Source: a virus. Taken from it: DNA of 54,142 nt. Within the stretch, counting starts at the first letter, position 1, and every line of letters begins with the position of its first letter. A program made the translations under genes and the position numbers. The DNA is taken from the IMG/VR virus record IMGVR_UViG_3300007623_000010, positions 1 through 54,142 of that record; one strand, written 5' to 3'. Shown piece after piece: positions 1-54,142 of this stretch. The notes under the pieces were generated by a model that saw nothing but the letters and a program-made list of their open reading frames with translations, was not told the DNA's origin and searched no databases.

Positions 1-1
1 C

Positions 2-151
2 GAAGGTATGATTATCGCTCGCATCGAAGAATATCGTAATCTCGTAACATCGGCTATTAATACAGACCCAGCTATGGCTAGTATTGTTGATGGTGTTACT
101 GATCTTCAAGAAGTCATTGACAGTAAACTGTACAAATTTAAAATGGATTAA
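2..151 (+). CDS. 3' end of an unidentified gene (partial)
   Basis: This is an open frame entering from the left edge and ending at TAA 149-151, five bases before the next ATG. About 49 residues are visible, ending in LYKFKMD. An internal ATG lies at 8, but the only purine-rich stretch is directly against it, so it is more likely an internal Met of a longer gene. The visible part looks helical and polar, with no motif I recognise. The short gap to the next gene suggests one operon. Function unknown. Confidence 0.55.
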   Translation, partial: EGMIIARIEEYRNLVTSAINTDPAMASIVDGVTDLQEVIDSKLYKFKMD

Positions 152-156
152 AAATT

Positions 157-593
157 ATGGGTTTTAAAGATTATTTAAACGAGAAAGTTTCATGGGCAAC
201 ATATAAAGGTCCTTACGTTCTCGGTGCAGAATATGAGGGCAAAGCATACGTCGCTAAGGGAGATCTTGATTTCACTGTAGCTTATGTAGATGGTGCTTGG
301 CGGATTCAAGATCCTAACGGTGAAGAATACGAACAAGGATTTAAAACTGCTGCTCTTGCTAAAAAAGCTGCTGCTGATTATATCGAAGGTTTAATGGAAT
401 CTGAAGATCTTAGTGAAGCATCTGCTAAAGAGAATAAAGAAAAAGCTCAGGATGCTTTGATGGCGCAGCGCAAGCCGCTTTTGAATCTGATGATGCCGAA
501 GATTCAGCTGTTTTTAAAGCTATGGATAAAGAGTTTGCCAGAATTGAAAAACTATTCGGTTATTCTCCAGGTTCTTGGACACGCGGCGTATAA
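157..593 (+). pseudogene. Capsid-tagged small protein, frameshifted near 456
   Basis: The protein starts MGFKDYLNEK, which resembles the T4 internal-protein capsid-targeting tag (MKTYQEFIAE) and has an L-N-E site suited to a gp21-type protease. In the first frame the sequence is plausible to about residue 99, then becomes unlike a natural protein and runs to 603. The -1 frame from about 456 (GTT TTT AAA GCT ATG onward) encodes a good alanine-rich, charged C-terminus ending GSWTRGV, with its stop at 591-593. That stop overlaps the next ATG as TAATG, the coupling used elsewhere here. One extra T in the TTT run at 456-458 would restore a single frame of about 145 codons. It could be a sequencing error, a real mutation or -1 slippage; no canonical slippery heptamer is present. 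Function unknown, possibly an internal head protein. Confidence 0.6.
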
Positions 594-874
594 TGACATT
601 TAAAGAATTTCTAGAAGAGAGTGTTGGAAAGTTCGAAAAAGAATATTTCCAACCTCTTAAACCAGCACAGAAAGCAGCAATTGAACGTGCCTTAGTTCCA
701 GATATCAAAATGTATTTAGGGGATGGGTATGACGTGACTCTACGCACTACTAAGGATGATGACCGCGGCACAGCTGTATTATTATACATTAAAAAGGGAA
801 GTGGCTTATCTACATTGGTTGCCCATAAGTCAATGGGTCCTAACGGAAAATTGGTTGATAAAAATATTAACTAA
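593..874 (+). CDS. Small capsid-tagged protein, unknown function
   Basis: This 93-residue protein begins MTFKEFLEES. The first nine residues match the T4 capsid-targeting pattern and give an L-E-E cleavage motif at residues 7-9. I chose the ATG at 593 rather than an upstream TTG because it overlaps the preceding gene's stop as TAATG, which implies translational coupling. The remainder is a mixed alpha/beta sequence with a lysine- and aspartate-rich middle; no domain is recognised. By analogy with T4 internal proteins it would be carried in the head and injected, but that is inference. Confidence 0.6.
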   Translation: MTFKEFLEESVGKFEKEYFQPLKPAQKAAIERALVPDIKMYLGDGYDVTLRTTKDDDRGTAVLLYIKKGSGLSTLVAHKSMGPNGKLVDKNIN

Positions 875-888
875 ATGTGAAAAAAGTT

Positions 889-917
889 GTTTACATTAAC
901 TTCTAGTGTGATATAAT
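889..917 (+). promoter_or_regulatory. Early-type promoter with TTAA element
   Basis: GTTTAC at 889-894 and TATAAT at 912-917 are separated by the 17 bp typical of T4 early promoters. The same site also has TTAAC starting 16 bp upstream of the -10 box (896), the pattern shared by the second promoter class in this window. It would drive the 973 gene and gene 42. Confidence 0.7.
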
Positions 918-920
918 TCA

Positions 921-951
921 AAGGTAATCTGGTGAACAGATTGCCTTTTTT
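921..951 (+). terminator. Intrinsic terminator at the predicted transcription start
   Basis: Eleven-base arms (921-931 and 937-947, one G-U pair) flank a 5-nt loop and run into six T. The hairpin starts within a few bases of the expected transcription start of the overlapping promoter. It can terminate transcripts from the left and would also form the 5' end of the downstream mRNA. Confidence 0.7.
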
Positions 952-972
952 ATTAAGAAGTAAAGGATAGAT

Positions 973-1299
973 ATGAAATACGATAAAGGTAAACCAAAAA
1001 TGCACCTTATTCCACCAGAAGCATTAGAGTCTATGGCTATAGTGCTAGGTTTTGGTGCTGAAAAATATGGTGAAAACAACTGGCGCAAAGACATAAATAA
1101 TACTAGTTTCGGTCGAACATATTCATCCTTACAGCGTCATCTTAATGCATTTTGGTCAGGTGAAGACTTTGATCCAGAGTCTGGATTACCTCATCTTGAT
1201 CACGCTTTAACACAGCTTATGATCCTAAAGATGCAAACATTAGAATGCACAAACCAAGATATGGACGACCGTTTTAAGAAGGAAGAAACAAATGATTAA
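973..1299 (+). CDS. DUF5664-family nucleotide pyrophosphatase (possible dCTPase)
   Basis: This 108-residue protein has the family hallmarks in order: KGKPKMHLIPPEAL (5-18), GAEKYGENNW (28-37) and GEDFDPESGLPHLDHA (63-78). The family is annotated as the dATP/dGTP diphosphohydrolase N-terminal type and is related to all-alpha MazG-like NTP pyrophosphatases. Its 3' end overlaps the gene 42 start by 8 bases, so the two are co-translated. T4 relies on gp56, an all-alpha dCTP/dUTP pyrophosphatase, to destroy dCTP and feed gp42. This protein sits where a functional substitute would be useful, but its substrate is not readable from sequence. Confidence 0.75.
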   Translation: MKYDKGKPKMHLIPPEALESMAIVLGFGAEKYGENNWRKDINNTSFGRTYSSLQRHLNAFWSGEDFDPESGLPHLDHALTQLMILKMQTLECTNQDMDDRFKKEETND

Positions 1300-1963
1300 T
1301 GACTATCTAAAAGTAAAAGATATTCGCAAACTATTCAAGATTGCGTACGACAACGAAGAATTTACGATTGATCGCACGGGTTCTAAAACTATTGAAATCC
1401 TAGGCGCAACGTTTATTGCAGATGAAGATCACATCATTCGTACTCCAGCTTATGAATATATCGAGCGTGAACTTGACTGGTATAAGTCTATGTCGCTATA
1501 TGTAGAAGACATCCCTGGAACCACTCCAACGATTTGGAAACAGATCGCGTCAGAAGAAGGAAAGATTAATAGCAACTACGGATGGTGTATCTATTCATCC
1601 GATAATGGCCAACAGTACGATAATGTTCTAGCTGAATTGAAATCTAATCCAGATTCTCGACGTGCCACAATGATCTACAATCGTCCATCTATGCATATTG
1701 ATTTTGAAAAGAACGGAATGAATGATTTCATGTGCACATTCGCTAACTCATTCTTTATCCGCGATGGCAAACTTATATCTCATTATATTATGCGCTCAAA
1801 TGATTCAGTTTTTGGATACAACAATGATTACGCCTGGGCTCGACATGTTCAAAAGGAATTAGCTGATGATCTTGGCGTAGAAGTTGGCGATCTTATCTGG
1901 ACCGTATCTAATATCCATGTATATGAACGTCACTTTGATCAGCTTGAGGCATTAAAAGTATGA
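1292..1963 (+). CDS. 42: dCMP hydroxymethylase
   Basis: The enzyme converts dCMP to 5-hydroxymethyl-dCMP with methylenetetrahydrofolate, so hydroxymethylcytosine replaces cytosine in phage DNA. It aligns along its length with T4 gp42: the N-terminus resembles MISDSMTVEEIR, and GKINSNYGWCIYSSDN (90-105) and NPDSRR (119-124) match. The catalytic Cys is at residue 148 (NDFMCTF), exactly the T4 position. Arg168 and the Asp at 179, which distinguishes dCMP enzymes from thymidylate synthase (Asn there), are present, as is HVY (209-211). At 223 residues it is about 20 shorter than T4 gp42 at the C-terminus. It is coupled to genes on both sides (8-nt overlap upstream, ATGA overlap downstream). Confidence 0.93.
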   Translation: MINDYLKVKDIRKLFKIAYDNEEFTIDRTGSKTIEILGATFIADEDHIIRTPAYEYIERELDWYKSMSLYVEDIPGTTPTIWKQIASEEGKINSNYGWCIYSSDNGQQYDNVLAELKSNPDSRRATMIYNRPSMHIDFEKNGMNDFMCTFANSFFIRDGKLISHYIMRSNDSVFGYNNDYAWARHVQKELADDLGVEVGDLIWTVSNIHVYERHFDQLEALKV

Positions 1964-2499
1964 TAGGCGATTTTTTTAATAATGCTAGCGAACTATTCGA
2001 AGACGAACGTGAAATTTGCTCGCCTATGTTTGGGTTATCTTTTGATAATCCAGCAGCAGCATTAAAAGATGGCAACGACTATTATAATAATATGCTTAAT
2101 GAAACAATCGTCGAACGAAATAAAATTGAGCAATATTACTATGAGCGAATTAGAAATGGGTTAATGTCTAAATTAATTGAGATTAAATCATACTCTAATG
2201 TAAGTATTTTTGACACAAGACGATGGATTACAACGAATGATGACTGCATTAGTTCTGTACAAATTCTAATCAGAGATAAAATTTTCATAAATATATTTAT
2301 GAGAAGTTCGGATTTTGATGGAGCGCTTTCGTCAGATTTGAAGTTCTTTTCATCGTTGCCAACGTGGCTCATTAATCAGCTTATTAACATGAAAGATGAT
2401 TATAGATTTAACGAGGTTACTGATGAAAGCATAAATACGTTAAATAACATGGGTGTAGATATAAACATAATGTTTGGATCATTACACCGAACAAACTAA
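1960..2499 (+). CDS. Reduced thymidylate synthase/dCMP hydroxymethylase-like protein
   Basis: This 179-residue protein looks like a strongly diverged, shortened paralogue of gp42. CISSVQILIRDK (96-107) lines up with CTNTVQYLIRDK around the catalytic Cys of T4 gp42. RSSD (115-118) matches the nucleotide-binding R-S-x-D. Asp126 lies eight residues after Asp118, the spacing of the dCMP-specificity Asp in gp42. GSLH (173-176) matches the C-terminal signature, but the expected HxY is H-R-T. The folate-binding N-terminal half is barely recognisable. Its start overlaps the gp42 stop (ATGA). It may be a partner subunit of gp42, an enzyme with a different one-carbon donor or a decaying copy. I infer the family from motif spacing, not from a search. 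Confidence 0.6.
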   Translation: MIGDFFNNASELFEDEREICSPMFGLSFDNPAAALKDGNDYYNNMLNETIVERNKIEQYYYERIRNGLMSKLIEIKSYSNVSIFDTRRWITTNDDCISSVQILIRDKIFINIFMRSSDFDGALSSDLKFFSSLPTWLINQLINMKDDYRFNEVTDESINTLNNMGVDINIMFGSLHRTN

Positions 2500-2510
2500 A
2501 GGAAGGAAAA

Positions 2511-3734
2511 ATGATTGGATTGTTCTTAGGCAAAGGCCTTGAAGGTTGCGGAGTTACAAAATACGCAATCGAAATGATGACATATCTTAAACAAAGTAAT
2601 ATAGACTATAAGTTATTCATCGCTGACGACAAAAAACATTCACGCAATAAATCACATGATTTGAGTGAATTCAACGTTGGGTTCTATCGAGCAATCCCAC
2701 CAAAACGAAAAGTCGTACCCACATTCGACGATATGATTAATGAAGCGAAAGAATGCGACACGATCGTTATTCTATCGATGCCTGTTAAAGGTTATGACGA
2801 ACAAATTTTATCTGAAACTAAGCGTTTCTTTGACTCGATTAAAGATAAAAATGTCGTTGTAACTCATCATAATCATAGTTCATTATACATGAAAAAAGAG
2901 GTGTTGCTTGATGATGTATTGGAAATCACTAACACTATCTTTACTCATAGCGCAGTAAACCCTGTAAACAAATATATTATAAACAAATATCCAAACGCGA
3001 AAATTTTTAACTTGAATCCTTCAATGTTTATTGATTCATTTAAAAAGTTTTGGAAACCCGTAAGCGAAATTGATACAAGTGTCGTTAATTGGATCGGTAG
3101 AACTACACCATGGAAAGGATACGATTTAGCTGTTAATTTTCATACAGATCATTTGAAGGGTCTAGGATTTAGCACATCAATGCATGGTATGGACCGTGGT
3201 CCAGCATTTATTGGTTTTAAAGCACTTCACGCAGGAAAATTCATACTGCAAGACAAAGAAATCCAAGATAATAAAGACAATCTTTGTGAAATCTTTGGAC
3301 CGTACGTTCAAGACAAAATGCTCGATAAAATGAGTAAATCTGGTTTTGTATTACAATTGACAAAAATTAAACCAGAAGAATTACAGCAGTCTTATTCACT
3401 TGAATTTACACATATTGAGGCTTTGTCTATTGGCTCAATTCCTGTATTTAGAACTGAACATGGTAATGCAGTAATTAGTCGTAAAGATGATCGTCCAATT
3501 ATTGAACACGATACTGGAATCCTTTGGCTGAACGAAAATAATCAAGCAGAAGTAGCTGCAAAAATGAAAGAAATCGCTAATGATCCTGCATTATTTGAAG
3601 AGCATAGAACAAAAGCGTATAATTTCGCTAAAGAACAATGCGACAGTAAAGTAGTATTCGATGAATTCTTTAGAGTAGTTAAAGAAGAAAATTCAAACTT
3701 AAACAAAGCTGATACCATAGGAGATGAATGGTAA
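2511..3734 (+). CDS. agt: DNA alpha-glucosyltransferase
   Basis: The enzyme transfers glucose from UDP-glucose to hydroxymethylcytosine in DNA. It matches T4 Agt (400 aa) over its 407 residues: GKGLEGCGVTKYAIE near the N-terminus, NWIGRTTPWKGYD in the middle, SKSGFVLQLTK, and LEFTHIEALSIGSIPVF in the C-terminal nucleotide-sugar-binding half. It follows the gp42 pair with a good ribosome site (ggaaggaaaa). Its last codons contain the GGAG that can serve as ribosome site for the methyltransferase, and its stop overlaps that ATG. The C-terminus ends IGDEW, a tail shared with other DNA-acting proteins here. T4 Agt is reported to bind the gp45 clamp. Confidence 0.92.
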   Translation: MIGLFLGKGLEGCGVTKYAIEMMTYLKQSNIDYKLFIADDKKHSRNKSHDLSEFNVGFYRAIPPKRKVVPTFDDMINEAKECDTIVILSMPVKGYDEQILSETKRFFDSIKDKNVVVTHHNHSSLYMKKEVLLDDVLEITNTIFTHSAVNPVNKYIINKYPNAKIFNLNPSMFIDSFKKFWKPVSEIDTSVVNWIGRTTPWKGYDLAVNFHTDHLKGLGFSTSMHGMDRGPAFIGFKALHAGKFILQDKEIQDNKDNLCEIFGPYVQDKMLDKMSKSGFVLQLTKIKPEELQQSYSLEFTHIEALSIGSIPVFRTEHGNAVISRKDDRPIIEHDTGILWLNENNQAEVAAKMKEIANDPALFEEHRTKAYNFAKEQCDSKVVFDEFFRVVKEENSNLNKADTIGDEW

Positions 3735-4966
3735 TGAAGTGGATTACAATTATACCATTGGCAGGTGGATATCCAGTGGGTGCTCAGAAAGATCTAGGTA
3801 CTGTTCCAGAAGCAGTTATCTCTTGGCCTGCATTTAAAGCAAACGACTCACATTATCAAAACTATTTGAGAACTGAGTATAATTATCCTGAAGAAAATTT
3901 TGTTCTTTTAGATGAAGAAAATAACGTAACACAAGGTAGTACGAATTACCTTTCAAAGGACATTGATATTGTTATTAGCACACCGCCATGTGCCGGATTG
4001 TCAATGCTAAATACTGGTAATTCTAAGGATTCAGATTCCGGACGTGGCGCATGTGCTGCACAGAATGAATGGATGAAACGAGCGTCTGAATATGCATTAG
4101 ATGTCATTAAACCGAAGGTTCTAATATTTGAGAACGCGCCAGGTCTGTACACGTCAAAAGATGGCGAAGAAGTTATGGACTATTTGAATAGTGTTGCTGA
4201 AAAATTTGGTTATAGTACGTCAGCAATCATGACTAGCACTGATCTTCATGGTATTCCACAAATTCGTAAAAGAACATTCTTTTATTTTTGGAAGTCTGAA
4301 ACTTCGCCACTAATTGAATTTAGCTCAACCGATGAAGTTGCACCTTCAATTAAAGAATATCTTTCTAAGAAACCTCCTTTTAAACAAGACAACATTTATC
4401 CAAAAGAAGGTTTACAAAACGACCCATTTTTTCAGTTTGTTAAAACGAACTATGATGACTTTAGATCTGATATGAATGAATCACGTAAACGTACAATGAC
4501 TCATCATATTATTAAAAGCGGAAAATTTGATGAATTTCATGATTACATTCTTGAGAATCACTCCGGTACTCCTGCTGCAAAATTCGTTCAGCACGCTAAG
4601 AAAAAGTTAGCAGATAATAAGAACTTCTTCGACCCTTCACCTAATTACTTCGGTGATGATAGATTGAATGGAATTGTAGGGAAAACAGTTACTCATACAG
4701 TGCATCCAATTGAAGATCGTTTCTTGTCTTATGGTGAATTGCTGTATTTTATGGGTTATCCTAACACATTTGAGTTATTAGAACCTAAGAAAAATACGAA
4801 TCATATTGCTCAGAACGTCCCAGTCACCACAGGTGCATGGTCAGTGAAACAAGCTAGATTATTCATCGAAGGAAAACTGCAAGAAACTGATAAAAAATTC
4901 GTTAAGCAGAACAACATTAAGAAAACAACTGACACTTTAGTCGCAACACAAATGGAGGAGTGGTAA
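3734..4966 (+). CDS. Cytosine-C5 DNA methyltransferase
   Basis: All main C5-methyltransferase motifs are present in order: motif I (PLAGGYPVGA near residue 10), motif IV TPPCAGLS with catalytic Cys at about 86, motif VI FENAPG (about 132), motif VIII QIRKR (about 176), then a target-recognition region, motif IX (FLSYGELLYFMGYP) and motif X (QNVPVTTGAW). I prefer ATG 3734, which overlaps the agt stop as TAATG; an in-frame ATG lies at 3728. The combination is odd: in a phage that makes hydroxymethyl-dCMP and carries agt, C5 of cytosine should already be occupied. It could protect DNA made before hydroxymethyl-dCTP accumulates, methylate host DNA or have a changed reaction. The C-terminus ends QMEEW, like Agt and polymerase. 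Confidence 0.88.
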   Translation: MKWITIIPLAGGYPVGAQKDLGTVPEAVISWPAFKANDSHYQNYLRTEYNYPEENFVLLDEENNVTQGSTNYLSKDIDIVISTPPCAGLSMLNTGNSKDSDSGRGACAAQNEWMKRASEYALDVIKPKVLIFENAPGLYTSKDGEEVMDYLNSVAEKFGYSTSAIMTSTDLHGIPQIRKRTFFYFWKSETSPLIEFSSTDEVAPSIKEYLSKKPPFKQDNIYPKEGLQNDPFFQFVKTNYDDFRSDMNESRKRTMTHHIIKSGKFDEFHDYILENHSGTPAAKFVQHAKKKLADNKNFFDPSPNYFGDDRLNGIVGKTVTHTVHPIEDRFLSYGELLYFMGYPNTFELLEPKKNTNHIAQNVPVTTGAWSVKQARLFIEGKLQETDKKFVKQNNIKKTTDTLVATQMEEW

Positions 4967-4981
4967 CACTCTTCCTAATTT

Positions 4982-5003
4982 TTAAACAGTACTATGTTAT
5001 AAT
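4982..5003 (+). promoter_or_regulatory. TTAA-N12-TATAAT promoter upstream of mazG-like gene
   Basis: TTAAAC starts at 4982, exactly 16 bp before TATAAT (4998-5003), with an extended -10 TGT. It belongs to the recurrent middle-like class and lies about 30 bp upstream of the MazG-like gene. Confidence 0.6.
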
Positions 5004-5032
5004 ATCAATAAATTGAAAAAAGGAAAGAAAAG

Positions 5033-5461
5033 ATGATTAAAGAATTTGAAGACGTTCGTCAGTGGAAAAAAATTCGTGGTATCGGTGGAGCAGAAGACGC
5101 ACCTATGAAAGATCGACTGCAATCTCAATATCAGCGTGTTATGCAAGAATGTATTGAAATTCACGAAGCAATTGTTCTTGAAGATGATGAAGAATTTATG
5201 GACGCAATTGGCGATACGATTGTGACTCTTATTAATCTAGCTGATATCAAAGGCGTTAAAGCAGAAGATTGCTTAGCACAGGCATTTGGTGTAATTGATC
5301 TACGTAAAGGTTTGACACGTCCTACTGGTGACTTTGTCCGTTATGCTAAACTATCTTTTTCTGATCAAGAAATCTGTGATAATAAACAAGGCAATACTGC
5401 TTCAGAATATTTCCTAGAAGAAGATAAGAGCACACTTACCCCAGATTGTTTTAAGAAATAA
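5033..5461 (+). CDS. MazG-like nucleotide pyrophosphohydrolase
   Basis: This 142-residue all-alpha protein has the MazG/phosphoribosyl-ATP pyrophosphatase pattern: ECIEIHEAI (about 38-46) supplies the first acidic helix and EFMDAIGDTIVTLINLAD the second ExxD-type metal site. Such enzymes hydrolyse NTPs or dNTPs to monophosphates and pyrophosphate. It has a strong ribosome site (aaaggaaagaaaag) and its own promoter. Like the 973 gene it is a candidate for the dCTP/dUTP-hydrolysing role of T4 gp56, since it closes the modification block. Substrate unknown. Confidence 0.78.
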   Translation: MIKEFEDVRQWKKIRGIGGAEDAPMKDRLQSQYQRVMQECIEIHEAIVLEDDEEFMDAIGDTIVTLINLADIKGVKAEDCLAQAFGVIDLRKGLTRPTGDFVRYAKLSFSDQEICDNKQGNTASEYFLEEDKSTLTPDCFKK

Positions 5462-5472
5462 TGTAAAAAACC

Positions 5473-5502
5473 GTTTACACGCCGTTAATGTTTAGGTATA
5501 AT
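5473..5502 (+). promoter_or_regulatory. Early-type promoter for gene 44
   Basis: GTTTAC at 5473-5478 and TATAAT at 5497-5502, preceded by an A-rich stretch, match T4 early promoters. The gene 44 ATG follows about 29 bp after the -10 box. Confidence 0.7.
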
Positions 5503-5530
5503 AGAGATAGCAAATAACCAAAGGAAAGAT

Positions 5531-6463
5531 ATGAAAATCATCGATAATAGCAAATCAGTTTGGTACGAAAAATATAAGCCAGCTTGCATCGAAGATCTTG
5601 TTATTCCAAACGAGATCAAAACAAAGTTAACTAGATATGTACAAACACAGGATATACCTAACATCGGCTTGTTCTCGTCTAATCCTGGGACGGGTAAATC
5701 TAGCTCAGCACATGCCATTATCAAGGAAATCGGTGGTGAAGCTCTATGGATTAACGCATCTATGGAGAAAGGTATCGATGTTCTTCGTGGCAAAGTGCAG
5801 AAATTTGCCTCGCAGTCATCATTTGATGATAACATTAAAATTGTTGTTATGGACGAGTTTGATCACTTCTCTAAAGATGGTCAAGCAGCATTCCGTGGAT
5901 TCATTGACGAATTCAGTGTAAATTGTCGTTTTATTTTTACTGGCAATTATAAAGAAAAGATTATTCAACCTTTGCTTGATCGACTAGAAGTATATGATTT
6001 CAACTCATTCAGCAAAGAGGAAATGATCAAGCCTATATTCGAAAGACTAAAATGGATTTTAGAAAACGAAAATGTACAGTACGACCCTAAATCTCTTGTG
6101 CCAGTCATTAATACGTACTATCCGCGTATTCGCTCAATGGTTGGAGCACTACAAAAGTTTAGCAAAGACGGCGTTTTTACTGTATCTGAACATGAACTTG
6201 ACGATGTCAATGTATTCGATAAAGTGATGCAACTTGTTCATATGAATACATTTACTGATATGATTACAGAGGTAAATAAACTAAACGCTCCAGATAATAT
6301 GTATACGTACCTCTATACTAATGCTGCAAAATATTTTGCACCACAGGTATACCCACAAGTCGTATTGATTATTGCAAAATACCAGCATATGTCTGATTCA
6401 GTTCGTAATAAAAACTTGAATTTGGCTGCTTGTCTCACAGAATTAATTAAGTTAAAAGGATAG
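5531..6463 (+). CDS. 44: Sliding clamp loader large subunit
   Basis: This AAA+ ATPase loads the gp45 clamp together with gp62. The 310-residue protein (T4: 319) starts with the typical WYEKYKP region. Walker A is NPGTGKSS (51-58), Walker B VVMDEFDHF, sensor 1 FTGN, and the arginine-finger region follows (PLLDRLEVYDF). Its start has a consensus ribosome site (aaaggaaagat). In T4, 44 lies between 62 and 45; here 62 is about 5 kb downstream and 45 about 30 kb away, so the replisome operon has been broken up. Confidence 0.9.
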   Translation: MKIIDNSKSVWYEKYKPACIEDLVIPNEIKTKLTRYVQTQDIPNIGLFSSNPGTGKSSSAHAIIKEIGGEALWINASMEKGIDVLRGKVQKFASQSSFDDNIKIVVMDEFDHFSKDGQAAFRGFIDEFSVNCRFIFTGNYKEKIIQPLLDRLEVYDFNSFSKEEMIKPIFERLKWILENENVQYDPKSLVPVINTYYPRIRSMVGALQKFSKDGVFTVSEHELDDVNVFDKVMQLVHMNTFTDMITEVNKLNAPDNMYTYLYTNAAKYFAPQVYPQVVLIIAKYQHMSDSVRNKNLNLAACLTELIKLKG

Positions 6464-6466
6464 ATA

Positions 6467-6682
6467 ATGTTACAGACAATTTCAGAATATTCTCATATGA
6501 TAGGCTTGTATTGCTATATGGCACTTTTCGTCTGGCTATTTAACGCCTTTCTTGCTGGATATAATGGCACAGCACCTAGCCGTGAAGATTTTTTTCAAAG
6601 TGTTCTCTGGCCAATCTCAATTGTAGTACTACTTGGAATAACAACAAAAATCATCGTACAGTCGATTACAAAAAATAAATAA
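6467..6682 (+). CDS. Small two-helix membrane protein
   Basis: This 71-residue protein has two clear hydrophobic segments, about residues 10-32 (LYCYMALFVWLFNAFLAGY) and 45-64 (VLWPISIVVLLGITTKIIV), and a basic C-terminus (SITKNK). It begins four bases after gene 44 with the ribosome site aaaggataga. Probably inserted in the host inner membrane. No family recognised; a role in exclusion or lysis control is possible but unsupported. Confidence 0.65.
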   Translation: MLQTISEYSHMIGLYCYMALFVWLFNAFLAGYNGTAPSREDFFQSVLWPISIVVLLGITTKIIVQSITKNK

Positions 6683-6690
6683 GGGATCAA

Positions 6691-7872
6691 ATGAACGTAA
6701 AATTACAAGTATCACATAACCCAGAAGAGCTTTCTGTCGATGAAGCGGTACTCGTTTACAAGGACATAGACGAAGGTTATACTTGCACAATTTCTGATGC
6801 ACAATTTAAACATGAAGAATTCAATAAATTCATAGGTGATATTGAAGCAGCATACGGAAAGTTTAGAGTTTTTGATTATTCACGAGGAAAAACCAATTTC
6901 TTTAAGAAATATTTTGGAAGCAAAATCCGAATTTATTCTCGTGGAAATTCATTAGATATGTTCGCGTCTGTCTTCTGTAAAGATGAAGAAGATCTCAATG
7001 AAGTTTGGAAGATCTACATGAAACATAAACCGATTGAAGATTCGGTTGATATGTTTATGACTTCATATTACATGAATGGAGGACAAGTAGACGAAACTGC
7101 TAAAGTTATGGATTCAAAGGATATTCAGTACATATCGGAAAAATATTACCCATATATTGATACTGAAATCATGTTCGACAGATTCTTTACTGGCGACGAA
7201 AATATTCTACTTCTTGTTGGCGATCCGGGTTTAGGTAAATCTAAACTAAGCACCTTAGCATTAAAGCACGCTTATACGAACGATGATAAATTGCCGTACG
7301 ACAAACTATCAATGAATCCAGCATTAGAAAATCAATATATCAGTATTGGATATGTCAAAAGCACAGATGTATTGGCGAATGATAAATTTTGGAGGATTAT
7401 TGAAAAGGCAAATCATGACTTTGTTATTATTGACGATTTAGACTACATGCTGACTAAACGCGATTCAGAAGTAATGTCTATTGATGATGCTAAAAAGAAT
7501 GATTTCTTGAACCAATTCCTATCATTTACCGATGGTGTAGAAAAACATAAAACAAAGTTTATTATAACAACTAACCAAAAATATGACGACATTGATTCTG
7601 CGCTATTGCGTAAAGGTCGATTGTTTGACATACTTGAACTGCGCGAGCTATCTAAAGATGAAGCTCTTGAAATTTGGAAAGATAACAGTTTAGAACCTGA
7701 TACGTTCTATCAAATATTCTCTCATCTGGACAATATTGCAGCAGCAGAACTTGGATCTGAAATTAAGAAACGTTTGAACACACGTATTGACTCAGCAACT
7801 GCAGAATATCTCAAAGAAAGTGGCATCTCTAAAATTCAGAAAGCTACCCGCAAGAAAAAAATCGGTCTTTAA
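6691..7872 (+). CDS. AAA+ ATPase (BCS1-like ATPase core)
   Basis: This 393-residue protein has an N-terminal domain of about 150 residues with no recognised family, then an AAA+ core: Walker A GDPGLGKS (177-184), Walker B FVIIDDLDY, sensor 1 IITTNQ and an arginine-finger region ALLRKGRLFD. The order and spacing suit a classical AAA or BCS1-type remodeller. It sits between 44 and polymerase, eight bases after the small membrane protein, so a role in replication or membrane-linked remodelling is possible. The C-terminus is basic (ATRKKKIGL), and the last codons form part of a terminator hairpin. Confidence 0.75.
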   Translation: MNVKLQVSHNPEELSVDEAVLVYKDIDEGYTCTISDAQFKHEEFNKFIGDIEAAYGKFRVFDYSRGKTNFFKKYFGSKIRIYSRGNSLDMFASVFCKDEEDLNEVWKIYMKHKPIEDSVDMFMTSYYMNGGQVDETAKVMDSKDIQYISEKYYPYIDTEIMFDRFFTGDENILLLVGDPGLGKSKLSTLALKHAYTNDDKLPYDKLSMNPALENQYISIGYVKSTDVLANDKFWRIIEKANHDFVIIDDLDYMLTKRDSEVMSIDDAKKNDFLNQFLSFTDGVEKHKTKFIITTNQKYDDIDSALLRKGRLFDILELRELSKDEALEIWKDNSLEPDTFYQIFSHLDNIAAAELGSEIKKRLNTRIDSATAEYLKESGISKIQKATRKKKIGL

Positions 7873-7883
7873 GACCGGTTTTT
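7863..7883 (+). terminator. Intrinsic terminator overlapping an ATPase gene stop
   Basis: CGGTC and GACCG arms, extendable through the TTTAA loop, are followed by TTTTT. The hairpin includes the stop codon of the AAA+ gene and directly precedes the polymerase promoter. Confidence 0.7.
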
Positions 7884-7913
7884 GTTTACTTTTAAGTAAA
7901 AAGTCTATATAAT
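7884..7913 (+). promoter_or_regulatory. Early-type promoter for DNA polymerase, palindromic spacer
   Basis: GTTTAC at 7884-7889 and TATAAT at 7908-7913. The region 7885-7900 is palindromic (TTTACTT, TT, AAGTAAA) and TTAA starts 16 bp before the -10 box (7892), so both promoter patterns overlap. The palindrome could be an operator. Confidence 0.65.
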
Positions 7914-7941
7914 AGATCTATTATTATTTTGAAGGATTGAC

Positions 7942-9537
7942 ATGAAGAAGTTTGAAGCAACTTGGCGCGACGGTTTTAAGTTTTACGAAAGATACTACGA
8001 TACTGATCTAAACCGTTCAATGCATCGTGTAATTAATCTCCCATACGAGTGGTACGAACCATCAAGCACCGGACTTTATTCATATATTCTTGATGACTCA
8101 ATTAAGCTTGACAAAAAGCAAGGTAATGCTAAGCAAGGCCGTGATCATTACGGTTTTCTTGATCCAATGTACCGTAACATTCGTGATAATTACTGGAACA
8201 AAGATGCTTACAATCTTAAGCCACGTGTTTGGTATCTAGATATTGAAACGCGTGTTGGTACGTGTAGCACTGGTTTTCCTGTTCCCGAGAAAGCAGCAGA
8301 ACCTATATCTTTGATCCAGATCTTTGATTCTGAAACTGACGCGGTTATTATGCTTGGCGTACGTGAATGGAAACATCAGAATTCATACGATTTTGAATAC
8401 CCAGTAAAATACATCAAATGTGATGATGAAATCCATCTAATCGAAACATACCTAAAACTATTCCAAGCAATGAACCCGTTAATCATCTACGCTTGGAACG
8501 GCTTAGGATTCGATTATCCTTACATTTACAATCGTCTCAAAAATCTTGGCATGGATACTAATAAACTTAGTAACTATGGTGGTGTATCGTATTCAGAAAG
8601 CGAATTCCAAGGCCGTCTTGAATTTAAATTTAACGCTAATGGCCACTTCTATATTGATTTGATGAATGTTTACAAAAAGTTTGTATTCAGTCCTCGTCCA
8701 TCATATTCGTTGGACTCTATTGCTGAAATTGAACTAGGTGAAAACAAAGTTGATCACTCCGAGTATTCAGGGTTTGACGACTTTTACACCGGTAAATACA
8801 ACATTCCAGAAAATCCAAACGAAAAACAGTTGAACTCAGCAATCTATAAAGAAGCGATCGCTGGCAATATAGAAGAAGTAAAAGAATTAGCACACTCTGA
8901 ATTCTGTTACTACGGCTATAAAGATCCATTGCTTATTAAAAAGATCGACGACAAACAGAACTTTACAGCTCTTATGCTTATGATTGCTGAAAAAATGGGT
9001 GTACAAATTGGTGACAGTACAGGAACGGTAAAGCCGTGGTCACAGTATATCCTTAATAAATCAATGATGAATATGCAGGTAATGCCTCCACGTACGGAAA
9101 ACGATTCACCCCACGTTGTTGGCGGTTATGTACGTGATCCGAATAAAGGTAAACACAAATGGGTAATATCTGCCGACGTTAACTCAATGTATCCTCTTCT
9201 TGGAATGGTTGGTTTCAATATGAGTCCTGAAACTTATGTTGAAAAATATAACCTTCCTCCAGAACTTAGAGATATTGTACTCGCTAAGTTTAATGACCAA
9301 GATGAAGAAAAACGATTAAATATGGATGAATCAATTTGGAATGCAACTACCGAATTGTTGAACAAACATAATCTTGCACTAGGTATCAATGGTGCGGTAT
9401 TTAAGAAAGATAAGATTGGCATGGTTCCTGAAATGGTGCAAGACATCTATGATTCAAGGAAACAAGCTAAGAAAACGATGTTCAAATATCAACAGCAAAA
9501 AATCAAAATCAATGAGTTAATTAAGGAAAAATCATGA
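7942..9537 (+). CDS. 43A: DNA polymerase, N-terminal fragment (exonuclease and motif A)
   Basis: This is the first 531 residues of a family B polymerase. The 3'-5' exonuclease motifs are present: DIET (100-103), NGLGFDYPY (about 190) and YGYKDPLL. Polymerase motif A follows as SADVNSMYP (about 412-420). The fragment stops after the first fingers helix (QDIYDSRKQAKK), before motif B. Motifs B and C are on the separate gene at 10024. Together the parts (531 + 372) match T4 gp43 (898 residues), so both should be needed and assemble in trans. Split gp43 is known in some T4-like Aeromonas phages, where a homing endonuclease lies in the gap. The stop overlaps the next ATG (ATGA). Confidence 0.92.
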   Translation: MKKFEATWRDGFKFYERYYDTDLNRSMHRVINLPYEWYEPSSTGLYSYILDDSIKLDKKQGNAKQGRDHYGFLDPMYRNIRDNYWNKDAYNLKPRVWYLDIETRVGTCSTGFPVPEKAAEPISLIQIFDSETDAVIMLGVREWKHQNSYDFEYPVKYIKCDDEIHLIETYLKLFQAMNPLIIYAWNGLGFDYPYIYNRLKNLGMDTNKLSNYGGVSYSESEFQGRLEFKFNANGHFYIDLMNVYKKFVFSPRPSYSLDSIAEIELGENKVDHSEYSGFDDFYTGKYNIPENPNEKQLNSAIYKEAIAGNIEEVKELAHSEFCYYGYKDPLLIKKIDDKQNFTALMLMIAEKMGVQIGDSTGTVKPWSQYILNKSMMNMQVMPPRTENDSPHVVGGYVRDPNKGKHKWVISADVNSMYPLLGMVGFNMSPETYVEKYNLPPELRDIVLAKFNDQDEEKRLNMDESIWNATTELLNKHNLALGINGAVFKKDKIGMVPEMVQDIYDSRKQAKKTMFKYQQQKIKINELIKEKS

Positions 9538-9824
9538 AAATTGTAGAAAATGGCAAAGTAGCAGTAGCAGTTAGTTATGGCTTTGGCGCAGGATGGAGTA
9601 CATGGAACAGCGTCTCTCCATTTGATGCGCAGTTTAATCAACTCTTTTTAGAAGGTCGTCACGAAGAAGCAGTTCTATTGGCTGATCGCCACGGGCATGT
9701 TTCTGATGGAATTTTTGATATTGAGATCGTATGGGTACCAGAAGGAACTGAATTTTTCATCCGCGAAGATGACGGTGCAGAATCAATTCACTTTAAACAG
9801 GACATCCCATGGCAAGTGGCGTAA
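9534..9824 (+). CDS. Conserved small protein inside split polymerase
   Basis: This 96-residue protein begins by ATGA overlap with 43A. Its signature is VSYGFGAGWSTWN (12-24), followed by FDIEIVWVPEGTEFFI and a charged C-terminus. I recall similar small conserved proteins in phages and bacteria without a known function. It is not an endonuclease by sequence. Its place between the polymerase halves and its overlaps on both sides mean its expression is coupled to the polymerase. Confidence 0.65.
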   Translation: MKIVENGKVAVAVSYGFGAGWSTWNSVSPFDAQFNQLFLEGRHEEAVLLADRHGHVSDGIFDIEIVWVPEGTEFFIREDDGAESIHFKQDIPWQVA

Positions 9825-10027
9825 ATGAAATAACGTCTAAGACTTGCAAAACTTGTGGTAAAACGAAAGAATTAAAAAAGTTTTATCACAAGTTCAAACA
9901 TGAAAAGTTGCAGTGTTGTGCACATTGTAAAGATTGCTGTAAAGTTTTGCGTCAGCAGAAAGAAACAAAGCAAATTAAGCAAGTACTAGGTATAATATCT
10001 AATATGAATTTAGAAGGACGACTATGA
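9809..10027 (+). CDS. Small zinc-finger protein, possible homing-endonuclease remnant
   Basis: This 72-residue protein has CKTCGKTKEL (13-22) and a Cys cluster CCAHCKDCC (36-44), so it likely binds zinc. The CxxCG-KxxxF-Y pattern followed by CxxC resembles the N-terminal zinc ribbon of phage HNH endonucleases, but no HNH catalytic part follows. It overlaps the previous gene by 16 bases and the 43B start by four (ATGA). It may be a relic of the mobile endonuclease that split gene 43, or a zinc-binding factor for the polymerase. A promoter for 43B lies inside its coding sequence. Confidence 0.6.
   Translation: MASGVNEITSKTCKTCGKTKELKKFYHKFKHEKLQCCAHCKDCCKVLRQQKETKQIKQVLGIISNMNLEGRL
9975..9996 (+). 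promoter_or_regulatory. Internal TTAA-N12-TATAAT promoter for 43B
   Basis: TTAAGC starts at 9975, exactly 16 bp before TATAAT (9991-9996), inside the zinc-finger ORF. The site ends about 28 bp before the 43B ATG, so the C-terminal polymerase half can be transcribed on its own. Confidence 0.55.
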
Positions 10028-11142
10028 AAGACCCATTAGATTATACAGACGATGAACTAAACGCAATGTCAGTCGACGAACTAAAACAACTTGCACAAGA
10101 AGCAGAATACAAAGAAGGACTCTTCAATACGAGACAGCTCGTTGAAAAGGTACTTATTAACTCACTTTATGGTGCTCTTGCGAATAAGTACTTTCCACTA
10201 TTCAATGAACAAATGGCAGCTGCTATCACCGGTAATGGTAGATACTTTATTCAAAAGCTAGCTAACTACATTGAGAATACACTTCAGGGTCTTCTACCGC
10301 AGGAAAAACCGTATATTGTTTATGGCGATACTGACTCAGTTTATTATCATGTTGAACCTTTCGTAGAAAAATACATTGAAAATAACCCTGGGCAAAGCAT
10401 TGATCACTATGTTACATGGGCTGATTCATTTGAACAAAAAGTAATCCAACCCGTTATTCAGAAAACAATTGACGATTTTGCTACTGAACTAAATGCATAT
10501 AACGTAGGTGCTATCGGCGCAGAACGTGAAATCATTGCTGATGCAGCAGTCTTTACAGCTAAGAAAAAGTACTATGCACGTGTTAGAGATTCAGAAGGTA
10601 CACGTTTCCCCGAGTCAGACCCTTACATTAAAGTTATGGGCCTTGAAATCGCTAAATCAAGTACTCCTACATGGGCTAAGAAAAAGCTTAAAGAAGCTAT
10701 TCCTCATATTCTTGATAAAGATGAAAATGATTTACGCGACTGGGTTAACGAAATTAAGCAAGAATTCATTACTACCAATCCAAACAATATCGCATTGATC
10801 GGTGGTGTATCCAATCTTAACTATGATCTTCAAAAAGATAAAGGTGTGCCAATTGGTTCTCGTGCTGCTTTAGTACATAATGATTATGTTCAAACTCATG
10901 GACTAGCAGAAAAGTATTCACCTATTCAAGCTGGCGATAAGTGTAAGCGTCTATTTTTACAACAACCCAATGTATTTAATAGCAACATTATTGCTTATAC
11001 AAATGATGCTTTCGTTAACGAAATTGATTGTATTGATTTTGATACAAACTTTGAAAAAGGTTTCTTATCGGCGTTGAAATTAATGGTTGAACCTTTGAAC
11101 TACGATCTTGAAAAAGAAACAGCGAATTTAGATGATTGGTAA
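10024..11142 (+). CDS. 43B: DNA polymerase, C-terminal fragment (motifs B and C)
   Basis: This 372-residue protein starts with an acidic helical segment, then family B motif B (KVLINSLYG, 42-50) and motif C (YGDTDSVYY, 100-108), followed by the palm and thumb regions and a KKKYYARV segment. It completes the polymerase begun at 7942. Its ATG overlaps the preceding stop (ATGA), and it has its own promoter upstream. The C-terminus ends ANLDDW. In T4 and RB69 gp43 the extreme C-terminus is the gp45 clamp-binding peptide, so this tail is a good candidate for the same role. Confidence 0.92.
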   Translation: MKDPLDYTDDELNAMSVDELKQLAQEAEYKEGLFNTRQLVEKVLINSLYGALANKYFPLFNEQMAAAITGNGRYFIQKLANYIENTLQGLLPQEKPYIVYGDTDSVYYHVEPFVEKYIENNPGQSIDHYVTWADSFEQKVIQPVIQKTIDDFATELNAYNVGAIGAEREIIADAAVFTAKKKYYARVRDSEGTRFPESDPYIKVMGLEIAKSSTPTWAKKKLKEAIPHILDKDENDLRDWVNEIKQEFITTNPNNIALIGGVSNLNYDLQKDKGVPIGSRAALVHNDYVQTHGLAEKYSPIQAGDKCKRLFLQQPNVFNSNIIAYTNDAFVNEIDCIDFDTNFEKGFLSALKLMVEPLNYDLEKETANLDDW

Positions 11143-11147
11143 AAAAA

Positions 11148-11354
11148 ATGAAAATTAACGATGAAGAAATTACAGATATTGTTATTGATAGTTTATCAGA
11201 TTTGTTAGAATCACTTGAAAATGACATTAAAGATCTTATCACTTTTACTGCAGGCTCAGATCACGTACCAGGAGACGTTGTGGCTTCACTCCAATTATTG
11301 ACAAAAAAGAGAAGCGCAGTCTCACAAGTTTTAAAATTGTACATGGCTGAATGA
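11148..11354 (+). CDS. Small acidic helical protein, unknown
   Basis: This protein of about 68 residues starts MKINDEE, five bases after the 43B stop; a TTG at 11136 in the same frame is less likely. It is acidic and predicted helical (LLESLENDIKDLI). It occupies the position of regA in T4, but neither its length nor its sequence resembles RegA. Function unknown. Confidence 0.5.
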   Translation: MKINDEEITDIVIDSLSDLLESLENDIKDLITFTAGSDHVPGDVVASLQLLTKKRSAVSQVLKLYMAE

Positions 11355-11357
11355 ATG

Positions 11358-11379
11358 TTTAGCTTAAGTGTGGTATAAT
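11358..11379 (+). promoter_or_regulatory. TTAA-class promoter upstream of gene 62
   Basis: TTTAGC (one mismatch to TTAAGC) starts 16 bp before TATAAT (11374-11379), which has an extended -10 TGG. Gene 62 begins about 30 bp downstream. Confidence 0.5.
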
Positions 11380-11409
11380 TGATAAATTACAACGAAAGGA
11401 CATGTTCTT

Positions 11410-11796
11410 ATGTTTAAAACAATGACCGGTGTGTTGGACCCTAAGAAAAATCCAAAACCAGAAGAAATTCAAAAGATTCCTTCGTACATTTTTTGTCAAT
11501 GGTTGGCAGGTAATCCTCACACAATTCTTGCCGCTAATCAGATCAATTACTACGATGACATTCCTATTGAATGCCAATACCAAATGATTAAAACTGTATT
11601 TGCTGGAAAAGTCAAATACATTCCATACGTTAAAGGAGCAACAATAGATAAACAAAAATCAATTGAATATGTTTCTAAACACTTCAAAATATCAGAAGAA
11701 AAGGCAAGAGAATATGTTGAATTGATTGATCCTGAAGAACTAGAAAACATCAAAAAAATCTATTCTGAATACGAATTGAAGAAAGGTAAATCATGA
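11410..11796 (+). CDS. 62: Sliding clamp loader small subunit
   Basis: This 128-residue protein fits the phage clamp-loader A subunit family. It has the hydrophobic IPSYIFCQWLAGNPHTILAANQIN segment (residues 24-47), then a block resembling QYxFLxxxVxxxKRxxKW (CQYQMIKTVFAGKVKYIPYVK), then a helical tail (EKAREYVELIDPEELENIKKIY) as in short cyanophage-type gp62. T4 gp62 is longer (187 residues). It partners gp44 (5 kb upstream) to load gp45. It overlaps the next gene by four bases. Confidence 0.7.
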   Translation: MFKTMTGVLDPKKNPKPEEIQKIPSYIFCQWLAGNPHTILAANQINYYDDIPIECQYQMIKTVFAGKVKYIPYVKGATIDKQKSIEYVSKHFKISEEKAREYVELIDPEELENIKKIYSEYELKKGKS

Positions 11797-12722
11797 GTGA
11801 ATTAATCGTCGGAACACATAACGACTTAGACGCGCTAGGCTCAATGTTGAATATTGAATTCGCGTATCCTAATATTAAAAAGAAGTATTTTCACACAAAT
11901 TATGCGGACATTCCAAAATTTGTTGATGAAATGATTGTATATGCGCAACAGAACGGTATTAAAGGTTTTCTACTTCCTGACGTGTCGTTCTCTGATAATA
12001 AAGATTCACTACGAAAGCTATATAACGCTGGTAAAGTTGTTGTTATCGACCATCATATGTATCCTGAAGGATTTTGGGATGAGTTTCCAGAAATGACAAT
12101 TGTTCATGATAAAACAAAATCTGCAACTAAATTGTGCAATGAATATTTTAAAAATACTGGTAAAAATAAACATCTAGATCAATTAACGACAGTGATTGAT
12201 ATTTACGACATTTGGCAAAAAGATGAAAAGGCTTTTTCATTTTCACAAGATCTTAATGAATATTTTTGGCATAAAGTTCGTGCAACATCTATTGAAACTT
12301 TATTAAACGAGATCGTTGATGTTGATTACAATCTGCCAAGTGATTTTACCGGTGTCGTCCAAAACATCAAAGAAACATACACTAAAGCGATGGATGAATA
12401 TGAAACACGTAAGTTGATTCATAGAAGTGGCGATATTACTATTTGTTTTATTGACGATTGGTTTAACCAAGTAATGTTGAAAGAACATGAAAATAATCAA
12501 AATTTCGTTATAGGAATTAATTCATATGGAATTACGCGTATCAGGATTAACCAAGACTCGCCGTATAGTGTTGAGCAAATTAATAAGCTAAGATTGGCTC
12601 TTACCGGAAATGCAGAATACGGACACCTACATGCTTTTACGTATAAAGTTGATAATGGACTTGACAATCTGATGAAAGAAGCGCAAAGAATCGTCGAATC
12701 TATAAACAGTATTAAGGAGTAG
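11793..12722 (+). CDS. DHH-family phosphoesterase
   Basis: This 309-residue protein has HNDLDALGS (9-17, the HxDxD metal motif), LLPDVSFS (60-67), VVVIDHHM (about 83-90, the DHH signature) and a C-terminal DHHA1-like motif YGHLHAFTYK. Such enzymes are Mn-dependent nucleases or phosphatases (RecJ, nano-RNase, c-di-NMP phosphodiesterases). No RecJ-type OB domain is visible, so a small-substrate or nanoRNA hydrolase is more likely. Its start overlaps the gene 62 stop, which places it in the replication operon. Confidence 0.8.
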   Translation: MSELIVGTHNDLDALGSMLNIEFAYPNIKKKYFHTNYADIPKFVDEMIVYAQQNGIKGFLLPDVSFSDNKDSLRKLYNAGKVVVIDHHMYPEGFWDEFPEMTIVHDKTKSATKLCNEYFKNTGKNKHLDQLTTVIDIYDIWQKDEKAFSFSQDLNEYFWHKVRATSIETLLNEIVDVDYNLPSDFTGVVQNIKETYTKAMDEYETRKLIHRSGDITICFIDDWFNQVMLKEHENNQNFVIGINSYGITRIRINQDSPYSVEQINKLRLALTGNAEYGHLHAFTYKVDNGLDNLMKEAQRIVESINSIKE

Positions 12723-12724
12723 CA

Positions 12725-12895
12725 ATGTGGGCAATTTGGGCTAAAGCTCTTGGTAGCAAGGCTTATGAAGATGATAAATCTGCAGACAAAGTTGCTATAA
12801 TTCGGAGTGTTATTGTTGTTTTTGAACTTTTAGTCGGAGTTTTTATTATTTTGAATGCAATTGCTAACCACGGTGTAAGTTTACTTGGTTTTTAA
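12725..12895 (+). CDS. Small membrane protein
   Basis: This 56-codon ORF starts two bases after the DHH gene stop, with aaggag just upstream. The protein has an amphipathic N-terminus (MWAIWAKALGSKAYEDDKSA) and one clear membrane helix (about residues 28-48, VIVVFELLVGVFIILNAIA). Similar small WAIWAK-type proteins occur in other T4-like phages without known function. The upstream element of the next promoter lies in its last codons. Confidence 0.7.
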   Translation: MWAIWAKALGSKAYEDDKSADKVAIIRSVIVVFELLVGVFIILNAIANHGVSLLGF

Positions 12896-12913
12896 ACAAT
12901 TATTTGATATAAT
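12892..12913 (+). promoter_or_regulatory. TTAA-N12-TATAAT promoter for helicase 41
   Basis: TTAAAC at 12892 lies 16 bp before TATAAT (12908-12913), with an extended -10 TGA. Gene 41 starts 30 bp downstream. Confidence 0.6.
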
Positions 12914-12943
12914 ACTACAAATCGAAATTATTGAAGGAATGTT

Positions 12944-14503
12944 ATGAACGAATTCGAACCTATACTCTTGAAAAAACTTACGCATAATGGCGAATTCTTT
13001 GGCAAGGTTATGCCTATTCTCAAGAGCAAATATTTTGTTGATATTGGCAACAAAGAGTTGTTTAAACTAGTCAAAGAATATTATAGCGAATATCGTAACA
13101 TCCCTTCATTGACTGAACTTGTTGCTAAAGTTAAAAACGTTAGTAATGCAGAAATTCGTGCAGAAATTATTAAATCGTTGCAATCACTAAACGCAACAGA
13201 CGAAGTTCAGAATATCGATTTTATGTGTGATGAAACTGTACAATGGGTTAAAGACGCCATGTACATGGAATCACTTCAGATCGGTTCAGATGGTCTGATG
13301 AAAAAAGACGATGCGCTAAAACTAAAAGCAAAGGCCATTATGGAAGACATGGCTAAGGTCAGTATTGATAGTGATCTTGGACTTGACTTTGACGATATTG
13401 ATTCAATGATCGAATATTATTCTGAACGACATACTGGTATCAAGACTGCGCACAAGGAACTAAACTATCGTCTTGGACCGGGTTTCTTGCCCGGTACGTT
13501 ATCAGTTATTTTGGCAGCTTCTGGCGTAGGTAAATCATTGTTGATGACTGATCTTATTTCAGGTATGATTAAGAAAGGTAAAAATTGTCTATTGATTTCG
13601 CTAGAAATGGCGGATAAAGAAATCATGAAACGTGTTCATGCTAACGCAATGGATTTGCCTATTAACTCATTGATTGATTTGTCTAAAACCAAAGGTGAAC
13701 TTGACAAAATTACTGATCGACCTATTCTAGACAAAGAACAAATTTTATCCGCATACAATCGAATGAAAACAAGTGGTGATTGTGGTAAGTTCTTCGTTAA
13801 AGATTATCCTTCTGGTAGTTTTTCACCGCTGATGCTTGAACAATTGGTTGAGTCTTTTAAAATCGAAAAGAATATTGAATTTGACATTGTTTTCGTTGAC
13901 TATCTTGGCATTATGAAATCGGATCTATTGTCTCCAGCGGCAGGTCTATATTCTTACATCAAATCAATTGCTGAAGAAACTCGTGCAGTTGCTAAGAAAC
14001 TTCAATTACCAATTATCTCAGCGTCTCAGTTGAATCGTTCAGCAACTAATAATATCGATGATGCAGATAACTCAAACGTATCTGATTCCATGGGTACTGT
14101 TATGACTGCTGACTTTATGATGTTTCTTCTTCAAAATGAAGAAATGAAGGAAAAGAAAGAAATCGTTTGTAAAATTACAAAGAACCGTTTTGCTGGTCGC
14201 ACTGATACATGGATGATGAATATCGATTATGAACACATGCGTTTCAGTGATATGCTTATACAGAATGCTGGTACAGATATGAGCAATCTTGATGTAAGTA
14301 CAACACTTGGAATTAATGATAATAATATCAATGACGATTTTGGAATCATTACTGCAGAAAAACAAGAAAAGGCAGAAGCATTTGCTAATCAAGAAGTGAA
14401 AGATATTGTTCGTGAAGATGTTGTAAAAGTTATTGAATCCGATAAAAAGAAAGATCCTTTTGCTAACGACATCGATGATATTTTTAAAGAATTAGGAATT
14501 TAA
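12944..14503 (+). CDS. 41: Replicative DNA helicase (primase-helicase)
   Basis: This 519-residue DnaB-family hexameric helicase (T4: 475) has an N-terminal helical domain and then a RecA core with Walker A AASGVGKS (about 198-205), LLISLEM, Walker B FDIVFVDYLGIM and the SQLNRSA motif with a following KNR element. It unwinds the fork and pairs with primase gp61 (38944). The acidic C-terminal extension of about 60 residues ends DDIFKELGI and is longer than in T4. Ribosome site gaaggaatgtt. Confidence 0.92.
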   Translation: MNEFEPILLKKLTHNGEFFGKVMPILKSKYFVDIGNKELFKLVKEYYSEYRNIPSLTELVAKVKNVSNAEIRAEIIKSLQSLNATDEVQNIDFMCDETVQWVKDAMYMESLQIGSDGLMKKDDALKLKAKAIMEDMAKVSIDSDLGLDFDDIDSMIEYYSERHTGIKTAHKELNYRLGPGFLPGTLSVILAASGVGKSLLMTDLISGMIKKGKNCLLISLEMADKEIMKRVHANAMDLPINSLIDLSKTKGELDKITDRPILDKEQILSAYNRMKTSGDCGKFFVKDYPSGSFSPLMLEQLVESFKIEKNIEFDIVFVDYLGIMKSDLLSPAAGLYSYIKSIAEETRAVAKKLQLPIISASQLNRSATNNIDDADNSNVSDSMGTVMTADFMMFLLQNEEMKEKKEIVCKITKNRFAGRTDTWMMNIDYEHMRFSDMLIQNAGTDMSNLDVSTTLGINDNNINDDFGIITAEKQEKAEAFANQEVKDIVREDVVKVIESDKKKDPFANDIDDIFKELGI

Positions 14504-14504
14504 T

Positions 14505-14939
14505 ATGCAAGAAATAAAAGAACCAGAAGTAACAGCGTTTGTCGGTGTATCATTCGGAAATCATGTAATATATAATGTTGTTGAGCGAGAAGGAGAATTT
14601 GAATATACTGGAATGAGTATTATTCATTTTCTCAAAAGCGACAAAAACGCGTTTGCAGCTCGAATAGTTGAGAGCCAGAATTATCAATCAATCAAGGTTA
14701 TTCTAGATGACTCTGTTGTTTTTGGCGAAAGAAATCTATACGCAGATTCTAATATCGATTCATTTACTAGTGTATATAACCATATGCACACCGCAGGTGG
14801 CAGTGATTATTACTATATTTACGATATTATTAAAGACATCATTTATATTAAAACACCTGAGATGAGCCGTGTAATTGCTGTTGACTTTCATTCAAGTTTA
14901 GATGTTAGAAAATTTATAAATAAAATTAAAACTAACTAA
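14505..14939 (+). CDS. Unknown protein downstream of helicase
   Basis: This 144-residue mixed alpha/beta protein starts one base after the gene 41 stop, so translation is probably coupled. It has a Tyr-rich stretch (GGSDYYYIYDIIKD) and no recognised motif. The last codons contain a TATAAATA late promoter for the next gene. Function unknown. Confidence 0.6.
   Translation: MQEIKEPEVTAFVGVSFGNHVIYNVVEREGEFEYTGMSIIHFLKSDKNAFAARIVESQNYQSIKVILDDSVVFGERNLYADSNIDSFTSVYNHMHTAGGSDYYYIYDIIKDIIYIKTPEMSRVIAVDFHSSLDVRKFINKIKTN
14915..14922 (+). promoter_or_regulatory. T4-type late promoter
   Basis: TATAAATA lies 28 bp upstream of the head-core-like gene and inside the end of the preceding gene. It matches the T4 late -10 element recognised by gp55 RNA polymerase. 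Confidence 0.7.
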
Positions 14940-14949
14940 GGAATTACGT

Positions 14950-15681
14950 ATGGGCTCTTTCAAATCGTTTCTTGCAGAGAATGAAGATTTATTTCAACAG
15001 ATTACCGATATTTTAGATGAATTGTCTGAAGATGAAATTGACGAATTAGGATATGTGTTATATAGTGACTTCTTCACAGATACAGATGATGTAGAAGACG
15101 ACGAAGATATTCAAGAATTCAGTAAAGAAGACGTCATTGACATGATTAAGGAACTAGGTCCTGATATGTACGAAGCAATTCTTGAGATGCTCGAAGATGA
15201 TGATGAAGACGATGATGATGAAGACGACGATGATGAAGACGACGATGATGATGAAGACATGGATGAATCTTCTCCTCTAGAAATGATTAAAAAATTCCTA
15301 GGAAAGAAAATTTTCCATAAAAATTATCAAGCTGCTCTCGAAATGATGAAGAAAACTGGTAGATCAGCAGCTGATATTGCTCGTGTTTTTGATCATGTAG
15401 ATGCACGTGAACTTGACAAACTAGCGACTCAAATGAACGAAGCTGTTTCAAGATTCATGAAAGCTCGTAACATGAATAAGAAAAAACGAAAATTTATGTC
15501 AACGTCAAAGGCTGAACTACGTAGAACCAAAGCACAACGTCGCCGAGATGCTCGCAAAAATAAAGCAAAGGCTAGAAGATATTACAAAGCAAATAAAGCC
15601 AAAATCGCTAAATATCAGAAATCAAGAAGTGATGCTATAAAGAAAGGCAAACATAAAGTTAAGAAAAGACGCAACGCTTAA
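14950..15681 (+). CDS. Acidic-basic head-core-like protein with capsid tag
   Basis: The 243-residue protein begins MGSFKSFLAEN, with L-A-E cleavable by a gp21-type protease. It then has an acidic helical part, a run of about 25 Asp/Glu residues (81-105) and, after residue 165, a highly basic C-terminus rich in Lys/Arg (RRTKAQRRRDARKNKAK). T4 prohead core proteins gp67 and gp68 are acidic and cleaved by gp21, and T4 internal proteins are basic and DNA-binding; this chain combines both. Late expression is supported by TATAAATA at 14915. I infer an internal head or scaffold-core protein; homology is not shown. Confidence 0.6.
   Translation: MGSFKSFLAENEDLFQQITDILDELSEDEIDELGYVLYSDFFTDTDDVEDDEDIQEFSKEDVIDMIKELGPDMYEAILEMLEDDDEDDDDEDDDDEDDDDDEDMDESSPLEMIKKFLGKKIFHKNYQAALEMMKKTGRSAADIARVFDHVDARELDKLATQMNEAVSRFMKARNMNKKKRKFMSTSKAELRRTKAQRRRDARKNKAKARRYYKANKAKIAKYQKSRSDAIKKGKHKVKKRRNA
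15192..15267 (+). repeat. GAT/GAA/GAC triplet-repeat tract
   Basis: An imperfect run of GATGAT(GAT)GAAGAC units encodes the Asp/Glu tract. Such tracts expand and contract by slippage, so length variation between isolates is expected. Confidence 0.75.
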
Positions 15682-15693
15682 CCTGTTTAAACG

Positions 15694-15735
15694 CTTAAAG
15701 CGGCTTTAAGACAATAATAAATACATTAAAGCCGC
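15694..15735 (+). promoter_or_regulatory. Alternative-hairpin leader
   Basis: Two mutually exclusive hairpins share one arm. CTTAAAG (15694-15700) pairs with CTTTAAG (15704-15710). GCGGCTTTAA (15700-15709) pairs perfectly with TTAAAGCCGC (15726-15735) over a 16-nt loop. No T tract follows. The TTG-start gene begins 17 bp downstream, so a riboswitch-like or attenuator role is possible. Confidence 0.4.
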
Positions 15736-15751
15736 ACATAAGGAAATAAAA

Positions 15752-15967
15752 TTGTTTGAATTATACTTTAAAGAAATCCTAGAAAACACAGATGTACTTT
15801 ATTATAATTATAGAGGGATTTCAAAAAAGGAATACCCAAAGTGGGAAGGTTGGAAAATCATAGCTCAATATAAAGAATTGAACTATGACATTAAAGAAAT
15901 ACAAGACGAAAAATTGGATACATTAGTAAAAAATTTTTATTACATCAAATATCTCGAAGAAGGTTAA
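15752..15967 (+). CDS. Small late-region protein with TTG start
   Basis: This 71-residue protein starts at TTG 15752, with aaggaaat seven bases upstream and no usable ATG nearby. The segment WEGWKIIAQYKELNYDIKE followed by LVKNFYYIKYLEEG suggests a compact helical fold; no firm family. Its 3' end overlaps the terminase gene's 3' end by four bases on the opposite strand. Confidence 0.55.
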   Translation: MFELYFKEILENTDVLYYNYRGISKKEYPKWEGWKIIAQYKELNYDIKEIQDEKLDTLVKNFYYIKYLEEG

Positions 15968-17784
15968 TTAAACTCTTCAATAATTGGATGACCGTTCCAA
16001 AACTTTTGCTCTTTCCCAAAAAACTCTTCGTCTGCGCCATCATCAAAAGAGCCGATTGTTAGCATTTCACTAAAATTAGTTCTATCTTCTTCAGATAATT
16101 CGTTTTCATCAGTGTAAAGATTTTTGACTAGCTTTTTCATATCTTCGAAGTTTCTAGTGTTAGTAAACGGCGCAAACACTAGAGCCAACGACATAATCAT
16201 ATCGTCATGGCAGCCATCGTCTGCTTGATATTTTCCGTTGTGAAGAATGAATGTAAAAAATTCATTAATGGTTGATTTATCATTAATTTCCAGCTTATCG
16301 TTCTCAATGAACAATTTCATTGTTTGTAATATTTGTTTACGTGTCTTAGGTGTTGTTCTAAAGCCTGGGTACTTTTTCTTTTTATTACGGCCGACATCTT
16401 TATCAAAATGTAAATTTTCATATTCATAAGTCTGATAAAGTTGGTCCGCAATCGATTGTCCAGCGCCTTCATTATTTTCAATTATTAAATACGCGTTATT
16501 GTAATCTTGTGCCCATTCATATATGAATTCAGGCATCAATAGATAATCAATTTGTATTTGTGCAGCCGCGACTTGTTTAAACGTAAAATCAGTGATGTCA
16601 ATAATCTGCACAGCAAAGGCATCATTACCATCTTTAGCTGCATCAATTGACATGATATAGTTATGTCCCCTTTCGGGGTAATGATAAATTTTTAGTTTAC
16701 CGTCTCTAATTTCATGCAGTTCACCTTCACCCATTAATTGAAGCTTGTTGGCGCTTATCAGCGTATAGGATGATCCTAAGAACTCATTCGCGTAGTTCTG
16801 ATTAAAGTAAACAATACCGTGTTTAGCAATAATCTTTTCTTGGAATTCTTCAGGCTTCATTTGAGAACCATCAGGGTTGTATCTCGGCACATCTTTCCAA
16901 TCAACTTCGTAAATGTTCATACCATTTACGCCGTCTCTAGCACCTTTAACCATTTGATAAAAATGGTTCATACCGTTAGCTGTACTCAGAATAATATTTT
17001 TCTTCCAAGCAAGACCAGATTGTGATGGGAAAATAGAATCTGCGAACTCTTCCCAAACAGTTGGCCGAATAAACGCACACTCATCTACGACGAGAATAGC
17101 GATAGTATAACCACGGAAAGCATCTGAGTTTGGAACATCTGTTAGAATGCGCATTTTAGATTCGTTTTCTATTGAACCTTTATTCCACATATTGGTGCCT
17201 TGCTGCATCCAGATTGGAAGTTCAATAAGAATATTCTTAGTATTAGCCAAGAATTCTCTTGCCTGAGCGCCTTTGTTACCTACTATACCAATATTAATGT
17301 CTTTACCGAAATTAAATACCCATGCTAAGTAAATCGCTGTACTGATTGACTTACCAGATTGACGACCCATTAATCCGATGTTATCTTCATTTTCGTCTGG
17401 TATAATGCTGTTGATGAACTCATCTTGATATGGGCGAATGTCAGGAAAGTTTACGCCGGATTTTGTTTTGATTTTAATGTAGTTATCTTTGAAATAGTGA
17501 ATGTCACTTGCACATTTTTCCATTTCTTCGATATGTATAGGAGATAACGGAAGCTTTGTGAAAGGCTTTTTAAGTCGTCGGTTGCCATTAAATGAAATTC
17601 TATTCTGATAAGAATCTAAATAATATTGTTCATTGTCTTTTTCTAGATCTAAAATATCAATCGCTATTTGTTTACCTTCGTTGCCTTGACTGCGTAACTC
17701 AGCAAGCAACTCAGATGTTACTTCAGACTTATTAGATCGAAGATGCTCAATCACATCATCAGTAAAAATTTTCTTAATAGACAT
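15964..17784 (-). CDS. 17: Terminase large subunit (DNA packaging ATPase/nuclease)
   Basis: The 606-residue protein (T4: 610) packages DNA into the prohead. ATPase motifs: Walker A GRQSGKS (about 140), Walker B ILVVDECAF and coupling motif LSTAN. Nuclease motifs: SIDAAKDG (first Asp), LIIENNEGAG and the C-terminal HDDMIMSLAL. It stands alone on the minus strand within plus-strand genes, without the usual neighbours 16 and 18. Ribosome site taaaggaaagat precedes ATG, and a late promoter lies 33 bp upstream. Confidence 0.93.
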   Translation of the reverse strand: MSIKKIFTDDVIEHLRSNKSEVTSELLAELRSQGNEGKQIAIDILDLEKDNEQYYLDSYQNRISFNGNRRLKKPFTKLPLSPIHIEEMEKCASDIHYFKDNYIKIKTKSGVNFPDIRPYQDEFINSIIPDENEDNIGLMGRQSGKSISTAIYLAWVFNFGKDINIGIVGNKGAQAREFLANTKNILIELPIWMQQGTNMWNKGSIENESKMRILTDVPNSDAFRGYTIAILVVDECAFIRPTVWEEFADSIFPSQSGLAWKKNIILSTANGMNHFYQMVKGARDGVNGMNIYEVDWKDVPRYNPDGSQMKPEEFQEKIIAKHGIVYFNQNYANEFLGSSYTLISANKLQLMGEGELHEIRDGKLKIYHYPERGHNYIMSIDAAKDGNDAFAVQIIDITDFTFKQVAAAQIQIDYLLMPEFIYEWAQDYNNAYLIIENNEGAGQSIADQLYQTYEYENLHFDKDVGRNKKKKYPGFRTTPKTRKQILQTMKLFIENDKLEINDKSTINEFFTFILHNGKYQADDGCHDDMIMSLALVFAPFTNTRNFEDMKKLVKNLYTDENELSEEDRTNFSEMLTIGSFDDGADEEFFGKEQKFWNGHPIIEEFN

Positions 17785-17816
17785 ATCTTTCCTTTAGTCA
17801 TCTCTATATTATTGAG

Positions 17817-17824
17817 TATTTATA
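17817..17824 (-). promoter_or_regulatory. Late promoter for terminase
   Basis: The plus strand reads TATTTATA, giving TATAAATA on the minus strand 33 bp upstream of the terminase ATG. Confidence 0.75.
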
Positions 17825-17845
17825 ATGAAAAAAATTGCAAAAAAG

Positions 17846-17875
17846 GTTTACTTTTCAGAAAAACCGTGGTAGAAT
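17846..17875 (+). promoter_or_regulatory. Early-type promoter
   Basis: GTTTAC at 17846-17851 and TAGAAT at 17870-17875 follow an A-rich tract. The start region CATCTATAG resembles the conserved initial sequence of the other early promoters. A 14-codon basic ORF (17887-17931) overlaps the next ATG and could be a leader peptide. Confidence 0.6.
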
Positions 17876-17927
17876 ACATCTATAGAATGAAAAAGGTTTA
17901 TATGCCGACAAAAATTCGGAGAAAACG

Positions 17928-18461
17928 ATGAATATTTTTTACTTAGACAAAGATCCACAAACTTGTGCAGAAATGCATAACGATAAACATGTCGTTAAGA
18001 TGATCTTAGAAGTAGGTCAGCTGCTTAGCACTGCTCATCGTGTTATCGATGGTGAACAATATATAGATGCTAGTTCTGGCCGCAAAATCAAACGTTGGAA
18101 GTTAAACGATTCACGTGAAAATATTTTATATAAAGCGACACACGTCAATCACCCTTCAAACATTTGGGCACGTGAAACTGAAGCTAATTATAATTGGTTG
18201 TATAAACTGTTTATGCATCTTTGTTTAGAGTACACCCATCGTTATGGCAAGACTCACATGACGCAAGTAAAATTAGCAATAGATCTTTCACGACCGCCTA
18301 TAAATATTAAGAAAGCAGGTATGACTGCGATGCCTCAAGCAATGCCAGATTATTGTAAAGTGGAGGGTGATAGTGTCGCAGCATACCGTAAGTACTACAT
18401 TAACGAAAAAGCATCATTTAACGTCTACACAAATAGAGAGAAACCAGAATGGCTAAAGTAA
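17928..18461 (+). CDS. Conserved phage protein (MNIFYLD family)
   Basis: This 177-residue protein begins MNIFYLDKDPQTCAEMHNDKHVVKMILE and has THVNHPSNIWARE, NYNWLY and the C-terminal AYRKYYINEKASF. These are hallmarks of a widespread phage and bacterial family that is sometimes annotated as a pyrimidine-dimer DNA glycosylase-type protein; the label is uncertain and the sequence is not like T4 DenV. The conserved His, Asp and Lys near the N-terminus suggest an enzyme. Its start shares ATGA with a tiny upstream ORF. Confidence 0.65.
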   Translation: MNIFYLDKDPQTCAEMHNDKHVVKMILEVGQLLSTAHRVIDGEQYIDASSGRKIKRWKLNDSRENILYKATHVNHPSNIWARETEANYNWLYKLFMHLCLEYTHRYGKTHMTQVKLAIDLSRPPINIKKAGMTAMPQAMPDYCKVEGDSVAAYRKYYINEKASFNVYTNREKPEWLK

Positions 18462-18625
18462 AAAAGAAATACTCACACGCTAAAGCGGGCAAAATAGCAA
18501 TAATTAGTAGTCCTTATACTAATAATAAAAGGGTGCTTGTTGGTGAGGATTGGAAATTATCTGATTGGAATAAAATCGTTAGATTCTGGTCAAAACATCC
18601 AACGTATTCAATTCACGTCGAATAG
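18449..18625 (+). CDS. Small basic protein
   Basis: The 58-codon ORF starts at ATG 18449 inside the end of the previous gene, in another frame, with agagag upstream. The product starts MAKVKKKYSHAKAGK and has a Trp-containing C-terminal half (WKLSDWNKIVRFW). It could bind nucleic acid. No family recognised. Confidence 0.5.
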   Translation: MAKVKKKYSHAKAGKIAIISSPYTNNKRVLVGEDWKLSDWNKIVRFWSKHPTYSIHVE

Positions 18626-18645
18626 ATTTAAACACACCTGCTCTT

Positions 18646-18677
18646 TATAAATATTTTAATTAAAACTGTGTTATAAT
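18646..18677 (+). promoter_or_regulatory. Late element and TTAA-class promoter
   Basis: TATAAATA at 18646-18653 is followed by TTAATT at 18656, which lies 16 bp before TATAAT (18672-18677, extended -10 TGT). Both would serve the 18697 gene. Confidence 0.5.
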
Positions 18678-18696
18678 AACGAAAAAAAGGAAAGCC

Positions 18697-18900
18697 ATGC
18701 ACAATTATGTTTTAAAGAAAATGTTTAAAACAAAAGATATTCCAGAAAATCTAATATCGCCTTACGCAATTCAATTAGGGCATTCAATCTTATTCAACAT
18801 TGATGCTAACAGTACAATAAAACAACAAAAAAATTTGTCGCTTTGGCTAATTGAGTCTGGTGCATTAGATTTGGAGCAGGTTTTTCTCTTTCATGATTAA
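18697..18900 (+). CDS. Small unknown protein
   Basis: This 67-residue protein has a good ribosome site (aaaaaaggaaagcc) and a dedicated promoter, so it is probably real. It is helical and has no recognised motif. The next gene follows after 12 bases in the same unit. Confidence 0.55.
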   Translation: MHNYVLKKMFKTKDIPENLISPYAIQLGHSILFNIDANSTIKQQKNLSLWLIESGALDLEQVFLFHD

Positions 18901-18912
18901 AGAGGAAAGGAT

Positions 18913-19473
18913 TTGAAAATATATGCAACTAGCGATCAACACTTCACGCACTTTAACATAATTAAATACGCTAATAGACCGTTTGAATTAACAACAGAAG
19001 GCGTTAAAGATTGCATTAATACCATTGTTAATAATCATAATAAAATAGTAACAAACGACGACTTGGTCATTCATGTCGGAGATTTAGCACACGGTCGAAA
19101 TCAAACTAAAGATAACATAAAATATATTATTGAAGGCCACAAGGGTAAGCGTATTCTTGTTAAAGGCAATCACGATCAATGGGAAAAAGAATACTATTTG
19201 TCGTTGTTCGATGAGGTTCATGATTATATAATTAAAGACAATATTTTCATTTGTCATTATCCATGTTATCAGTCTAGATGGACGAGCCCTGAAGAGAAAG
19301 AAATGATTAAAATTCTTGAAGAGTCTGGGTGCGACACCATTATTCATGGACACGTACACAATAAGAATCCAGATGATTGGGAACCCGACGGATATAAACG
19401 TATTAATGTTTGTGTAGATTACGAAAAAAATAATTTTTTTCCAGTTGAAATCACTGATTTATTTTATAAATAA
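18913..19473 (+). CDS. Calcineurin-like metallophosphoesterase
   Basis: This 186-residue protein has the metal-binding set: SDQHF (7-11), VGDLAHG (about 55-61), GNHD (about 77-80), CHYP and GHVHN. The first motif begins at residue 7, so the TTG at 18913, preceded by aggaaaggat, must be the start. Members hydrolyse phosphoesters (cyclic nucleotides, RNA ends, small nucleotides). Substrate unknown; cyclic-nucleotide cleavage against host signalling is one possibility. Confidence 0.8.
   Translation: MKIYATSDQHFTHFNIIKYANRPFELTTEGVKDCINTIVNNHNKIVTNDDLVIHVGDLAHGRNQTKDNIKYIIEGHKGKRILVKGNHDQWEKEYYLSLFDEVHDYIIKDNIFICHYPCYQSRWTSPEEKEMIKILEESGCDTIIHGHVHNKNPDDWEPDGYKRINVCVDYEKNNFFPVEITDLFYK
19465..19472 (+). 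promoter_or_regulatory. Late promoter upstream of hsp20
   Basis: TATAAATA overlaps the phosphoesterase stop region. The transcript leader would carry a 6-bp hairpin (ACGTCA at 19512-19517 with TGACGT at 19521-19526) before the hsp20 ribosome site. Confidence 0.6.
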
Positions 19474-19567
19474 AATTGTCGTAAGGAAAAAGATATTCTT
19501 TACGCGAAAAAACGTCAAGATGACGTATTCAACTAAACTAAACTCAAGATGAGTAAGGAGAAATGAG

Positions 19568-19948
19568 ATGTTTACAGAAAGAGAAATTGAAAGATTTTTT
19601 CGCCCTTTACACGAAACTGGCAAAATTGCTAGGTATCCACTAACTAACATTGCTAAAGATGAACACAACAATCTTTTGATTGAAGTTGCAGTTGCAGGCT
19701 TTAATAAACAAGATTTGTCTGTTGAACTTAAAGGCAATGAACTTCACATTACTGGACAATCTGATGAGGCACAAATTGAAGGCGTGACTTATCTGCAGCG
19801 TCATATTAGCACGAATACTTTTAATCGTATCGTCATTTTACACGAAAAATATGTAGGTGGTGACATTAGTGCTTCTGTCGCAAACGGCATATTGTCGGTA
19901 ATGGTCATTCCAAAAGATCAACCTAAAAAACTTATTGAAATTAACTAA
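19568..19948 (+). CDS. hsp20: Small heat-shock protein (Hsp20/alpha-crystallin)
   Basis: The 126-residue protein has the alpha-crystallin domain: YPLTNIAKDEHNNLLIEVAV, then AGFNKQDLSVELKGNELHITG and the C-terminal NGILSVMVIP element. Such chaperones hold unfolded proteins; hsp20 is a common core gene of marine T4-like phages. It has a strong ribosome site (taaggagaaatgag) and a late promoter, so it may assist virion assembly. An intrinsic terminator follows. Confidence 0.85.
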   Translation: MFTEREIERFFRPLHETGKIARYPLTNIAKDEHNNLLIEVAVAGFNKQDLSVELKGNELHITGQSDEAQIEGVTYLQRHISTNTFNRIVILHEKYVGGDISASVANGILSVMVIPKDQPKKLIEIN

Positions 19949-19974
19949 TAATTTCGTCGAAGGATAGATACGAT

Positions 19975-20001
19975 GGGTCTGCTCTTGCAGGCCCTTTTTT
20001 T
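19975..20001 (+). terminator. Intrinsic terminator after hsp20
   Basis: GGGTCTGC and GCAGGCCC arms (one G-U pair) flank a TCTT loop and run into seven T. Confidence 0.85.
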
Positions 20002-20022
20002 AACTTTTTTTCATCAAAACTA

Positions 20023-20051
20023 TATACACACTCATTTTATTTTGATATAAT
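20023..20051 (+). promoter_or_regulatory. Early-like promoter adjoining ATG
   Basis: TATACA at 20023-20028, a 17-bp spacer and TATAAT at 20046-20051. The predicted start base is the A of the ATG at 20058, so the message may be leaderless. Confidence 0.55.
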
Positions 20052-20057
20052 TACTGG

Positions 20058-20222
20058 ATGAATATTAATAATTTAGCTGGAATTTATTATACGCCGCCGA
20101 AGAAATACGAACGTAAGGTTGAACCTGTACATAAGTCTTCTGTGAAAGATCAGAACAAGATCACACAGAAAGATAAGGTTCATCAGGATTCTGAGCCTTC
20201 AAAAATTTCTTTATACGCTTAG
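20058..20222 (+). CDS. Small charged protein, possibly leaderless
   Basis: The 54-residue ORF encodes a polar, lysine-rich product (MNINNLAGIYYTPPKKYERK at the N-terminus). No ribosome site precedes it: TATAAT ends six bases before the ATG. It is the only gene candidate in the 316-bp gap between hsp20 and the nucleotidyltransferase. Function unknown; coding status is moderate. Confidence 0.45.
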   Translation: MNINNLAGIYYTPPKKYERKVEPVHKSSVKDQNKITQKDKVHQDSEPSKISLYA

Positions 20223-20224
20223 TG

Positions 20225-20232
20225 TATAAATA
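20225..20232 (+). promoter_or_regulatory. Late promoter for nucleotidyltransferase cassette
   Basis: TATAAATA lies 32 bp upstream of the ATG at 20264 and is followed by a tggagtaag ribosome site. Confidence 0.75.
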
Positions 20233-20263
20233 ATATAGAATAGAATATTTTGGAGTAAGATAC

Positions 20264-21454
20264 ATGGGTGGTAACGTAACCGCAAAGAATTGGACTACTG
20301 GTGAAGAAACTAGAGCTGAGAAAATCCAAGTAAAAGACATTGGACGCCAAGAGTTCATTAAAACTTTCGTTGAAATCTTTAAGAAAATGAATAAGGATTT
20401 TAAAGCGAAATACAAAAAGCCAATCTGGGTTAATGAAGATATTTTGACATCTGGTTTTGCGTTTAATGGCAGCACATCCTTTATAATGGACCCAACATTA
20501 TCTGACGAAGAAGTCATGAAATACAAGCCATCTGCCGGTGATTTAGACATTACTGTGCCAGAAGAAATCGGTACAGAATTATGGGAATTCTTAAATAAAT
20601 TAGAAGGTAAAGAAATTTTACCCGGTGCACGCTACATGGGTTCTAATCGTGGTAATAAAGATGCGATCGGAGACCAAATTAACGCTGTCATCATGGTAGA
20701 TTTCAAAAATGGACAACGTGCTTATGCACAAGTTGACTTTGAACTATTACCATTTGAAAATGATAAACCAACTGAATGGGCTAAATTTAGTCACTCTTCT
20801 TCGTTTGAAGATGCGAAAGCTGGCGTTAAAGCTGTTCACCATAAGTTCTTAATTTCTTCAATTGTCGGTGGAGCTTCAGTACGTGACGATATTGTTATTG
20901 CGACACCAGCATCTACACCTGAAAAAATTAGACTTAAGAAAATGGCACAGCTACCGCGTATGCTAAAATTCTCAGTTACACGTGGTATTCGTATTGCTTA
21001 TGAGCCAATGATTGGAGAAGACGGTAAAATTATAGAAATCGATGGAAAACAAGTTTATCGTGAAATTCCAACTAAGGATAGTACATACGAAACTGTTATT
21101 GCTGAAATCTATAAATTAGCCTTTAGACAATTAGTTGGGCATGAGGCTGACGTTAGAAAATTTGAATCTTTTGTTGGAGTTCTTGAATTGATGAAACAAT
21201 TCATGACTAAACAGGAAATTGATCGTACACATGATCGTTATTTACAGATGCTCTTTGAACCAACTAAAGGTAGAGCACAAGAATTAGAAGCTGGTAATCC
21301 ACAATTAGATTATCAAGTAAAATCAGCTGGTTATCAGCGATTCATAAAAGAATTAAAACTTAAAGATAAATCTCAGAAAATGGTCGAAGAATATTACAAA
21401 ACATACCGATTAAGAGAATCTTTTAGAGACTATTTAAATACATTAGGAGAATAA
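20264..21454 (+). CDS. Nucleotidyltransferase-fold protein (pol beta type)
   Basis: This 396-residue protein carries the pattern of the pol-beta/MNT superfamily: FNGSTSFIMDP (68-78, the GS motif), AGDLDITVP (91-99, two metal-binding Asp) and QVDFE (156-160, the third Asp). The spacing fits an active NTase that transfers a nucleotide to RNA, protein or a small molecule. The C-terminus ends ESFRDYLNTLGE, very like the N-terminal capsid tags elsewhere in the window. A late promoter and co-transcription with the ligase fusion suggest a virion-associated enzyme. The target is unknown. Confidence 0.65.
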   Translation: MGGNVTAKNWTTGEETRAEKIQVKDIGRQEFIKTFVEIFKKMNKDFKAKYKKPIWVNEDILTSGFAFNGSTSFIMDPTLSDEEVMKYKPSAGDLDITVPEEIGTELWEFLNKLEGKEILPGARYMGSNRGNKDAIGDQINAVIMVDFKNGQRAYAQVDFELLPFENDKPTEWAKFSHSSSFEDAKAGVKAVHHKFLISSIVGGASVRDDIVIATPASTPEKIRLKKMAQLPRMLKFSVTRGIRIAYEPMIGEDGKIIEIDGKQVYREIPTKDSTYETVIAEIYKLAFRQLVGHEADVRKFESFVGVLELMKQFMTKQEIDRTHDRYLQMLFEPTKGRAQELEAGNPQLDYQVKSAGYQRFIKELKLKDKSQKMVEEYYKTYRLRESFRDYLNTLGE

Positions 21455-21455
21455 A

Positions 21456-21677
21456 ATGGCATTCGGTAAAAAACTAACTGATGATAGATACTCTGTCGAG
21501 TTAAAAGAAACAGTACAAGAACGCATTGGTTACTTAGTAAACTTTGATGTTATGCTAACTACTAACGGTGATGAAATATTTTCATTCAAATCAAAAGATG
21601 TTCAGGCTGATCTAGCAGCTTTATCAGATACTAAATACACAGTAACTTTTGGTCAATCTACTATATTCGTAAAATAA
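21456..21677 (+). CDS. Small beta-rich protein
   Basis: The 73-residue protein starts one base after the NTase stop. It is beta-rich (IGYLVNFDVMLTTNGDEIFSF) with no recognised motif, and sits between the NTase and the ligase fusion in one late operon. It could be a small virion protein or a partner subunit. Confidence 0.6.
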   Translation: MAFGKKLTDDRYSVELKETVQERIGYLVNFDVMLTTNGDEIFSFKSKDVQADLAALSDTKYTVTFGQSTIFVK

Positions 21678-21686
21678 GGTTTTAAT

Positions 21687-23198
21687 ATGAACTTTGTCCA
21701 ATACATAAATGAGGGAAAAGAGCAGCTGGATATTAGTATCCTAGCTGCTGGTAAATACCTTACGAATCAAAAACGAATTGAAGAATTTCTTTCGTCTAAC
21801 GTCACAATTGAACATAAAACTGATGGTATTAAGCTAACTGTCATTAAGAAAGATAACAATGGTACACTAGACGATTACGTTTTTGCTTATAAAGGTCAGG
21901 TTCTTTATAGCGCAGAGTATGCTTACAATTCTAAAACTAAAGTTAAGAAAGAATCTATTGGTCCTTCACAGTTTGGATTAGTGTTTGATCATTTTAAAAA
22001 ACTTGGTAAGAATAGTATTCCAGTTGATACAGAATTATTCATTGAATTCTTAATGTCAAAACCGACACTATCATCTAACTATAACACTAAACATAAGATG
22101 GTTCTCATTGGTTACGCTAAAACCAAATGGCAAGAAAAGTTCGGTAGACTAATAAGTAATCCAGCGCCTATGCAAGAAGCTAAGAGAAACGATTACGCTA
22201 AACAAATTAAAATTGACATCCCTCAATTATTGTTTGTAGGCTCTATGGGTTCTCAAATAAGTTTTAGTGCAGGTATTAAAAACAATGCGCTGAAAGCAGA
22301 ATTTGAATCTAGCAAATTGTCAATGAACTGGGATAATGCTGAATTGTTATTGGATGACATTCGTCAATTATTCTTAAATGTTGAGTCTAAATATGGCGGC
22401 AAAGAAGAAGGTGTTGTAATTAAATACAACAACATGATTCTAAAATGGCAGCAAGAATATCAATTAGACCAAACTGCCAGAGCGGCTATTAAAGCTAAAT
22501 ATAGAGAAGACGACATTTTAGCAGAAAATCGTTATTGGGAGTACGTTAATAATCAAGCTTATCGTTTATCAAATTCTATTGTTGTTAAATCTAGAAAATT
22601 GAATGACGTTCTTGAAGAATTAGCTTTAGAACTTAAAAAACTAAAAATAGAAATTACTCATAGCAAAAAGACTGATGTCATGATTAAAGACGACATTCAG
22701 CTAAATACTAAAACCTTGCTTGTCAAGAAAATGCGTGGAAATAATAACGCATTGATTTTGGGCAAATTCAGAGTATTGACCAAAGAAGGTCATTATAAAT
22801 TGATTAAGCGTGCAGCGACATTATATGATAATGTTGTGGTTTGTATTGTTACTTCGAAAGATACTAAAGATACTAAAGATCTACGCGAAGAAATGATGAG
22901 AAAGGCATTCCCGAATGTTGAAATAATTCATCATAATTCTGGAAACATTAGCGGTATTTTGAATAAATCGCCAATAAATATTAATGCGGTTTATGCTGGC
23001 ACAGACAGGGTTGCTGCTTACAAAGAACAACTTAAGTATCGTCTTGGCGTTGAAGTTAGAGAGATGCCTCGTACTGATTCAGATATTAGCGCGAGTAAAG
23101 TCATCGATAATATTGCGAATCAAGAATTCTTTGAGAAAAATACTCCGAAAGAACTCCACTCAATGTATAATAAGATTAAAAAGGTATATGAAAAATGA
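21687..23198 (+). CDS. Capsid-tagged ligase fused to NMNAT-like nucleotidyltransferase
   Basis: This 503-residue protein starts MNFVQYINEG, a capsid-targeting-like tag with an I-N-E site. Residues about 40-260 carry covalent-nucleotidyltransferase ligase motifs: K44-T-D-G (motif I), ELFIEF (116-121), EGVVIK (241-246, motif IV) and MILKWQ (250-255, motif V), so an RNA or DNA end-joining or adenylating enzyme. Residues about 345-503 form an HxGH-type nucleotidylyltransferase: LGKFRVLTKEGHYKLI (358-373) and DISASKV (466-472), as in NMN adenylyltransferases. It is co-transcribed with a pol-beta NTase and a predicted nuclease. It could repair RNA or restore NAD after host attack; both roles are inference. 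Confidence 0.7.
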   Translation: MNFVQYINEGKEQLDISILAAGKYLTNQKRIEEFLSSNVTIEHKTDGIKLTVIKKDNNGTLDDYVFAYKGQVLYSAEYAYNSKTKVKKESIGPSQFGLVFDHFKKLGKNSIPVDTELFIEFLMSKPTLSSNYNTKHKMVLIGYAKTKWQEKFGRLISNPAPMQEAKRNDYAKQIKIDIPQLLFVGSMGSQISFSAGIKNNALKAEFESSKLSMNWDNAELLLDDIRQLFLNVESKYGGKEEGVVIKYNNMILKWQQEYQLDQTARAAIKAKYREDDILAENRYWEYVNNQAYRLSNSIVVKSRKLNDVLEELALELKKLKIEITHSKKTDVMIKDDIQLNTKTLLVKKMRGNNNALILGKFRVLTKEGHYKLIKRAATLYDNVVVCIVTSKDTKDTKDLREEMMRKAFPNVEIIHHNSGNISGILNKSPININAVYAGTDRVAAYKEQLKYRLGVEVREMPRTDSDISASKVIDNIANQEFFEKNTPKELHSMYNKIKKVYEK

Positions 23199-24091
23199 AA
23201 TTTAGAGATGTTTTAGAGGGAAAAGTCAACGTAAAAAGACTTAACGAAAGCAATGTCATGTCTATGGCGGAAAGTCAGGGCGCAGAAGCTACTGATGCGT
23301 TAAGAAAGCATGTTAATGAAAAACTAGGTATTAAAGCCGACATCCCAAAAATTAAAACAAATAATTTTAGTGCGTTCGCTAGCCAATACAATTCTTTGTA
23401 TAATCAGTTTAAGAAAGAGTTCATCTCTATTTTTAATTACGAAGTAAAGGGTATCGGTAGAGGCGAAATTTTGCTTTCTTATCTTGCTGATAACATTAGT
23501 ATTAATGGCGGTAAGGGTGATTACGACGTAAACTTTGGTAACACTAAAATGGAAGTTAAAGAAGTTGCAACAACTGCAACTTATTTTAAAAACTTTAGAC
23601 TAGGTGTACTTTCAAGAGAGTATTTGCAAAAAGCATATAATGATATTAAGTATCTTTACGGCGTTGCAAAATATCACATTCCAGAAATTAATACTGCTGC
23701 ATTTGAAGCAAAAGTCGCAAAAGGTGAGTTAACTACGTTAATTAAACCATTAAAAGACTTCGTTCCAACTAATCTAGGTGATGTTCAACGAATAGCTGTA
23801 GAAATTACAAAAACCGGCAAATTGTTTTTCGAAGGGCGTGAAGTAGGTAATATCAAGAATGCACAAGCAATTATAACTGATATTCTTGATAAAGAAACTC
23901 ACAAGTTCAAATCTTTTAATATGATAGAAACCGAATTAAGAAATAATCTTAATAAGAAAACAATGCCTTACATTTTCTTTGGTGATAATAAAGGTAAAGA
24001 AACGGCAATGCTGTTTTATAGAAAGGATTTAGGCGATCTTGAAATTGATACTATCACACAGGGTAATGTTAAGGTCAAAATTCCTAGATAA
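23195..24091 (+). CDS. Capsid-tagged PD-(D/E)XK-like nuclease candidate
   Basis: This 298-residue protein starts MKFRDVLEGK, a variant of the tag without a perfect (L/I)-x-E site. Residues 89-120 show GRGEILLSYLADN, then GDYDV and KMEVKEV, the E...D...ExK layout of PD-(D/E)XK nucleases. The rest is helical without recognised motifs. Its ATG overlaps the ligase stop (ATGA), so the two are made together. If the nuclease call is right, a late cassette combines cutting, nucleotide transfer and joining activities. Confidence 0.5.
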   Translation: MKFRDVLEGKVNVKRLNESNVMSMAESQGAEATDALRKHVNEKLGIKADIPKIKTNNFSAFASQYNSLYNQFKKEFISIFNYEVKGIGRGEILLSYLADNISINGGKGDYDVNFGNTKMEVKEVATTATYFKNFRLGVLSREYLQKAYNDIKYLYGVAKYHIPEINTAAFEAKVAKGELTTLIKPLKDFVPTNLGDVQRIAVEITKTGKLFFEGREVGNIKNAQAIITDILDKETHKFKSFNMIETELRNNLNKKTMPYIFFGDNKGKETAMLFYRKDLGDLEIDTITQGNVKVKIPR

Positions 24092-24135
24092 TTAAACAAC
24101 AATATGTTATATTAATAATGTAAACAACAATATGT
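24092..24135 (+). repeat. Paired 15-bp direct repeat with promoter
   Basis: TAAACAACAATATGT occurs at 24093-24107 and again at 24121-24135 (period 28 bp). The first copy overlaps a TTAA-class promoter (TTAAAC at 24092, TATATT at 24108). The second ends 12 bp before the next ATG. It may be a tandem operator. Confidence 0.55.
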
Positions 24136-24147
24136 AAGGTTGAAAAA

Positions 24148-24336
24148 ATGAAGTTCAAGAAATATCTCAAAAGCATTTCTGAAGTAACAACATCCGGTGA
24201 TATTGCTACAGTAGACACAAAATTAGACATGACAAAAAGATACGAAAAGCATCATAATAAAGGCAAAAAGTGCAAGACTCACAAACAGTTTAATTGTGAA
24301 ATTTGCGAGAACGAAAAGTTCGAAAACCAAAAGTAA
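24148..24336 (+). CDS. Small Lys/His/Cys-rich protein with capsid tag
   Basis: This 62-residue protein starts MKFKKYLKSISEV (I-S-E site at 10-12). Its C-terminal third has HHNKGKKCKTHKQFNCEICENEK, with three Cys and three His that could bind zinc. It is very basic, as T4 internal proteins are. Its own promoter and repeat lie upstream. Confidence 0.55.
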   Translation: MKFKKYLKSISEVTTSGDIATVDTKLDMTKRYEKHHNKGKKCKTHKQFNCEICENEKFENQK

Positions 24337-24357
24337 ATTATACACGAAGGAAAGAAT

Positions 24358-24780
24358 ATGAGAGTAGGATTCACGGCCAGTTCGTTCGACCTTCTTCATG
24401 CAGGACATGTGGCAATGCTAGAAGAAAGTCGAAAGAATTGTGATTATTTAATTGTTGGTTTAAATGTCAATCCATTTAAAAACGGACGTTATCCTGTACA
24501 AGGTTTGTTTGAAAGGTTTAAACAACTCCAAGCAGTTAAATGGGTTGACGAAATCATTCCTTACAATGGTGAAAATGAGCTGATTGAAATTTTTAATACG
24601 ATACACATTGACGTTCGATTTATTGGATCAGACTACAAAAATTCACCATTCACCGGGCAAGAAATAAACGAAAGGAACCATACTGAGATCTTCTTTAATC
24701 GAAGAGATCATAATTTTAGTTCGAGTCGCTTAAAGAAACAAGTCGTCGACAATCAATTAGAAGTAAAGGAAGAAGGATAA
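24358..24780 (+). CDS. Cytidylyltransferase-like enzyme (TagD/RfaE type)
   Basis: This 140-residue protein has the HxGH motif in FDLLHAGHVAML (12-23), an RxxR-type central region and SSSRLKK (121-127), the ISSTxI-like motif. The length and layout match glycerol-3-phosphate cytidylyltransferase or RfaE-domain enzymes, which make CDP- or ADP-linked precursors. A role in surface or DNA modification precursors is possible. Ribosome site gaaggaaagaat. Confidence 0.8.
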   Translation: MRVGFTASSFDLLHAGHVAMLEESRKNCDYLIVGLNVNPFKNGRYPVQGLFERFKQLQAVKWVDEIIPYNGENELIEIFNTIHIDVRFIGSDYKNSPFTGQEINERNHTEIFFNRRDHNFSSSRLKKQVVDNQLEVKEEG

Positions 24781-24782
24781 CC

Positions 24783-25088
24783 ATGTCGGAAAAAATCAAA
24801 AGAGTTTTCAAACTGATTAACAATGAAGTCGTTTTTGGCGAAGTTGAATCAGTTCAAGTTAACGAACAACAAGTCGAAATTCTTATTAAACAGCCGTTTA
24901 GCGCAATTAGTGGAAACATCTTTCCATACATGGCAGATGTCTTTGGCAATGCACCAGCCGCAATTCAGATTCACCCAATGAATATTGTTTGGAGTACGCC
25001 CCTAGAAGATTTTCCAGAGGCTGAACGTGTTTACAATGAAGCTACTGGTGGAATTGTCACCGAAAGAAAAGAAAGTATTATACTGTAA
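24783..25088 (+). CDS. Small Sm-like beta-barrel protein candidate
   Basis: This 101-residue beta-rich protein, starting MSEKIKRVFKLINNEVVFGEVESV, has the strand-turn spacing of LSm-like proteins found in cyanophages, followed by a proline-containing acidic C-terminus. It begins two bases after the cytidylyltransferase stop. Its 3' end overlaps gene 15 by 11 bases on the opposite strand. RNA binding is a guess. Confidence 0.5.
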   Translation: MSEKIKRVFKLINNEVVFGEVESVQVNEQQVEILIKQPFSAISGNIFPYMADVFGNAPAAIQIHPMNIVWSTPLEDFPEAERVYNEATGGIVTERKESIIL

Positions 25089-26079
25089 ACACTTTATTTG
25101 ACGAAGTATAATTGCCAAAAGCATCAGTAATTATAACTTGAACTTCGATAGATCCAGTGCCACTTACGTCTAGTACTGCTCTATCGAGGTCACCGTCAAT
25201 GACTGCACTCCCAGAAATTACTGACCATTCAAATGTTAATTCGGACAATTTGTTATCCTTATCATCATAAATTACAGAAATATCATTTGTACCTTCACCG
25301 ACAATCCCTGTGCTAACAATATCGATAATCATTGGAGCGTGCTGATCAGAATAATCTGCAATCTGAGTCAATTCTTCATTTTCTACTTCACCAGCAAGAT
25401 TAACGTCCCAACCAAAAATAGATTTACGAGTAAATGTACCATCTTGCTGTTCGTTGATGTACATTTTTAGTTCTGTGATGCGTTCAACTGATTTAACTGG
25501 TGGGTATAGGTTACCAACTAACTCGAGATTAAACGTTACAGTAACTATGTTGGTGCTTAAATCTTCGTATTCTTCATTCTCAAAATCAATGCCAGCGAGT
25601 TTAAGAGGAATTCTAGTTGGTTCGTCTAGATTAGTAGCATCCCAAATGTCAATATTTTTTGTAGGATTAAATTTTGGTGCAACCTGCTCAATAATCATTG
25701 TGGCTTCATTCATACCACGGCATTGAACTACTAACGAATAATTAAATAAATAAGGTACAGAATTGTACATGAATTCGAGAGTATTATCATTCTTAAAAGT
25801 TGCCATCTTAATGTTTTTATTAGTTACACGATCATCTAATTTTGACAACGAATCAAACGTTAAGGACGCTCTAGGCAATGCATTCGTATTACCGGACGTA
25901 ATTTGCTCAGACGTGTAACTATCAAGCACTGTAGCTTTTTCACGCGAACTATACTTTATAGGTATATTTTTAGAAATCAATACACCATTAGAATTCTTGT
26001 ATTGTATCTCTAGATCATTGAACATGTCCAACAAAGCAGAAGTGTACTTTCTAATTGTGCCATGATGATAAAATGACAT
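25078..26079 (-). CDS. 15: Tail completion and sheath stabilizer protein
   Basis: The first roughly 210 residues match T4 gp15: MSFYHHGTIRKYTSALLDMF, IPIKYSSREKATV, LPRASLTFDSL and the GNLYPPV region (T4 GWMYPPV). gp15 caps the tail and joins it to the neck. T4 gp15 has 272 residues; this has 333. The extra C-terminus (about 245-333) reads as a PKD/Ig-like beta domain (ELTFEWSVISGSAVIDG, ending DAFGNYTSSNKVFTV) and may be exposed. The gene is alone on the minus strand with its own late promoter. Confidence 0.82.
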   Translation of the reverse strand: MSFYHHGTIRKYTSALLDMFNDLEIQYKNSNGVLISKNIPIKYSSREKATVLDSYTSEQITSGNTNALPRASLTFDSLSKLDDRVTNKNIKMATFKNDNTLEFMYNSVPYLFNYSLVVQCRGMNEATMIIEQVAPKFNPTKNIDIWDATNLDEPTRIPLKLAGIDFENEEYEDLSTNIVTVTFNLELVGNLYPPVKSVERITELKMYINEQQDGTFTRKSIFGWDVNLAGEVENEELTQIADYSDQHAPMIIDIVSTGIVGEGTNDISVIYDDKDNKLSELTFEWSVISGSAVIDGDLDRAVLDVSGTGSIEVQVIITDAFGNYTSSNKVFTV

Positions 26080-26099
26080 AGTTAATCCTCTTTTATTGT

Positions 26100-26107
26100 T
26101 ATTTATA
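26100..26107 (-). promoter_or_regulatory. Late promoter for gene 15
   Basis: Plus-strand TATTTATA gives TATAAATA on the minus strand 21 bp upstream of the gene 15 ATG. Confidence 0.75.
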
Positions 26108-26129
26108 TTAAGCTAAAAGGTTGTATAAT
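26108..26129 (+). promoter_or_regulatory. TTAA-class promoter adjoining ATG
   Basis: TTAAGC at 26108 lies 16 bp before TATAAT (26124-26129). The ATG follows after six bases, so the predicted transcript begins at or next to the start codon. Confidence 0.5.
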
Positions 26130-26135
26130 ATTACC

Positions 26136-26834
26136 ATGAAAACATACATCATTTATTTAAAAGACAACGATTTATCAATCAAGTTAGCGAAGGATGCGCA
26201 AAAATCCTGCGAACGTTTTGGTTTAGAGTACGAAATGTTTGACGGAGTGCCAGCTGATAAAGCAATTGACGTTATGAAACTACATGATCTTAAGCCTTCA
26301 AACAGCGTTAAGAAGGAAGTATGGACTAAAGGAACAATTGGCTGTGTTGCTAGTCATTTCTTACTTTGGAAGAAATGTTCTGAGCAAGACGAAAATTTCG
26401 TCATAATGGAACATGATGGTCTTATTATTCGAGATCCACGATTAATAGAAAATGATGTTGTGCATGCTTGCCATCTTGATGCATCAGTCGCTTTCAATTC
26501 GAATTACGATGCTGATAGCGAAGAATGGTTTTACCACTATGAAAAATCATTTATTGATAATAACAAACCGGGTGTTCGTGATCATCCTTCAGTCAAATTT
26601 TATGGCAACCAAGATATAATAGGTGGTACATTTAGAGGTGCATACGGATATATGATTACACCAGCAGGTGCGAAACGTTTGGTAAATTTCGTTAGAAAAT
26701 ACGGCGTGTATCCAGCAGATCAGTGCCTATGCGAAACTGCGGTTAAGCTTCAAAGAGCTAAATCTACGTATGTACGACTGCATCCGTTCTTTAAGACGTT
26801 GAACAAGCAACGAGAAAATACGACTCGTCTATAA
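26136..26834 (+). CDS. Family 25 glycosyltransferase
   Basis: This 232-residue protein matches GT25 (LPS-type) enzymes: an N-terminal YIIYLKDND strand, KGTIGCVASHFLLWKKC, the acidic motif MEHDGLI and GAYGYMITPAGAKRL. I place the start at ATG 26136, since an in-frame TTG at 26121 overlaps the -10 box. The message would be leaderless. In a phage with hydroxymethylcytosine and agt it could add a sugar to glucosylated DNA, or alter host surface glycans. Confidence 0.78.
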   Translation: MKTYIIYLKDNDLSIKLAKDAQKSCERFGLEYEMFDGVPADKAIDVMKLHDLKPSNSVKKEVWTKGTIGCVASHFLLWKKCSEQDENFVIMEHDGLIIRDPRLIENDVVHACHLDASVAFNSNYDADSEEWFYHYEKSFIDNNKPGVRDHPSVKFYGNQDIIGGTFRGAYGYMITPAGAKRLVNFVRKYGVYPADQCLCETAVKLQRAKSTYVRLHPFFKTLNKQRENTTRL

Positions 26835-26858
26835 AATGTGAAATAAATGAAAAAAACT

Positions 26859-26888
26859 GTATACTTTTTAAGAAAAACTGTGTATAAT
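26859..26888 (+). promoter_or_regulatory. Early-type promoter for gene 39
   Basis: GTATAC at 26859-26864, 18-bp spacer, TATAAT at 26883-26888, then AGCTCTATTAC in the initial transcribed region. Confidence 0.7.
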
Positions 26889-26921
26889 AGCTCTATTACA
26901 AAATGTGAAAAGGATTAGATA

Positions 26922-28721
26922 ATGAGTATTAGAAAACTCTCTGAACGTGAACATATTATCCAGCGCCCATCGATGTACATCGGTGCTGTTGATCTAACAA
27001 AGACGAATGAATACATTTTTGAAGATGGAAATATCATATACAAAGAAATCTCATATGTTCCGGGTCTAATTAAGATCATTAATGAGATTATCGATAACTC
27101 GGTAGATGTGGCAATCAAAACCAACTTTGAAGGCTGTAACGAAATCTCTGTCAAAATGGCAGCTGATACAATCGAAGTACAAGACAACGGTACTGGTATT
27201 CCTGTCCAGAAAAACTCAGACGGTCACTATCTAGCAGAATTGGCATGGGGTCATGCGCGTGCTGGTTCAAACTTTGATGATGACAGCAACCGTACTCAAA
27301 TCGGTATGAATGGCGTAGGTTCGTTTGCGACTAACTGTTTCAGTACAAAATTTGTTGGAAAAACAGATGACGGATCGAATAACTACACCATCACTTTCAA
27401 AAACAATGCTGAATCGTTCACCGATAAAGTTGAAAAATCAAAAGGAAAATCAGGTGTACACGTCAAGTTTTGGCCAGATCTTAAAAAGTTTGGTTTAACT
27501 GAAATTGATAGTGTTCATATGAATGTAATCTATCAACGGTTGATAAATTTGAGCATGTCGTTCCCTGACATAACGTTTAAGTTCAATGGTAAGAAAATCA
27601 ATGTCAATTCGTTTAAAAAATACGTTCAGATGTTTAGCGATTCTGCAGAAATCTATGAAACTCAAGATTACAAATTTGCTATCTTGCCTAATGCCGAAGA
27701 CGATTTTAGACAGTTTAGTTATGTTAACGGTCTTAAAATTCCTGACGGTGGTACTCATATTGACATTATAACACATAACGTCGTAAGTGGTCTGCGTGAG
27801 AAACTGGCTAAAAAGTTCAAAACTATCAAGCCGGGCGACATCAAGAACAAGCTTATGGTTATTGCATTCCTCAAAAATGTCAAGAACACTAAATTTAATT
27901 CTCAATCGAAGGAGAAAATAACAAATGGAGCTGCTGAAATCAATTCGTACTTCGGTGACATTCCTTTTGATCAAATTGTCAATAAAATTTTTAGAAACAA
28001 AGATATTATTGATCCAATCACCGAAGTTTATCGAATTAAAGAAGAGTTTAAGAAACGTCAAGAACTCAAAGGTCTGCAGAAAACTGTCAAGAAAATTAAA
28101 TCTGATAAGTACTTACCTTCAATCGGTGTTAAAAAATATCTACTCTTGGTTGAAGGGGAATCAGCATTAGGCGGTCTATCTCCTGTCCTTGGACGCAAAG
28201 AATGCGGTTACTACACTCTAAAGGGTAAACCTCTCAATTCTTACAGTGCACCACAAGCTAAGTTCACGGCGAACAAAGAACTATCTGAATTGTATAAAAT
28301 CATACAAAATGAAAATTACGAATATGTGATATATGCAACTGACCAAGACCTAGACGGTTATCACATCAGAGGTCTATTGACTGGTTTCTTTGTGAGGTAT
28401 TTGCCTGAGCTTAAAGGTAGAATTGGTATGCTTCAAACTCCAGTAATCGGTGTCACAAAGAAAGATAAACTAACATCTTGGTATTACAACCTTAGTGATG
28501 ACGTTAAGTTGAAATCTGGTGAACACTCAAACTACTACAAAGGTTTAGGTTCTTGGGATTCAGAAGATCTTAAGGAAGTCGTAAAAGCTGATGGTCTATC
28601 AAAGATGATTAATATTCTTGATTTCGACTCTGATGAAATTATTGAAGAATGGCTGGGCAATGACTCTGAACCACGTAAAAAATACATTTTAGCAAATGAT
28701 TTTAGTATTGCAAAATTGTAA
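26922..28721 (+). CDS. 39: DNA topoisomerase II large subunit (ATPase and Toprim)
   Basis: This 599-residue protein carries the GHKL ATPase (INEIIDNSVDVA, DNGTGIPV, GMNGVGSF) and an intact Toprim domain (LVEGESALGG and ATDQDLDGYH). In T4 the Toprim part is split off as gp60, with its 50-nt translational bypass; here one continuous frame covers both. With gp52 it forms the phage type II topoisomerase. Ribosome site gaaaaggattagata. Confidence 0.93.
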   Translation: MSIRKLSEREHIIQRPSMYIGAVDLTKTNEYIFEDGNIIYKEISYVPGLIKIINEIIDNSVDVAIKTNFEGCNEISVKMAADTIEVQDNGTGIPVQKNSDGHYLAELAWGHARAGSNFDDDSNRTQIGMNGVGSFATNCFSTKFVGKTDDGSNNYTITFKNNAESFTDKVEKSKGKSGVHVKFWPDLKKFGLTEIDSVHMNVIYQRLINLSMSFPDITFKFNGKKINVNSFKKYVQMFSDSAEIYETQDYKFAILPNAEDDFRQFSYVNGLKIPDGGTHIDIITHNVVSGLREKLAKKFKTIKPGDIKNKLMVIAFLKNVKNTKFNSQSKEKITNGAAEINSYFGDIPFDQIVNKIFRNKDIIDPITEVYRIKEEFKKRQELKGLQKTVKKIKSDKYLPSIGVKKYLLLVEGESALGGLSPVLGRKECGYYTLKGKPLNSYSAPQAKFTANKELSELYKIIQNENYEYVIYATDQDLDGYHIRGLLTGFFVRYLPELKGRIGMLQTPVIGVTKKDKLTSWYYNLSDDVKLKSGEHSNYYKGLGSWDSEDLKEVVKADGLSKMINILDFDSDEIIEEWLGNDSEPRKKYILANDFSIAKL

Positions 28722-28738
28722 AAAAAATGTAAAAAACG

Positions 28739-28768
28739 GTGTACAATCCTTTTTCACTGTAGTATAAT
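28739..28768 (+). promoter_or_regulatory. Early-type promoter upstream of small ORF and gene 52
   Basis: GTGTAC at 28739-28744 and TATAAT at 28763-28768 follow an A-rich tract. AGATCTATCA, the shared start-region motif, comes next. Confidence 0.7.
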
Positions 28769-28799
28769 AGATCTATCAGTTGAAATAGGAGCTGTACAC

Positions 28800-29030
28800 A
28801 TGACTAGACTATCACCAAAGCAAACAGCAAAATTGATTCTCAAACTAGGTAAAAAGCGTATTGCTAAACTAGAAGATTTTGGTTACGAAGGATCAGGATT
28901 TGATATTGTTCTAAATGAAGGTTTAGAAAGTGCATGGGGAACAACCATGAGATATTATGAATTCGAAGAATACAAAACTCAAGCAGAATTGCTAGATGAT
29001 ATGAAGTCATTTATTGACAGCACAGAATAA
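28800..29030 (+). CDS. Small unknown protein between topoisomerase genes
   Basis: This 76-residue protein has a basic N-terminal half (MTRLSPKQTAKLILKLGKKR) and an acidic C-terminus. Its ATG follows the ribosome site taggagctgtac. It could regulate or bind DNA; no family recognised. Gene 52 follows after eight bases. Confidence 0.6.
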   Translation: MTRLSPKQTAKLILKLGKKRIAKLEDFGYEGSGFDIVLNEGLESAWGTTMRYYEFEEYKTQAELLDDMKSFIDSTE

Positions 29031-29038
29031 GGAAGCAT

Positions 29039-30346
29039 ATGAAAATCACAGAATTTTTTAACAAGGATTACGTAGATCAGGCGTCATACGATAACCTTCG
29101 CAAGATCGCATCTCTCGTAGATGGCCAGAAAAACGCATCACGTAAGATCCTTTATACGGTTCTTGAGAAAAATATTAAAGATAAAATTAAGGTATCTCAG
29201 CTCGGCTCAAAAGTAGCTGAGTTTGCTGAATATCTGCACGGTAGTTTAGATGGTGTAATTGTAAATCTAGGTCAAGATTTCCAAGGCACTAACAATATAC
29301 CGTTGTTACAGAAGAAAGGTAACTTTGGTACTCGATTTGCACAAGAAGCTTCAGCGTCAAGGTACATTTATACTTATGGAACCTCTGAATTCTTTCAACT
29401 ATTTAAGAAAGAAGATTCTGCAGTGTTGAAGCATCAATTCTTCGAAGGGCAACAGATAGAGCCAATGTTCTATGTACCATCATTGCCTATCCTTTTAATT
29501 AATGGCAGTGAAGGTGTATCATCTGGTTTTGCTCAGAAGATTCTTCCACGTGATCCTGATAAAATTAAAGGGTATATTGTTAATAAACTTAATGGGAAGG
29601 CCTCACGTTACGATTTTACTCCGTTTTATAAAGGATTCAAAGGTGTAATTGAACAAGGCGAAACAAGTAATCAGTGGCTGATCAAAGGTGTCGTCCAGAG
29701 ACAAGGTATCAACCGCGTACTTATTACAGAGGTCCCTATTGGTTATGATCTAAAGGGATACATTAATGTTCTTGACGATCTAGAAGACAAGAAGATTATT
29801 CAAGGTTATAGGGACCTTTCTGAAGATGATAACTTTAAATTCGAAGTATCAATCGCTAGTAAAGAATTAAAAACGTGGTGTGACGAAACTCTATTAGCTA
29901 AACTTAAGCTCATTAAAAAAGTTTCAGAAAACTATACTGTTATTGACGAAAATAACAAAATTCAAGTACTAGACTGTGCAAAGGATATTATTGACCACTA
30001 CATCGATGTGAAACTTGAATATGTTGCTAAACGTAAGTCGCATCAGTGTGAAATCCTTGAAACAGAAATACGATTTGACTTTAGTAAGTATCTATTCATC
30101 AAAATGATTGTTGAAGATAAGCTTATTGTGAATAATCGAAAGAAAGTCGATATCGAGGCTGACTTAAATAAGGTTGAAAATATTCTTAGCAAAGATGGAT
30201 CGTATGATTATCTATTGAATATGAATATTTTATCATTGACAAAAGAACGATTGGCAAAACTTGAAAAGGATATTGCTGATAAGAAACAAACGTTGGATGA
30301 ATTGCTTAAGAAATCTATTGAAGAAATTTGGATAGATGAGTTATAA
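29039..30346 (+). CDS. 52: DNA topoisomerase II medium subunit
   Basis: This 435-residue GyrA/ParC-type DNA cleavage subunit (T4: 442) has LVDGQKNASRKILYT near the N-terminus, the GNFGTRF stretch and ASRYIYT with the catalytic Tyr at 109 (after Arg108), followed by the PMFYVPSLPILLINGSEGVSSGFA core. It works with gp39. The overlapping TATAAATA at its stop may drive the next gene. Confidence 0.93.
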   Translation: MKITEFFNKDYVDQASYDNLRKIASLVDGQKNASRKILYTVLEKNIKDKIKVSQLGSKVAEFAEYLHGSLDGVIVNLGQDFQGTNNIPLLQKKGNFGTRFAQEASASRYIYTYGTSEFFQLFKKEDSAVLKHQFFEGQQIEPMFYVPSLPILLINGSEGVSSGFAQKILPRDPDKIKGYIVNKLNGKASRYDFTPFYKGFKGVIEQGETSNQWLIKGVVQRQGINRVLITEVPIGYDLKGYINVLDDLEDKKIIQGYRDLSEDDNFKFEVSIASKELKTWCDETLLAKLKLIKKVSENYTVIDENNKIQVLDCAKDIIDHYIDVKLEYVAKRKSHQCEILETEIRFDFSKYLFIKMIVEDKLIVNNRKKVDIEADLNKVENILSKDGSYDYLLNMNILSLTKERLAKLEKDIADKKQTLDELLKKSIEEIWIDEL

Positions 30347-30349
30347 ATA
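30342..30349 (+). promoter_or_regulatory. Possible late promoter
   Basis: TATAAATA overlaps the gene 52 stop codon, 30 bp before the next ATG. It may be coincidental because it shares the stop. Confidence 0.45.
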
Positions 30350-30379
30350 ATTTTACATTATAACTATTAAAGGTACGAA

Positions 30380-31036
30380 ATGTACATTACCATTGATCCG
30401 TATTATTCTAATACGTTTTACAACGAATCATTAGAAGCATTGAAAAATAATGGCGTCGAATACAAAGAATTTATTAGTGTTAAGACGCCATTTGACTGGT
30501 ATATTCAACTTGACAAAGAACCAATCATGGTTAATTATGATAAGTTGCCAGAAAAGGATGTTCGTTGGCTTGTTAATAAGGTACAGCCATTACGCCCAAA
30601 TGAAGAATATTTGTTATATCGTCGTGAACAAGACGAAGGGCCTAAAGCACTATTAAAATACATAGAAAACGAAGCGCTAAAAGAAGCAAGAACTTCTAAT
30701 TATGCTGTGTTTTTTACTATCAAAAATCGTGAAGAAGGAGAACAGATCACTAAAGATTTCCCTGGCAAAATATGGTATTTTGGAAAATACTACAAAAATA
30801 AATTCCGTGTTTGTTTATCTACAAACGAAATGATAAAGAACTATATTAACAGAGATCAAATTTTACTTGAAAAGGGCGACATAAAAGAGCCCGGTCGATT
30901 TGAAGCTGACTTCAATTGGCGAGTTTTACGAGGTCAAGATATGCTTCTTAAATTTACAGAAATGCCGTTTTTTAAAGATGGCCAATATAATAGAGTGAAA
31001 ATAAGTCCTGAAGTTTCGGCACGTTTTAATCTCTAA
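30380..31036 (+). CDS. Unknown 218-residue protein
   Basis: This mixed alpha/beta protein starts MYITIDPYYSNTFYNE, with several Trp/Tyr segments (FDWYIQLDKEP, KIWYFGKYYKNKF). Ribosome site aaaggtacga. No family recognised. It lies between 52 and phoH and may be expressed late. Confidence 0.55.
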   Translation: MYITIDPYYSNTFYNESLEALKNNGVEYKEFISVKTPFDWYIQLDKEPIMVNYDKLPEKDVRWLVNKVQPLRPNEEYLLYRREQDEGPKALLKYIENEALKEARTSNYAVFFTIKNREEGEQITKDFPGKIWYFGKYYKNKFRVCLSTNEMIKNYINRDQILLEKGDIKEPGRFEADFNWRVLRGQDMLLKFTEMPFFKDGQYNRVKISPEVSARFNL

Positions 31037-31047
31037 TTTGTTATAAT
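31026..31047 (+). promoter_or_regulatory. TTAA-class promoter for phoH
   Basis: TTAATC at 31026 is 16 bp before TATAAT (31042-31047), with extended -10 TGT, in the last codons of the previous gene. Confidence 0.55.
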
Positions 31048-31079
31048 ATATATTCAACAATCCACAAGAAGGAATTAAC

Positions 31080-32459
31080 TTGAGATACGAAAAGATTTAT
31101 GTTCTTGATACGAACATTATTTTAGAGGATGCCAATCAATTAATTACGATCGGGCAGGAAGGTAAGAATCTTATCGTTCTTCCGGAAACAGTAATCGATG
31201 AATTGGATGCCAAGAAATCAGGTTTTAACGAAATCAATTTCCAAGCCCGTGAGTTTGGGCGGATTCTATCAGAAGCTGAAGTAATTGGAACAAAGCGCGC
31301 TGGTAGCAAAAAAGATGTTACAGTTATGTCGTTGAAAGTTAGGGATATAATGATTGACATCATATCGTTTAAGGATTATGAGATGGTGAACGTCGATAAA
31401 TCCGTGCTAAACGATCGCAAAATTATTAAGGTTGCGCAATTCGCCACTAACTATTATAAAGATACTGAAGAAACTATTCTTCTTTCAAATGATATTATGT
31501 GCCGTACCCGTGCCATTTCATTGAATGTTAAGACAGAAGGTATTCAGCAAAACCAGCAAGTTCTTACAAATGAATACATTAAGGTTTTGGATAATGTAAA
31601 GAGTACTGATTTTAATGTAATGGAATACAAAAATATCAAAGATTATGATCCAGACTATGCGCCAGAAAACTACTGCTATCATTTAAAAGCAGATGATGGT
31701 AATGAGCAATTGGCTTATATCGTAGATGATAGAATTCACTTTGTTGATGAAGACGAACTTCGAAGAAACGTCGTTAAACCATTAAACGTTGGTCAGTTAT
31801 TCGCAATGCAAGGCATGATGGACGATCGAATTGATATTTGCGTTATTGAAGCATTGGCTGGTTCTGGTAAAACACTCCTAGCAATTGCGGCTGGCATGAA
31901 ACTAGTTCGTAAAGGTGTATATGACAAAATCATCTACATTCGTAACTCAGTTGAATCAGTCGATAAAGCTGAAGAGGTTGGATTCTTGTCTGGCAACGAC
32001 GAAAAATTCAAAATTTACAACTTTCCGCTGTACGATACTCTTGAATTTATTGCTCAAAAAGATATTAAGAATCAAAAGAACAAGGATAACCAAGAGTCAA
32101 TCGATTCGAAGATTGAAGAACTACAAAGTAAATACAATATTGAAACAATGTGGCCTGGGTCTATCCGCGGACGAACTATTTCAAACGCATTCGTTATTGT
32201 AGACGAAGTTCAAAACTTTGCTAAAACCTCTTTGCAGACGGTTCTATCTCGTATGGATCAGGAATGTAAAGTCGTATGTATCGGTTCAAACCGTCAGATT
32301 GACCACCCATATATTAACAAATATACGAACGGTCTATCAGTATTGATGAAGGCGCTTAGGACAGAACACGATAATGTGAATATGTTTGGTACGGAATTGA
32401 ATAAAGTTGTTCGTGGACGTATCACTGAATGGACAGAGAAAATCTTCGAAACAAAATAA
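31080..32459 (+). CDS. phoH: PIN-PhoH fusion ATPase
   Basis: This 459-residue protein has an N-terminal PIN ribonuclease domain (VLDTNIILED with first acidic site, VIDELDAKK, then DIM and NDIMCR downstream) and a C-terminal PhoH ATPase: EALAGSGKTLLAIAAGM (Walker A), IRNSVES, FVIVDEVQNF (Walker B) and CIGSNRQID. PIN-PhoH proteins couple RNA cleavage to a helicase-like ATPase. It starts at TTG with agaaggaatt upstream. The phage role is unknown. Confidence 0.85.
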   Translation: MRYEKIYVLDTNIILEDANQLITIGQEGKNLIVLPETVIDELDAKKSGFNEINFQAREFGRILSEAEVIGTKRAGSKKDVTVMSLKVRDIMIDIISFKDYEMVNVDKSVLNDRKIIKVAQFATNYYKDTEETILLSNDIMCRTRAISLNVKTEGIQQNQQVLTNEYIKVLDNVKSTDFNVMEYKNIKDYDPDYAPENYCYHLKADDGNEQLAYIVDDRIHFVDEDELRRNVVKPLNVGQLFAMQGMMDDRIDICVIEALAGSGKTLLAIAAGMKLVRKGVYDKIIYIRNSVESVDKAEEVGFLSGNDEKFKIYNFPLYDTLEFIAQKDIKNQKNKDNQESIDSKIEELQSKYNIETMWPGSIRGRTISNAFVIVDEVQNFAKTSLQTVLSRMDQECKVVCIGSNRQIDHPYINKYTNGLSVLMKALRTEHDNVNMFGTELNKVVRGRITEWTEKIFETK

Positions 32460-32471
32460 CTTAATTTTTTG

Positions 32472-32493
32472 TTAAGCATGTTGGTGGTATAAT
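32472..32493 (+). promoter_or_regulatory. TTAA-class promoter in a large inverted repeat
   Basis: TTAAGC at 32472 is 16 bp before TATAAT (32488-32493). The -10 box lies in the left arm of a perfect 12-bp inverted repeat (32481-32492 with 32505-32516). Confidence 0.6.
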
Positions 32494-32516
32494 TATTATT
32501 AAGGTTATACCACCAA
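32481..32516. repeat. Perfect 12-bp inverted repeat over promoter
   Basis: TTGGTGGTATAA and TTATACCACCAA are separated by 12 bp and span the -10 box and predicted transcription start. It is a candidate operator, or it ends upstream transcripts (a T-rich stretch follows). Confidence 0.65.
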
Positions 32517-32536
32517 TTTAATTTTAGGATTATGAA

Positions 32537-32791
32537 ATGATTATTGAAATAAAAGATTTACCAGTAAATCGAAACGTCAAGAAAGTTACTTTTGATATTG
32601 AATTCGAAGATGGCGAAGTTAGTTCAGTAAAACCGAATCTAGAGAGCACTCAGGTGAATGAAGAGGTAGTAACTACACATACTGAAATTCCATGCACACA
32701 GGACACCGAATCAAAAGTCACTGCACCAATCATTGAAGAAAATCGTCCTAAAAAAGCAATTCCCCAAGAAATGCAGGATCTTGAATTCTAA
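32537..32791 (+). CDS. Small paralogue A with C-terminal aromatic tail
   Basis: This 84-residue protein has an N-terminal beta hairpin (VTFDIEFEDGEV), a polar linker of about 40 residues and the C-terminus RPKKAIPQEMQDLEF. The next gene has the same architecture. Their TAATG overlap implies paired translation. The acidic-aromatic end resembles clamp- or SSB-type interaction tails. Function unknown. Confidence 0.6.
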   Translation: MIIEIKDLPVNRNVKKVTFDIEFEDGEVSSVKPNLESTQVNEEVVTTHTEIPCTQDTESKVTAPIIEENRPKKAIPQEMQDLEF

Positions 32792-33096
32792 TGTTTGAAC
32801 TTCATATAACTTGCAGTAAGGATATCGACGAACTACATATCAATTTCAGTGACGGTACTGTTGTTACTTCAAATAATCCTACTGATAAGAAACGAAATAA
32901 AGATGAAAAGTCTAATAAAGGAACTGATTCAGAAAAACCAAAAAGTAGAAGTACTGCGCCAGCTAGAAAAGAACAAGTCTTAGATACTGACGTTGATTTT
33001 GGTGGAGTATCACAAGAAGTTGTCGAAAAACCAGTAATTGGTGGTGACGAAAGACCAGTAAAAATCGCTGAAGAATTACAAAACTTCGATTTCTAA
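32791..33096 (+). CDS. Small paralogue B with C-terminal aromatic tail
   Basis: This 101-residue protein is built like its neighbour: beta hairpin (LHINFSDGTVV), a long lysine/serine-rich linker and the C-terminus RPVKIAEELQNFDF. It starts at the TAATG overlap with gene A. The pair looks like a tandem duplication with diverged linkers. Function unknown. Confidence 0.6.
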   Translation: MFELHITCSKDIDELHINFSDGTVVTSNNPTDKKRNKDEKSNKGTDSEKPKSRSTAPARKEQVLDTDVDFGGVSQEVVEKPVIGGDERPVKIAEELQNFDF

Positions 33097-33103
33097 TAAA
33101 ATA

Positions 33104-33125
33104 TTAACTAAACATTTAGTATAAT
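33104..33125 (+). promoter_or_regulatory. TTAA-N12-TATAAT promoter for ParM-like gene
   Basis: TTAACT at 33104 is 16 bp before TATAAT (33120-33125). The gene starts 32 bp later. Confidence 0.6.
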
Positions 33126-33157
33126 TATCTTGAACTTTAAATAAAGGTAAAACAGAA

Positions 33158-34114
33158 ATGAAAAACATCCTCGGAATTGACATTGGCTTTGGAGACGTAA
33201 AGGTGACTTTCGGTACATCCGATGGTAACATCTCAAAGCAATTCAAATTCACAAGCACAATCGGAATCACTAAACGCAATGAACACGTTTCTGATTCACG
33301 TATCTATGACTATAAGGAACATAGTTACTACGTTGGTGAAAACGCTCTACATCTTCCAAGCGAAAACTTGATTGATATAACTGACTATAAAAATCTAGAG
33401 TATTATGCTCCACTATTCTTGTTCCATGTAATTAAACAGACTGGTTTTAATCCAGATATTATTGTTTCTGGTCTCTCAAAGGCACAGATCGAAAATTCTG
33501 GTCACTTTAAAGAAGGTCTAATGAACTTCACAGTGAACGGCGAAAACTTTAAATACGACGAAGTTTATATTCTTCCACAAGGTGCTGGATCGAAGCTTAC
33601 CATTGACAAATTTGGTAATAACTTCCCGCATCCTCAACAAGAATTTACTGGTACGACATCTTTCGTAGGCTGTGATATTGGTTTTAATACACTTGATATG
33701 TTCTTAGTCACTGATGGTAAAACATCGCCAAACTTGTTTGAAGGCATTGAGCGTGAAGGTGTTATGAAAATTGCTACATTGGTTGCTAAGAAAGTCAAAG
33801 AGCTTCATGGTCGCCAAATCACTCTTCACGAAGCTAAAGAAATCATTGATACAGGTATCTATAAACTTCGAGGTCAAAAACACCCGTTTAAAGATTTTGT
33901 CGACGAAGTTAAAAAATCATATCTTAAAGAACTATTAGCATTGGTTGAAAACAAATACGGTAAAATTCTGGACAAATGTGATTTTATCTCGCTAAGTGGT
34001 GGTGGCTCAACTATCTTTAAATCAACTGACGACGGGTTCATTCGTGTTCCAAAAACTAAACATGAATATTACAATTCAATCGGGTTCAAACTCTTCGGTG
34101 ATACAAAAGCATGA
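33158..34114 (+). CDS. ParM/StbA-like actin-family ATPase
   Basis: This 318-residue protein has the actin-fold nucleotide motifs: GIDIGFGDVKV (phosphate 1), VGCDIGFNTLDM (phosphate 2) and ISLSGGGST (adenosine motif). Length and order match plasmid ParM and phage actin-like proteins, which form filaments that move DNA or organise replication. No ParR gene is obvious; a 39-codon ORF overlaps its stop. It has its own promoter and ribosome site (aaaggtaaaac). Confidence 0.8.
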   Translation: MKNILGIDIGFGDVKVTFGTSDGNISKQFKFTSTIGITKRNEHVSDSRIYDYKEHSYYVGENALHLPSENLIDITDYKNLEYYAPLFLFHVIKQTGFNPDIIVSGLSKAQIENSGHFKEGLMNFTVNGENFKYDEVYILPQGAGSKLTIDKFGNNFPHPQQEFTGTTSFVGCDIGFNTLDMFLVTDGKTSPNLFEGIEREGVMKIATLVAKKVKELHGRQITLHEAKEIIDTGIYKLRGQKHPFKDFVDEVKKSYLKELLALVENKYGKILDKCDFISLSGGGSTIFKSTDDGFIRVPKTKHEYYNSIGFKLFGDTKA

Positions 34115-34230
34115 ACCCGGTAATTACCGTAGATAGGGAGGATCTCACTGTTACATACAGTGATCCTCTAACTTTGGAGACAATTAAGGTAAGGCATAAA
34201 ACATGGAAGTGCCAGCGATCCAATATATGA
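34111..34230 (+). CDS. Tiny ORF overlapping ParM-like gene stop
   Basis: The ATG overlaps the ParM stop as ATGA and encodes 39 residues (MNPVITVDREDLTVTYSDP at the start). The 3' half overlaps the next gene in another frame. It contains a hairpin (GGA and TCACTG arms around 34139-34167) that may matter as RNA instead. It could be an adaptor peptide for the actin, but this is weak. Confidence 0.35.
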   Translation: MNPVITVDREDLTVTYSDPLTLETIKVRHKTWKCQRSNI

Positions 34231-34466
34231 TTCATGGCAATCAAGTGTTATCCGTCATCGATATCGGTGGCGGGTATTGCGTACTTGCTGGAGATATGAT
34301 TCGCACGAATGGTTCAACGTTATTTGACTCGAAAAACGATGCAATGTACGCAAAATTGTTATATGAACTCGAAAGAGGAAAGGACCTCCGAAAATATAAG
34401 TCTTCGAAATACTACAAATACTATATCGAACGCTTGAAAAAAGAGAATCCAGAATATTTAATTTGA
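34203..34466 (+). CDS. Small unknown protein after ParM-like gene
   Basis: This 87-residue protein has a beta-rich start (MEVPAIQYMIHGNQVLSVIDIGGGYCVLAGD) and a basic, Tyr-rich helical end (YKSSKYYKYYIERLKK). It might bind DNA, so a ParR-like adaptor role is conceivable given its position, but no ribbon-helix-helix motif is clear. Upstream ggtaaggcataaaac is a weak ribosome site. Confidence 0.5.
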   Translation: MEVPAIQYMIHGNQVLSVIDIGGGYCVLAGDMIRTNGSTLFDSKNDAMYAKLLYELERGKDLRKYKSSKYYKYYIERLKKENPEYLI

Positions 34467-34483
34467 AAAAAATGAAAAAAAGT

Positions 34484-34513
34484 GTTTACTTTCTCTGAAA
34501 GCTATTGTATAAT
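34484..34513 (+). promoter_or_regulatory. Early promoter module A
   Basis: GTTTAC 34484-34489 and TATAAT 34508-34513, followed by AGCTCTATCA. Nearly identical over about 48 bp to module B at 34709. Confidence 0.8.
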
Positions 34514-34544
34514 AGCTCTATCATTAAACAAATGGATAAAAATC

Positions 34545-34691
34545 ATGACAAACACATTCACATTTGACATCGATCACAATACCACTATTGACCAACTTCT
34601 TACATACCTTTCACAAAATAATTTAACTCTAATCTCAATTAACCCTCAACCTGACCTACCACTGCCTTCAATAACTGTCAAACACAAATAA
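34545..34691 (+). CDS. Small ORF downstream of promoter A
   Basis: The 48-residue ORF starts MTNTFTFDIDHNTTIDQLL. It is an early-expressed peptide with its own promoter, unknown function, and a weak ribosome site (tggataaaaatc). Typical of rapidly evolving host-takeover genes. Confidence 0.5.
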   Translation: MTNTFTFDIDHNTTIDQLLTYLSQNNLTLISINPQPDLPLPSITVKHK

Positions 34692-34708
34692 AAAAATTCA
34701 AAAAAAGT

Positions 34709-34738
34709 GTTTACTTTCTCTGAAAGCTATTGTATAAT
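34709..34738 (+). promoter_or_regulatory. Early promoter module B
   Basis: GTTTAC 34709-34714 and TATAAT 34733-34738, then AGATCTATCA and a leader shared with module C (AATGAAGAAAAGAGAGAT). Confidence 0.8.
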
Positions 34739-34773
34739 AGATCTATCAAATGAAGAAAAGAGAGATATTTGAC

Positions 34774-34983
34774 ATGAAAAACTACACTCTACGCAAAATC
34801 GAAAAGCTGGCTTCTGAATTGGCTCACCTATTAGAAGATAACAAAGCTGCTGGTTTTCATTGGAATACCAAAGAAAATGGTATCAAAGCCGAAGAGAAAT
34901 TCATCGAAGAGCTTTTGGATTTAGCATTCTCTGCCGATATGACGATCGAAACCGATTTGCAGAAAGATGAAATTTTTGGATAA
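34774..34983 (+). CDS. Small early protein
   Basis: This 69-residue protein (MKNYTLRKIEKLASELAHLL onward) starts at ATG 34774. An in-frame ATG at 34750 belongs to the shared leader, and gagagat serves as ribosome site for the later ATG. Helical and charged. Function unknown. Confidence 0.55.
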   Translation: MKNYTLRKIEKLASELAHLLEDNKAAGFHWNTKENGIKAEEKFIEELLDLAFSADMTIETDLQKDEIFG

Positions 34984-34988
34984 AAACT

Positions 34989-35017
34989 GTTTACAATCAC
35001 GACCGAAGTGATATAAT
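34989..35017 (+). promoter_or_regulatory. Early promoter module C
   Basis: GTTTAC 34989-34994 and TATAAT 35012-35017, then AGTTCTATCA and the same leader as module B. Confidence 0.75.
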
Positions 35018-35052
35018 AGTTCTATCAAATGAAGAAAAGAGAGATTCTTGTC

Positions 35053-35460
35053 ATGATTAAACTTACTTTCAAAAACCGTTCAAGCGACGCTTACAAGTTC
35101 ACTACTACGGACGCCAACTGCCCAGAGGTTTTAGAGCTCAAAGAGACAGTTAAAGAAAGAAATGCTCAAATTCGTGAAAGGATGATGCGCTTCAACCCAA
35201 ATAAAAAGTTCATCAAACAATACCGTATTCGCATTCGTCCACGTGGTCCTCGCAACGGCAACTACCACGACACTCCAAAGGCTAATGCTACTCACTTCGA
35301 TATCTACTGCGATCAATACGAACGTCGTACTTACGCTTACCAAAAGTTTTGTGATAAAGCGTTTGCATCTCTTCTAATGGTTCAAAAAGAGTACGGACAC
35401 AATAGCGAAGTAGCTAGAGCCGCTTTGCGCGAATACCGAGATGCAGTCGATAATTACTAA
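35053..35460 (+). CDS. Basic early protein, unknown
   Basis: This 135-residue protein is rich in Arg and Lys (KQYRIRIRPRGPRNGNYHD) and has a helical C-terminus. I place the start at ATG 35053; the ATG at 35029 lies in the leader copied from module B. The basic centre suggests nucleic-acid binding. Probably a host-takeover protein. Confidence 0.55.
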   Translation: MIKLTFKNRSSDAYKFTTTDANCPEVLELKETVKERNAQIRERMMRFNPNKKFIKQYRIRIRPRGPRNGNYHDTPKANATHFDIYCDQYERRTYAYQKFCDKAFASLLMVQKEYGHNSEVARAALREYRDAVDNY

Positions 35461-35514
35461 AAATTATTGATGAAATAAATAAACGTAATAATCTTTATAA
35501 ACAAGGAGAAAAAA

Positions 35515-35619
35515 TTGAAAAGGCGCCCAATTGTGTTTACAACAGTCCCACGAATTCGTACTAAGCCAGTAGAAGGTCTACCGAGATCAATTCTAAAAAG
35601 TTTAAGCAAAACACAATAA
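35515..35619 (+). CDS. Tiny basic peptide with strong ribosome site
   Basis: TTG at 35515 follows acaaggagaaaaaa, the best ribosome site in the region. It encodes 34 residues (KRRPIVFTTVPRIRTKPVEG near the start) with about eight Lys/Arg. It fills most of the gap between the 35053 gene and gene 45. It may be an early inhibitor peptide. Confidence 0.45.
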   Translation: MKRRPIVFTTVPRIRTKPVEGLPRSILKSLSKTQ

Positions 35620-35639
35620 TGCAAAAAATATTAATTTTT

Positions 35640-35661
35640 TTAATAACATCTTTGTTATAAT
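35640..35661 (+). promoter_or_regulatory. TTAA-N12-TATAAT promoter for clamp gene
   Basis: TTAATA at 35640 is 16 bp before TATAAT (35656-35661), extended -10 TGT. Confidence 0.6.
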
Positions 35662-35691
35662 TGACTGAGTAAATAAAAGAAAGGAAGGAAA

Positions 35692-36396
35692 ATGTTTAAT
35701 AAAAATGTAACCGAAGTATTGTCACAAATCAATGGCATTACGGACTCAGTTATTCTCAAATATCCCGTTACAGTCGCGGTATCTGAGTCTCAAGATATGA
35801 TGGTGTATGCTGACATTTCTAAGCTGGACTCAGATCCCTTTGGTGATATTGGTTTGATGAATTCACTAAGTGACTTTTTGAATTTGTTTAAATTGTTCCC
35901 TGAAGATCGTAATATTGAAATCGATGGCAATACTATCAATGTATCAAGCGGAAGTACATCTTCATCGTATATTGTAGATAATGTCGCTTTGATGGACGCT
36001 TACGACAAGTCACCTGAACAGTTTGATAAAACTGAAGCCGTGCCAAGTGTCGCAAGTTTTAGTATTTCTGTAGAAGATATTAAAAATATCAAATCAGCAA
36101 CCGGCGTCTTTAAAGATCTATCAGAGGTATTGATTACTTCACAAGATGGTGACATTAAGGTATCACTTGGAGCAACGAACAAGTTCAACGCTAAAAGTAA
36201 TACGTACTCCGTGACTAAAAGTGCGACAACTTCAAAAGAATTTGAAATTAAAATTCCAGTTGATAACTTTAAAATGCTGCCAGTTTCTGATTACACTGTT
36301 GAGGTAAAATACAACTCAGCCCGTGATTCTTATCGCATTCTATTGATTAACGACTCACTTGAAGGATTTAAAGTTCTTATGAGTGTAAAAGTTTAG
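35692..36396 (+). CDS. 45: Sliding clamp
   Basis: This 234-residue protein (T4 gp45: 228) matches in length and pattern: two related beta-rich domains, an early clamp strand set, FPEDRNIEIDGNTINVSSGSTSSSYIV, SFSISVEDIKNI, and NFKMLPVSDYTVEVKY aligning with T4 NMKMQPGNYKLLLWA. It forms the trimeric ring that holds polymerase and late transcription complexes on DNA. It is 30 kb from its loader gene 44. Ribosome site gaaaggaaggaaa. Confidence 0.82.
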   Translation: MFNKNVTEVLSQINGITDSVILKYPVTVAVSESQDMMVYADISKLDSDPFGDIGLMNSLSDFLNLFKLFPEDRNIEIDGNTINVSSGSTSSSYIVDNVALMDAYDKSPEQFDKTEAVPSVASFSISVEDIKNIKSATGVFKDLSEVLITSQDGDIKVSLGATNKFNAKSNTYSVTKSATTSKEFEIKIPVDNFKMLPVSDYTVEVKYNSARDSYRILLINDSLEGFKVLMSVKV

Positions 36397-36413
36397 TAAA
36401 AAACGTCTATGAA

Positions 36414-36421
36414 TATAAATA
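36414..36421 (+). promoter_or_regulatory. Late promoter
   Basis: TATAAATA lies 54 bp upstream of the capsid-tagged 36475 gene. Confidence 0.65.
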
Positions 36422-36474
36422 TAAAGTATAGAATTTAGTGTTCTACAATTTATATAATAGAGGAAAATAACAAA

Positions 36475-36711
36475 ATGAATTTCAGAAATTTCTTATCAGA
36501 AAACAAAAATAAAGAAAAAGCCGTAGGCAATGTTGCTAAAAGCTTAGGGTGGAAAGAAGTTGATGGTGGTTATGAAGACAAAAACGGAAACCGTTTGATT
36601 TACGTTGACCCTGGTAAATTTGCAGTATCAAGTAAATCAGGACAGACTATCATCCCGCCTAAACCATTTATGACGTTTGACGATATTTCTAAAGCAATAA
36701 AAGATTTATAA
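36475..36711 (+). CDS. Small capsid-tagged protein
   Basis: This 78-residue protein begins MNFRNFLSEN (L-S-E site at 7-9, aligned with the T4 tag). The body has GYEDKNGNRLIYVDPGKFAVSSKSG, a small beta fold. Late promoter upstream. A candidate injected internal protein. Its stop overlaps another TATAAATA. Confidence 0.6.
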   Translation: MNFRNFLSENKNKEKAVGNVAKSLGWKEVDGGYEDKNGNRLIYVDPGKFAVSSKSGQTIIPPKPFMTFDDISKAIKDL

Positions 36712-36762
36712 ATAAATTTAGAATATGGGTAATTATTAAGTGAAATAATATTATAATTACCC
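36707..36762 (+). promoter_or_regulatory. Leader region of gene 32: promoters and hairpin
   Basis: Late TATAAATA at 36707-36714. Middle-like TTAAGT at 36736 lies 16 bp before TATAAT (36752-36757). A perfect 10-bp inverted repeat (36727-36736 with 36753-36762) overlaps the latter. T4 gp32 represses its own translation at a structured leader; here the long A-rich leader (36763-36848) may play that role. Confidence 0.5.
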
Positions 36763-36848
36763 TGTTCTTTGGCAATAACGCCATTTTGAATATGTCCGCA
36801 AAGACAATAAAATAGTGAAACATTTCGATTAAAATTAGGAGAATATAT

Positions 36849-37787
36849 ATGATCGACGCAAGCGCATTTAACTTCGACGCAATGAAAGAAGCAGTAGGTG
36901 TAGACCCTTTCGCAGATAAAACTAACAAGTACGCATCTGACGACCGATTCTACAAATTGACTAAAGACAAAGACGGCAATGGCGCCGCACTTATCCGATT
37001 CCTTCCAGATTCTGAGAAAGGAATGATCCAAAAAATGTTCAAAATCAATACGACAATTACTAAAAATGGTAAGAAGCGTTTTGTTTCTGAATTCTCACCA
37101 TCTACTATCGGTCAACCATGTCCATTCCAAGAAGAGTGGCAGAAACTTTGGAACGCCGGTGATAAAGAAAATTCACGTACATTTGGCCGTGGCGTAAAAT
37201 ACATCGCCAATATTAAAGTAATTAAAGACCCAGCTAATCCAGCAAATGAAGGCAAAATCTTCTTGTTTGAAATGTCTGGCGCTATGAAAGACAAAATCCA
37301 GCAAGCAGTTGATCCAGCAGAATCTGACCGTGCGCTTGGTGCTGAACCTAAGCAGTTGTTCAATCCACTAGCAGGCAATTCTTTCAGACTTGTAAGTAAG
37401 AAAGGTGCTAATGGCTTCATTAACTATGATACATCAGAAGTTATCAACGAAGTAACTTCAATTTATGATTCTGTTGAAGCAGCTTTGGAAGATATTCGAT
37501 CTAATACCTATAAGCTATCGGATCTACTAAAACCTGAAGCATTCATGACATACGAAGAACTTCAGAAAAAACTTCAGTGGGTAACATTTGCTGATCAGGA
37601 AGTTGTTCAACCAACAACTGCACCAACATTGACTGCTGAAGTTGCTCCAGCGCCTGCACAGGTTGCAGAAGTTCAGCCCGCAGTTGCTCAAGTTGCAGCG
37701 GCACAACCTGAACCAGCTCAGCCTGCTCCTGCACCCGCTCCATCATCAAGTGCAAGTCTAGATGACCTATTGAACGGGCTAGTGTAA
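36849..37787 (+). CDS. 32: Single-stranded DNA-binding protein
   Basis: This 312-residue protein matches T4 gp32: GNGAALIRFLPDS, KKNG-like region, YIANIKVIKDPANPANEGKIFLFEM, and an acidic end with SSSSASLDDLLNGLV like the T4 SSSADDTDLDDLLNDL. It coats ssDNA and recruits other proteins by its C-terminus. The T4 zinc ligands (His64, Cys77, Cys87, Cys90) are mostly gone: only one Cys remains, in QPCPFQEEW, so the fold is probably zinc-free. An Ala/Pro/Gln-rich linker of about 45 residues precedes the tail. Confidence 0.88.
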   Translation: MIDASAFNFDAMKEAVGVDPFADKTNKYASDDRFYKLTKDKDGNGAALIRFLPDSEKGMIQKMFKINTTITKNGKKRFVSEFSPSTIGQPCPFQEEWQKLWNAGDKENSRTFGRGVKYIANIKVIKDPANPANEGKIFLFEMSGAMKDKIQQAVDPAESDRALGAEPKQLFNPLAGNSFRLVSKKGANGFINYDTSEVINEVTSIYDSVEAALEDIRSNTYKLSDLLKPEAFMTYEELQKKLQWVTFADQEVVQPTTAPTLTAEVAPAPAQVAEVQPAVAQVAAAQPEPAQPAPAPAPSSSASLDDLLNGLV

Positions 37788-37801
37788 GACTTCGGTCTTA
37801 C
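37784..37801 (+). terminator. UUCG hairpin after gene 32
   Basis: GTAAGAC and GTCTTAC arms enclose TTCG, a very stable tetraloop, right at the gene 32 stop. No T tract follows, so it may protect the mRNA 3' end rather than terminate. Confidence 0.6.
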
Positions 37802-37819
37802 CTTCCCTAGGAGGTTGCT

Positions 37820-38923
37820 ATGATACTTATAGATTTCAGTTCGATTATACATCGAATGATACATACTTCGGTTGCTTCAATAAAGCCGAATAAAAAGGAT
37901 GGAAAGTATGTTACTTCTGAATTCATTGGATTGACGAAGTACTACATTCTTCAAGATTTGTTTGGCATCAAACAGGAGCACGAGGCAAAGTTCGGCAACT
38001 TAGTTATCTGTCTAGATAAATCAGCAAATGGTTACTGGCGTAAAGATGTTTACGCTGGTTACAAATCAAGTCGCAAAAAAGGTCGTGATGAATCGGAAAT
38101 TAACTTTGGCGAAGTGTTCAAAGAAATTGACGAATTGATCGAGCAAATCAAAAATAACCTTCCTTGGAAAGTTATTGAAGTACCTAAGGCTGAAGCTGAC
38201 GACATTATGCTTGTATTAGCGAAAGAATACAACAAATACGAAAATGTTTTAATTCATTCGCCAGATAAGGATATGATTCAAGCACAGCGTGATAACGACA
38301 CAGTATTCCAATATTCGGCTCTAACTAAAAAATGGCTAGTACCCGAAAACAAACATGATCATATGGATCATTGGATTATGGAACACGTGTGTCTTGGTGA
38401 TGCTTCTGATGATGTCCCGAAAGTAGTTGATGGAACAGAATTTAGCAAAAACTTTGTGCAACATTTGTCTGATGCAGGATATAACATCAAAGACCCAATG
38501 GAGTTTAAGGCTGCACCAATATCTTCTGATATTAAAAAGCAGATGATTGAATCTTTCGATGTTTATAAACTGAATCGTAAAGGCGAATCAACTGGTGTTA
38601 AAGACATCTACAAAGATATAAAATTCGGTCCAGCGACACTTAAGAAAAAGGTTGCAGAACATGGCTCATTAGATGCTTGGCTCGATTCACATCCTTTGTA
38701 TCGCAAAAACTATGACAGAAACTTTACGCTTGTTATGGCTGAAGGTATTCCCTCCAACATTTGGAATGAAATTATTCTACAGTATAAGCAAGCACGAGCA
38801 GAATACAACAATAAAGAATTTGAGGAATATTTAAATAAAAATGAATTAAAATCTATATTAATGGATTTGCCCTCAATCTTTAAAGTTGACCGTGAACTTA
38901 CCGCAGAAGATTTCGGCTGGTAA
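37820..38923 (+). CDS. rnh: RNase H (5'-3' exonuclease, FEN family)
   Basis: This 367-residue protein (T4 Rnh: 305) removes RNA primers. Metal-binding motifs: IDFSSIIHR (first Asp), CLDKSANGYWRKDVYAGYKSSR, EADDIMLVLA, HSPDKDM and GDASDDVPK. The ribosome site (ctaggaggttgct) is strong. It lies beside 32 as in T4. The C-terminus ends AEDFGW, sharing the terminal Trp of polymerase, Agt and the methyltransferase. Confidence 0.9.
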   Translation: MILIDFSSIIHRMIHTSVASIKPNKKDGKYVTSEFIGLTKYYILQDLFGIKQEHEAKFGNLVICLDKSANGYWRKDVYAGYKSSRKKGRDESEINFGEVFKEIDELIEQIKNNLPWKVIEVPKAEADDIMLVLAKEYNKYENVLIHSPDKDMIQAQRDNDTVFQYSALTKKWLVPENKHDHMDHWIMEHVCLGDASDDVPKVVDGTEFSKNFVQHLSDAGYNIKDPMEFKAAPISSDIKKQMIESFDVYKLNRKGESTGVKDIYKDIKFGPATLKKKVAEHGSLDAWLDSHPLYRKNYDRNFTLVMAEGIPSNIWNEIILQYKQARAEYNNKEFEEYLNKNELKSILMDLPSIFKVDRELTAEDFGW

Positions 38924-38943
38924 GATTTACTTGAAGGATAGAT

Positions 38944-39936
38944 ATGTTAGACAGACTAGACATAAAATACTTCAAATTGGCTGTAGGAATGGACAGCATC
39001 GGTAAAGAAACTGATGTTGACATTTCTGCTCGTTGTCCAATTTGTGGCGATAGTCGCAAAAAGAAAAGCGCAAAACGATTACATCTTTATACAAAAGGAA
39101 ATGTAACAAACGTTAACTGTTTTAATGGAGACTGCTCTTGTAAAAATAAAACAGTTTATTCGTTTCTACGCGATTTTTTTCCGGCTTTGTTAGGTCAATA
39201 TAAAAAGGAAAACTTTGGTAACACTATTGAGAAATTAGCTAAAGGCGACACAGAAGATGTCTTTGGCCAATTTAAGAAGGAAGAAAAGAAAGTTACTGAG
39301 GTTTTAATTCACGACCTCTCCCCTTACTTTAAAGATATTTCTAAAGTTCCAGCTGCTTTAGAGTATCTAGAGGGGCGAGGTTATTCCTACAAAGAGCACC
39401 GTTATGGTAAATGGTATTTCGCTGAACAAGATTTAAAGATTGGCGAAACACTCTATCGAACAAATAATTCGCTAGTAATTCCTCTATATTATAATAATCA
39501 AATGTATGGGTTTTATTCGCGCAATATTTATGATAAAACATTTGCCACATATATGCATGATGCAAATATAGGATACAAAATATGGAATTGGTTCAATATT
39601 AAAAAGGATCAACCTGTATTCATTTACGAAGGCATCTTTGACGCTATTGCAGGTGGTCTCCCAAATAGTATTGCACTTATGGGTGCTAAAATACCAGATG
39701 AACGATTAAATGAATTAAAACATCCCGTTTTTGTTCTTGATAACGACAAAACTGGGCTTATAAATAGTCTTAGTTATGCCGAAAAGGGTCATTCTGTTTA
39801 TGTTCAACCAAACAATTTCGTTGAAAAAGACATGAATGAATTATTATTAAACAATGATATTGACGTATCGGATCTAATTCAGAATAATCTTTATAATGGC
39901 ATTGCTGCACAAATAAGAATAAAAGCAAAATTATAA
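38944..39936 (+). CDS. 61: DNA primase
   Basis: This 330-residue protein (T4: 342) has the zinc-binding region CPICGDSRKKK with partner Cys pair (NCFNGDC) and a Toprim-type core (FIYEGIFDAIAGG, then VFVLDNDKTG). It makes RNA primers at the fork with helicase gp41. Ribosome site gaaggatagat; it follows rnh closely. Confidence 0.88.
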   Translation: MLDRLDIKYFKLAVGMDSIGKETDVDISARCPICGDSRKKKSAKRLHLYTKGNVTNVNCFNGDCSCKNKTVYSFLRDFFPALLGQYKKENFGNTIEKLAKGDTEDVFGQFKKEEKKVTEVLIHDLSPYFKDISKVPAALEYLEGRGYSYKEHRYGKWYFAEQDLKIGETLYRTNNSLVIPLYYNNQMYGFYSRNIYDKTFATYMHDANIGYKIWNWFNIKKDQPVFIYEGIFDAIAGGLPNSIALMGAKIPDERLNELKHPVFVLDNDKTGLINSLSYAEKGHSVYVQPNNFVEKDMNELLLNNDIDVSDLIQNNLYNGIAAQIRIKAKL

Positions 39937-39946
39937 GGAGAAGGAA

Positions 39947-40414
39947 TTGTTCTTACAAGCTGGAGACAGGTTGATAAACCTGCAAAATGTTAGTAACATC
40001 AATTTATTGCGAGATCGCAAACGAATAGTTTTTAATATGAATTATAACATTCAAATTAATTCGCGTAATGGAAGTAAATTGATTAGTGATTATGTTTATT
40101 GGGATTGCGACGATAGCAAAGAATTTCAACATAACATGTATAATTTAACCACGAATGAGTATTTTGTCAACAATTTTATTGATAAAATAAATTATGAAGG
40201 TTACATTAATTTAAACGAAATTAGTTCAATTAAGTATAGTTTTAAGAAAAACCGTGTTATATTTAACTTGAGCCACCCAGTTACTTTTACAGATTTTGAT
40301 GGACGAGATAAGATTACATCTGAATTCGTTTACGTTAATTGTAAAGATAGCAAACAGTTTTCTGAATATTCAGAATATATAGAAAAAACATTAGGAGAGA
40401 AGAATGGAAATTAG
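39947..40414 (+). CDS. Unknown protein with duplicated domain
   Basis: This 155-residue protein starts at TTG 39947 behind aaggagaagg. Its two halves look like repeats: INLQNVSNINLLRDRKRIVFNM with KLISDYVYWDCDDSKEF, and INLNEISSIKYSFKKNRVIFNL with KITSEFVYVNCKDSKQF. This is an internal duplication of a beta-rich domain of about 70 residues. It overlaps the dsbA-like gene by 11 bases. Function unknown. Confidence 0.6.
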   Translation: MFLQAGDRLINLQNVSNINLLRDRKRIVFNMNYNIQINSRNGSKLISDYVYWDCDDSKEFQHNMYNLTTNEYFVNNFIDKINYEGYINLNEISSIKYSFKKNRVIFNLSHPVTFTDFDGRDKITSEFVYVNCKDSKQFSEYSEYIEKTLGEKNGN

Positions 40415-40691
40415 ATCAACTGAAGAAGCGCGTTCAAACGTCGAAGAGTTCGCAGACCGATACACGAATCTTTTGCTTGAAAAGAAGAAGCTTGATGACG
40501 ACATTAAAGCTTTGAAAAACGAGTTCAAAGAAGAAGGTGTACCAGTTGGGATTGTTTGCAAAGCACTTAACGTATTGAAAGCACAGAAGAAGAAAACCGA
40601 CTCTCAGATCTTTGAAGAAGAAACAATTCAAGATTGGTTGGAAAATAACGCTAAGATTGACGACAAAGTTGGCCAACTAATAGCAAAATAA
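40404..40691 (+). CDS. dsbA: DsbA-like DNA-binding protein
   Basis: This 95-residue helical protein resembles T4 DsbA (89 aa, a dsDNA-binding protein that modulates late promoters): coiled-coil N-terminal half (LLLEKKKLDDDIKALKNEFK), then GIVCKALNVLKAQKKKTDSQIFEEE and an acidic helical end. The similarity is moderate. Ribosome site taggagagaag. Confidence 0.55.
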   Translation: MEIRSTEEARSNVEEFADRYTNLLLEKKKLDDDIKALKNEFKEEGVPVGIVCKALNVLKAQKKKTDSQIFEEETIQDWLENNAKIDDKVGQLIAK

Positions 40692-40702
40692 GCGAATAGA
40701 TA

Positions 40703-41380
40703 ATGAAGTATACGCCTTATAGTTTTTCGAAAATAAGCACTCACAAAAAGTGCAATCGAAAATTCAAATATAGTTACATCGATAAGGCTCCAAAGTCTGA
40801 GGTAGATTTGACCCCGCTGCTGAAAGGTGGCGCGGTTCATTCTATCTTAGAACATTATCCGAACGAAAGTACTCATAAGTTAGCTCCAAAATATCAGCAT
40901 ATTGCCGATAAATTCATTTCTACAAAGCTTGGAAAAAAATACCTATCTCAAGATAGTATTCGTGAATTTGATTTTGGTCTATCTAAAGAATTAACACCTA
41001 CTGAATATCGTGATAAGGAAGCGCTATTCCGTGGAAGTGTTGACTTCATTTGTACAATAGAAGATACGCTTCATCTTATCGATTGGAAAACGGGAAAATA
41101 TAGAGAACAAAAGTGGCAAGAATATGATCAACTTATGTTCTATGGAATCTATTTCTTCCAACGTTACCCATCAATTAATACGATTAAAATATCTTACGTT
41201 TATATAGAGCATCCTGAAACTGAGAATGATCTAATGCTTGAGCGAAAATATTTAGATACGTATATAAGCGAACTACGAGACCTTATAAATAATGCAGAAA
41301 AGGATGAAGATTTTGTTAAAAATCCATCGCCGTTATGCCAATGGTGTGAATATAGGGTTCACTGCGAATCAGATAATTAA
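40703..41380 (+). CDS. Cas4/RecB-like PD-(D/E)XK nuclease
   Basis: The 225-residue protein has GAVHSILE (43-50), RGSVDFI (110-116, Asp114), LIDWKTGK (125-132, Asp127 and Lys129) and QLMFYGIYFF (143-152): the full PD-(D/E)XK core. Cys17 and the C-terminal CQWCEYRVHC (212-221) provide four Cys, as in Cas4/AddB Fe-S nucleases. It is next to primase and dsbA, so DNA processing or recombination is likely. Confidence 0.85.
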   Translation: MKYTPYSFSKISTHKKCNRKFKYSYIDKAPKSEVDLTPLLKGGAVHSILEHYPNESTHKLAPKYQHIADKFISTKLGKKYLSQDSIREFDFGLSKELTPTEYRDKEALFRGSVDFICTIEDTLHLIDWKTGKYREQKWQEYDQLMFYGIYFFQRYPSINTIKISYVYIEHPETENDLMLERKYLDTYISELRDLINNAEKDEDFVKNPSPLCQWCEYRVHCESDN

Positions 41381-41390
41381 ATCTTCCTCG

Positions 41391-41404
41391 TATAAATATA
41401 AATA
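41391..41404 (+). promoter_or_regulatory. Two overlapping late promoters
   Basis: TATAAATA occurs at 41391-41398 and again at 41397-41404, 40-50 bp upstream of the capsid-family gene. TATAAT at 41408 adds a possible sigma70-type -10. Confidence 0.7.
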
Positions 41405-41442
41405 AGATATAATAAACTTTTAAACAAAGGAAGATATAAACC

Positions 41443-42330
41443 ATGGAAAATATCGAAAACAAAAACCCTTTGCTTGAAGATACTACTGGTCCTAATGCAC
41501 CGGAAATCGCGACTACAGACGAGAATCTTTCGGTAGATGCCATGTATCAACAAGCGGCTCTGCCATCTTTAGGTAGACAAATCTTTTCAGTAATTCCTAT
41601 GAATGGCCCAACTGCGGCACTATTCAATATTCGTAAAAAATCAGGTACAACTGATTTTGAATTAGTTAGAGCTGAAGTAGAAGTTGAACCGTCGACTTCG
41701 ATTCATACTGGCATTTCCCAAGAAGCAATTCAGGATTTAAAAGCACAATACGGTAAAGAAGTAGGTACCGTCGTAGGTACTTTATTGCGCGGTCTTGCTA
41801 ACGATCAAGAAAATGAAGCTACATTGGCATTCCTAGCCTCTAACTCCGTTGAAATAACTGTTGGTGATGCACTTGATTTAACAGAGTCTACAAATGCAGA
41901 ATACAACGCGTTTGAGATTCAACAGAAAGTCCATGAATTAGTTCTAAGAGCTAACTCTAAAACTATGAGAACATACGAATCTTTCTGTGTTTTACCATAC
42001 ACCACTGCCGCAACATTTGCTGCATTGAATAACTATGTAGGTGGTATGGATAAAGACGAACGTGGTCTGTTTATCGCCGAGATTGGTAACACTAAATACT
42101 TTATGAACCCTGATCCTACTGCGACGACTGCTTATGTCGGATTAAAAGATTCGCTTAACCCGTCTAAATCATCCGCAGTATTCTCACCATATCGTAGTGA
42201 AGTTGTGGAAGCGACTAACGCAAATACAGGTGAGGCTACTTATCATATCTATAACAGATTCGCAATCACTGCTTCTCCATTATCAGAAGCTGGTAACGAG
42301 ATGTTGTTTAAGTTCACCATCAATCTTTAA
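41443..42330 (+). CDS. Short gp23/gp24-family capsid protein
   Basis: The 295-residue protein resembles T4 capsid proteins by order: MNGPTAALFNIRKK (T4 gp23 TGPTAAIFALRYR), ISQEAIQDLKAQYG (T4 MELAQDLKAIHG), a FAALNN helix, and FMNPDPTATTAYVGLKDS...SSAVFSPYR (T4 VYIDPY...VGYKGSNPYDAGLFYAPY). This suggests an HK97-type fold. It is far shorter than gp23 (521) or gp24 (427) and lacks their long N-terminus and insertion domain. PLLEDTT at 9-15 could be a protease site. Double late promoter upstream. It may be a minor head or vertex protein. Confidence 0.6.
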   Translation: MENIENKNPLLEDTTGPNAPEIATTDENLSVDAMYQQAALPSLGRQIFSVIPMNGPTAALFNIRKKSGTTDFELVRAEVEVEPSTSIHTGISQEAIQDLKAQYGKEVGTVVGTLLRGLANDQENEATLAFLASNSVEITVGDALDLTESTNAEYNAFEIQQKVHELVLRANSKTMRTYESFCVLPYTTAATFAALNNYVGGMDKDERGLFIAEIGNTKYFMNPDPTATTAYVGLKDSLNPSKSSAVFSPYRSEVVEATNANTGEATYHIYNRFAITASPLSEAGNEMLFKFTINL

Positions 42331-42340
42331 GGGGTGAATG

Positions 42341-42607
42341 ATGAGTTTTTTAGAGATTTTTAACAATGAAAAAACTTCTAAACAACCTGAAGCAAGCATC
42401 ACAGAATCTAAAATGCAGGTTGAAGCGAAAGCACAAGAACCTGAAAAAATACTACGAGGAGCAGGTTACAAAATCAAACTTGTAACCCCAACCTCTTTTG
42501 GTACCCAGATAGATTTTGCTAAACTGTATGATGAAGAAGAAATTAAACAGCTATTAAAAGATTTTACAATAAAAATAAAACAAAAAAGTGTTTTCATTGT
42601 CGATTAA
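42341..42607 (+). CDS. Small late protein, capsid-tag variant
   Basis: The ATGATG start gives MSFLEIFNNEK (second Met chosen), a loose match to the tag. A glutamate/lysine linker is followed by GYKIKLVTPTSFGTQIDF and an acidic/basic end. About 88 residues. It follows the capsid-family gene closely with an aaggggtga ribosome site. Function unknown. Confidence 0.5.
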   Translation: MSFLEIFNNEKTSKQPEASITESKMQVEAKAQEPEKILRGAGYKIKLVTPTSFGTQIDFAKLYDEEEIKQLLKDFTIKIKQKSVFIVD

Positions 42608-42619
42608 TAGTGATATAAT
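42591..42619 (+). promoter_or_regulatory. Early-like promoter
   Basis: TTTTCA at 42591-42596 and TATAAT at 42614-42619 (17-bp spacer) lie directly before the next gene, partly inside the end of the previous one. Confidence 0.5.
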
Positions 42620-42633
42620 AAAGGAAATTAAAA

Positions 42634-43017
42634 ATGAAATTTAAAACATTCTTGGAAGAACAACGATTGGTCGAACTTGAAGAAGCTACAATGGCTAACA
42701 TCAAGAAAGAAGTTCAAGCTGAACTCGACAAAATGAGCGATGCTGAACTGAAAGCTGCAGTTAAGAAACAAAAGACAACTAAGCCGATTGATCACAACCG
42801 TGGTATGATCGCAATGGATGTTATGAACGCTGAAATGAAAAAGCGTGGTCTGAAAGAAGAAGTTGAAGAACAATCAGATAAGCAAAAAGCATATCAAGAA
42901 TTCTTCGAAAAAACTCTTAAAAAGTACGGCGTAAAATCTCCTTCAGAGCTATCAGACGAAGATAAGAAAAAATTCTTTGATGAAGTTGATGCTGGTTGGA
43001 ACGCTGACGACGAATAA
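42634..43017 (+). CDS. Capsid-tagged helical protein
   Basis: This 127-residue protein starts MKFKTFLEEQ (L-E-E site at 7-9). The rest is helical and highly charged (KKEVQAELDKMSDAELKAAVKKQK, later KAYQEFFEKTLKKYG), with an acidic C-terminus. It resembles T4-type internal head proteins in character only. A strong terminator follows. Confidence 0.6.
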   Translation: MKFKTFLEEQRLVELEEATMANIKKEVQAELDKMSDAELKAAVKKQKTTKPIDHNRGMIAMDVMNAEMKKRGLKEEVEEQSDKQKAYQEFFEKTLKKYGVKSPSELSDEDKKKFFDEVDAGWNADDE

Positions 43018-43043
43018 TAAAAACATAAAATAATAATATTTTA

Positions 43044-43069
43044 GGATAGCTTCGGCTATCCATTTTTTT
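43044..43069 (+). terminator. Intrinsic terminator with UUCG loop
   Basis: GGATAGC and GCTATCC arms around TTCG, followed by ATTTTTTT. Confidence 0.9.
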
Positions 43070-43079
43070 CTCTAATTTA

Positions 43080-43101
43080 TTAACCGAATAGTATATATAA
43101 T
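43080..43101 (+). promoter_or_regulatory. TTAA-class promoter for origin-binding-like helicase
   Basis: TTAACC at 43080 is 16 bp before TATAAT (43096-43101); the gene starts 29 bp later. Confidence 0.6.
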
Positions 43102-43129
43102 ACTATAGTAACATAAATGAAGGAAGGTC

Positions 43130-45793
43130 ATGAAGGAAAATATAACGGTTTTTCACGCCAAGAAAACCACAAATAAAACGCCGATGTCACCTTATGACGA
43201 CAACACGTTCGTCTTTGAAACATATCAAGCAACGTCGAACTTGCAGATGTATTCTGTATTGGTCTCGCATTTCATACTCAATATCCCACTTGATAAGCTC
43301 GACAAACCAGTTCGCACATTTAGACGTAAAGCTAATCTTGAGCCGCTTTATGGCGATTGTATTAATTACTTTATTCTTGATATCGACGACGTAAAATCCG
43401 AATATGACAAACAGCAGATCCTTGAGTATTTCAAGGATTACAAGGTTATTCTTGGCGAGTCTAAAAGTTACAATGGCATTAACAATTTCAATATGAAAGG
43501 TTTTTTATTCACCGAAAGTATTGATTTTAAAGATGCCAAAATGGCTTTATCTGTTATTCATCATGACCTTTCTCATTTATGTACAATTGATGAATCTGTT
43601 ATTCGCAAAGCTTCATTGAATGCACCTATTCTTAAGAATAACGTGTTCCTTAATAACGAAGATGGAACTAGATTTAAGTTTGTAAAACAAACTGCAATTG
43701 AACACATCAACGAAGTTAAGAAAGAGTACATCGGTGAAGGTGTCGAAATCAATGTTAATGAAATCCAAAACATTGAAGCAGATACTATGGAAAAACTTTG
43801 TCTAAAGGTTTTTCAATCGATGGGCTTTGAAGCCATGCGCAATAACCCAAATGATAGCATTAGCTTTAAACACCCGTCTGAAGAAAAGTCTCCAGGCGGG
43901 TACTTTTGGTTTAGTTCATCACCTTACACTATGCATCATGGCAATAGCGTAAAGAGTATTAACATTTTTGAAAGTGTACGTAAACTTCCTATCGCAAAAG
44001 AATTGATGAAAAAAGAAATCAACTATGATGATGAATTTCTTCAATTTAATACTGACACATCTGTCGTTACTGTTAATGAAAAATATCTAGAAGTTTCTGA
44101 AGATATTCATAAAACCGTAGATACTTTTTTAAATAACCGTAATGGTTTGCTCAGTATTCGTTCACCGATGGGTACGGGCAAAAGTACATTAATCAACCAC
44201 ATCATTCAAGAGTGTCATGAACAAGACATGAAAGTCCTTATCGTGACGAATAGGATTTCAGTAGCACAAGACTTTGGTAAAAAATATGGCATTAAAGTCT
44301 ATAATCAAGACCAATACAATATTGGCGATTCATTAGTGTGCCAGTTTGATTCTTTGTGGAAATATAATATTAAGTTCTTTGACATCGTGATAATGGACGA
44401 ATTTATTTCGTTAATGATGCACAGTCGTTCTAATCTTAATAACAGTTCTATCAATATCGCTAAATTCTTTGGATGTTTTAATAAAAAATTAGTTATTGCT
44501 GATGCATTTTTAACTGGATACGAAAACTTCTTGCTAAATAATAAAGAAACGAATATTCATTTGATCGATAACATTTATCGTGATCCGACGACATTGTATA
44601 GTTATGACGATTTGAATTATTTCGTTGATTCGTTAGTTTATCATACGTCGAAACACAAAATTACAGTTAGTGCAACATCGCTTTCGTTTATTAATTCGTT
44701 GCAAATGCTACTAGCAAAACGTGGTCTAAAGGTTGTCACATTGACAGCAGAAACGCCTGAAAGTACTAAGAAGTTAGTATACGAATTATTTGAAAAGGAA
44801 GATCATGATAAGTGGGACGTATTGATTTATTCACCGACCTTGACAGTTGGCGTATCTAATCTAAACAATGTACATTATCACTTTCATTATGATAGTTCAA
44901 TGAGTACTGACGTCATTTCATCAATTCAGATGATTAAACGTACTCGAAAAACGAAAGAAATACATATGTTCATAAAGGAAAAGATTAACTATCTAAAAAC
45001 TAGTTACAACGATATTCGCGATGAATATATGGGCAACATTGGTCGAAATATAGAACAAAATTATCTATTTGATATTGACGATTATGGCGAATCAAAATTA
45101 TCAGAAATTGGCAAAAAAGCAATTAAAATTGATACATTTAAAAATATTCTTGAATTCAACCATAAAGAAGCAATGAATTGGCTATTGAAATATCACTTTA
45201 TGAAAGAACCACGTGTAATTGATAAAACGTTTTCATCGAACATTCTTAGTAAATATCAGAAGCAAATTCGAGAAGACAAGCAGAATTTGTTGATGAATAA
45301 TATTGAGCAGTTTATGATGCTGAACGACATGGAAAAAACATCGTTATTGATGGACGCAGACGCAGATAAAACATTAAGAATTCTTGCAGAAATCGACGAC
45401 GAAATACGTGATTGTTCGCCAACTGTTAAAAGTAAAATTCTAGATTGTTCATTACATGACCGTTCATTTATTCAAAAGTGCAAGTATTATAAAGTAGTTT
45501 TTAATTACACTAAAAAGATATGGGACGAAACAGATGTTAAAAATCTAGTGTCAAGATCTGTAATTACATCAAATAATGATGATCTTCATTTTTATAATGT
45601 ACTATTAGCTTATGGTCAAAAAGAAATATTTGATGAATATCTTCCAAAACATATTAATCAAAATAAGCATTTGAAGTACATTCTTGATAAATGTGGGTAC
45701 AAAGTAACTAAACAAAATGCGCCTGGTGTAGTTGGTCATCGCGGTTATTGCGTTGATCAAAACATTAAGGAATTATACGGGTATATTAAATAG
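43130..45793 (+). CDS. UL9-like origin-binding superfamily 2 helicase
   Basis: The 887-residue protein has a helicase core: Walker A SPMGTGKSTLI (about 345-355), VLIVTNRISVAQDF, FDIVIMDEF (Walker B, about 418-426), SATSLSF and IYSPTLTVGVSN. This order fits the herpesvirus origin-binding protein family (UL9, PF02399), present in some large phages. The N-terminal 250 residues contain FILDIDDV and SYNGINNFNMKGF, which recall the DxD of archaeo-eukaryotic primases; that part is uncertain. The last 250 residues are helical and unknown. It may start replication at a phage origin, beside the T4-type machinery. Confidence 0.7.
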   Translation: MKENITVFHAKKTTNKTPMSPYDDNTFVFETYQATSNLQMYSVLVSHFILNIPLDKLDKPVRTFRRKANLEPLYGDCINYFILDIDDVKSEYDKQQILEYFKDYKVILGESKSYNGINNFNMKGFLFTESIDFKDAKMALSVIHHDLSHLCTIDESVIRKASLNAPILKNNVFLNNEDGTRFKFVKQTAIEHINEVKKEYIGEGVEINVNEIQNIEADTMEKLCLKVFQSMGFEAMRNNPNDSISFKHPSEEKSPGGYFWFSSSPYTMHHGNSVKSINIFESVRKLPIAKELMKKEINYDDEFLQFNTDTSVVTVNEKYLEVSEDIHKTVDTFLNNRNGLLSIRSPMGTGKSTLINHIIQECHEQDMKVLIVTNRISVAQDFGKKYGIKVYNQDQYNIGDSLVCQFDSLWKYNIKFFDIVIMDEFISLMMHSRSNLNNSSINIAKFFGCFNKKLVIADAFLTGYENFLLNNKETNIHLIDNIYRDPTTLYSYDDLNYFVDSLVYHTSKHKITVSATSLSFINSLQMLLAKRGLKVVTLTAETPESTKKLVYELFEKEDHDKWDVLIYSPTLTVGVSNLNNVHYHFHYDSSMSTDVISSIQMIKRTRKTKEIHMFIKEKINYLKTSYNDIRDEYMGNIGRNIEQNYLFDIDDYGESKLSEIGKKAIKIDTFKNILEFNHKEAMNWLLKYHFMKEPRVIDKTFSSNILSKYQKQIREDKQNLLMNNIEQFMMLNDMEKTSLLMDADADKTLRILAEIDDEIRDCSPTVKSKILDCSLHDRSFIQKCKYYKVVFNYTKKIWDETDVKNLVSRSVITSNNDDLHFYNVLLAYGQKEIFDEYLPKHINQNKHLKYILDKCGYKVTKQNAPGVVGHRGYCVDQNIKELYGYIK

Positions 45794-45801
45794 GAATAAC
45801 A

Positions 45802-46092
45802 ATGAAATTGATACGCGACAAATATGTACACATTATCCACCCAGATCGATTAGAGTATGCTCCGTCTAGTGTGTTAAAGGAAAGTCTTTTGATTGAAAAA
45901 ATTCAAGAAGAACTTGGAGAATTAAAGGAATCAGAATATACAGATTGTAATGAGTTTGCCGATGTTATAGAAGTCTTATATGCCTTAGCTAAAACCAAAG
46001 GTATTTCCGAAAAAGAAATAAACATTGCTCGTGAATTCAAAAATGACAAACGTGGTTCATTTGATGACGGTTTGATTCTAAAAGATGGATAG
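45802..46092 (+). CDS. MazG-like / phosphoribosyl-ATP pyrophosphohydrolase-like enzyme
   Basis: This 96-residue all-alpha protein has LIRDKYVHII, EKIQEELGELKESE (acidic helix 1), EFADVIEVLYALAKTKG (acidic helix 2) and the C-terminal KRGSFDDGLIL. This matches a widespread small house-cleaning NTP pyrophosphatase family. It is the third such enzyme in the window. It starts eight bases after the helicase. Confidence 0.82.
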   Translation: MKLIRDKYVHIIHPDRLEYAPSSVLKESLLIEKIQEELGELKESEYTDCNEFADVIEVLYALAKTKGISEKEINIAREFKNDKRGSFDDGLILKDG

Positions 46093-46094
46093 AT

Positions 46095-46116
46095 TTAAAC
46101 AATTCTAAGATATAAT
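46095..46116 (+). promoter_or_regulatory. TTAA-N12-TATAAT promoter for uvsW
   Basis: TTAAAC at 46095 is 16 bp before TATAAT (46111-46116), 28 bp upstream of uvsW. Confidence 0.6.
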
Positions 46117-46144
46117 TACCTTATAAAATTGTTTAGGACATCTA

Positions 46145-47650
46145 ATGATAGTACATAAATTAAACGAAAGTTACTCCGTTATTGACGCCGATCCTCAAAC
46201 GTTGAAAAACATGTTTGAGTACTTAAAAGTAGAAAGACCCGGCGCATATTTTGAACCCGCCGTGAAAGCTGGTTTCAAATCGCCTTATCAATACTTTGGT
46301 AACATTCAAAATAAAAAGCTCTTAGTGATGAATGGTCATTTAGATCTGCTTAGAGCTTTTGGCGTTGAATCTGAAGTACTAAAATCAGAATATCGTGAAG
46401 AATATATTGATGAGTATTTAAAAGATGTTAAGAATATTCTACCCTTTCCACCTTACGATTTCCAAGAGAAGGCGTTTAAAGAATCAATAATTAACGTTAA
46501 GCAAATAAATAAAATGTGTACTGGGTCCGGGAAATCGATGACAATTTCTTTGATCGCTGAATTTATGCGTAGAAATAAAAAGAAAGGACTTTTACTAGTA
46601 CCAAACATTAATCTATTAACACAGTTTAAAAATGACATCAAAGACTATAATCTTATTGACCTTTATAACGATACTCACACCATTGGTGGCGGTTCTTCTG
46701 ATAAACACTTTGGCTGCTCTTTAACCATATCTACTTGGCAATCAATGCAGAATTGGAAAGATGAGCTAGACAAACTTGATTACGTGATTACTGACGAAGC
46801 TCATCGCTTTGCTTCTGATGAAACCGCAGCGATCGTAAAAGAAACAGTCAATTGTCGATATAAATGGGGATTCACTGGAACTTTACCAGAAGATCCAATT
46901 ATGAAAATGGAACTTTTTGGTCTATTTGGATTGCCTAAAACATATATCACCAGTGCAGGCCTAATTGAACGTGGATTAGCTACACCCATAAAAATAAATA
47001 GTATAATCTTTAAATATAGTCAAAACGACAAAAACATTTTTAAAGAAAGTGGCAATTACGCGAAACAATTAAAGTTCATAAAAGAACACGAGCCTCGCAA
47101 CGAATTTATTGTCAATTTAACGACGAGACTCAGAAATGTCGGAAATACTCTTGTATTATTTCAACACACTGATCACGGTAAAGGGTTGTTTATCGATGTA
47201 ATGAATAAACTTTACCCCGATGTCGAAGTGCAAAATAAAGATATTACTGGAAAAAAATCTTTTGAGTTTCAAGAACAATATGGAGTATATTTCTTAAATG
47301 GTGAAGACGACGCCAAAACACGTGAGAAAACGAGACAAGTACTTGAAGGACATGAAGATGCTATTCTTATTGCAAACTTCGCTCTGCTTAGCACTGGTGT
47401 TAATATTAAAAAGTTGCACAATATGGTTTTAAGCTCACCGCTAAAATCTTATACTACTGTAACACAATCAATTGGCCGCGGAATGAGATTGCATAAATCT
47501 AAAAAAGAATTCGCCGTTTACGATTTAGTAGATGATTTTGGATTTCGTAAACCGGGTGGAATTTTTTACAAACAATATCAACATAGAAAAAATACAAGCT
47601 ATAATCCGGAACAATTTCCGGTCTATGAACGAGATTTTAACTTATTCTAA
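46145..47650 (+). CDS. uvsW: UvsW recombination helicase
   Basis: The 501-residue SF2 helicase (T4 UvsW: about 503) has PYDFQEKAFKESI (Q motif region), CTGSGKS (Walker A, about 124), VPNINLL, TDEAHRF (Walker B, about 215), GFTGTLPE, NFALLSTGVNIK and QSIGRGMR. It unwinds branched DNA and R-loops and moves replication from origin to recombination mode. In T4 it is a late gene; here only a middle-like promoter is visible. Ribosome site taggacatcta is modest. Confidence 0.9.
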   Translation: MIVHKLNESYSVIDADPQTLKNMFEYLKVERPGAYFEPAVKAGFKSPYQYFGNIQNKKLLVMNGHLDLLRAFGVESEVLKSEYREEYIDEYLKDVKNILPFPPYDFQEKAFKESIINVKQINKMCTGSGKSMTISLIAEFMRRNKKKGLLLVPNINLLTQFKNDIKDYNLIDLYNDTHTIGGGSSDKHFGCSLTISTWQSMQNWKDELDKLDYVITDEAHRFASDETAAIVKETVNCRYKWGFTGTLPEDPIMKMELFGLFGLPKTYITSAGLIERGLATPIKINSIIFKYSQNDKNIFKESGNYAKQLKFIKEHEPRNEFIVNLTTRLRNVGNTLVLFQHTDHGKGLFIDVMNKLYPDVEVQNKDITGKKSFEFQEQYGVYFLNGEDDAKTREKTRQVLEGHEDAILIANFALLSTGVNIKKLHNMVLSSPLKSYTTVTQSIGRGMRLHKSKKEFAVYDLVDDFGFRKPGGIFYKQYQHRKNTSYNPEQFPVYERDFNLF

Positions 47651-47685
47651 TATATAATATTTTTTTCAGACAAAAAGAGGACATT

Positions 47686-47856
47686 ATGGATTTACAAGAA
47701 ATTTATGAAAAATACGACGAACGTGTAGATGAGCTTCGACAGATGCTAGGTGAAAGTGATGAATATGATCGTTTGTTGTATGAACAGATTGAAGTTCTTA
47801 CTGAGGTGTTAGAGGATATTAAAGAAATTCTTTTAAATGAAGGTTATGATTTTTAA
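47686..47856 (+). CDS. Small acidic coiled-coil protein after uvsW
   Basis: The 56-codon ORF follows a good ribosome site (aaaagaggacatt). The product, MDLQEIYEKYDERVDEL onward, is a single acidic amphipathic helix (ELRQMLGESDEYDRLLYEQIE). It occupies the position of T4 uvsW.1, but I cannot confirm homology. Ends EGYDF. Confidence 0.55.
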   Translation: MDLQEIYEKYDERVDELRQMLGESDEYDRLLYEQIEVLTEVLEDIKEILLNEGYDF

Positions 47857-47859
47857 ATA

Positions 47860-47882
47860 AAAAGGGGAATTATTCCCCTTTT
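47860..47882. terminator. Bidirectional terminator between convergent genes
   Basis: AAAAGGGGAA and TTCCCCTTTT around a 3-nt loop: A-rich on one side and T-rich on the other, so it works in both directions for uvsW and the minus-strand gene. Confidence 0.85.
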
Positions 47883-48073
47883 GTTCTTTCTATATATTCT
47901 TTAAACGTTTCGTTCAAACCGAGCATCTTCTTCAAAATTCCCGTTATATATGCGTAATCTTCTTCACGTCCAGATTCTTTAGCGATTTTCTTTGCTTTAT
48001 CCCATAATTTTTCTACTTCAGCTTCTGACTTCCCAGTTTTATCAGCGAAAGACTTCACTATATTCGACGGCAT
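47870..48073 (-). CDS. Small conserved late protein with C-terminal tag
   Basis: This 67-residue minus-strand protein begins MPSNIVKSFADKTGKSEAEVEKLWDKAKKI, a helical module I recall in other T4-like phages. Its C-terminus NETFKEYIERTKGE resembles the N-terminal capsid tags of other genes here, and the NTase has the same at its C-terminus. A late promoter lies 21 bp upstream. Probably a virion or head protein. Confidence 0.65.
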   Translation of the reverse strand: MPSNIVKSFADKTGKSEAEVEKLWDKAKKIAKESGREEDYAYITGILKKMLGLNETFKEYIERTKGE

Positions 48074-48093
48074 ATTATGTTCCTCTTTAGTTT

Positions 48094-48105
48094 TATTTAT
48101 AAATA
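48094..48105. promoter_or_regulatory. Palindromic divergent late promoter
   Basis: TATTTATAAATA is a perfect palindrome holding TATAAATA on both strands (48098-48105 plus, 48094-48101 minus). It can fire the minus-strand gene and the plus-strand tail locus. Confidence 0.65.
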
Positions 48106-48164
48106 AGATTAAGATTAAGATATTGGTACATACAGTTCAATGAATTTAAGCAACAATATTGTAT

Positions 48165-48172
48165 TATAAATA
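48165..48172 (+). promoter_or_regulatory. Late promoter for tail-fibre locus
   Basis: TATAAATA 22 bp upstream of the 48194 gene. Confidence 0.75.
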
Positions 48173-48193
48173 ATTAGAAAATAGGAAACAATA

Positions 48194-48679
48194 ATGGGAT
48201 ATATTACAAGACCCGTTTATCAATTTGATGACGAAACAAGTACAGGCATCGATTCAATTCCATTGAATGAGTTGGTGCTTGTAGAAAGTTTGAATGGTTC
48301 TCCAACGATGTTTTATTACAACAACTCGACTAACGTAACTGAGACGTCGACTATTGGCGAAATTATCGGCGATCAAAAACGAGTTCTAGCTGGTGAAACA
48401 ATCGTAAGCATTGATGCTGATCATGATGCAAGAGATGGTGATTCAATTTTCGCCGATGCTACATCTGGTGCTATCACTATTACTCTGCCTGCTAATCCAG
48501 CTGTTGGTGTACGTGTAAGAGTATACGACGCGGCTAGTTCATTCACAGCAAATAACGTCACAATTGCTAGAAATGGCGAAACAATTATGGGTATCGATGA
48601 TGACATTCTTTTAGATGTCGATGATCAATCTATTGAATTAATCTACGCAAATAGCGATTGGAAGGTGTATAATGTCTAG
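48194..48679 (+). CDS. Tail-fibre/adhesin-type structural protein
   Basis: This 161-residue beta-rich protein has an N-terminal fibre-attachment-like part (GYITRPVYQFDDETSTGIDSIP) and a C-terminal segment with the fibre pattern GDSIFADATSGAITITLP...NGETIMGIDDDILLDVDDQSIELIY...DWKVYNV. Such modules occur in trimeric fibres and appendage proteins. It overlaps the next gene by eight bases. Confidence 0.65.
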   Translation: MGYITRPVYQFDDETSTGIDSIPLNELVLVESLNGSPTMFYYNNSTNVTETSTIGEIIGDQKRVLAGETIVSIDADHDARDGDSIFADATSGAITITLPANPAVGVRVRVYDAASSFTANNVTIARNGETIMGIDDDILLDVDDQSIELIYANSDWKVYNV

Positions 48680-49031
48680 AAGATTACGTGAATTTATCAA
48701 AACAGAAGACGAAAATCTTTACAAACAAAATGGTGGTGGCATAGTAATTATTGACATAAATGTTTCAAACTACTACAAAGTCACGCTTGATCAAAATTTA
48801 ACAGTTACCTTTGTTCCTGGGACGCCGAATCAAATTAACGATTATGTTATTGAACTTGTTAATGCAGGCTCTTACGCTATTACATGGGATACACCAACTC
48901 AGATTAAATGGGTTCAAGTTGACGGAACAATGCAGAATGCTCCTAACACTTCTTTTAATAGTGATGGAACAAGTGATTTCGTTTTACTATTCGAATCAGA
49001 TGGAAATCTATACGGGAAGGTGCTTAGATAA
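48672..49031 (+). CDS. Fibre-associated beta protein
   Basis: This 119-residue protein has the repeating polar and aromatic beta strands of fibre domains (YYKVTLDQNLTVTFVPG, YVIELVNAGSYAITWDTPTQIKW, SDFVLLFESDGNLYGK). It starts inside the previous gene and its stop overlaps the next ATG (TAATG), so three late genes are coupled. Confidence 0.65.
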   Translation: MSRRLREFIKTEDENLYKQNGGGIVIIDINVSNYYKVTLDQNLTVTFVPGTPNQINDYVIELVNAGSYAITWDTPTQIKWVQVDGTMQNAPNTSFNSDGTSDFVLLFESDGNLYGKVLR

Positions 49032-49912
49032 TGAATGCAAAAATGTGGGCAATGTTTTATAAACTTGATGCCATAACTCGTGAAACATCTGCAACTACAA
49101 GCAGAACGTCAACGTGGTCAACTTCTTGGGAAACAATAGAGTCGCAAGTTAGCACATTCACTGACACTTCTTGGACTTCCCAGTGGAGTACTTCTGTGCC
49201 TACATCAAGAACAACTAGTTGGACGTCTATTATTAATTATAATCAGACAACGAGCACACCCACATCTAGAACAACCAATTATAATTCAAGTTATACGACT
49301 TCATGGACGACATCACAAACTACAAACACGTATGTTGTAAATGGCACAAACTTCTATGTTTCTAAACCGTATAGTGATGCTAGAGCGAATCTGGTTTGGG
49401 ACACTTATATTACTTATCTTCGTAGATACCCAGACCTTAATGGATGGTATTATTGGTACAACGTTGCGCCAGAAGAAGGCTCAACTCTAGTTCAAGCAAT
49501 AAAAAATGCGGCAGATCAGGATCTAGCCAGTTCAGGACAATCAACATTGCAGCTTTATTATAACAGTGCATACTGTGGGTCTACTGCAAATACATTTTTC
49601 GGATTGAGCTCAAAGTCTATTGACGGTGGCGCTTATCAACCATATTGTAGTATTACAACGTCATACAGCGCGTCTAGAACGACATCCGTTAATACGAGTT
49701 ACACCACGAATTGGACGTCAACATATATGACATATTGGACTAGTGAATTCCCAATGAGTAGAACAACATCTTATGATAGTGTTTCAACGCTAACTACAGA
49801 TAAAACAAGTACGACGACTAATATTATAAACAATTATATTACTACATCGCAATCAACTTCTAACGCAACTGATTGGATAAGTTATTGGAATACGGTCTGG
49901 GCAACGTCATAA
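49031..49912 (+). CDS. Ser/Thr-rich repeat virion protein with DUF4214-like centre
   Basis: The 293-residue protein consists of two long Ser/Thr/Trp-rich repeat regions (units such as TSRTTSWTS and SYTTSWTTSQ) around a compact centre, about residues 110-195. That centre contains DTYITYLRRYPDLNGWYYWYN and resembles DUF4214-type adhesin modules. Two Cys occur near 184 and 205. The repeats should form an extended, possibly glycosylated, stalk. Probably a host-binding fibre. Confidence 0.65.
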   Translation: MNAKMWAMFYKLDAITRETSATTSRTSTWSTSWETIESQVSTFTDTSWTSQWSTSVPTSRTTSWTSIINYNQTTSTPTSRTTNYNSSYTTSWTTSQTTNTYVVNGTNFYVSKPYSDARANLVWDTYITYLRRYPDLNGWYYWYNVAPEEGSTLVQAIKNAADQDLASSGQSTLQLYYNSAYCGSTANTFFGLSSKSIDGGAYQPYCSITTSYSASRTTSVNTSYTTNWTSTYMTYWTSEFPMSRTTSYDSVSTLTTDKTSTTTNIINNYITTSQSTSNATDWISYWNTVWATS

Positions 49913-49938
49913 AAAAAATTTAAAAGAAGGAGAGAAGA

Positions 49939-50817
49939 ATGAAATTTGCTGAAAGAAGAATACAAGATAACGACAAGGCCTTACCAACGAAACGTTCGCA
50001 AGAACGTTTAAAATGGGCAAAAGAAATAGAAGAAACTGTGAGAGATCTTGCTCCGTTCCCAATCACATATGATGTAGATGCGAAACAAGATATTAATTTC
50101 TCTGAGTTTGCATATACAGAATTTATGAATGGTCTGTATCTAAAAACGCAAAACATTGAAATTAATGCGCGAGTAATGGATTTTGCTTATAAAGAGCCCG
50201 CCGAAAAAGATCTTGTTAAAGAACTGGAATCAATTGAAGATAAGTACGTTCAAGTTATTCCTGATATTGATATGAAAATGCCTGAGCACGTAGTATTCTT
50301 TGTTGGTCACAATATGTTCGATATGGTTGACAGAGATAAAGTCGCAAGAGCGGCATATGAAAATGATGGAAATTTTGCAATTAAATTGCATCCTTTAACT
50401 AACGATGAATATGCTGGTAAGTTAGCGAAAGTGGTTGGTTGGAATCACATTTTACCTCAGCAAGTATCTGCTGACTGGGTATTGAGAAACGGAAAGATCA
50501 TTTACATTACATCTGCAACTGAGATGGCTACAAAGGCAGTCATACATGATAAGGAAATCGTAAATGTGAGTGCGTTTGGTGCAGAAGCAAGTGGGTGCTA
50601 TTACGCTCTAAATAGAGTATATTTTGAAGCAGAAAAATATGGAATTACGAAACGTGAAGCTTTAAACAATATGCTAAACTGTAAATATTCAGGATTAATC
50701 CTTCCATTTATGGATGATGTTGAAGAAAGAATTAAAGCGTTTTACGATAAATCTCTTGAATTACGTGAAATTTATAAACCTATTTCACTTAAACTTACGA
50801 GAAACGTTAAACAATAA
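49939..50817 (+). CDS. KpsC/KpsS-like glycosyltransferase-fold protein candidate
   Basis: This 292-residue protein has FFVGHNMFD, AIKLHPLTNDE, ISADWVL-like and ITSATEMATKAVIHDKEIVNVSAFGAEASG, the pattern of capsule polysaccharide synthesis (Kdo-transferase-like) enzymes. No membrane segment is visible. It sits between fibre genes with a strong ribosome site (gaaggagagaaga). It may modify the fibre or host glycans; alternatively it is a structural protein of like fold. Confidence 0.5.
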   Translation: MKFAERRIQDNDKALPTKRSQERLKWAKEIEETVRDLAPFPITYDVDAKQDINFSEFAYTEFMNGLYLKTQNIEINARVMDFAYKEPAEKDLVKELESIEDKYVQVIPDIDMKMPEHVVFFVGHNMFDMVDRDKVARAAYENDGNFAIKLHPLTNDEYAGKLAKVVGWNHILPQQVSADWVLRNGKIIYITSATEMATKAVIHDKEIVNVSAFGAEASGCYYALNRVYFEAEKYGITKREALNNMLNCKYSGLILPFMDDVEERIKAFYDKSLELREIYKPISLKLTRNVKQ

Positions 50818-50837
50818 TAATAATTAGGAGTTAAAAA

Positions 50838-51308
50838 ATGTTATACGGTAAACTTAATGAAGATGGTACGGTAAATCCGAATCTCATAACAGAGACAGAA
50901 CTTCGAGATTTGCATGCGCCGAATGTAACTTTGCCAGCTATGTTAAGTGCCGATGCGCTTGAGCCTCTTGGCTGGGTTATGGTGCCGCCCTATGAAGGTA
51001 TTATAGAGCAGCATCATGATAAAAGACCCGTTTGGTCTGTAACAAAAGACGAAGAAACTAACACATATAAACGTAGCTATGTTTACGAAAATTACGATGA
51101 GGAAACTGCTAAAGCTCGTTTCGAACGTAAACTTTCTGAAAACAGACAAAAGCGCGATTTACTACTATTCCAATCTGATTGGACGCAAGTAAATGATGCA
51201 CCTTTAACTGAAGAGCAAAAGACGGCATGGGCTGAATACCGCCAAGCGTTAAGAGACATCACTGCTGTTGCTGACCCATATCATGCGCAGTGGCCACAAA
51301 AACCATAA
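50838..51308 (+). CDS. Tail-fibre assembly chaperone-like protein
   Basis: This 156-residue protein has the C-terminal signature of tail-assembly chaperones: KRDLLLFQSDWTQVNDAPLTEEQK, then AWAEYRQALRDITAVADPYHAQWP. These help fold or attach fibres. The N-terminal part (LYGKLNEDGTVNPNLI) is variable. Ribosome site aattaggag. Confidence 0.75.
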   Translation: MLYGKLNEDGTVNPNLITETELRDLHAPNVTLPAMLSADALEPLGWVMVPPYEGIIEQHHDKRPVWSVTKDEETNTYKRSYVYENYDEETAKARFERKLSENRQKRDLLLFQSDWTQVNDAPLTEEQKTAWAEYRQALRDITAVADPYHAQWPQKP

Positions 51309-51320
51309 GGATAATTAAAG

Positions 51321-52628
51321 ATGGCGCAATACAAAACTAGAACTGGAAAAATGAGCCAAAGGAATGACGACGTCTTTGAAGTCGTCATGCTCGCGGATCA
51401 ATACGGAAAAATAACAAACACTACGCGAAGATATAGTTCTGATGCTTGGGGTAGGCCTAAGGCGGTTTTAGACGAATCATTATTCTCTTCTACTTGGACA
51501 TTTGGCATATCTGAAAGAATTTGGGAAGAATGGGCATATACTGAAGGTTCTGGATGGGCGCCACAAGTTGGATTCACAAATGCTGCATCAGAAGATCATA
51601 TGCTTACAGTTAAAAGCACTACTGTCCAAGGTGGTGGGTGCACAATTGCTTCAAAAGTGCATCCTAAGTATCAACCAAACAGAGGACACTTATATAGTAC
51701 TGCGTTAATTCATCCAAACGCAACTGATGTTGGTTTAACAAGATTTGGGTTAGGTTCACCTCAGGATGCATGTGCATTTGAAATTGAAGGTGACGGTGCA
51801 GATTGGGACATATTTGCGTTTAGAAGATATTCAGGTGTAACGGCAAATAGAGTATCAGTTAAAGATAAAATTCTTGAAATTTTCCCGGATTTTGATCCTG
51901 CAAAGGGTCACGTTTTTGATATTCAATTCCAATGGCGCGGTGTTGGCAATTATTATTATTTCGTTGATTTAGAATTAGTGTATACTGAAGAAGTTCTTGG
52001 AAGTAGAACAGAACTGTCAATGTCAGATCCTGCTCTTCAGGCGTTCTTTAGCACTTATTGTACCCAAGAAGGTGTTGAACGAATTGCTAAATTCGGGTGT
52101 GTCGATGTAACATCTGAAGGAGGAAACGGTCATAATAAACAATTTGGTTCTATTAACAGTGGCGATGCTCTATTATCAACAGGCAACCAAATCAGTACCG
52201 CTATGGTAGCATTACGTGTACCAAGATACATTAACTACGAGGGAGATCCTACTCATATTAACTCTCGTGGTGCAGTTATGGACATGTTAAATACGTTTTG
52301 CGATAAGGCATATCAAACAAAAGTTTGGTATTTTAGAGATACGACTGGAACAAATCTCGAAGGCTTAACTTGGACTACAAATCCAGATTCCGATTTAGGA
52401 ATGTTAACTGGTGGGATATCTTCTGATTTAGATATTGCATTCCAAGCCGACAAACCGAATGGTACGGTTATTCTTTCCGAGTTTGCGCAGTCTGGCGCTA
52501 AAACATCAATTAAAAATAATTCAACCAGTGCGGTCTTTGAGTTGACGCCTGGAGACATTATAGTATTCTCAGTAAAAAGTACTTCGGGTAATGCTGCTTG
52601 TACTGCATACTATTCTGAAGAAGTCTAA
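51321..52628 (+). CDS. Large virion/fibre protein, unknown
   Basis: This 435-residue beta-rich protein has many aromatic strands (STWTFGISERIWEEWAYTEG, FDIQFQWRGVGNYYYFVDLELVY) and a C-terminal Ig-like end (TSAVFELTPGDIIVFSVKST). No known fold named. It is last in the fibre locus, so a distal receptor-binding or capping protein is likely. Confidence 0.55.
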   Translation: MAQYKTRTGKMSQRNDDVFEVVMLADQYGKITNTTRRYSSDAWGRPKAVLDESLFSSTWTFGISERIWEEWAYTEGSGWAPQVGFTNAASEDHMLTVKSTTVQGGGCTIASKVHPKYQPNRGHLYSTALIHPNATDVGLTRFGLGSPQDACAFEIEGDGADWDIFAFRRYSGVTANRVSVKDKILEIFPDFDPAKGHVFDIQFQWRGVGNYYYFVDLELVYTEEVLGSRTELSMSDPALQAFFSTYCTQEGVERIAKFGCVDVTSEGGNGHNKQFGSINSGDALLSTGNQISTAMVALRVPRYINYEGDPTHINSRGAVMDMLNTFCDKAYQTKVWYFRDTTGTNLEGLTWTTNPDSDLGMLTGGISSDLDIAFQADKPNGTVILSEFAQSGAKTSIKNNSTSAVFELTPGDIIVFSVKSTSGNAACTAYYSEEV

Positions 52629-52642
52629 AATTCTTTAATTTT

Positions 52643-52664
52643 TTAACCTTCCTTTTGGTATAAT
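52643..52664 (+). promoter_or_regulatory. TTAA-class promoter for DNA ligase
   Basis: TTAACC at 52643 is 16 bp before TATAAT (52659-52664), extended -10 TGG; the ATG follows 28 bp later. Confidence 0.6.
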
Positions 52665-52692
52665 ACTCTTATATCAATTGGAAGGATTAAAA

Positions 52693-54027
52693 ATGATCTA
52701 CGAAATAATCAAAGAATTAAATTCCGATAATGGGTCAAACTATAAAATTGAAGTTCTAAAAAAACATAAAGATAACAAACTCTTCAAAGATGTGCTTGAA
52801 ATGACATACGATCGTGTAAAGTACACTTACGGCGTAACAAATGCGCAAATTGAAAAATTTACCCCAGAAGATATCGATTTGCCTCTCAATTTAGAATTTG
52901 CGCTGGCTTCTTTAAAAAGTAATCTTTGCACTCGTAAATACACTGGCCACGCGGCACTTCAGCTTGCTGCTAATCTTCGTCACAATTTATCGAACCATGG
53001 CGACAAAATCGTTTTCGATCTAATCATTAATCGTGATCTTAAAGCAAATATTGGCAAAACAATAATCAATAAGGTGTTTAAGGGACTAATAACAAAGCCA
53101 GTGTACATGCGATGCGACACATATAATCAAAAAACAGCTAAAAATATTTCTTATCCTGCTCTAGTGCAATTAAAGGCCGATGGAACATATCGTGAGTTTA
53201 CTGTAGAAAACGGAAATGTAACTGCTAGATCAAGAAGTGGAGAAGAGTATGAGTATCCAATTCTATTCAACGCATTGAAGTTCTACCCAGATGGAGTTTA
53301 TGTTGGCGAACTAACTGTTCGCGGTCACAAAGATCGTGCTAAAGGTAATGGTTTAATAAATAGTGATAATCCACCCCATGACGACATTATGCTCGATCTA
53401 TGGGATATGATTTCATTAGAAGAATATGCCAAAGCCGCGAAAAAGGACAAGAAAGATCCATGTACAACACCTTACATGGAGCGTTGGACAGAATTAAATA
53501 CTGTTGAATTTAATTTGCCGCATAAGAATATTCGCATCATTGAAGCATTTGTAGTCGAAAATCTTCAAGAAGCGCTAGAAGCAACTTCTAACTGGATGAA
53601 CAGTGGATACGAAGGCGCAATATTAAAAGATACTAGCGGGGTATTCAAAGATGGGACAAGTAAACAACAGCTTAAGCTTAAATTGGAAATCTCTGCTGAG
53701 ATGCGATGCACTGGATTCCAAGAAGGCACAAAGGGAACTAAGCGCGAAGGAAAGGTCGGAAGTATTATATTCTCAAATGATGAAGGTACAATCAAAGGTA
53801 AATGTTCCGGATTCACTGATAAAGAGTTGGACTTCTTCACTGAGAAACAGGATGAACTCATTGGAAAAATAATGGAAGTTCAGTTTAATGACTTAACTAA
53901 AGCCGAACATAACGATTTCTATGCTCTATCACATCCGAGATTTATTGAGTGGAGAGACGACAAAAACGAAACTGATACCTTAGAAAAGGTGTTCAAGCTA
54001 CGTGAAATGGCGATGGAGCTGTCTTAA
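52693..54027 (+). CDS. 30: ATP-dependent DNA ligase
   Basis: This 444-residue protein (T4: 487) has VQLKADGTYREF (about 168-179, catalytic Lys in KxDG), RSRSGEEY, YVGELTV (motif III), GYEGAILKD (motif IV) and KLKLE (motif V) in order. It seals nicks in phage DNA. ATG 52693 with ggaaggattaaaa is preferred over TTG 52678. Confidence 0.92.
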   Translation: MIYEIIKELNSDNGSNYKIEVLKKHKDNKLFKDVLEMTYDRVKYTYGVTNAQIEKFTPEDIDLPLNLEFALASLKSNLCTRKYTGHAALQLAANLRHNLSNHGDKIVFDLIINRDLKANIGKTIINKVFKGLITKPVYMRCDTYNQKTAKNISYPALVQLKADGTYREFTVENGNVTARSRSGEEYEYPILFNALKFYPDGVYVGELTVRGHKDRAKGNGLINSDNPPHDDIMLDLWDMISLEEYAKAAKKDKKDPCTTPYMERWTELNTVEFNLPHKNIRIIEAFVVENLQEALEATSNWMNSGYEGAILKDTSGVFKDGTSKQQLKLKLEISAEMRCTGFQEGTKGTKREGKVGSIIFSNDEGTIKGKCSGFTDKELDFFTEKQDELIGKIMEVQFNDLTKAEHNDFYALSHPRFIEWRDDKNETDTLEKVFKLREMAMELS

Positions 54028-54142
54028 TGAACTATCAAAAGCTTTCTAAGGATCTTTTTGAAGAACACCGAGAACTAATAAGACTAAGAGCTTATCTTAA
54101 TGCAAAAGAAAACAAAATTCTCAACCTTAGAAAAAAAGTTGA
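54027..54142 (+). CDS. Start of an unknown gene (partial)
   Basis: The ATG overlaps the ligase stop (TAATG). The 38 visible residues, MNYQKLSKDLFEEHRELIRL onward, are charged and helical, possibly coiled coil. The frame continues off the edge. No function can be assigned. Confidence 0.6.
   Translation, partial: MNYQKLSKDLFEEHRELIRLRAYLNAKENKILNLRKKV

Follow-up and report, generated by a model that had tools for sequence, protein, structure and literature searches.

Tagged ligase and nucleotidyltransferase genes in a late cassette of a T4-like phage: a plausible head-packaged kit for processing nucleic-acid ends

Why would a T4-like phage place a nucleotidyltransferase, a ligase-like fusion protein and a candidate nuclease behind one late promoter, and attach capsid tags to them? 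The question is raised by a cassette in the virus record IMGVR_UViG_3300007623_000010, of which positions 1 to 54,142 (the window, 54,142 nucleotides) were analysed. A first-pass annotation, made from the sequence, had suggested a nucleic-acid or NAD processing kit delivered with the genome. Our results favor the nucleic-acid branch of that suggestion and leave the NAD branch weak.

Behind the promoter the nucleotidyltransferase (NTase), a 73-aa protein, a 503-aa fusion and a 298-aa protein follow nearly end to end, with gaps of 1 nt and 9 nt and then a 4-nt overlap between the fusion and the 298-aa gene (Table 1). The genes had been described as overlapping or nearly so and as served by a single late promoter, and both descriptions hold: after the copy of TATAAATA at 20225, the next on the plus strand is at 30342. 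The window contains 17 occurrences of the motif where 8.0 ± 2.5 are expected, a total not attained in any of 100 shuffles. No relative of the 73-aa protein was found beyond the window, and PADLOC returned nothing convincing. A DNA alpha-glucosyltransferase is also encoded in the window.

Table 1. Positions of the promoter, genes, domains and tags of the cassette region within the window. A slash marks the predicted cleavage point.
Feature	Position	Strand	Basis or remark
T4-type late promoter motif TATAAATA	20225..20232	+	31 nt upstream of NTase start codon
Pol-beta-type NTase (predicted), 396 aa, start MGGN, phrog_19290	20264..21454	+	catalytic residues, phrog match
C-terminal capsid tag of NTase, SFRDYLNTLGE after RE/	21419..21451	+	same element at C-terminus of relatives
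73-aa protein	21456..21677	+	second cassette gene
503-aa fusion, RNA ligase 2-like domain and HIGH-superfamily nucleotidyltransferase (modelled), phrog_27149	21687..23198	+	AlphaFold2, Foldseek
N-terminal capsid tag of fusion, MNFVQYINE/G	21687..21713	+	disordered in model (residues 1-16)
Ligase-like domain and following helices, about residues 15-300	21729..22586	+	K44-T-D-G, E120, E241-G, K253; model, Foldseek
HIGH-superfamily domain, residues 353-503	22743..23195	+	GKFRVLTKEGH, GTDR, ISASKVI; PDB profile, Foldseek
298-aa candidate PD-(D/E)XK nuclease, N-terminal tag MKFRDVLE/G	23195..24091	+	motif D...ExK
62-aa protein, tag-like start MKFKKYLKS	24148..24336	+	kept near cassette in several relatives

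The AlphaFold2 model of the fusion (mean pLDDT 89.8) resolves it into a predicted T4 RNA ligase 2 (Rnl2)-like domain followed by a domain of the PPAT/NMNAT (HIGH) superfamily. Foldseek matched the model to T4 Rnl2 (E 1.7e-7, probability 1.00) and to PPAT (E 1.5e-6), and a PDB profile search with the HIGH domain returned PPAT as well (E 3.4e-6). Both the ligase fold and the HIGH-superfamily fold were thus recovered by the structural check that the first-pass annotation had proposed. The ligase motifs that it had read in the sequence, K44-T-D-G and E241-G-V-V-I-K, are conserved in the family together with E120 and K253: K44, D46, G47 and K253 are present in nearly all members, and E120, E241 and G242 in all. 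The fusion accordingly has the nucleotidyltransferase fold and motifs I, III, IV and V of the Rnl2 family, but Rnl2 stands alone, whereas the fusion is joined to a HIGH-superfamily domain and is not recognised by Pfam RNA_ligase (PF09414). A relative, L077, matches that Pfam family at E 1.2e-4, under the curated cut-off. Across the four cassette proteins Pfam gave a weak CTP_transf_like match and nothing else. Both the NTase and the fusion genes are under purifying selection (dN/dS of 0.11 and 0.13, respectively, against L007).

The second domain had been called an HxGH-type NMNAT-like domain. The superfamily fold stands, but the motif reads T-K-E-G-H rather than HxGH, and the nearest folds are PPATs, ahead of NMNATs. 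These details bear on the possibility that the domain adenylylates NMN and so restores NAD+ depleted by host defences. The HIGH-superfamily fold would suit such a role, the Foldseek matches include NadR and nicotinate-nucleotide adenylyltransferases, and cyanophage homologues have been named NMNAT homologues (PMC10665884). However, NAD salvage is weakened because PPATs are the best matches and because the arginine of ISxTxxR is absent from the window fusion (ISASKVI) and from 16 of 19 aligned relatives. Moreover, the tight linkage is with nucleic-acid enzymes. We consider NAD salvage highly improbable.

By its motifs the NTase is assigned to the Pol-beta superfamily: G69-S70, D93, D95 and D158, that is GS...DxD and a third catalytic Asp, are invariant across 18 members. 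It matches phrog_19290 at E 3.5e-88; none of the 18 members has a Pfam match, and a PDB profile search with the alignment gave no usable match. An RNA ligase accompanied by a Pol-beta enzyme, RlaP, is familiar from earlier predictions (PMC7824862), and the cassette likewise couples a Pol-beta-type NTase to an RNA-ligase-like enzyme. Identity with RlaP was rejected, however, PF10127 being unmatched in the 18 NTases and in five whole phage genomes, and the cassette NTase also differs in starting with GGN and in being apparently head-targeted.

Related sets were found in hundreds of phages, and no fusion relative was found in bacterial genomes. The GenBank phages with the NTase and those with the fusion are the same 22, and the two genes are less than 6 kb apart in 33 of 36 loci. 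To this pair the relatives add varied nuclease-like neighbours and a polynucleotide-kinase-like kinase, which is absent from the window; in L077 the kinase, the RNA_ligase region and an above-cut-off CTP_transf_like match form a single chain. The best PDB matches of the tagged kinase are 4gp7 and 4jst, which we take to be the Clostridium Pnkp RNA-repair kinase. The kinase and ligase logic of bacterial Pnkp-Hen1 and T4 Pnkp-Rnl1 repair is also found in these relatives, as in the L077 kinase-ligase-HIGH fusion, whereas the window has no kinase and neither a phosphatase nor a methyltransferase was seen in the cassette. Xanthomonas phage X1 was considered as a locus without a ligase and rejected as such: its 286-aa neighbour has SWKLDG and FEGVVI, so that the ligase and the HIGH enzyme seem to be encoded there by two adjacent genes. 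L072 is another type with split enzymes.

The ligase fold by itself cannot settle whether the substrate is RNA or DNA. NTase, ligase, kinase and nuclease could work on the injected genome, where they would mend restriction cuts or trim ends, in the manner of a small end-joining system. A polymerase-type NTase with a ligase, a kinase and a nuclease-like protein also suits DNA end repair, and co-delivery with the DNA would make sense. Nevertheless, the structural neighbours of the fusion are RNA ligases, with no DNA ligase among the best 50 PDB matches listed, the kinase of the relatives resembles an RNA-repair kinase, and Campylobacter phage CP220 has a separate predicted DNA ligase. On balance, action on DNA ends appears unlikely to us.

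From its motif, the 298-aa protein is a candidate nuclease: D111 and E120-x-K122 are invariant across five members, Vibrio included. Its AlphaFold2 model is of low confidence (mean pLDDT 53.7), its alignment had no PDB profile match, and no GenBank phage relative was detectable by tblastn; the Vibrio relative is a weak one, recovered by profile search or phmmer. In the relatives six or seven proteins without mutual resemblance are found in the slot beside the constant NTase/ligase pair, and a D...[SE]xK motif is present in most of them and a capsid tag in several; the alignment of the WNPAD-type slot protein gave no usable match in a PDB profile search. Such a pattern suits an arms race, in which an exchangeable nuclease-like effector would attack host or rival DNA while the NTase/ligase pair would serve to protect, activate or modify the nucleic acid of the phage. 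Against an attack function, the model and the profile searches did not confirm a nuclease fold for the slot, some loci are without such a neighbour, and the alpha-glucosyltransferase of the window could itself protect phage DNA. We also know of no protective modification by such a pair, and we regard attack as quite unlikely. The candidate nuclease also counts against a repair kit, in which it has no evident place.

Two N-terminal capsid tags and one C-terminal tag had been claimed for the cassette, and all three are confirmed by their residues (Table 1) and by enrichment in relatives. [LIM]xE[AGST] occurs within the first 30 residues of 21 of 34 ligase-fusion genes; for an internal stretch the count is 1 of 34, and among other genes the share is 13%. 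N-terminal extensions in relatives end in [LIM]-x-E directly ahead of the conserved enzyme, as seen in all 9 of the 9 NTase lineages that have one, where it falls right before GGN (E/GGN); in the CP220 NTase the extension is MKLSELMFILE. Many NTases bear the tag at the C-terminus instead, and in L022 and L023 this C-terminal element duplicates each phage's own N-terminal tag, MIREAI. The Vibrio and Campylobacter fusions have no obvious tag. Judged by these patterns, the tags are real and bear the signature of T4 gp21-type cleavage. To our knowledge, C-terminal placement of a T4-type capsid tag has apparently not been described earlier. T4-type capsid-targeted internal proteins are characterised by an N-terminal tag of 10-20 residues that closes with a prohead-protease site, [LI]-x-E. 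The cassette resembles such proteins, namely the internal head proteins of T4 and Alt, which have a capsid targeting sequence and the gp21 protease, in its late expression and in short N-terminal tags that carry an x-E site for cleavage, and co-delivery with DNA would be expected. What sets it apart is a cargo of enzymes that resembles a nucleic-acid repair set, and a tag that is also found at the C-terminus.

Marine cyanophages carry a counterpart, DUF6267 (ligase-like) and a "cytidyltransferase" (T4-GC71, T4-GC190), in which, as in the cassette, a HIGH domain comes after ligase-like motifs, either fused to them or adjacent. A nuclease-like neighbour and a capsid tag are likewise shared, the latter being MKKFSAFLNE/A in the S-SM1 cytidyltransferase. 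T4-GC190 was detected in S-SM1 virions by mass spectrometry (PMC3037559) and a cytidylyltransferase in S-CREM2 virions (PMC10665884); these reports cover the HIGH protein, and NTase, ligase and nuclease are not reported there. The HIGH domains of the cyanophage and fusion families match by profile (E 6.7e-7), whereas the comparison of DUF6267 with the fusion ligase was not significant, with KxDG alone aligned, and no GGN-family NTase was seen alongside the cyanophage pair.

Two lines of evidence point to a kit, packaged in the head and injected with the genome, that processes nucleic-acid ends and most likely acts on RNA. First, the Rnl2-like and HIGH folds, the L077 chain, the likeness of the kinase and the linkage of NTase and fusion suggest end processing of RNA. 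Secondly, the tag signature and the presence of a tagged cyanophage counterpart in S-SM1 and S-CREM2 virions argue for head packaging. Delivery of a nucleic-acid kit with the genome, as first proposed, is probable, and this published mass spectrometry agrees with it. For the full reading we see about an even chance. The proteins would be made late and directed into the prohead by their T4-type capsid-targeting sequences, the prohead protease would trim the tags at [LIM]-x-E/[AGST], and the trimmed proteins would be injected along with the DNA. In the cell, sealing of 5'-phosphate and 3'-OH ends would fall to the Rnl2-like domain and replacement of lost nucleotides to the Pol-beta NTase, while the PNK-like kinase of relatives would heal 5'-OH ends. 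The HIGH domain would add a nucleotide either to such an end or to some small molecule. In this way defence-cut RNA, tRNA first, could be mended before the phage expresses its own genes.

In conclusion, with related sets present in hundreds of phages, injection of a preformed nucleic-acid repair kit together with the DNA may be common to many viruses. Phage RNA repair is usually regarded as made once infection has begun. Tentatively, and with the chances somewhat against it, we propose that virion-delivered RNA repair forms a class not recognised before. An RNA-ligase-like and HIGH enzyme, its partners a Pol-beta NTase, a kinase and an exchangeable nuclease of restriction-like type, would be carried with tags at either end in many T4-like phage heads, marine cyanophages included, and act in the first moments of infection against nucleic-acid-cleaving defences. 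Injected proteins could be found across T4-like phages by a simple rule, the presence at either protein end of a tag that has a [LIM]xE/[AGST] junction. If the kit reading is true, it suggests a role for the cyanophage core cytidyltransferase T4-GC190, a virion protein, and a head-carried kit would be at work before any phage transcript is made, at the stage where defences threaten injected DNA and host tRNAs most.

The cassette in the window is a tightly linked gene set, kept under selection, in which a Pol-beta-type nucleotidyltransferase (NTase) accompanies a fusion of a ligase and a HIGH-superfamily domain, with capsid tags on its products. Re-determined positions of the four genes agree with the first-pass annotation; the spacings are +1, +9 and -4 nt, and the single late promoter claimed there corresponds to one TATAAATA 31 nt upstream of the first start codon. 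Compared with the related locus L007, most changes fall on the third base of a codon, with a dN/dS of 0.11 in the fusion and 0.13 in the NTase, which argues that both genes are maintained. T4-like genes of this 54-kb virus record include tail-sheath stabiliser, topoisomerase, SSB, replicative helicase and a gp23-like head protein, and from an alpha-glucosyltransferase gene (see table) the phage DNA is probably glucosylated.

The fusion was assigned to phrog_27149, a phrog without known function, with relatives in 22 GenBank phages (Vibrio, Campylobacter, Xanthomonas) and at 28 IMG/VR loci. An AlphaFold2 model from an alignment of 20 members (mean pLDDT 89.8, pTM 0.84) was disordered only in residues 1-16, tag included. 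Foldseek against the PDB recovered the predicted ligase, with T4 RNA ligase 2 as top match (E 1.7e-7, prob 1.00), and for the C-terminal half PPATs (E 1.5e-6) followed by NadR (3e-4). DNA ligases were absent from the 50 PDB matches listed, and a kit for DNA ends ranks behind RNA end repair as an explanation. In the viral library a 484-aa protein matched over nearly the full length (51% identity), followed by an IBB_35 protein and other "cytidyltransferase-like" proteins of ~590-620 aa, one from S-PM2; many Rnl2 proteins were also returned. The HIGH-superfamily fold of the proposed "NMNAT-like domain" thus stands, but the NMNAT label is too specific, because the HxGH motif starts with Thr instead of His and, among aligned relatives, only L014, L029 and L030 retain the arginine of ISxTxxR. 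"HIGH-superfamily nucleotidyltransferase" is a safe name, and NAD salvage likewise comes after RNA end repair.

The NTase (phrog_19290) occurs in the same 22 GenBank phages, and all 18 aligned members share G69-S70, D93, D95 and D158. Among 36 NTase entries whose sequence extends far enough downstream, 33 have a ligase or HIGH gene within 6 kb; a few of these entries are second copies or fragments of one gene. The ligase does not adjoin the NTase in L051 or L075, nor in the Campylobacter phages (L034), which encode both genes but far apart. Relatives (L006, L013, L014, L022, L023, L025, L026, L047, L056) also encode a P-loop kinase, often tagged; that of L006 best matches PDB entries 4gp7 and 4jst (E 0.005-0.009), which we take to be the Clostridium thermocellum Pnkp kinase domain. 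One chain in L077 combines kinase, ligase and HIGH domain, and in L082 a motif (GSAG...GDIDVIV) and a weak profile match suggest a kinase fused to a second NTase-like region.

At many loci a further "slot" protein adjoins the pair, in six or seven groups without mutual match. Most have D-h-x-h followed by [SE]-x-K, a pattern derived from these same sequences, so that its frequency is no test. The 298-aa protein of the window represents one group, common to L023, L024, L027 and Vibrio phages; since its AlphaFold2 model did not confirm a nuclease fold, we treat the slot protein as an exchangeable nuclease only hypothetically. An attack system, too, follows RNA end repair.

Two lines of evidence bear out the capsid tags of the first-pass annotation. 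First, N-terminal NTase extensions in nine independent lineages all end in [LIM]-x-E (LTE, LLE, MFE, LNE, LQE, MNE, LNE, ILE, INE) directly before the conserved GGN; the remaining NTases start MGGN or have a possible start Met before GGN. Protease cleavage and Met removal would therefore give the same mature end. Secondly, [LIM]xE[AGST] occurs within the first 30 residues of 21 of 34 fusion members; in an internal stretch only 1 of the 34 has it. In T4, targeting sequences of 10-20 residues are removed by gp21 (PMC5694885). Many NTases carry a C-terminal tag following E[ST]. It looks like the N-terminal element relocated to the opposite end, because in L022 and L023 the terminus (LIREAL or MIREAI) copies the MIREAI with which other proteins of that lineage start. 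L072, L073 and L078 encode the HIGH enzyme separately from a 398-aa neighbour that we take to be the ligase, and each of the two proteins bears a tag.

Five more window genes with N-terminal tags are candidates for head packaging, and L047 may carry a metallopeptidase in its head. A variant tag, M[IL]REAIxxIxE, starts many small proteins in L022-L028, which suggests a large packaged set.

Features in the window and related contigs (slash, expected prohead-protease cut)
Record	Position	Feature	Details
Window	157-603	Tagged gene	MGFKDYLNE
Window	575-874	Tagged gene (internal ATG)	MTFKEFLEE
Window	2511-3734	DNA alpha-glucosyltransferase	Pfam AGT E 1.6e-56
Window	14950-15681	Tagged gene	MGSFKSFLAE
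Window	24358-24780	Stand-alone CTP_transf_like protein directly 3' of cassette	No tag; Pfam E 9e-14; phrog_7878
Window	33158-34114	Actin-like protein	ALP_N E 5e-10; MreB-like_C E 2e-10
Window	36475-36711	Tagged gene	MNFRNFLSE
Window	42634-43017	Tagged gene	MKFKTFLEE
Window	47870-48073 (-)	67-aa protein, second C-terminal tag case	End LNE/TFKEYIERTKGE
L006	2251-4173	Two flagellar-type proteins resembling hook-associated proteins, in phage contig, immediately 5' of NTase	Pfam Flg_bbr_C E 2e-7; Flagellin_N E 1e-4, under cut-off
L047	4796-5593	Tagged gene with HELNH	MKFVDFLNE; no Pfam match

Cyanophage S-ShM2 came up when one slot protein was used as query; there its relative adjoins DUF6267 (KWDG...GDFIGF...HEGFVI) and a tagged "cytitidyltransferase" (MKKFSTFISE/A). 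DUF6267 has relatives in 469 phage records; the cytidyltransferase query matches 534, some in the HIGH domain only. As phrog_455 covers both proteins, some are fused. The HIGH domains of cyanophage and window are homologous (E 6.7e-7), and profile comparison of the ligase domains gave no significant likeness. The tagged cytidyltransferase is T4-GC190 (MKKFSAFLNE/A in S-SM1), a cyanophage core protein present in S-SM1 virions (Sullivan et al. 2010, PMC3037559). A cytidylyltransferase was also detected in S-CREM2 virions, though the authors warned of carry-over (PMC10665884).

The individual parts of the cassette are of known kinds, and we found no description of their packaged combination in the searchable literature. 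The HIGH protein is reported in virions of relatives. The cassette proteins would be cleaved in the prohead and injected, presumably to act on RNA. Considering the Rnl2-like fold, the RNA-repair-like kinase and the Pol-beta NTase, RNA end repair is the best reading of the cassette, one in which our confidence is evenly balanced.

Follow-up and report, generated by a model that had tools for sequence, protein, structure and literature searches.

A phage protein combining an Rnl2-like ligase domain and a HIGH-family nucleotidylyltransferase domain, with a putative capsid-targeting leader

What would a T4-like phage do with a ligase domain and a nucleotidylyltransferase domain tied together in one polypeptide? 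The question is raised by a single open reading frame (21687..23198, plus strand, ATG start, 503 residues) in the window, i.e. the whole stretch of viral DNA that was analysed, 54,142 bases of a T4-like phage with gp41-, gp43-, gp44-, gp62-, gp15- and gp32-like genes and a terminase gene, among others. The original prediction placed both domains in this chain, and the Rnl2 and HIGH folds, the motifs and the full-length homologues bear this out. It made no mention of partner genes, of unfused neighbours or of a leader that may target the head; new here are the unfused neighbour genes, the Pol-beta-like partner, the capsid-targeting-like leader and the replaced second lysine of motif V. The best explanation, held tentatively and at a little short of an even chance, is an enzyme that seals nucleic-acid ends, belongs to a co-conserved set and, in the leader-bearing lineages, is carried in the head and delivered at infection.

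The fusion protein is a member of an uncharacterised family of T4-like phages, phrog_27149 (full-length match, E 1.5e-132), which is annotated in PHROGs as of unknown function. Relatives occur in 21 phage records (15 Campylobacter and 6 Vibrio, with coverage of 80% or more at a single place) and, at full length and 33-100% identity, at 28 loci of IMG/VR viral contigs. None of the 58 candidate stretches in genome contigs encodes a relative, so the family looks viral, and a bacterial origin was rejected. No description of an RNA ligase-NMNAT fusion in phages was found in the open-licence literature. The family alignment (A2) comprises 24 members, omitting a fragment (L007), a gene with an in-frame stop (L013) and the near duplicates L014, L020, L021, L031 and L036; L008 and L011 denote a single contig. 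In L013 (6001-7650) the fusion-family gene is broken by the stop after 245 codons. The AlphaFold2 model of the fusion protein, for which the input was 22 window and contig sequences, has a mean pLDDT of 90 and a pTM of 0.84.

In the model, the Rnl2-like ligase domain (residues ~17-261; 21735..22469, plus strand) is followed by a helical linker domain, delimited by the secondary structure (residues ~262-348; 22470..22730, plus strand), and by the HIGH-family nucleotidylyltransferase domain (residues ~350-503; 22734..23195, plus strand). The ranges originally given for the two domains (40-260 and 345-503) were right, as was the choice of K44 as the ligase lysine. The best PDB match of the model in Foldseek is T4 RNA ligase 2 (2hvr, E 6.2e-7; 1s68, 7.3e-5). 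The ligase residues are K44 (motif I), E120 (motif III), E241-G242 (motif IV), and K253 with Q255 (motif V). The K44xDG residues (K44, D46, G47) are found in 23/23 aligned members that reach motif I, and E120, E241-G242 and K253 are kept in 24/24, counts that are biased by the motif III and motif V peptides with which the family search was seeded. K44 would be the nucleophile of the reaction. The fold, motifs I, III and IV and the first lysine of motif V are common to this domain and T4 RNA ligase 2 (Rnl2, gp24.1; PF09414), whereas KxQ in place of KxK, the C-terminal HIGH domain and a PF09414 match that is below the cut-off or absent set the window protein apart. The Pfam RNA_ligase profile PF09414 matches 7/24 family members at E ≤ 0.1 (best 1.2e-5); for the window protein it gives no match at E ≤ 10, and the curated cut-off is not reached. 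Because the KxK of motif V is not found, the domain is filed as Rnl2-like, not as canonical Rnl2.

For the predicted ligase domain ATP is a likelier source of the adenylate than NAD, as had been proposed, because there is no room for a LigA-type Ia domain and no NAD-ligase match. Only 43 residues precede K44, which sits on the first strand of the ligase domain in the model, and the first 16 are of very low confidence, in agreement with the earlier reading that no Ia domain is present. NAD-ligase families are absent from the Pfam matches of the 24 family members. On these two grounds an NAD-dependent (LigA) ligase was set aside as the main reading.

Motif V is where the domain departs from its relatives. 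Of the motif IV and V assignment made originally, E241-G242 and K253 are present, whereas the second KxK lysine is replaced by Gln255 (K253-W-Q255). Across the family the motif reads KxQ in 16/24 (over-counted, since the search seeds included a KxQQ peptide), KxV/M/L in 7/24 and KxK in 1/24 (L032 only), against KxK in 29/29 phage Rnl2 sequences and in 4/4 other RNA ligases of related phages. The ligase-like partner proteins described below are also altered, with KxV in 73/73 DUF6267 proteins, KVQ in phage Moby and KIV in phage X1. The register (K253 = K225 and Q255 = K227 of T4 Rnl2) was read by eye in A2 and is bridged by L032 (LKIKNNYS); in the combined MAFFT alignment, gaps shift the family motif V against Rnl2. 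When Rnl2 and the ligase domain are aligned locally by hhalign (E 0.062), motif Ia falls one residue away from its MAFFT position, and owing to this disagreement an equivalent of R55K at motif Ia is not claimed; two ordinary ligases (L158, L159) also have a lysine at motif Ia. For adapter ligation, a ligase that naturally has Gln where T4 Rnl2 K227Q was engineered is of practical interest.

The replacement of the second lysine in 23/24 members is consistent with a split of the chemistry, a reading that we consider improbable: the HIGH domain would form an A(5')pp(5')N bond at ends that carry a 5' phosphate, and the K227Q-like ligase domain would mainly seal them. This bond is of the kind that a HIGH domain would make in NAD; no HIGH enzyme is known to adenylylate nucleic-acid ends, and the charging of ends by the HIGH domain for the ligase domain is a bold and weakly supported proposal. 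T4 Rnl2 K227Q is described as keeping the sealing of pre-adenylylated ends while being poor in enzyme adenylylation (PMC3149579), an observation that gave rise to the idea of ends charged by the HIGH domain. Among natural enzymes, however, the Methanobacterium RNA ligase, with Thr at the second motif V lysine, is reported to have been purified mostly in the self-adenylylated form, and PAB1020 has Val at this position (PMC3514331); these archaeal ligases weaken the case that an enzyme with a natural K227Q cannot self-adenylylate. The retention of K44 in all members also speaks against the split, though sealing alone may not need this residue, as does the over-counting of KxQ.

The C-terminal domain carries H369, G438-T-D-R441 and S468; among the aligned members that extend this far H369, G438-x-D-R441 and S468 do not vary, and Pfam CTP_transf_like matches 23/24 members. 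With the C-terminal part, Foldseek finds PPAT (4nat, E 2.5e-6) and also NadR and NadM. In the structure comparison PPAT 3x1k gives Z 16.3 (rmsd 2.8 over 143) and the archaeal NMNAT 1f9a Z 15.3 (rmsd 2.6 over 145), and the profile of the 24 members matches PPAT and NMNAT alike. Judged by predicted fold and profile, PPAT and NMNAT are about level, and neither comparison singles out a substrate. The NCBIfam cut-offs for NMNAT are not reached (NF002243, 18.5 of 127 bits; TIGR01526, 16.2 of 341), nor is that for PPAT (CoaD; TIGR01510, 22.2 of 103.3 bits). With the NadM/NadR-type NMNAT and PPAT enzymes of the HIGH superfamily this domain shares its predicted HIGH-type fold and, in the (H/T)xGH motif, the invariant H369. 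The window protein differs from them in its GSDR-type motif, in a degenerate GKFRVLTKEGH, in scores far below the equivalog cut-offs and in the fusion partner, which is a ligase and not a Nudix or kinase domain.

The original label of NMNAT for this domain is not supported. The NMNAT motifs GRFxPxHxGH and ISxTxxR are not found in the window protein, which has GKFRVLTKEGH (with LTKEGH as a degenerate HxGH) and ISASKVI at these places; near-canonical motifs are present only in some family members. An NMNAT that restores NAD against an NAD-depleting defence, with a ligase domain that uses this NAD or acts separately on RNA, is in our view unlikely, though it has the closeness of the folds in its favour, NMNAT scores being no more than about 1 Z unit behind the best match. 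The NMN that an NAD-using ligase sets free could then be recycled within the same chain, but the Ia domain is absent. L032 carries a canonical GKFKPFHKGH and is closest in the PDB to an archaeal NMNAT, and the unfused HIGH proteins of phages Moby and X1 have the canonical motif GRFQPxHxGH, because of which they may be NMNATs there. NadV, the NMN-making enzyme, is encoded by both of these phages and by two contigs (4/14 related records); against the NAD reading, it was not found in the other 10/14, including CP220, two Vibrio phages and three cyanophages.

The preferred reading, an end-sealing enzyme, draws on the neighbouring genes. A Pol-beta-like nucleotidyltransferase candidate is encoded upstream of the fusion (20264..21454, plus strand), with conserved motifs read by eye (MGGN...GSTSF...GDLDI...QVDFE). 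In its alignment (A5) G92-D93-x-D95 and Q156-x-D158 are kept in 18/18 sequences and G69-S70 in at least 90%; searches for a PDB sequence relative and for a Pfam match gave none. In 21/26 fused loci (23 of the 28 IMG/VR loci with the window, L001 and L004) the gene is upstream of the fusion and shares its strand. Of the remaining five loci, three are on contigs that leave too little sequence ahead of the gene; in CP220 the Pol-beta-like gene is located elsewhere, and L023 has none nearby. Among annotated phages the protein occurs in 22 records, namely the same 15 Campylobacter and 6 Vibrio phages as the fusion, together with Xanthomonas phage X1. The Pol-beta-like protein goes with the fusion as a co-conserved partner.

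The fusion would act with this partner and, in some phages, also with a P-loop kinase and a phosphoesterase. A calcineurin-like phosphoesterase, possibly an end-healing partner, is encoded in the window at 18913..19473 (plus strand; Pfam Metallophos, 2.1e-11), and 7 loci have such a gene close to the fusion; a P-loop kinase gene is likewise close to it in 7 loci. The kinase of L008 (4470-4991; AAA_33, 1.8e-9), with relatives in seven loci, lies directly before the fusion gene and has a leader-like start, MRFIQYLIE. Downstream in the window, a nuclease-like candidate (23195..24091, plus strand) overlaps the fusion gene by 4 bases; it has a PD-(D/E)XK-like motif seen by eye, gives no Pfam match, and its start resembles a capsid-targeting leader. 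This nuclease-like gene of the window is near the fusion in 4 loci, with relatives adjoining the fusion in L026, L027 and L030. A small protein with a leader-like start and a relative in Vibrio phages follows (24148..24336, plus strand), and the frame at 24358-24780, still close to the fusion gene, encodes another HIGH protein, cytidylyltransferase-like and standing alone (CTP_transf_like, 9.1e-14; RfaE-like phrog_7878).

Ligase, kinase, phosphoesterase and nucleotidyltransferase are listed as parts of phage RNA repair (PMC9503650, PMC7824862), and RNA ends are preferred as the substrate because the partner set matches these parts. The phage, moreover, already has a T4-type ATP DNA ligase (52678-54027; phrog_114, 1.4e-110), for which reason the substrate would be broken RNA, e.g. 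tRNA cut by a host defence, rather than DNA.

The first nine residues of the fusion protein, MNFVQYINE (21687..21713, plus strand), form a putative capsid-targeting leader. They are disordered in the model and end in the pattern [LIV]xE, with a predicted cleavage after E9, so that the mature protein would begin with GKEQLDISI. The T4 prohead cleavage motif is LxE or IxE. Of the 24 family N-termini examined, 7 lack a leader, including the Campylobacter and Vibrio members, so packaging would be confined to part of the family; of the 17 leaders that of L014, a duplicate of L015, was set aside and the other 16 were tested, and [LIV]xE lies 2-9 residues before the conserved core in 15/16, against 3.4 expected from shuffles, a statistic that is too strong as the sequences are related. 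In the window 4/59 open reading frames have a T4-like start pattern, against 0.15 expected and with 0/2000 shuffles reaching 4, the pattern having been chosen after viewing the sequences. The three frames other than the fusion (157-603, 14950-15681 and 42634-43017; MGFKDYLNE, MGSFKSFLAE and MKFKTFLEE) encode candidate head-packaged proteins.

The Pol-beta-like protein has an invariant GGN at its presumed mature start (18/18, A5). In 15/18 sequences GGN directly follows the initial Met, and in the others it follows leaders that end in FILE (CP220), LLE (L033) and MNE (L018); here a leader seems to have been added with the GGN end kept. CP220 has the leader on the Pol-beta-like partner and none on the fusion, while the window has the reverse. 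The prohead protease (PF03420) is found in 7/12 related records (5 over the cut-off) and was not found in the window fragment. In L041, L042 and L043 (G006, G002 and G004) the protease match lies in a long open frame (622-691 residues), which may represent a fusion of the protease with a second head protein.

The internal proteins of T4 are marked by a capsid-targeting sequence, and one of them, IPI, is injected (PMC3012670); T4 leaders are described as 10-20 residues long, and the proteases of T4 and of giant phages as cleaving after Glu (PMC5694885). The short N-terminal leader of the fusion has the same form as those of IPI and other T4 internal proteins, with an LxE/IxE-type end, whereas the cargo here is a ligase-nucleotidylyltransferase and its packaging is predicted from the leader sequence. 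The strongest outside support for head packaging comes by analogy from published cyanophage virions: the protein T4-GC190 was detected in purified S-SM1 virions (PMC3037559), and a cytidylyltransferase of S-CREM2 in S-CREM2 virions (PMC10665884). The available parts of the published virion lists of CP220 and IBB_35 do not name the fusion protein, which may nonetheless be present.

The fusion protein is probably head-packaged in the leader-bearing lineages. In the window lineage the leader would load it into the head, the prohead protease would trim it after I-N-E, and the protein would be injected, so that repair could begin before phage genes are expressed. If this is true, the phage injects a nucleic-acid sealing enzyme, and repair runs ahead of a host RNA- or DNA-cutting defence instead of following early gene expression. 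The leader and the cyanophage virion proteins would also suit a head component or scaffold-like protein with a catalytically idle ligase domain, and a related fusion of jumbo phage LR756500 has ENLDG in place of KxDG; we regard an idle domain as improbable, as the residues of motifs I, III and IV and the first lysine of motif V persist down to about 32% identity.

In Stenotrophomonas phage Moby and Xanthomonas phage X1 similar ligase-like and HIGH domains are separate, adjacent genes. They belong to a run of overlapping or nearly overlapping genes for a GS/GDxD-type protein, related to that of window 20264-21454 by BLAST clustering, a second protein (nuclease-like in Moby by a motif seen by eye), the ligase-like protein, in which KxDG, EGV and K follow one another as in ligases, and a HIGH protein that carries GSDR.

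In the cyanophages the gene order is a nuclease-like protein (motif by eye), DUF6267 and a cytidylyltransferase. Of the 73 contigs found with DUF6267 the next frame is readable in 71 (two contigs end first); this HIGH partner starts with MK[KS]FS[AS]FLxE in 71/71 and has G[GSA]DR in 68/71, the other three being truncated frames. In a tblastn search of 50,697 phage records the cyanophage HIGH protein was found in 518 and DUF6267 in 468, with near-equal numbers per cyanophage group. The S-SM1 cytidylyltransferase is T4-GC190, which starts with MKKFSAFLNE and directly follows the DUF6267-like T4-GC71. This adjacent pair, a HIGH protein with G[GS]DR and a KxDG...EG...K protein, resembles the two halves of the fusion; it differs in consisting of separate genes and in having the leader on the HIGH protein, i.e. 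on the other partner, and the relationship of the cyanophage HIGH protein is no more than distant.

DUF6267 is tentatively a ligase relative, on the basis of its motif order and model. The order KxDG...EG...K fits a ligase, and in the VIA-align list ligase entries occupy every row but two (3gm2, 4r32), with Z of 6.2 or less. The model (pLDDT 79) has no significant Foldseek match, the best ligase row (E 0.24) standing below a portal protein; the DUF6267 profile does not match the window ligase domain, no PDB sequence match was found for DUF6267, and PF09414 was not found in three cyanophage genomes. No paper naming DUF6267 was found in the open-licence literature.

A broader version of the split chemistry, which we rate as decidedly improbable, would see in these arrangements a virion-delivered two-enzyme ligation machine across T4-like phages, from cyanophages to those of Campylobacter and Vibrio. 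The HIGH protein would activate 5' ends or make an NAD donor and the motif-V-altered ligase would seal, replacing the three steps of one enzyme, while the Pol-beta-like protein beside the fused forms would add lost nucleotides. If true, this would explain what the cyanophage core 'cytidylyltransferase' and DUF6267 do; for T4-GC190 (the 'cytidylyltransferase' found in virions) and DUF6267/T4-GC71, two core genes whose pairing in T4-like cyanophages is unexplained, it offers a directly testable hypothesis.

Two further arrangements were observed. In jumbo phage LR756500 (L006), a ligase-like protein with SEKLDG and a leader-like start (1255-2520) lies next to the fusion mentioned above (2552-4513), in which the degenerate ligase-like part with ENLDG is joined to a HIGH domain. 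In the window, the gp43-like DNA polymerase is split into two open reading frames (7942-9537 and 10024-11142), with a small frame (9534-9824) between them.
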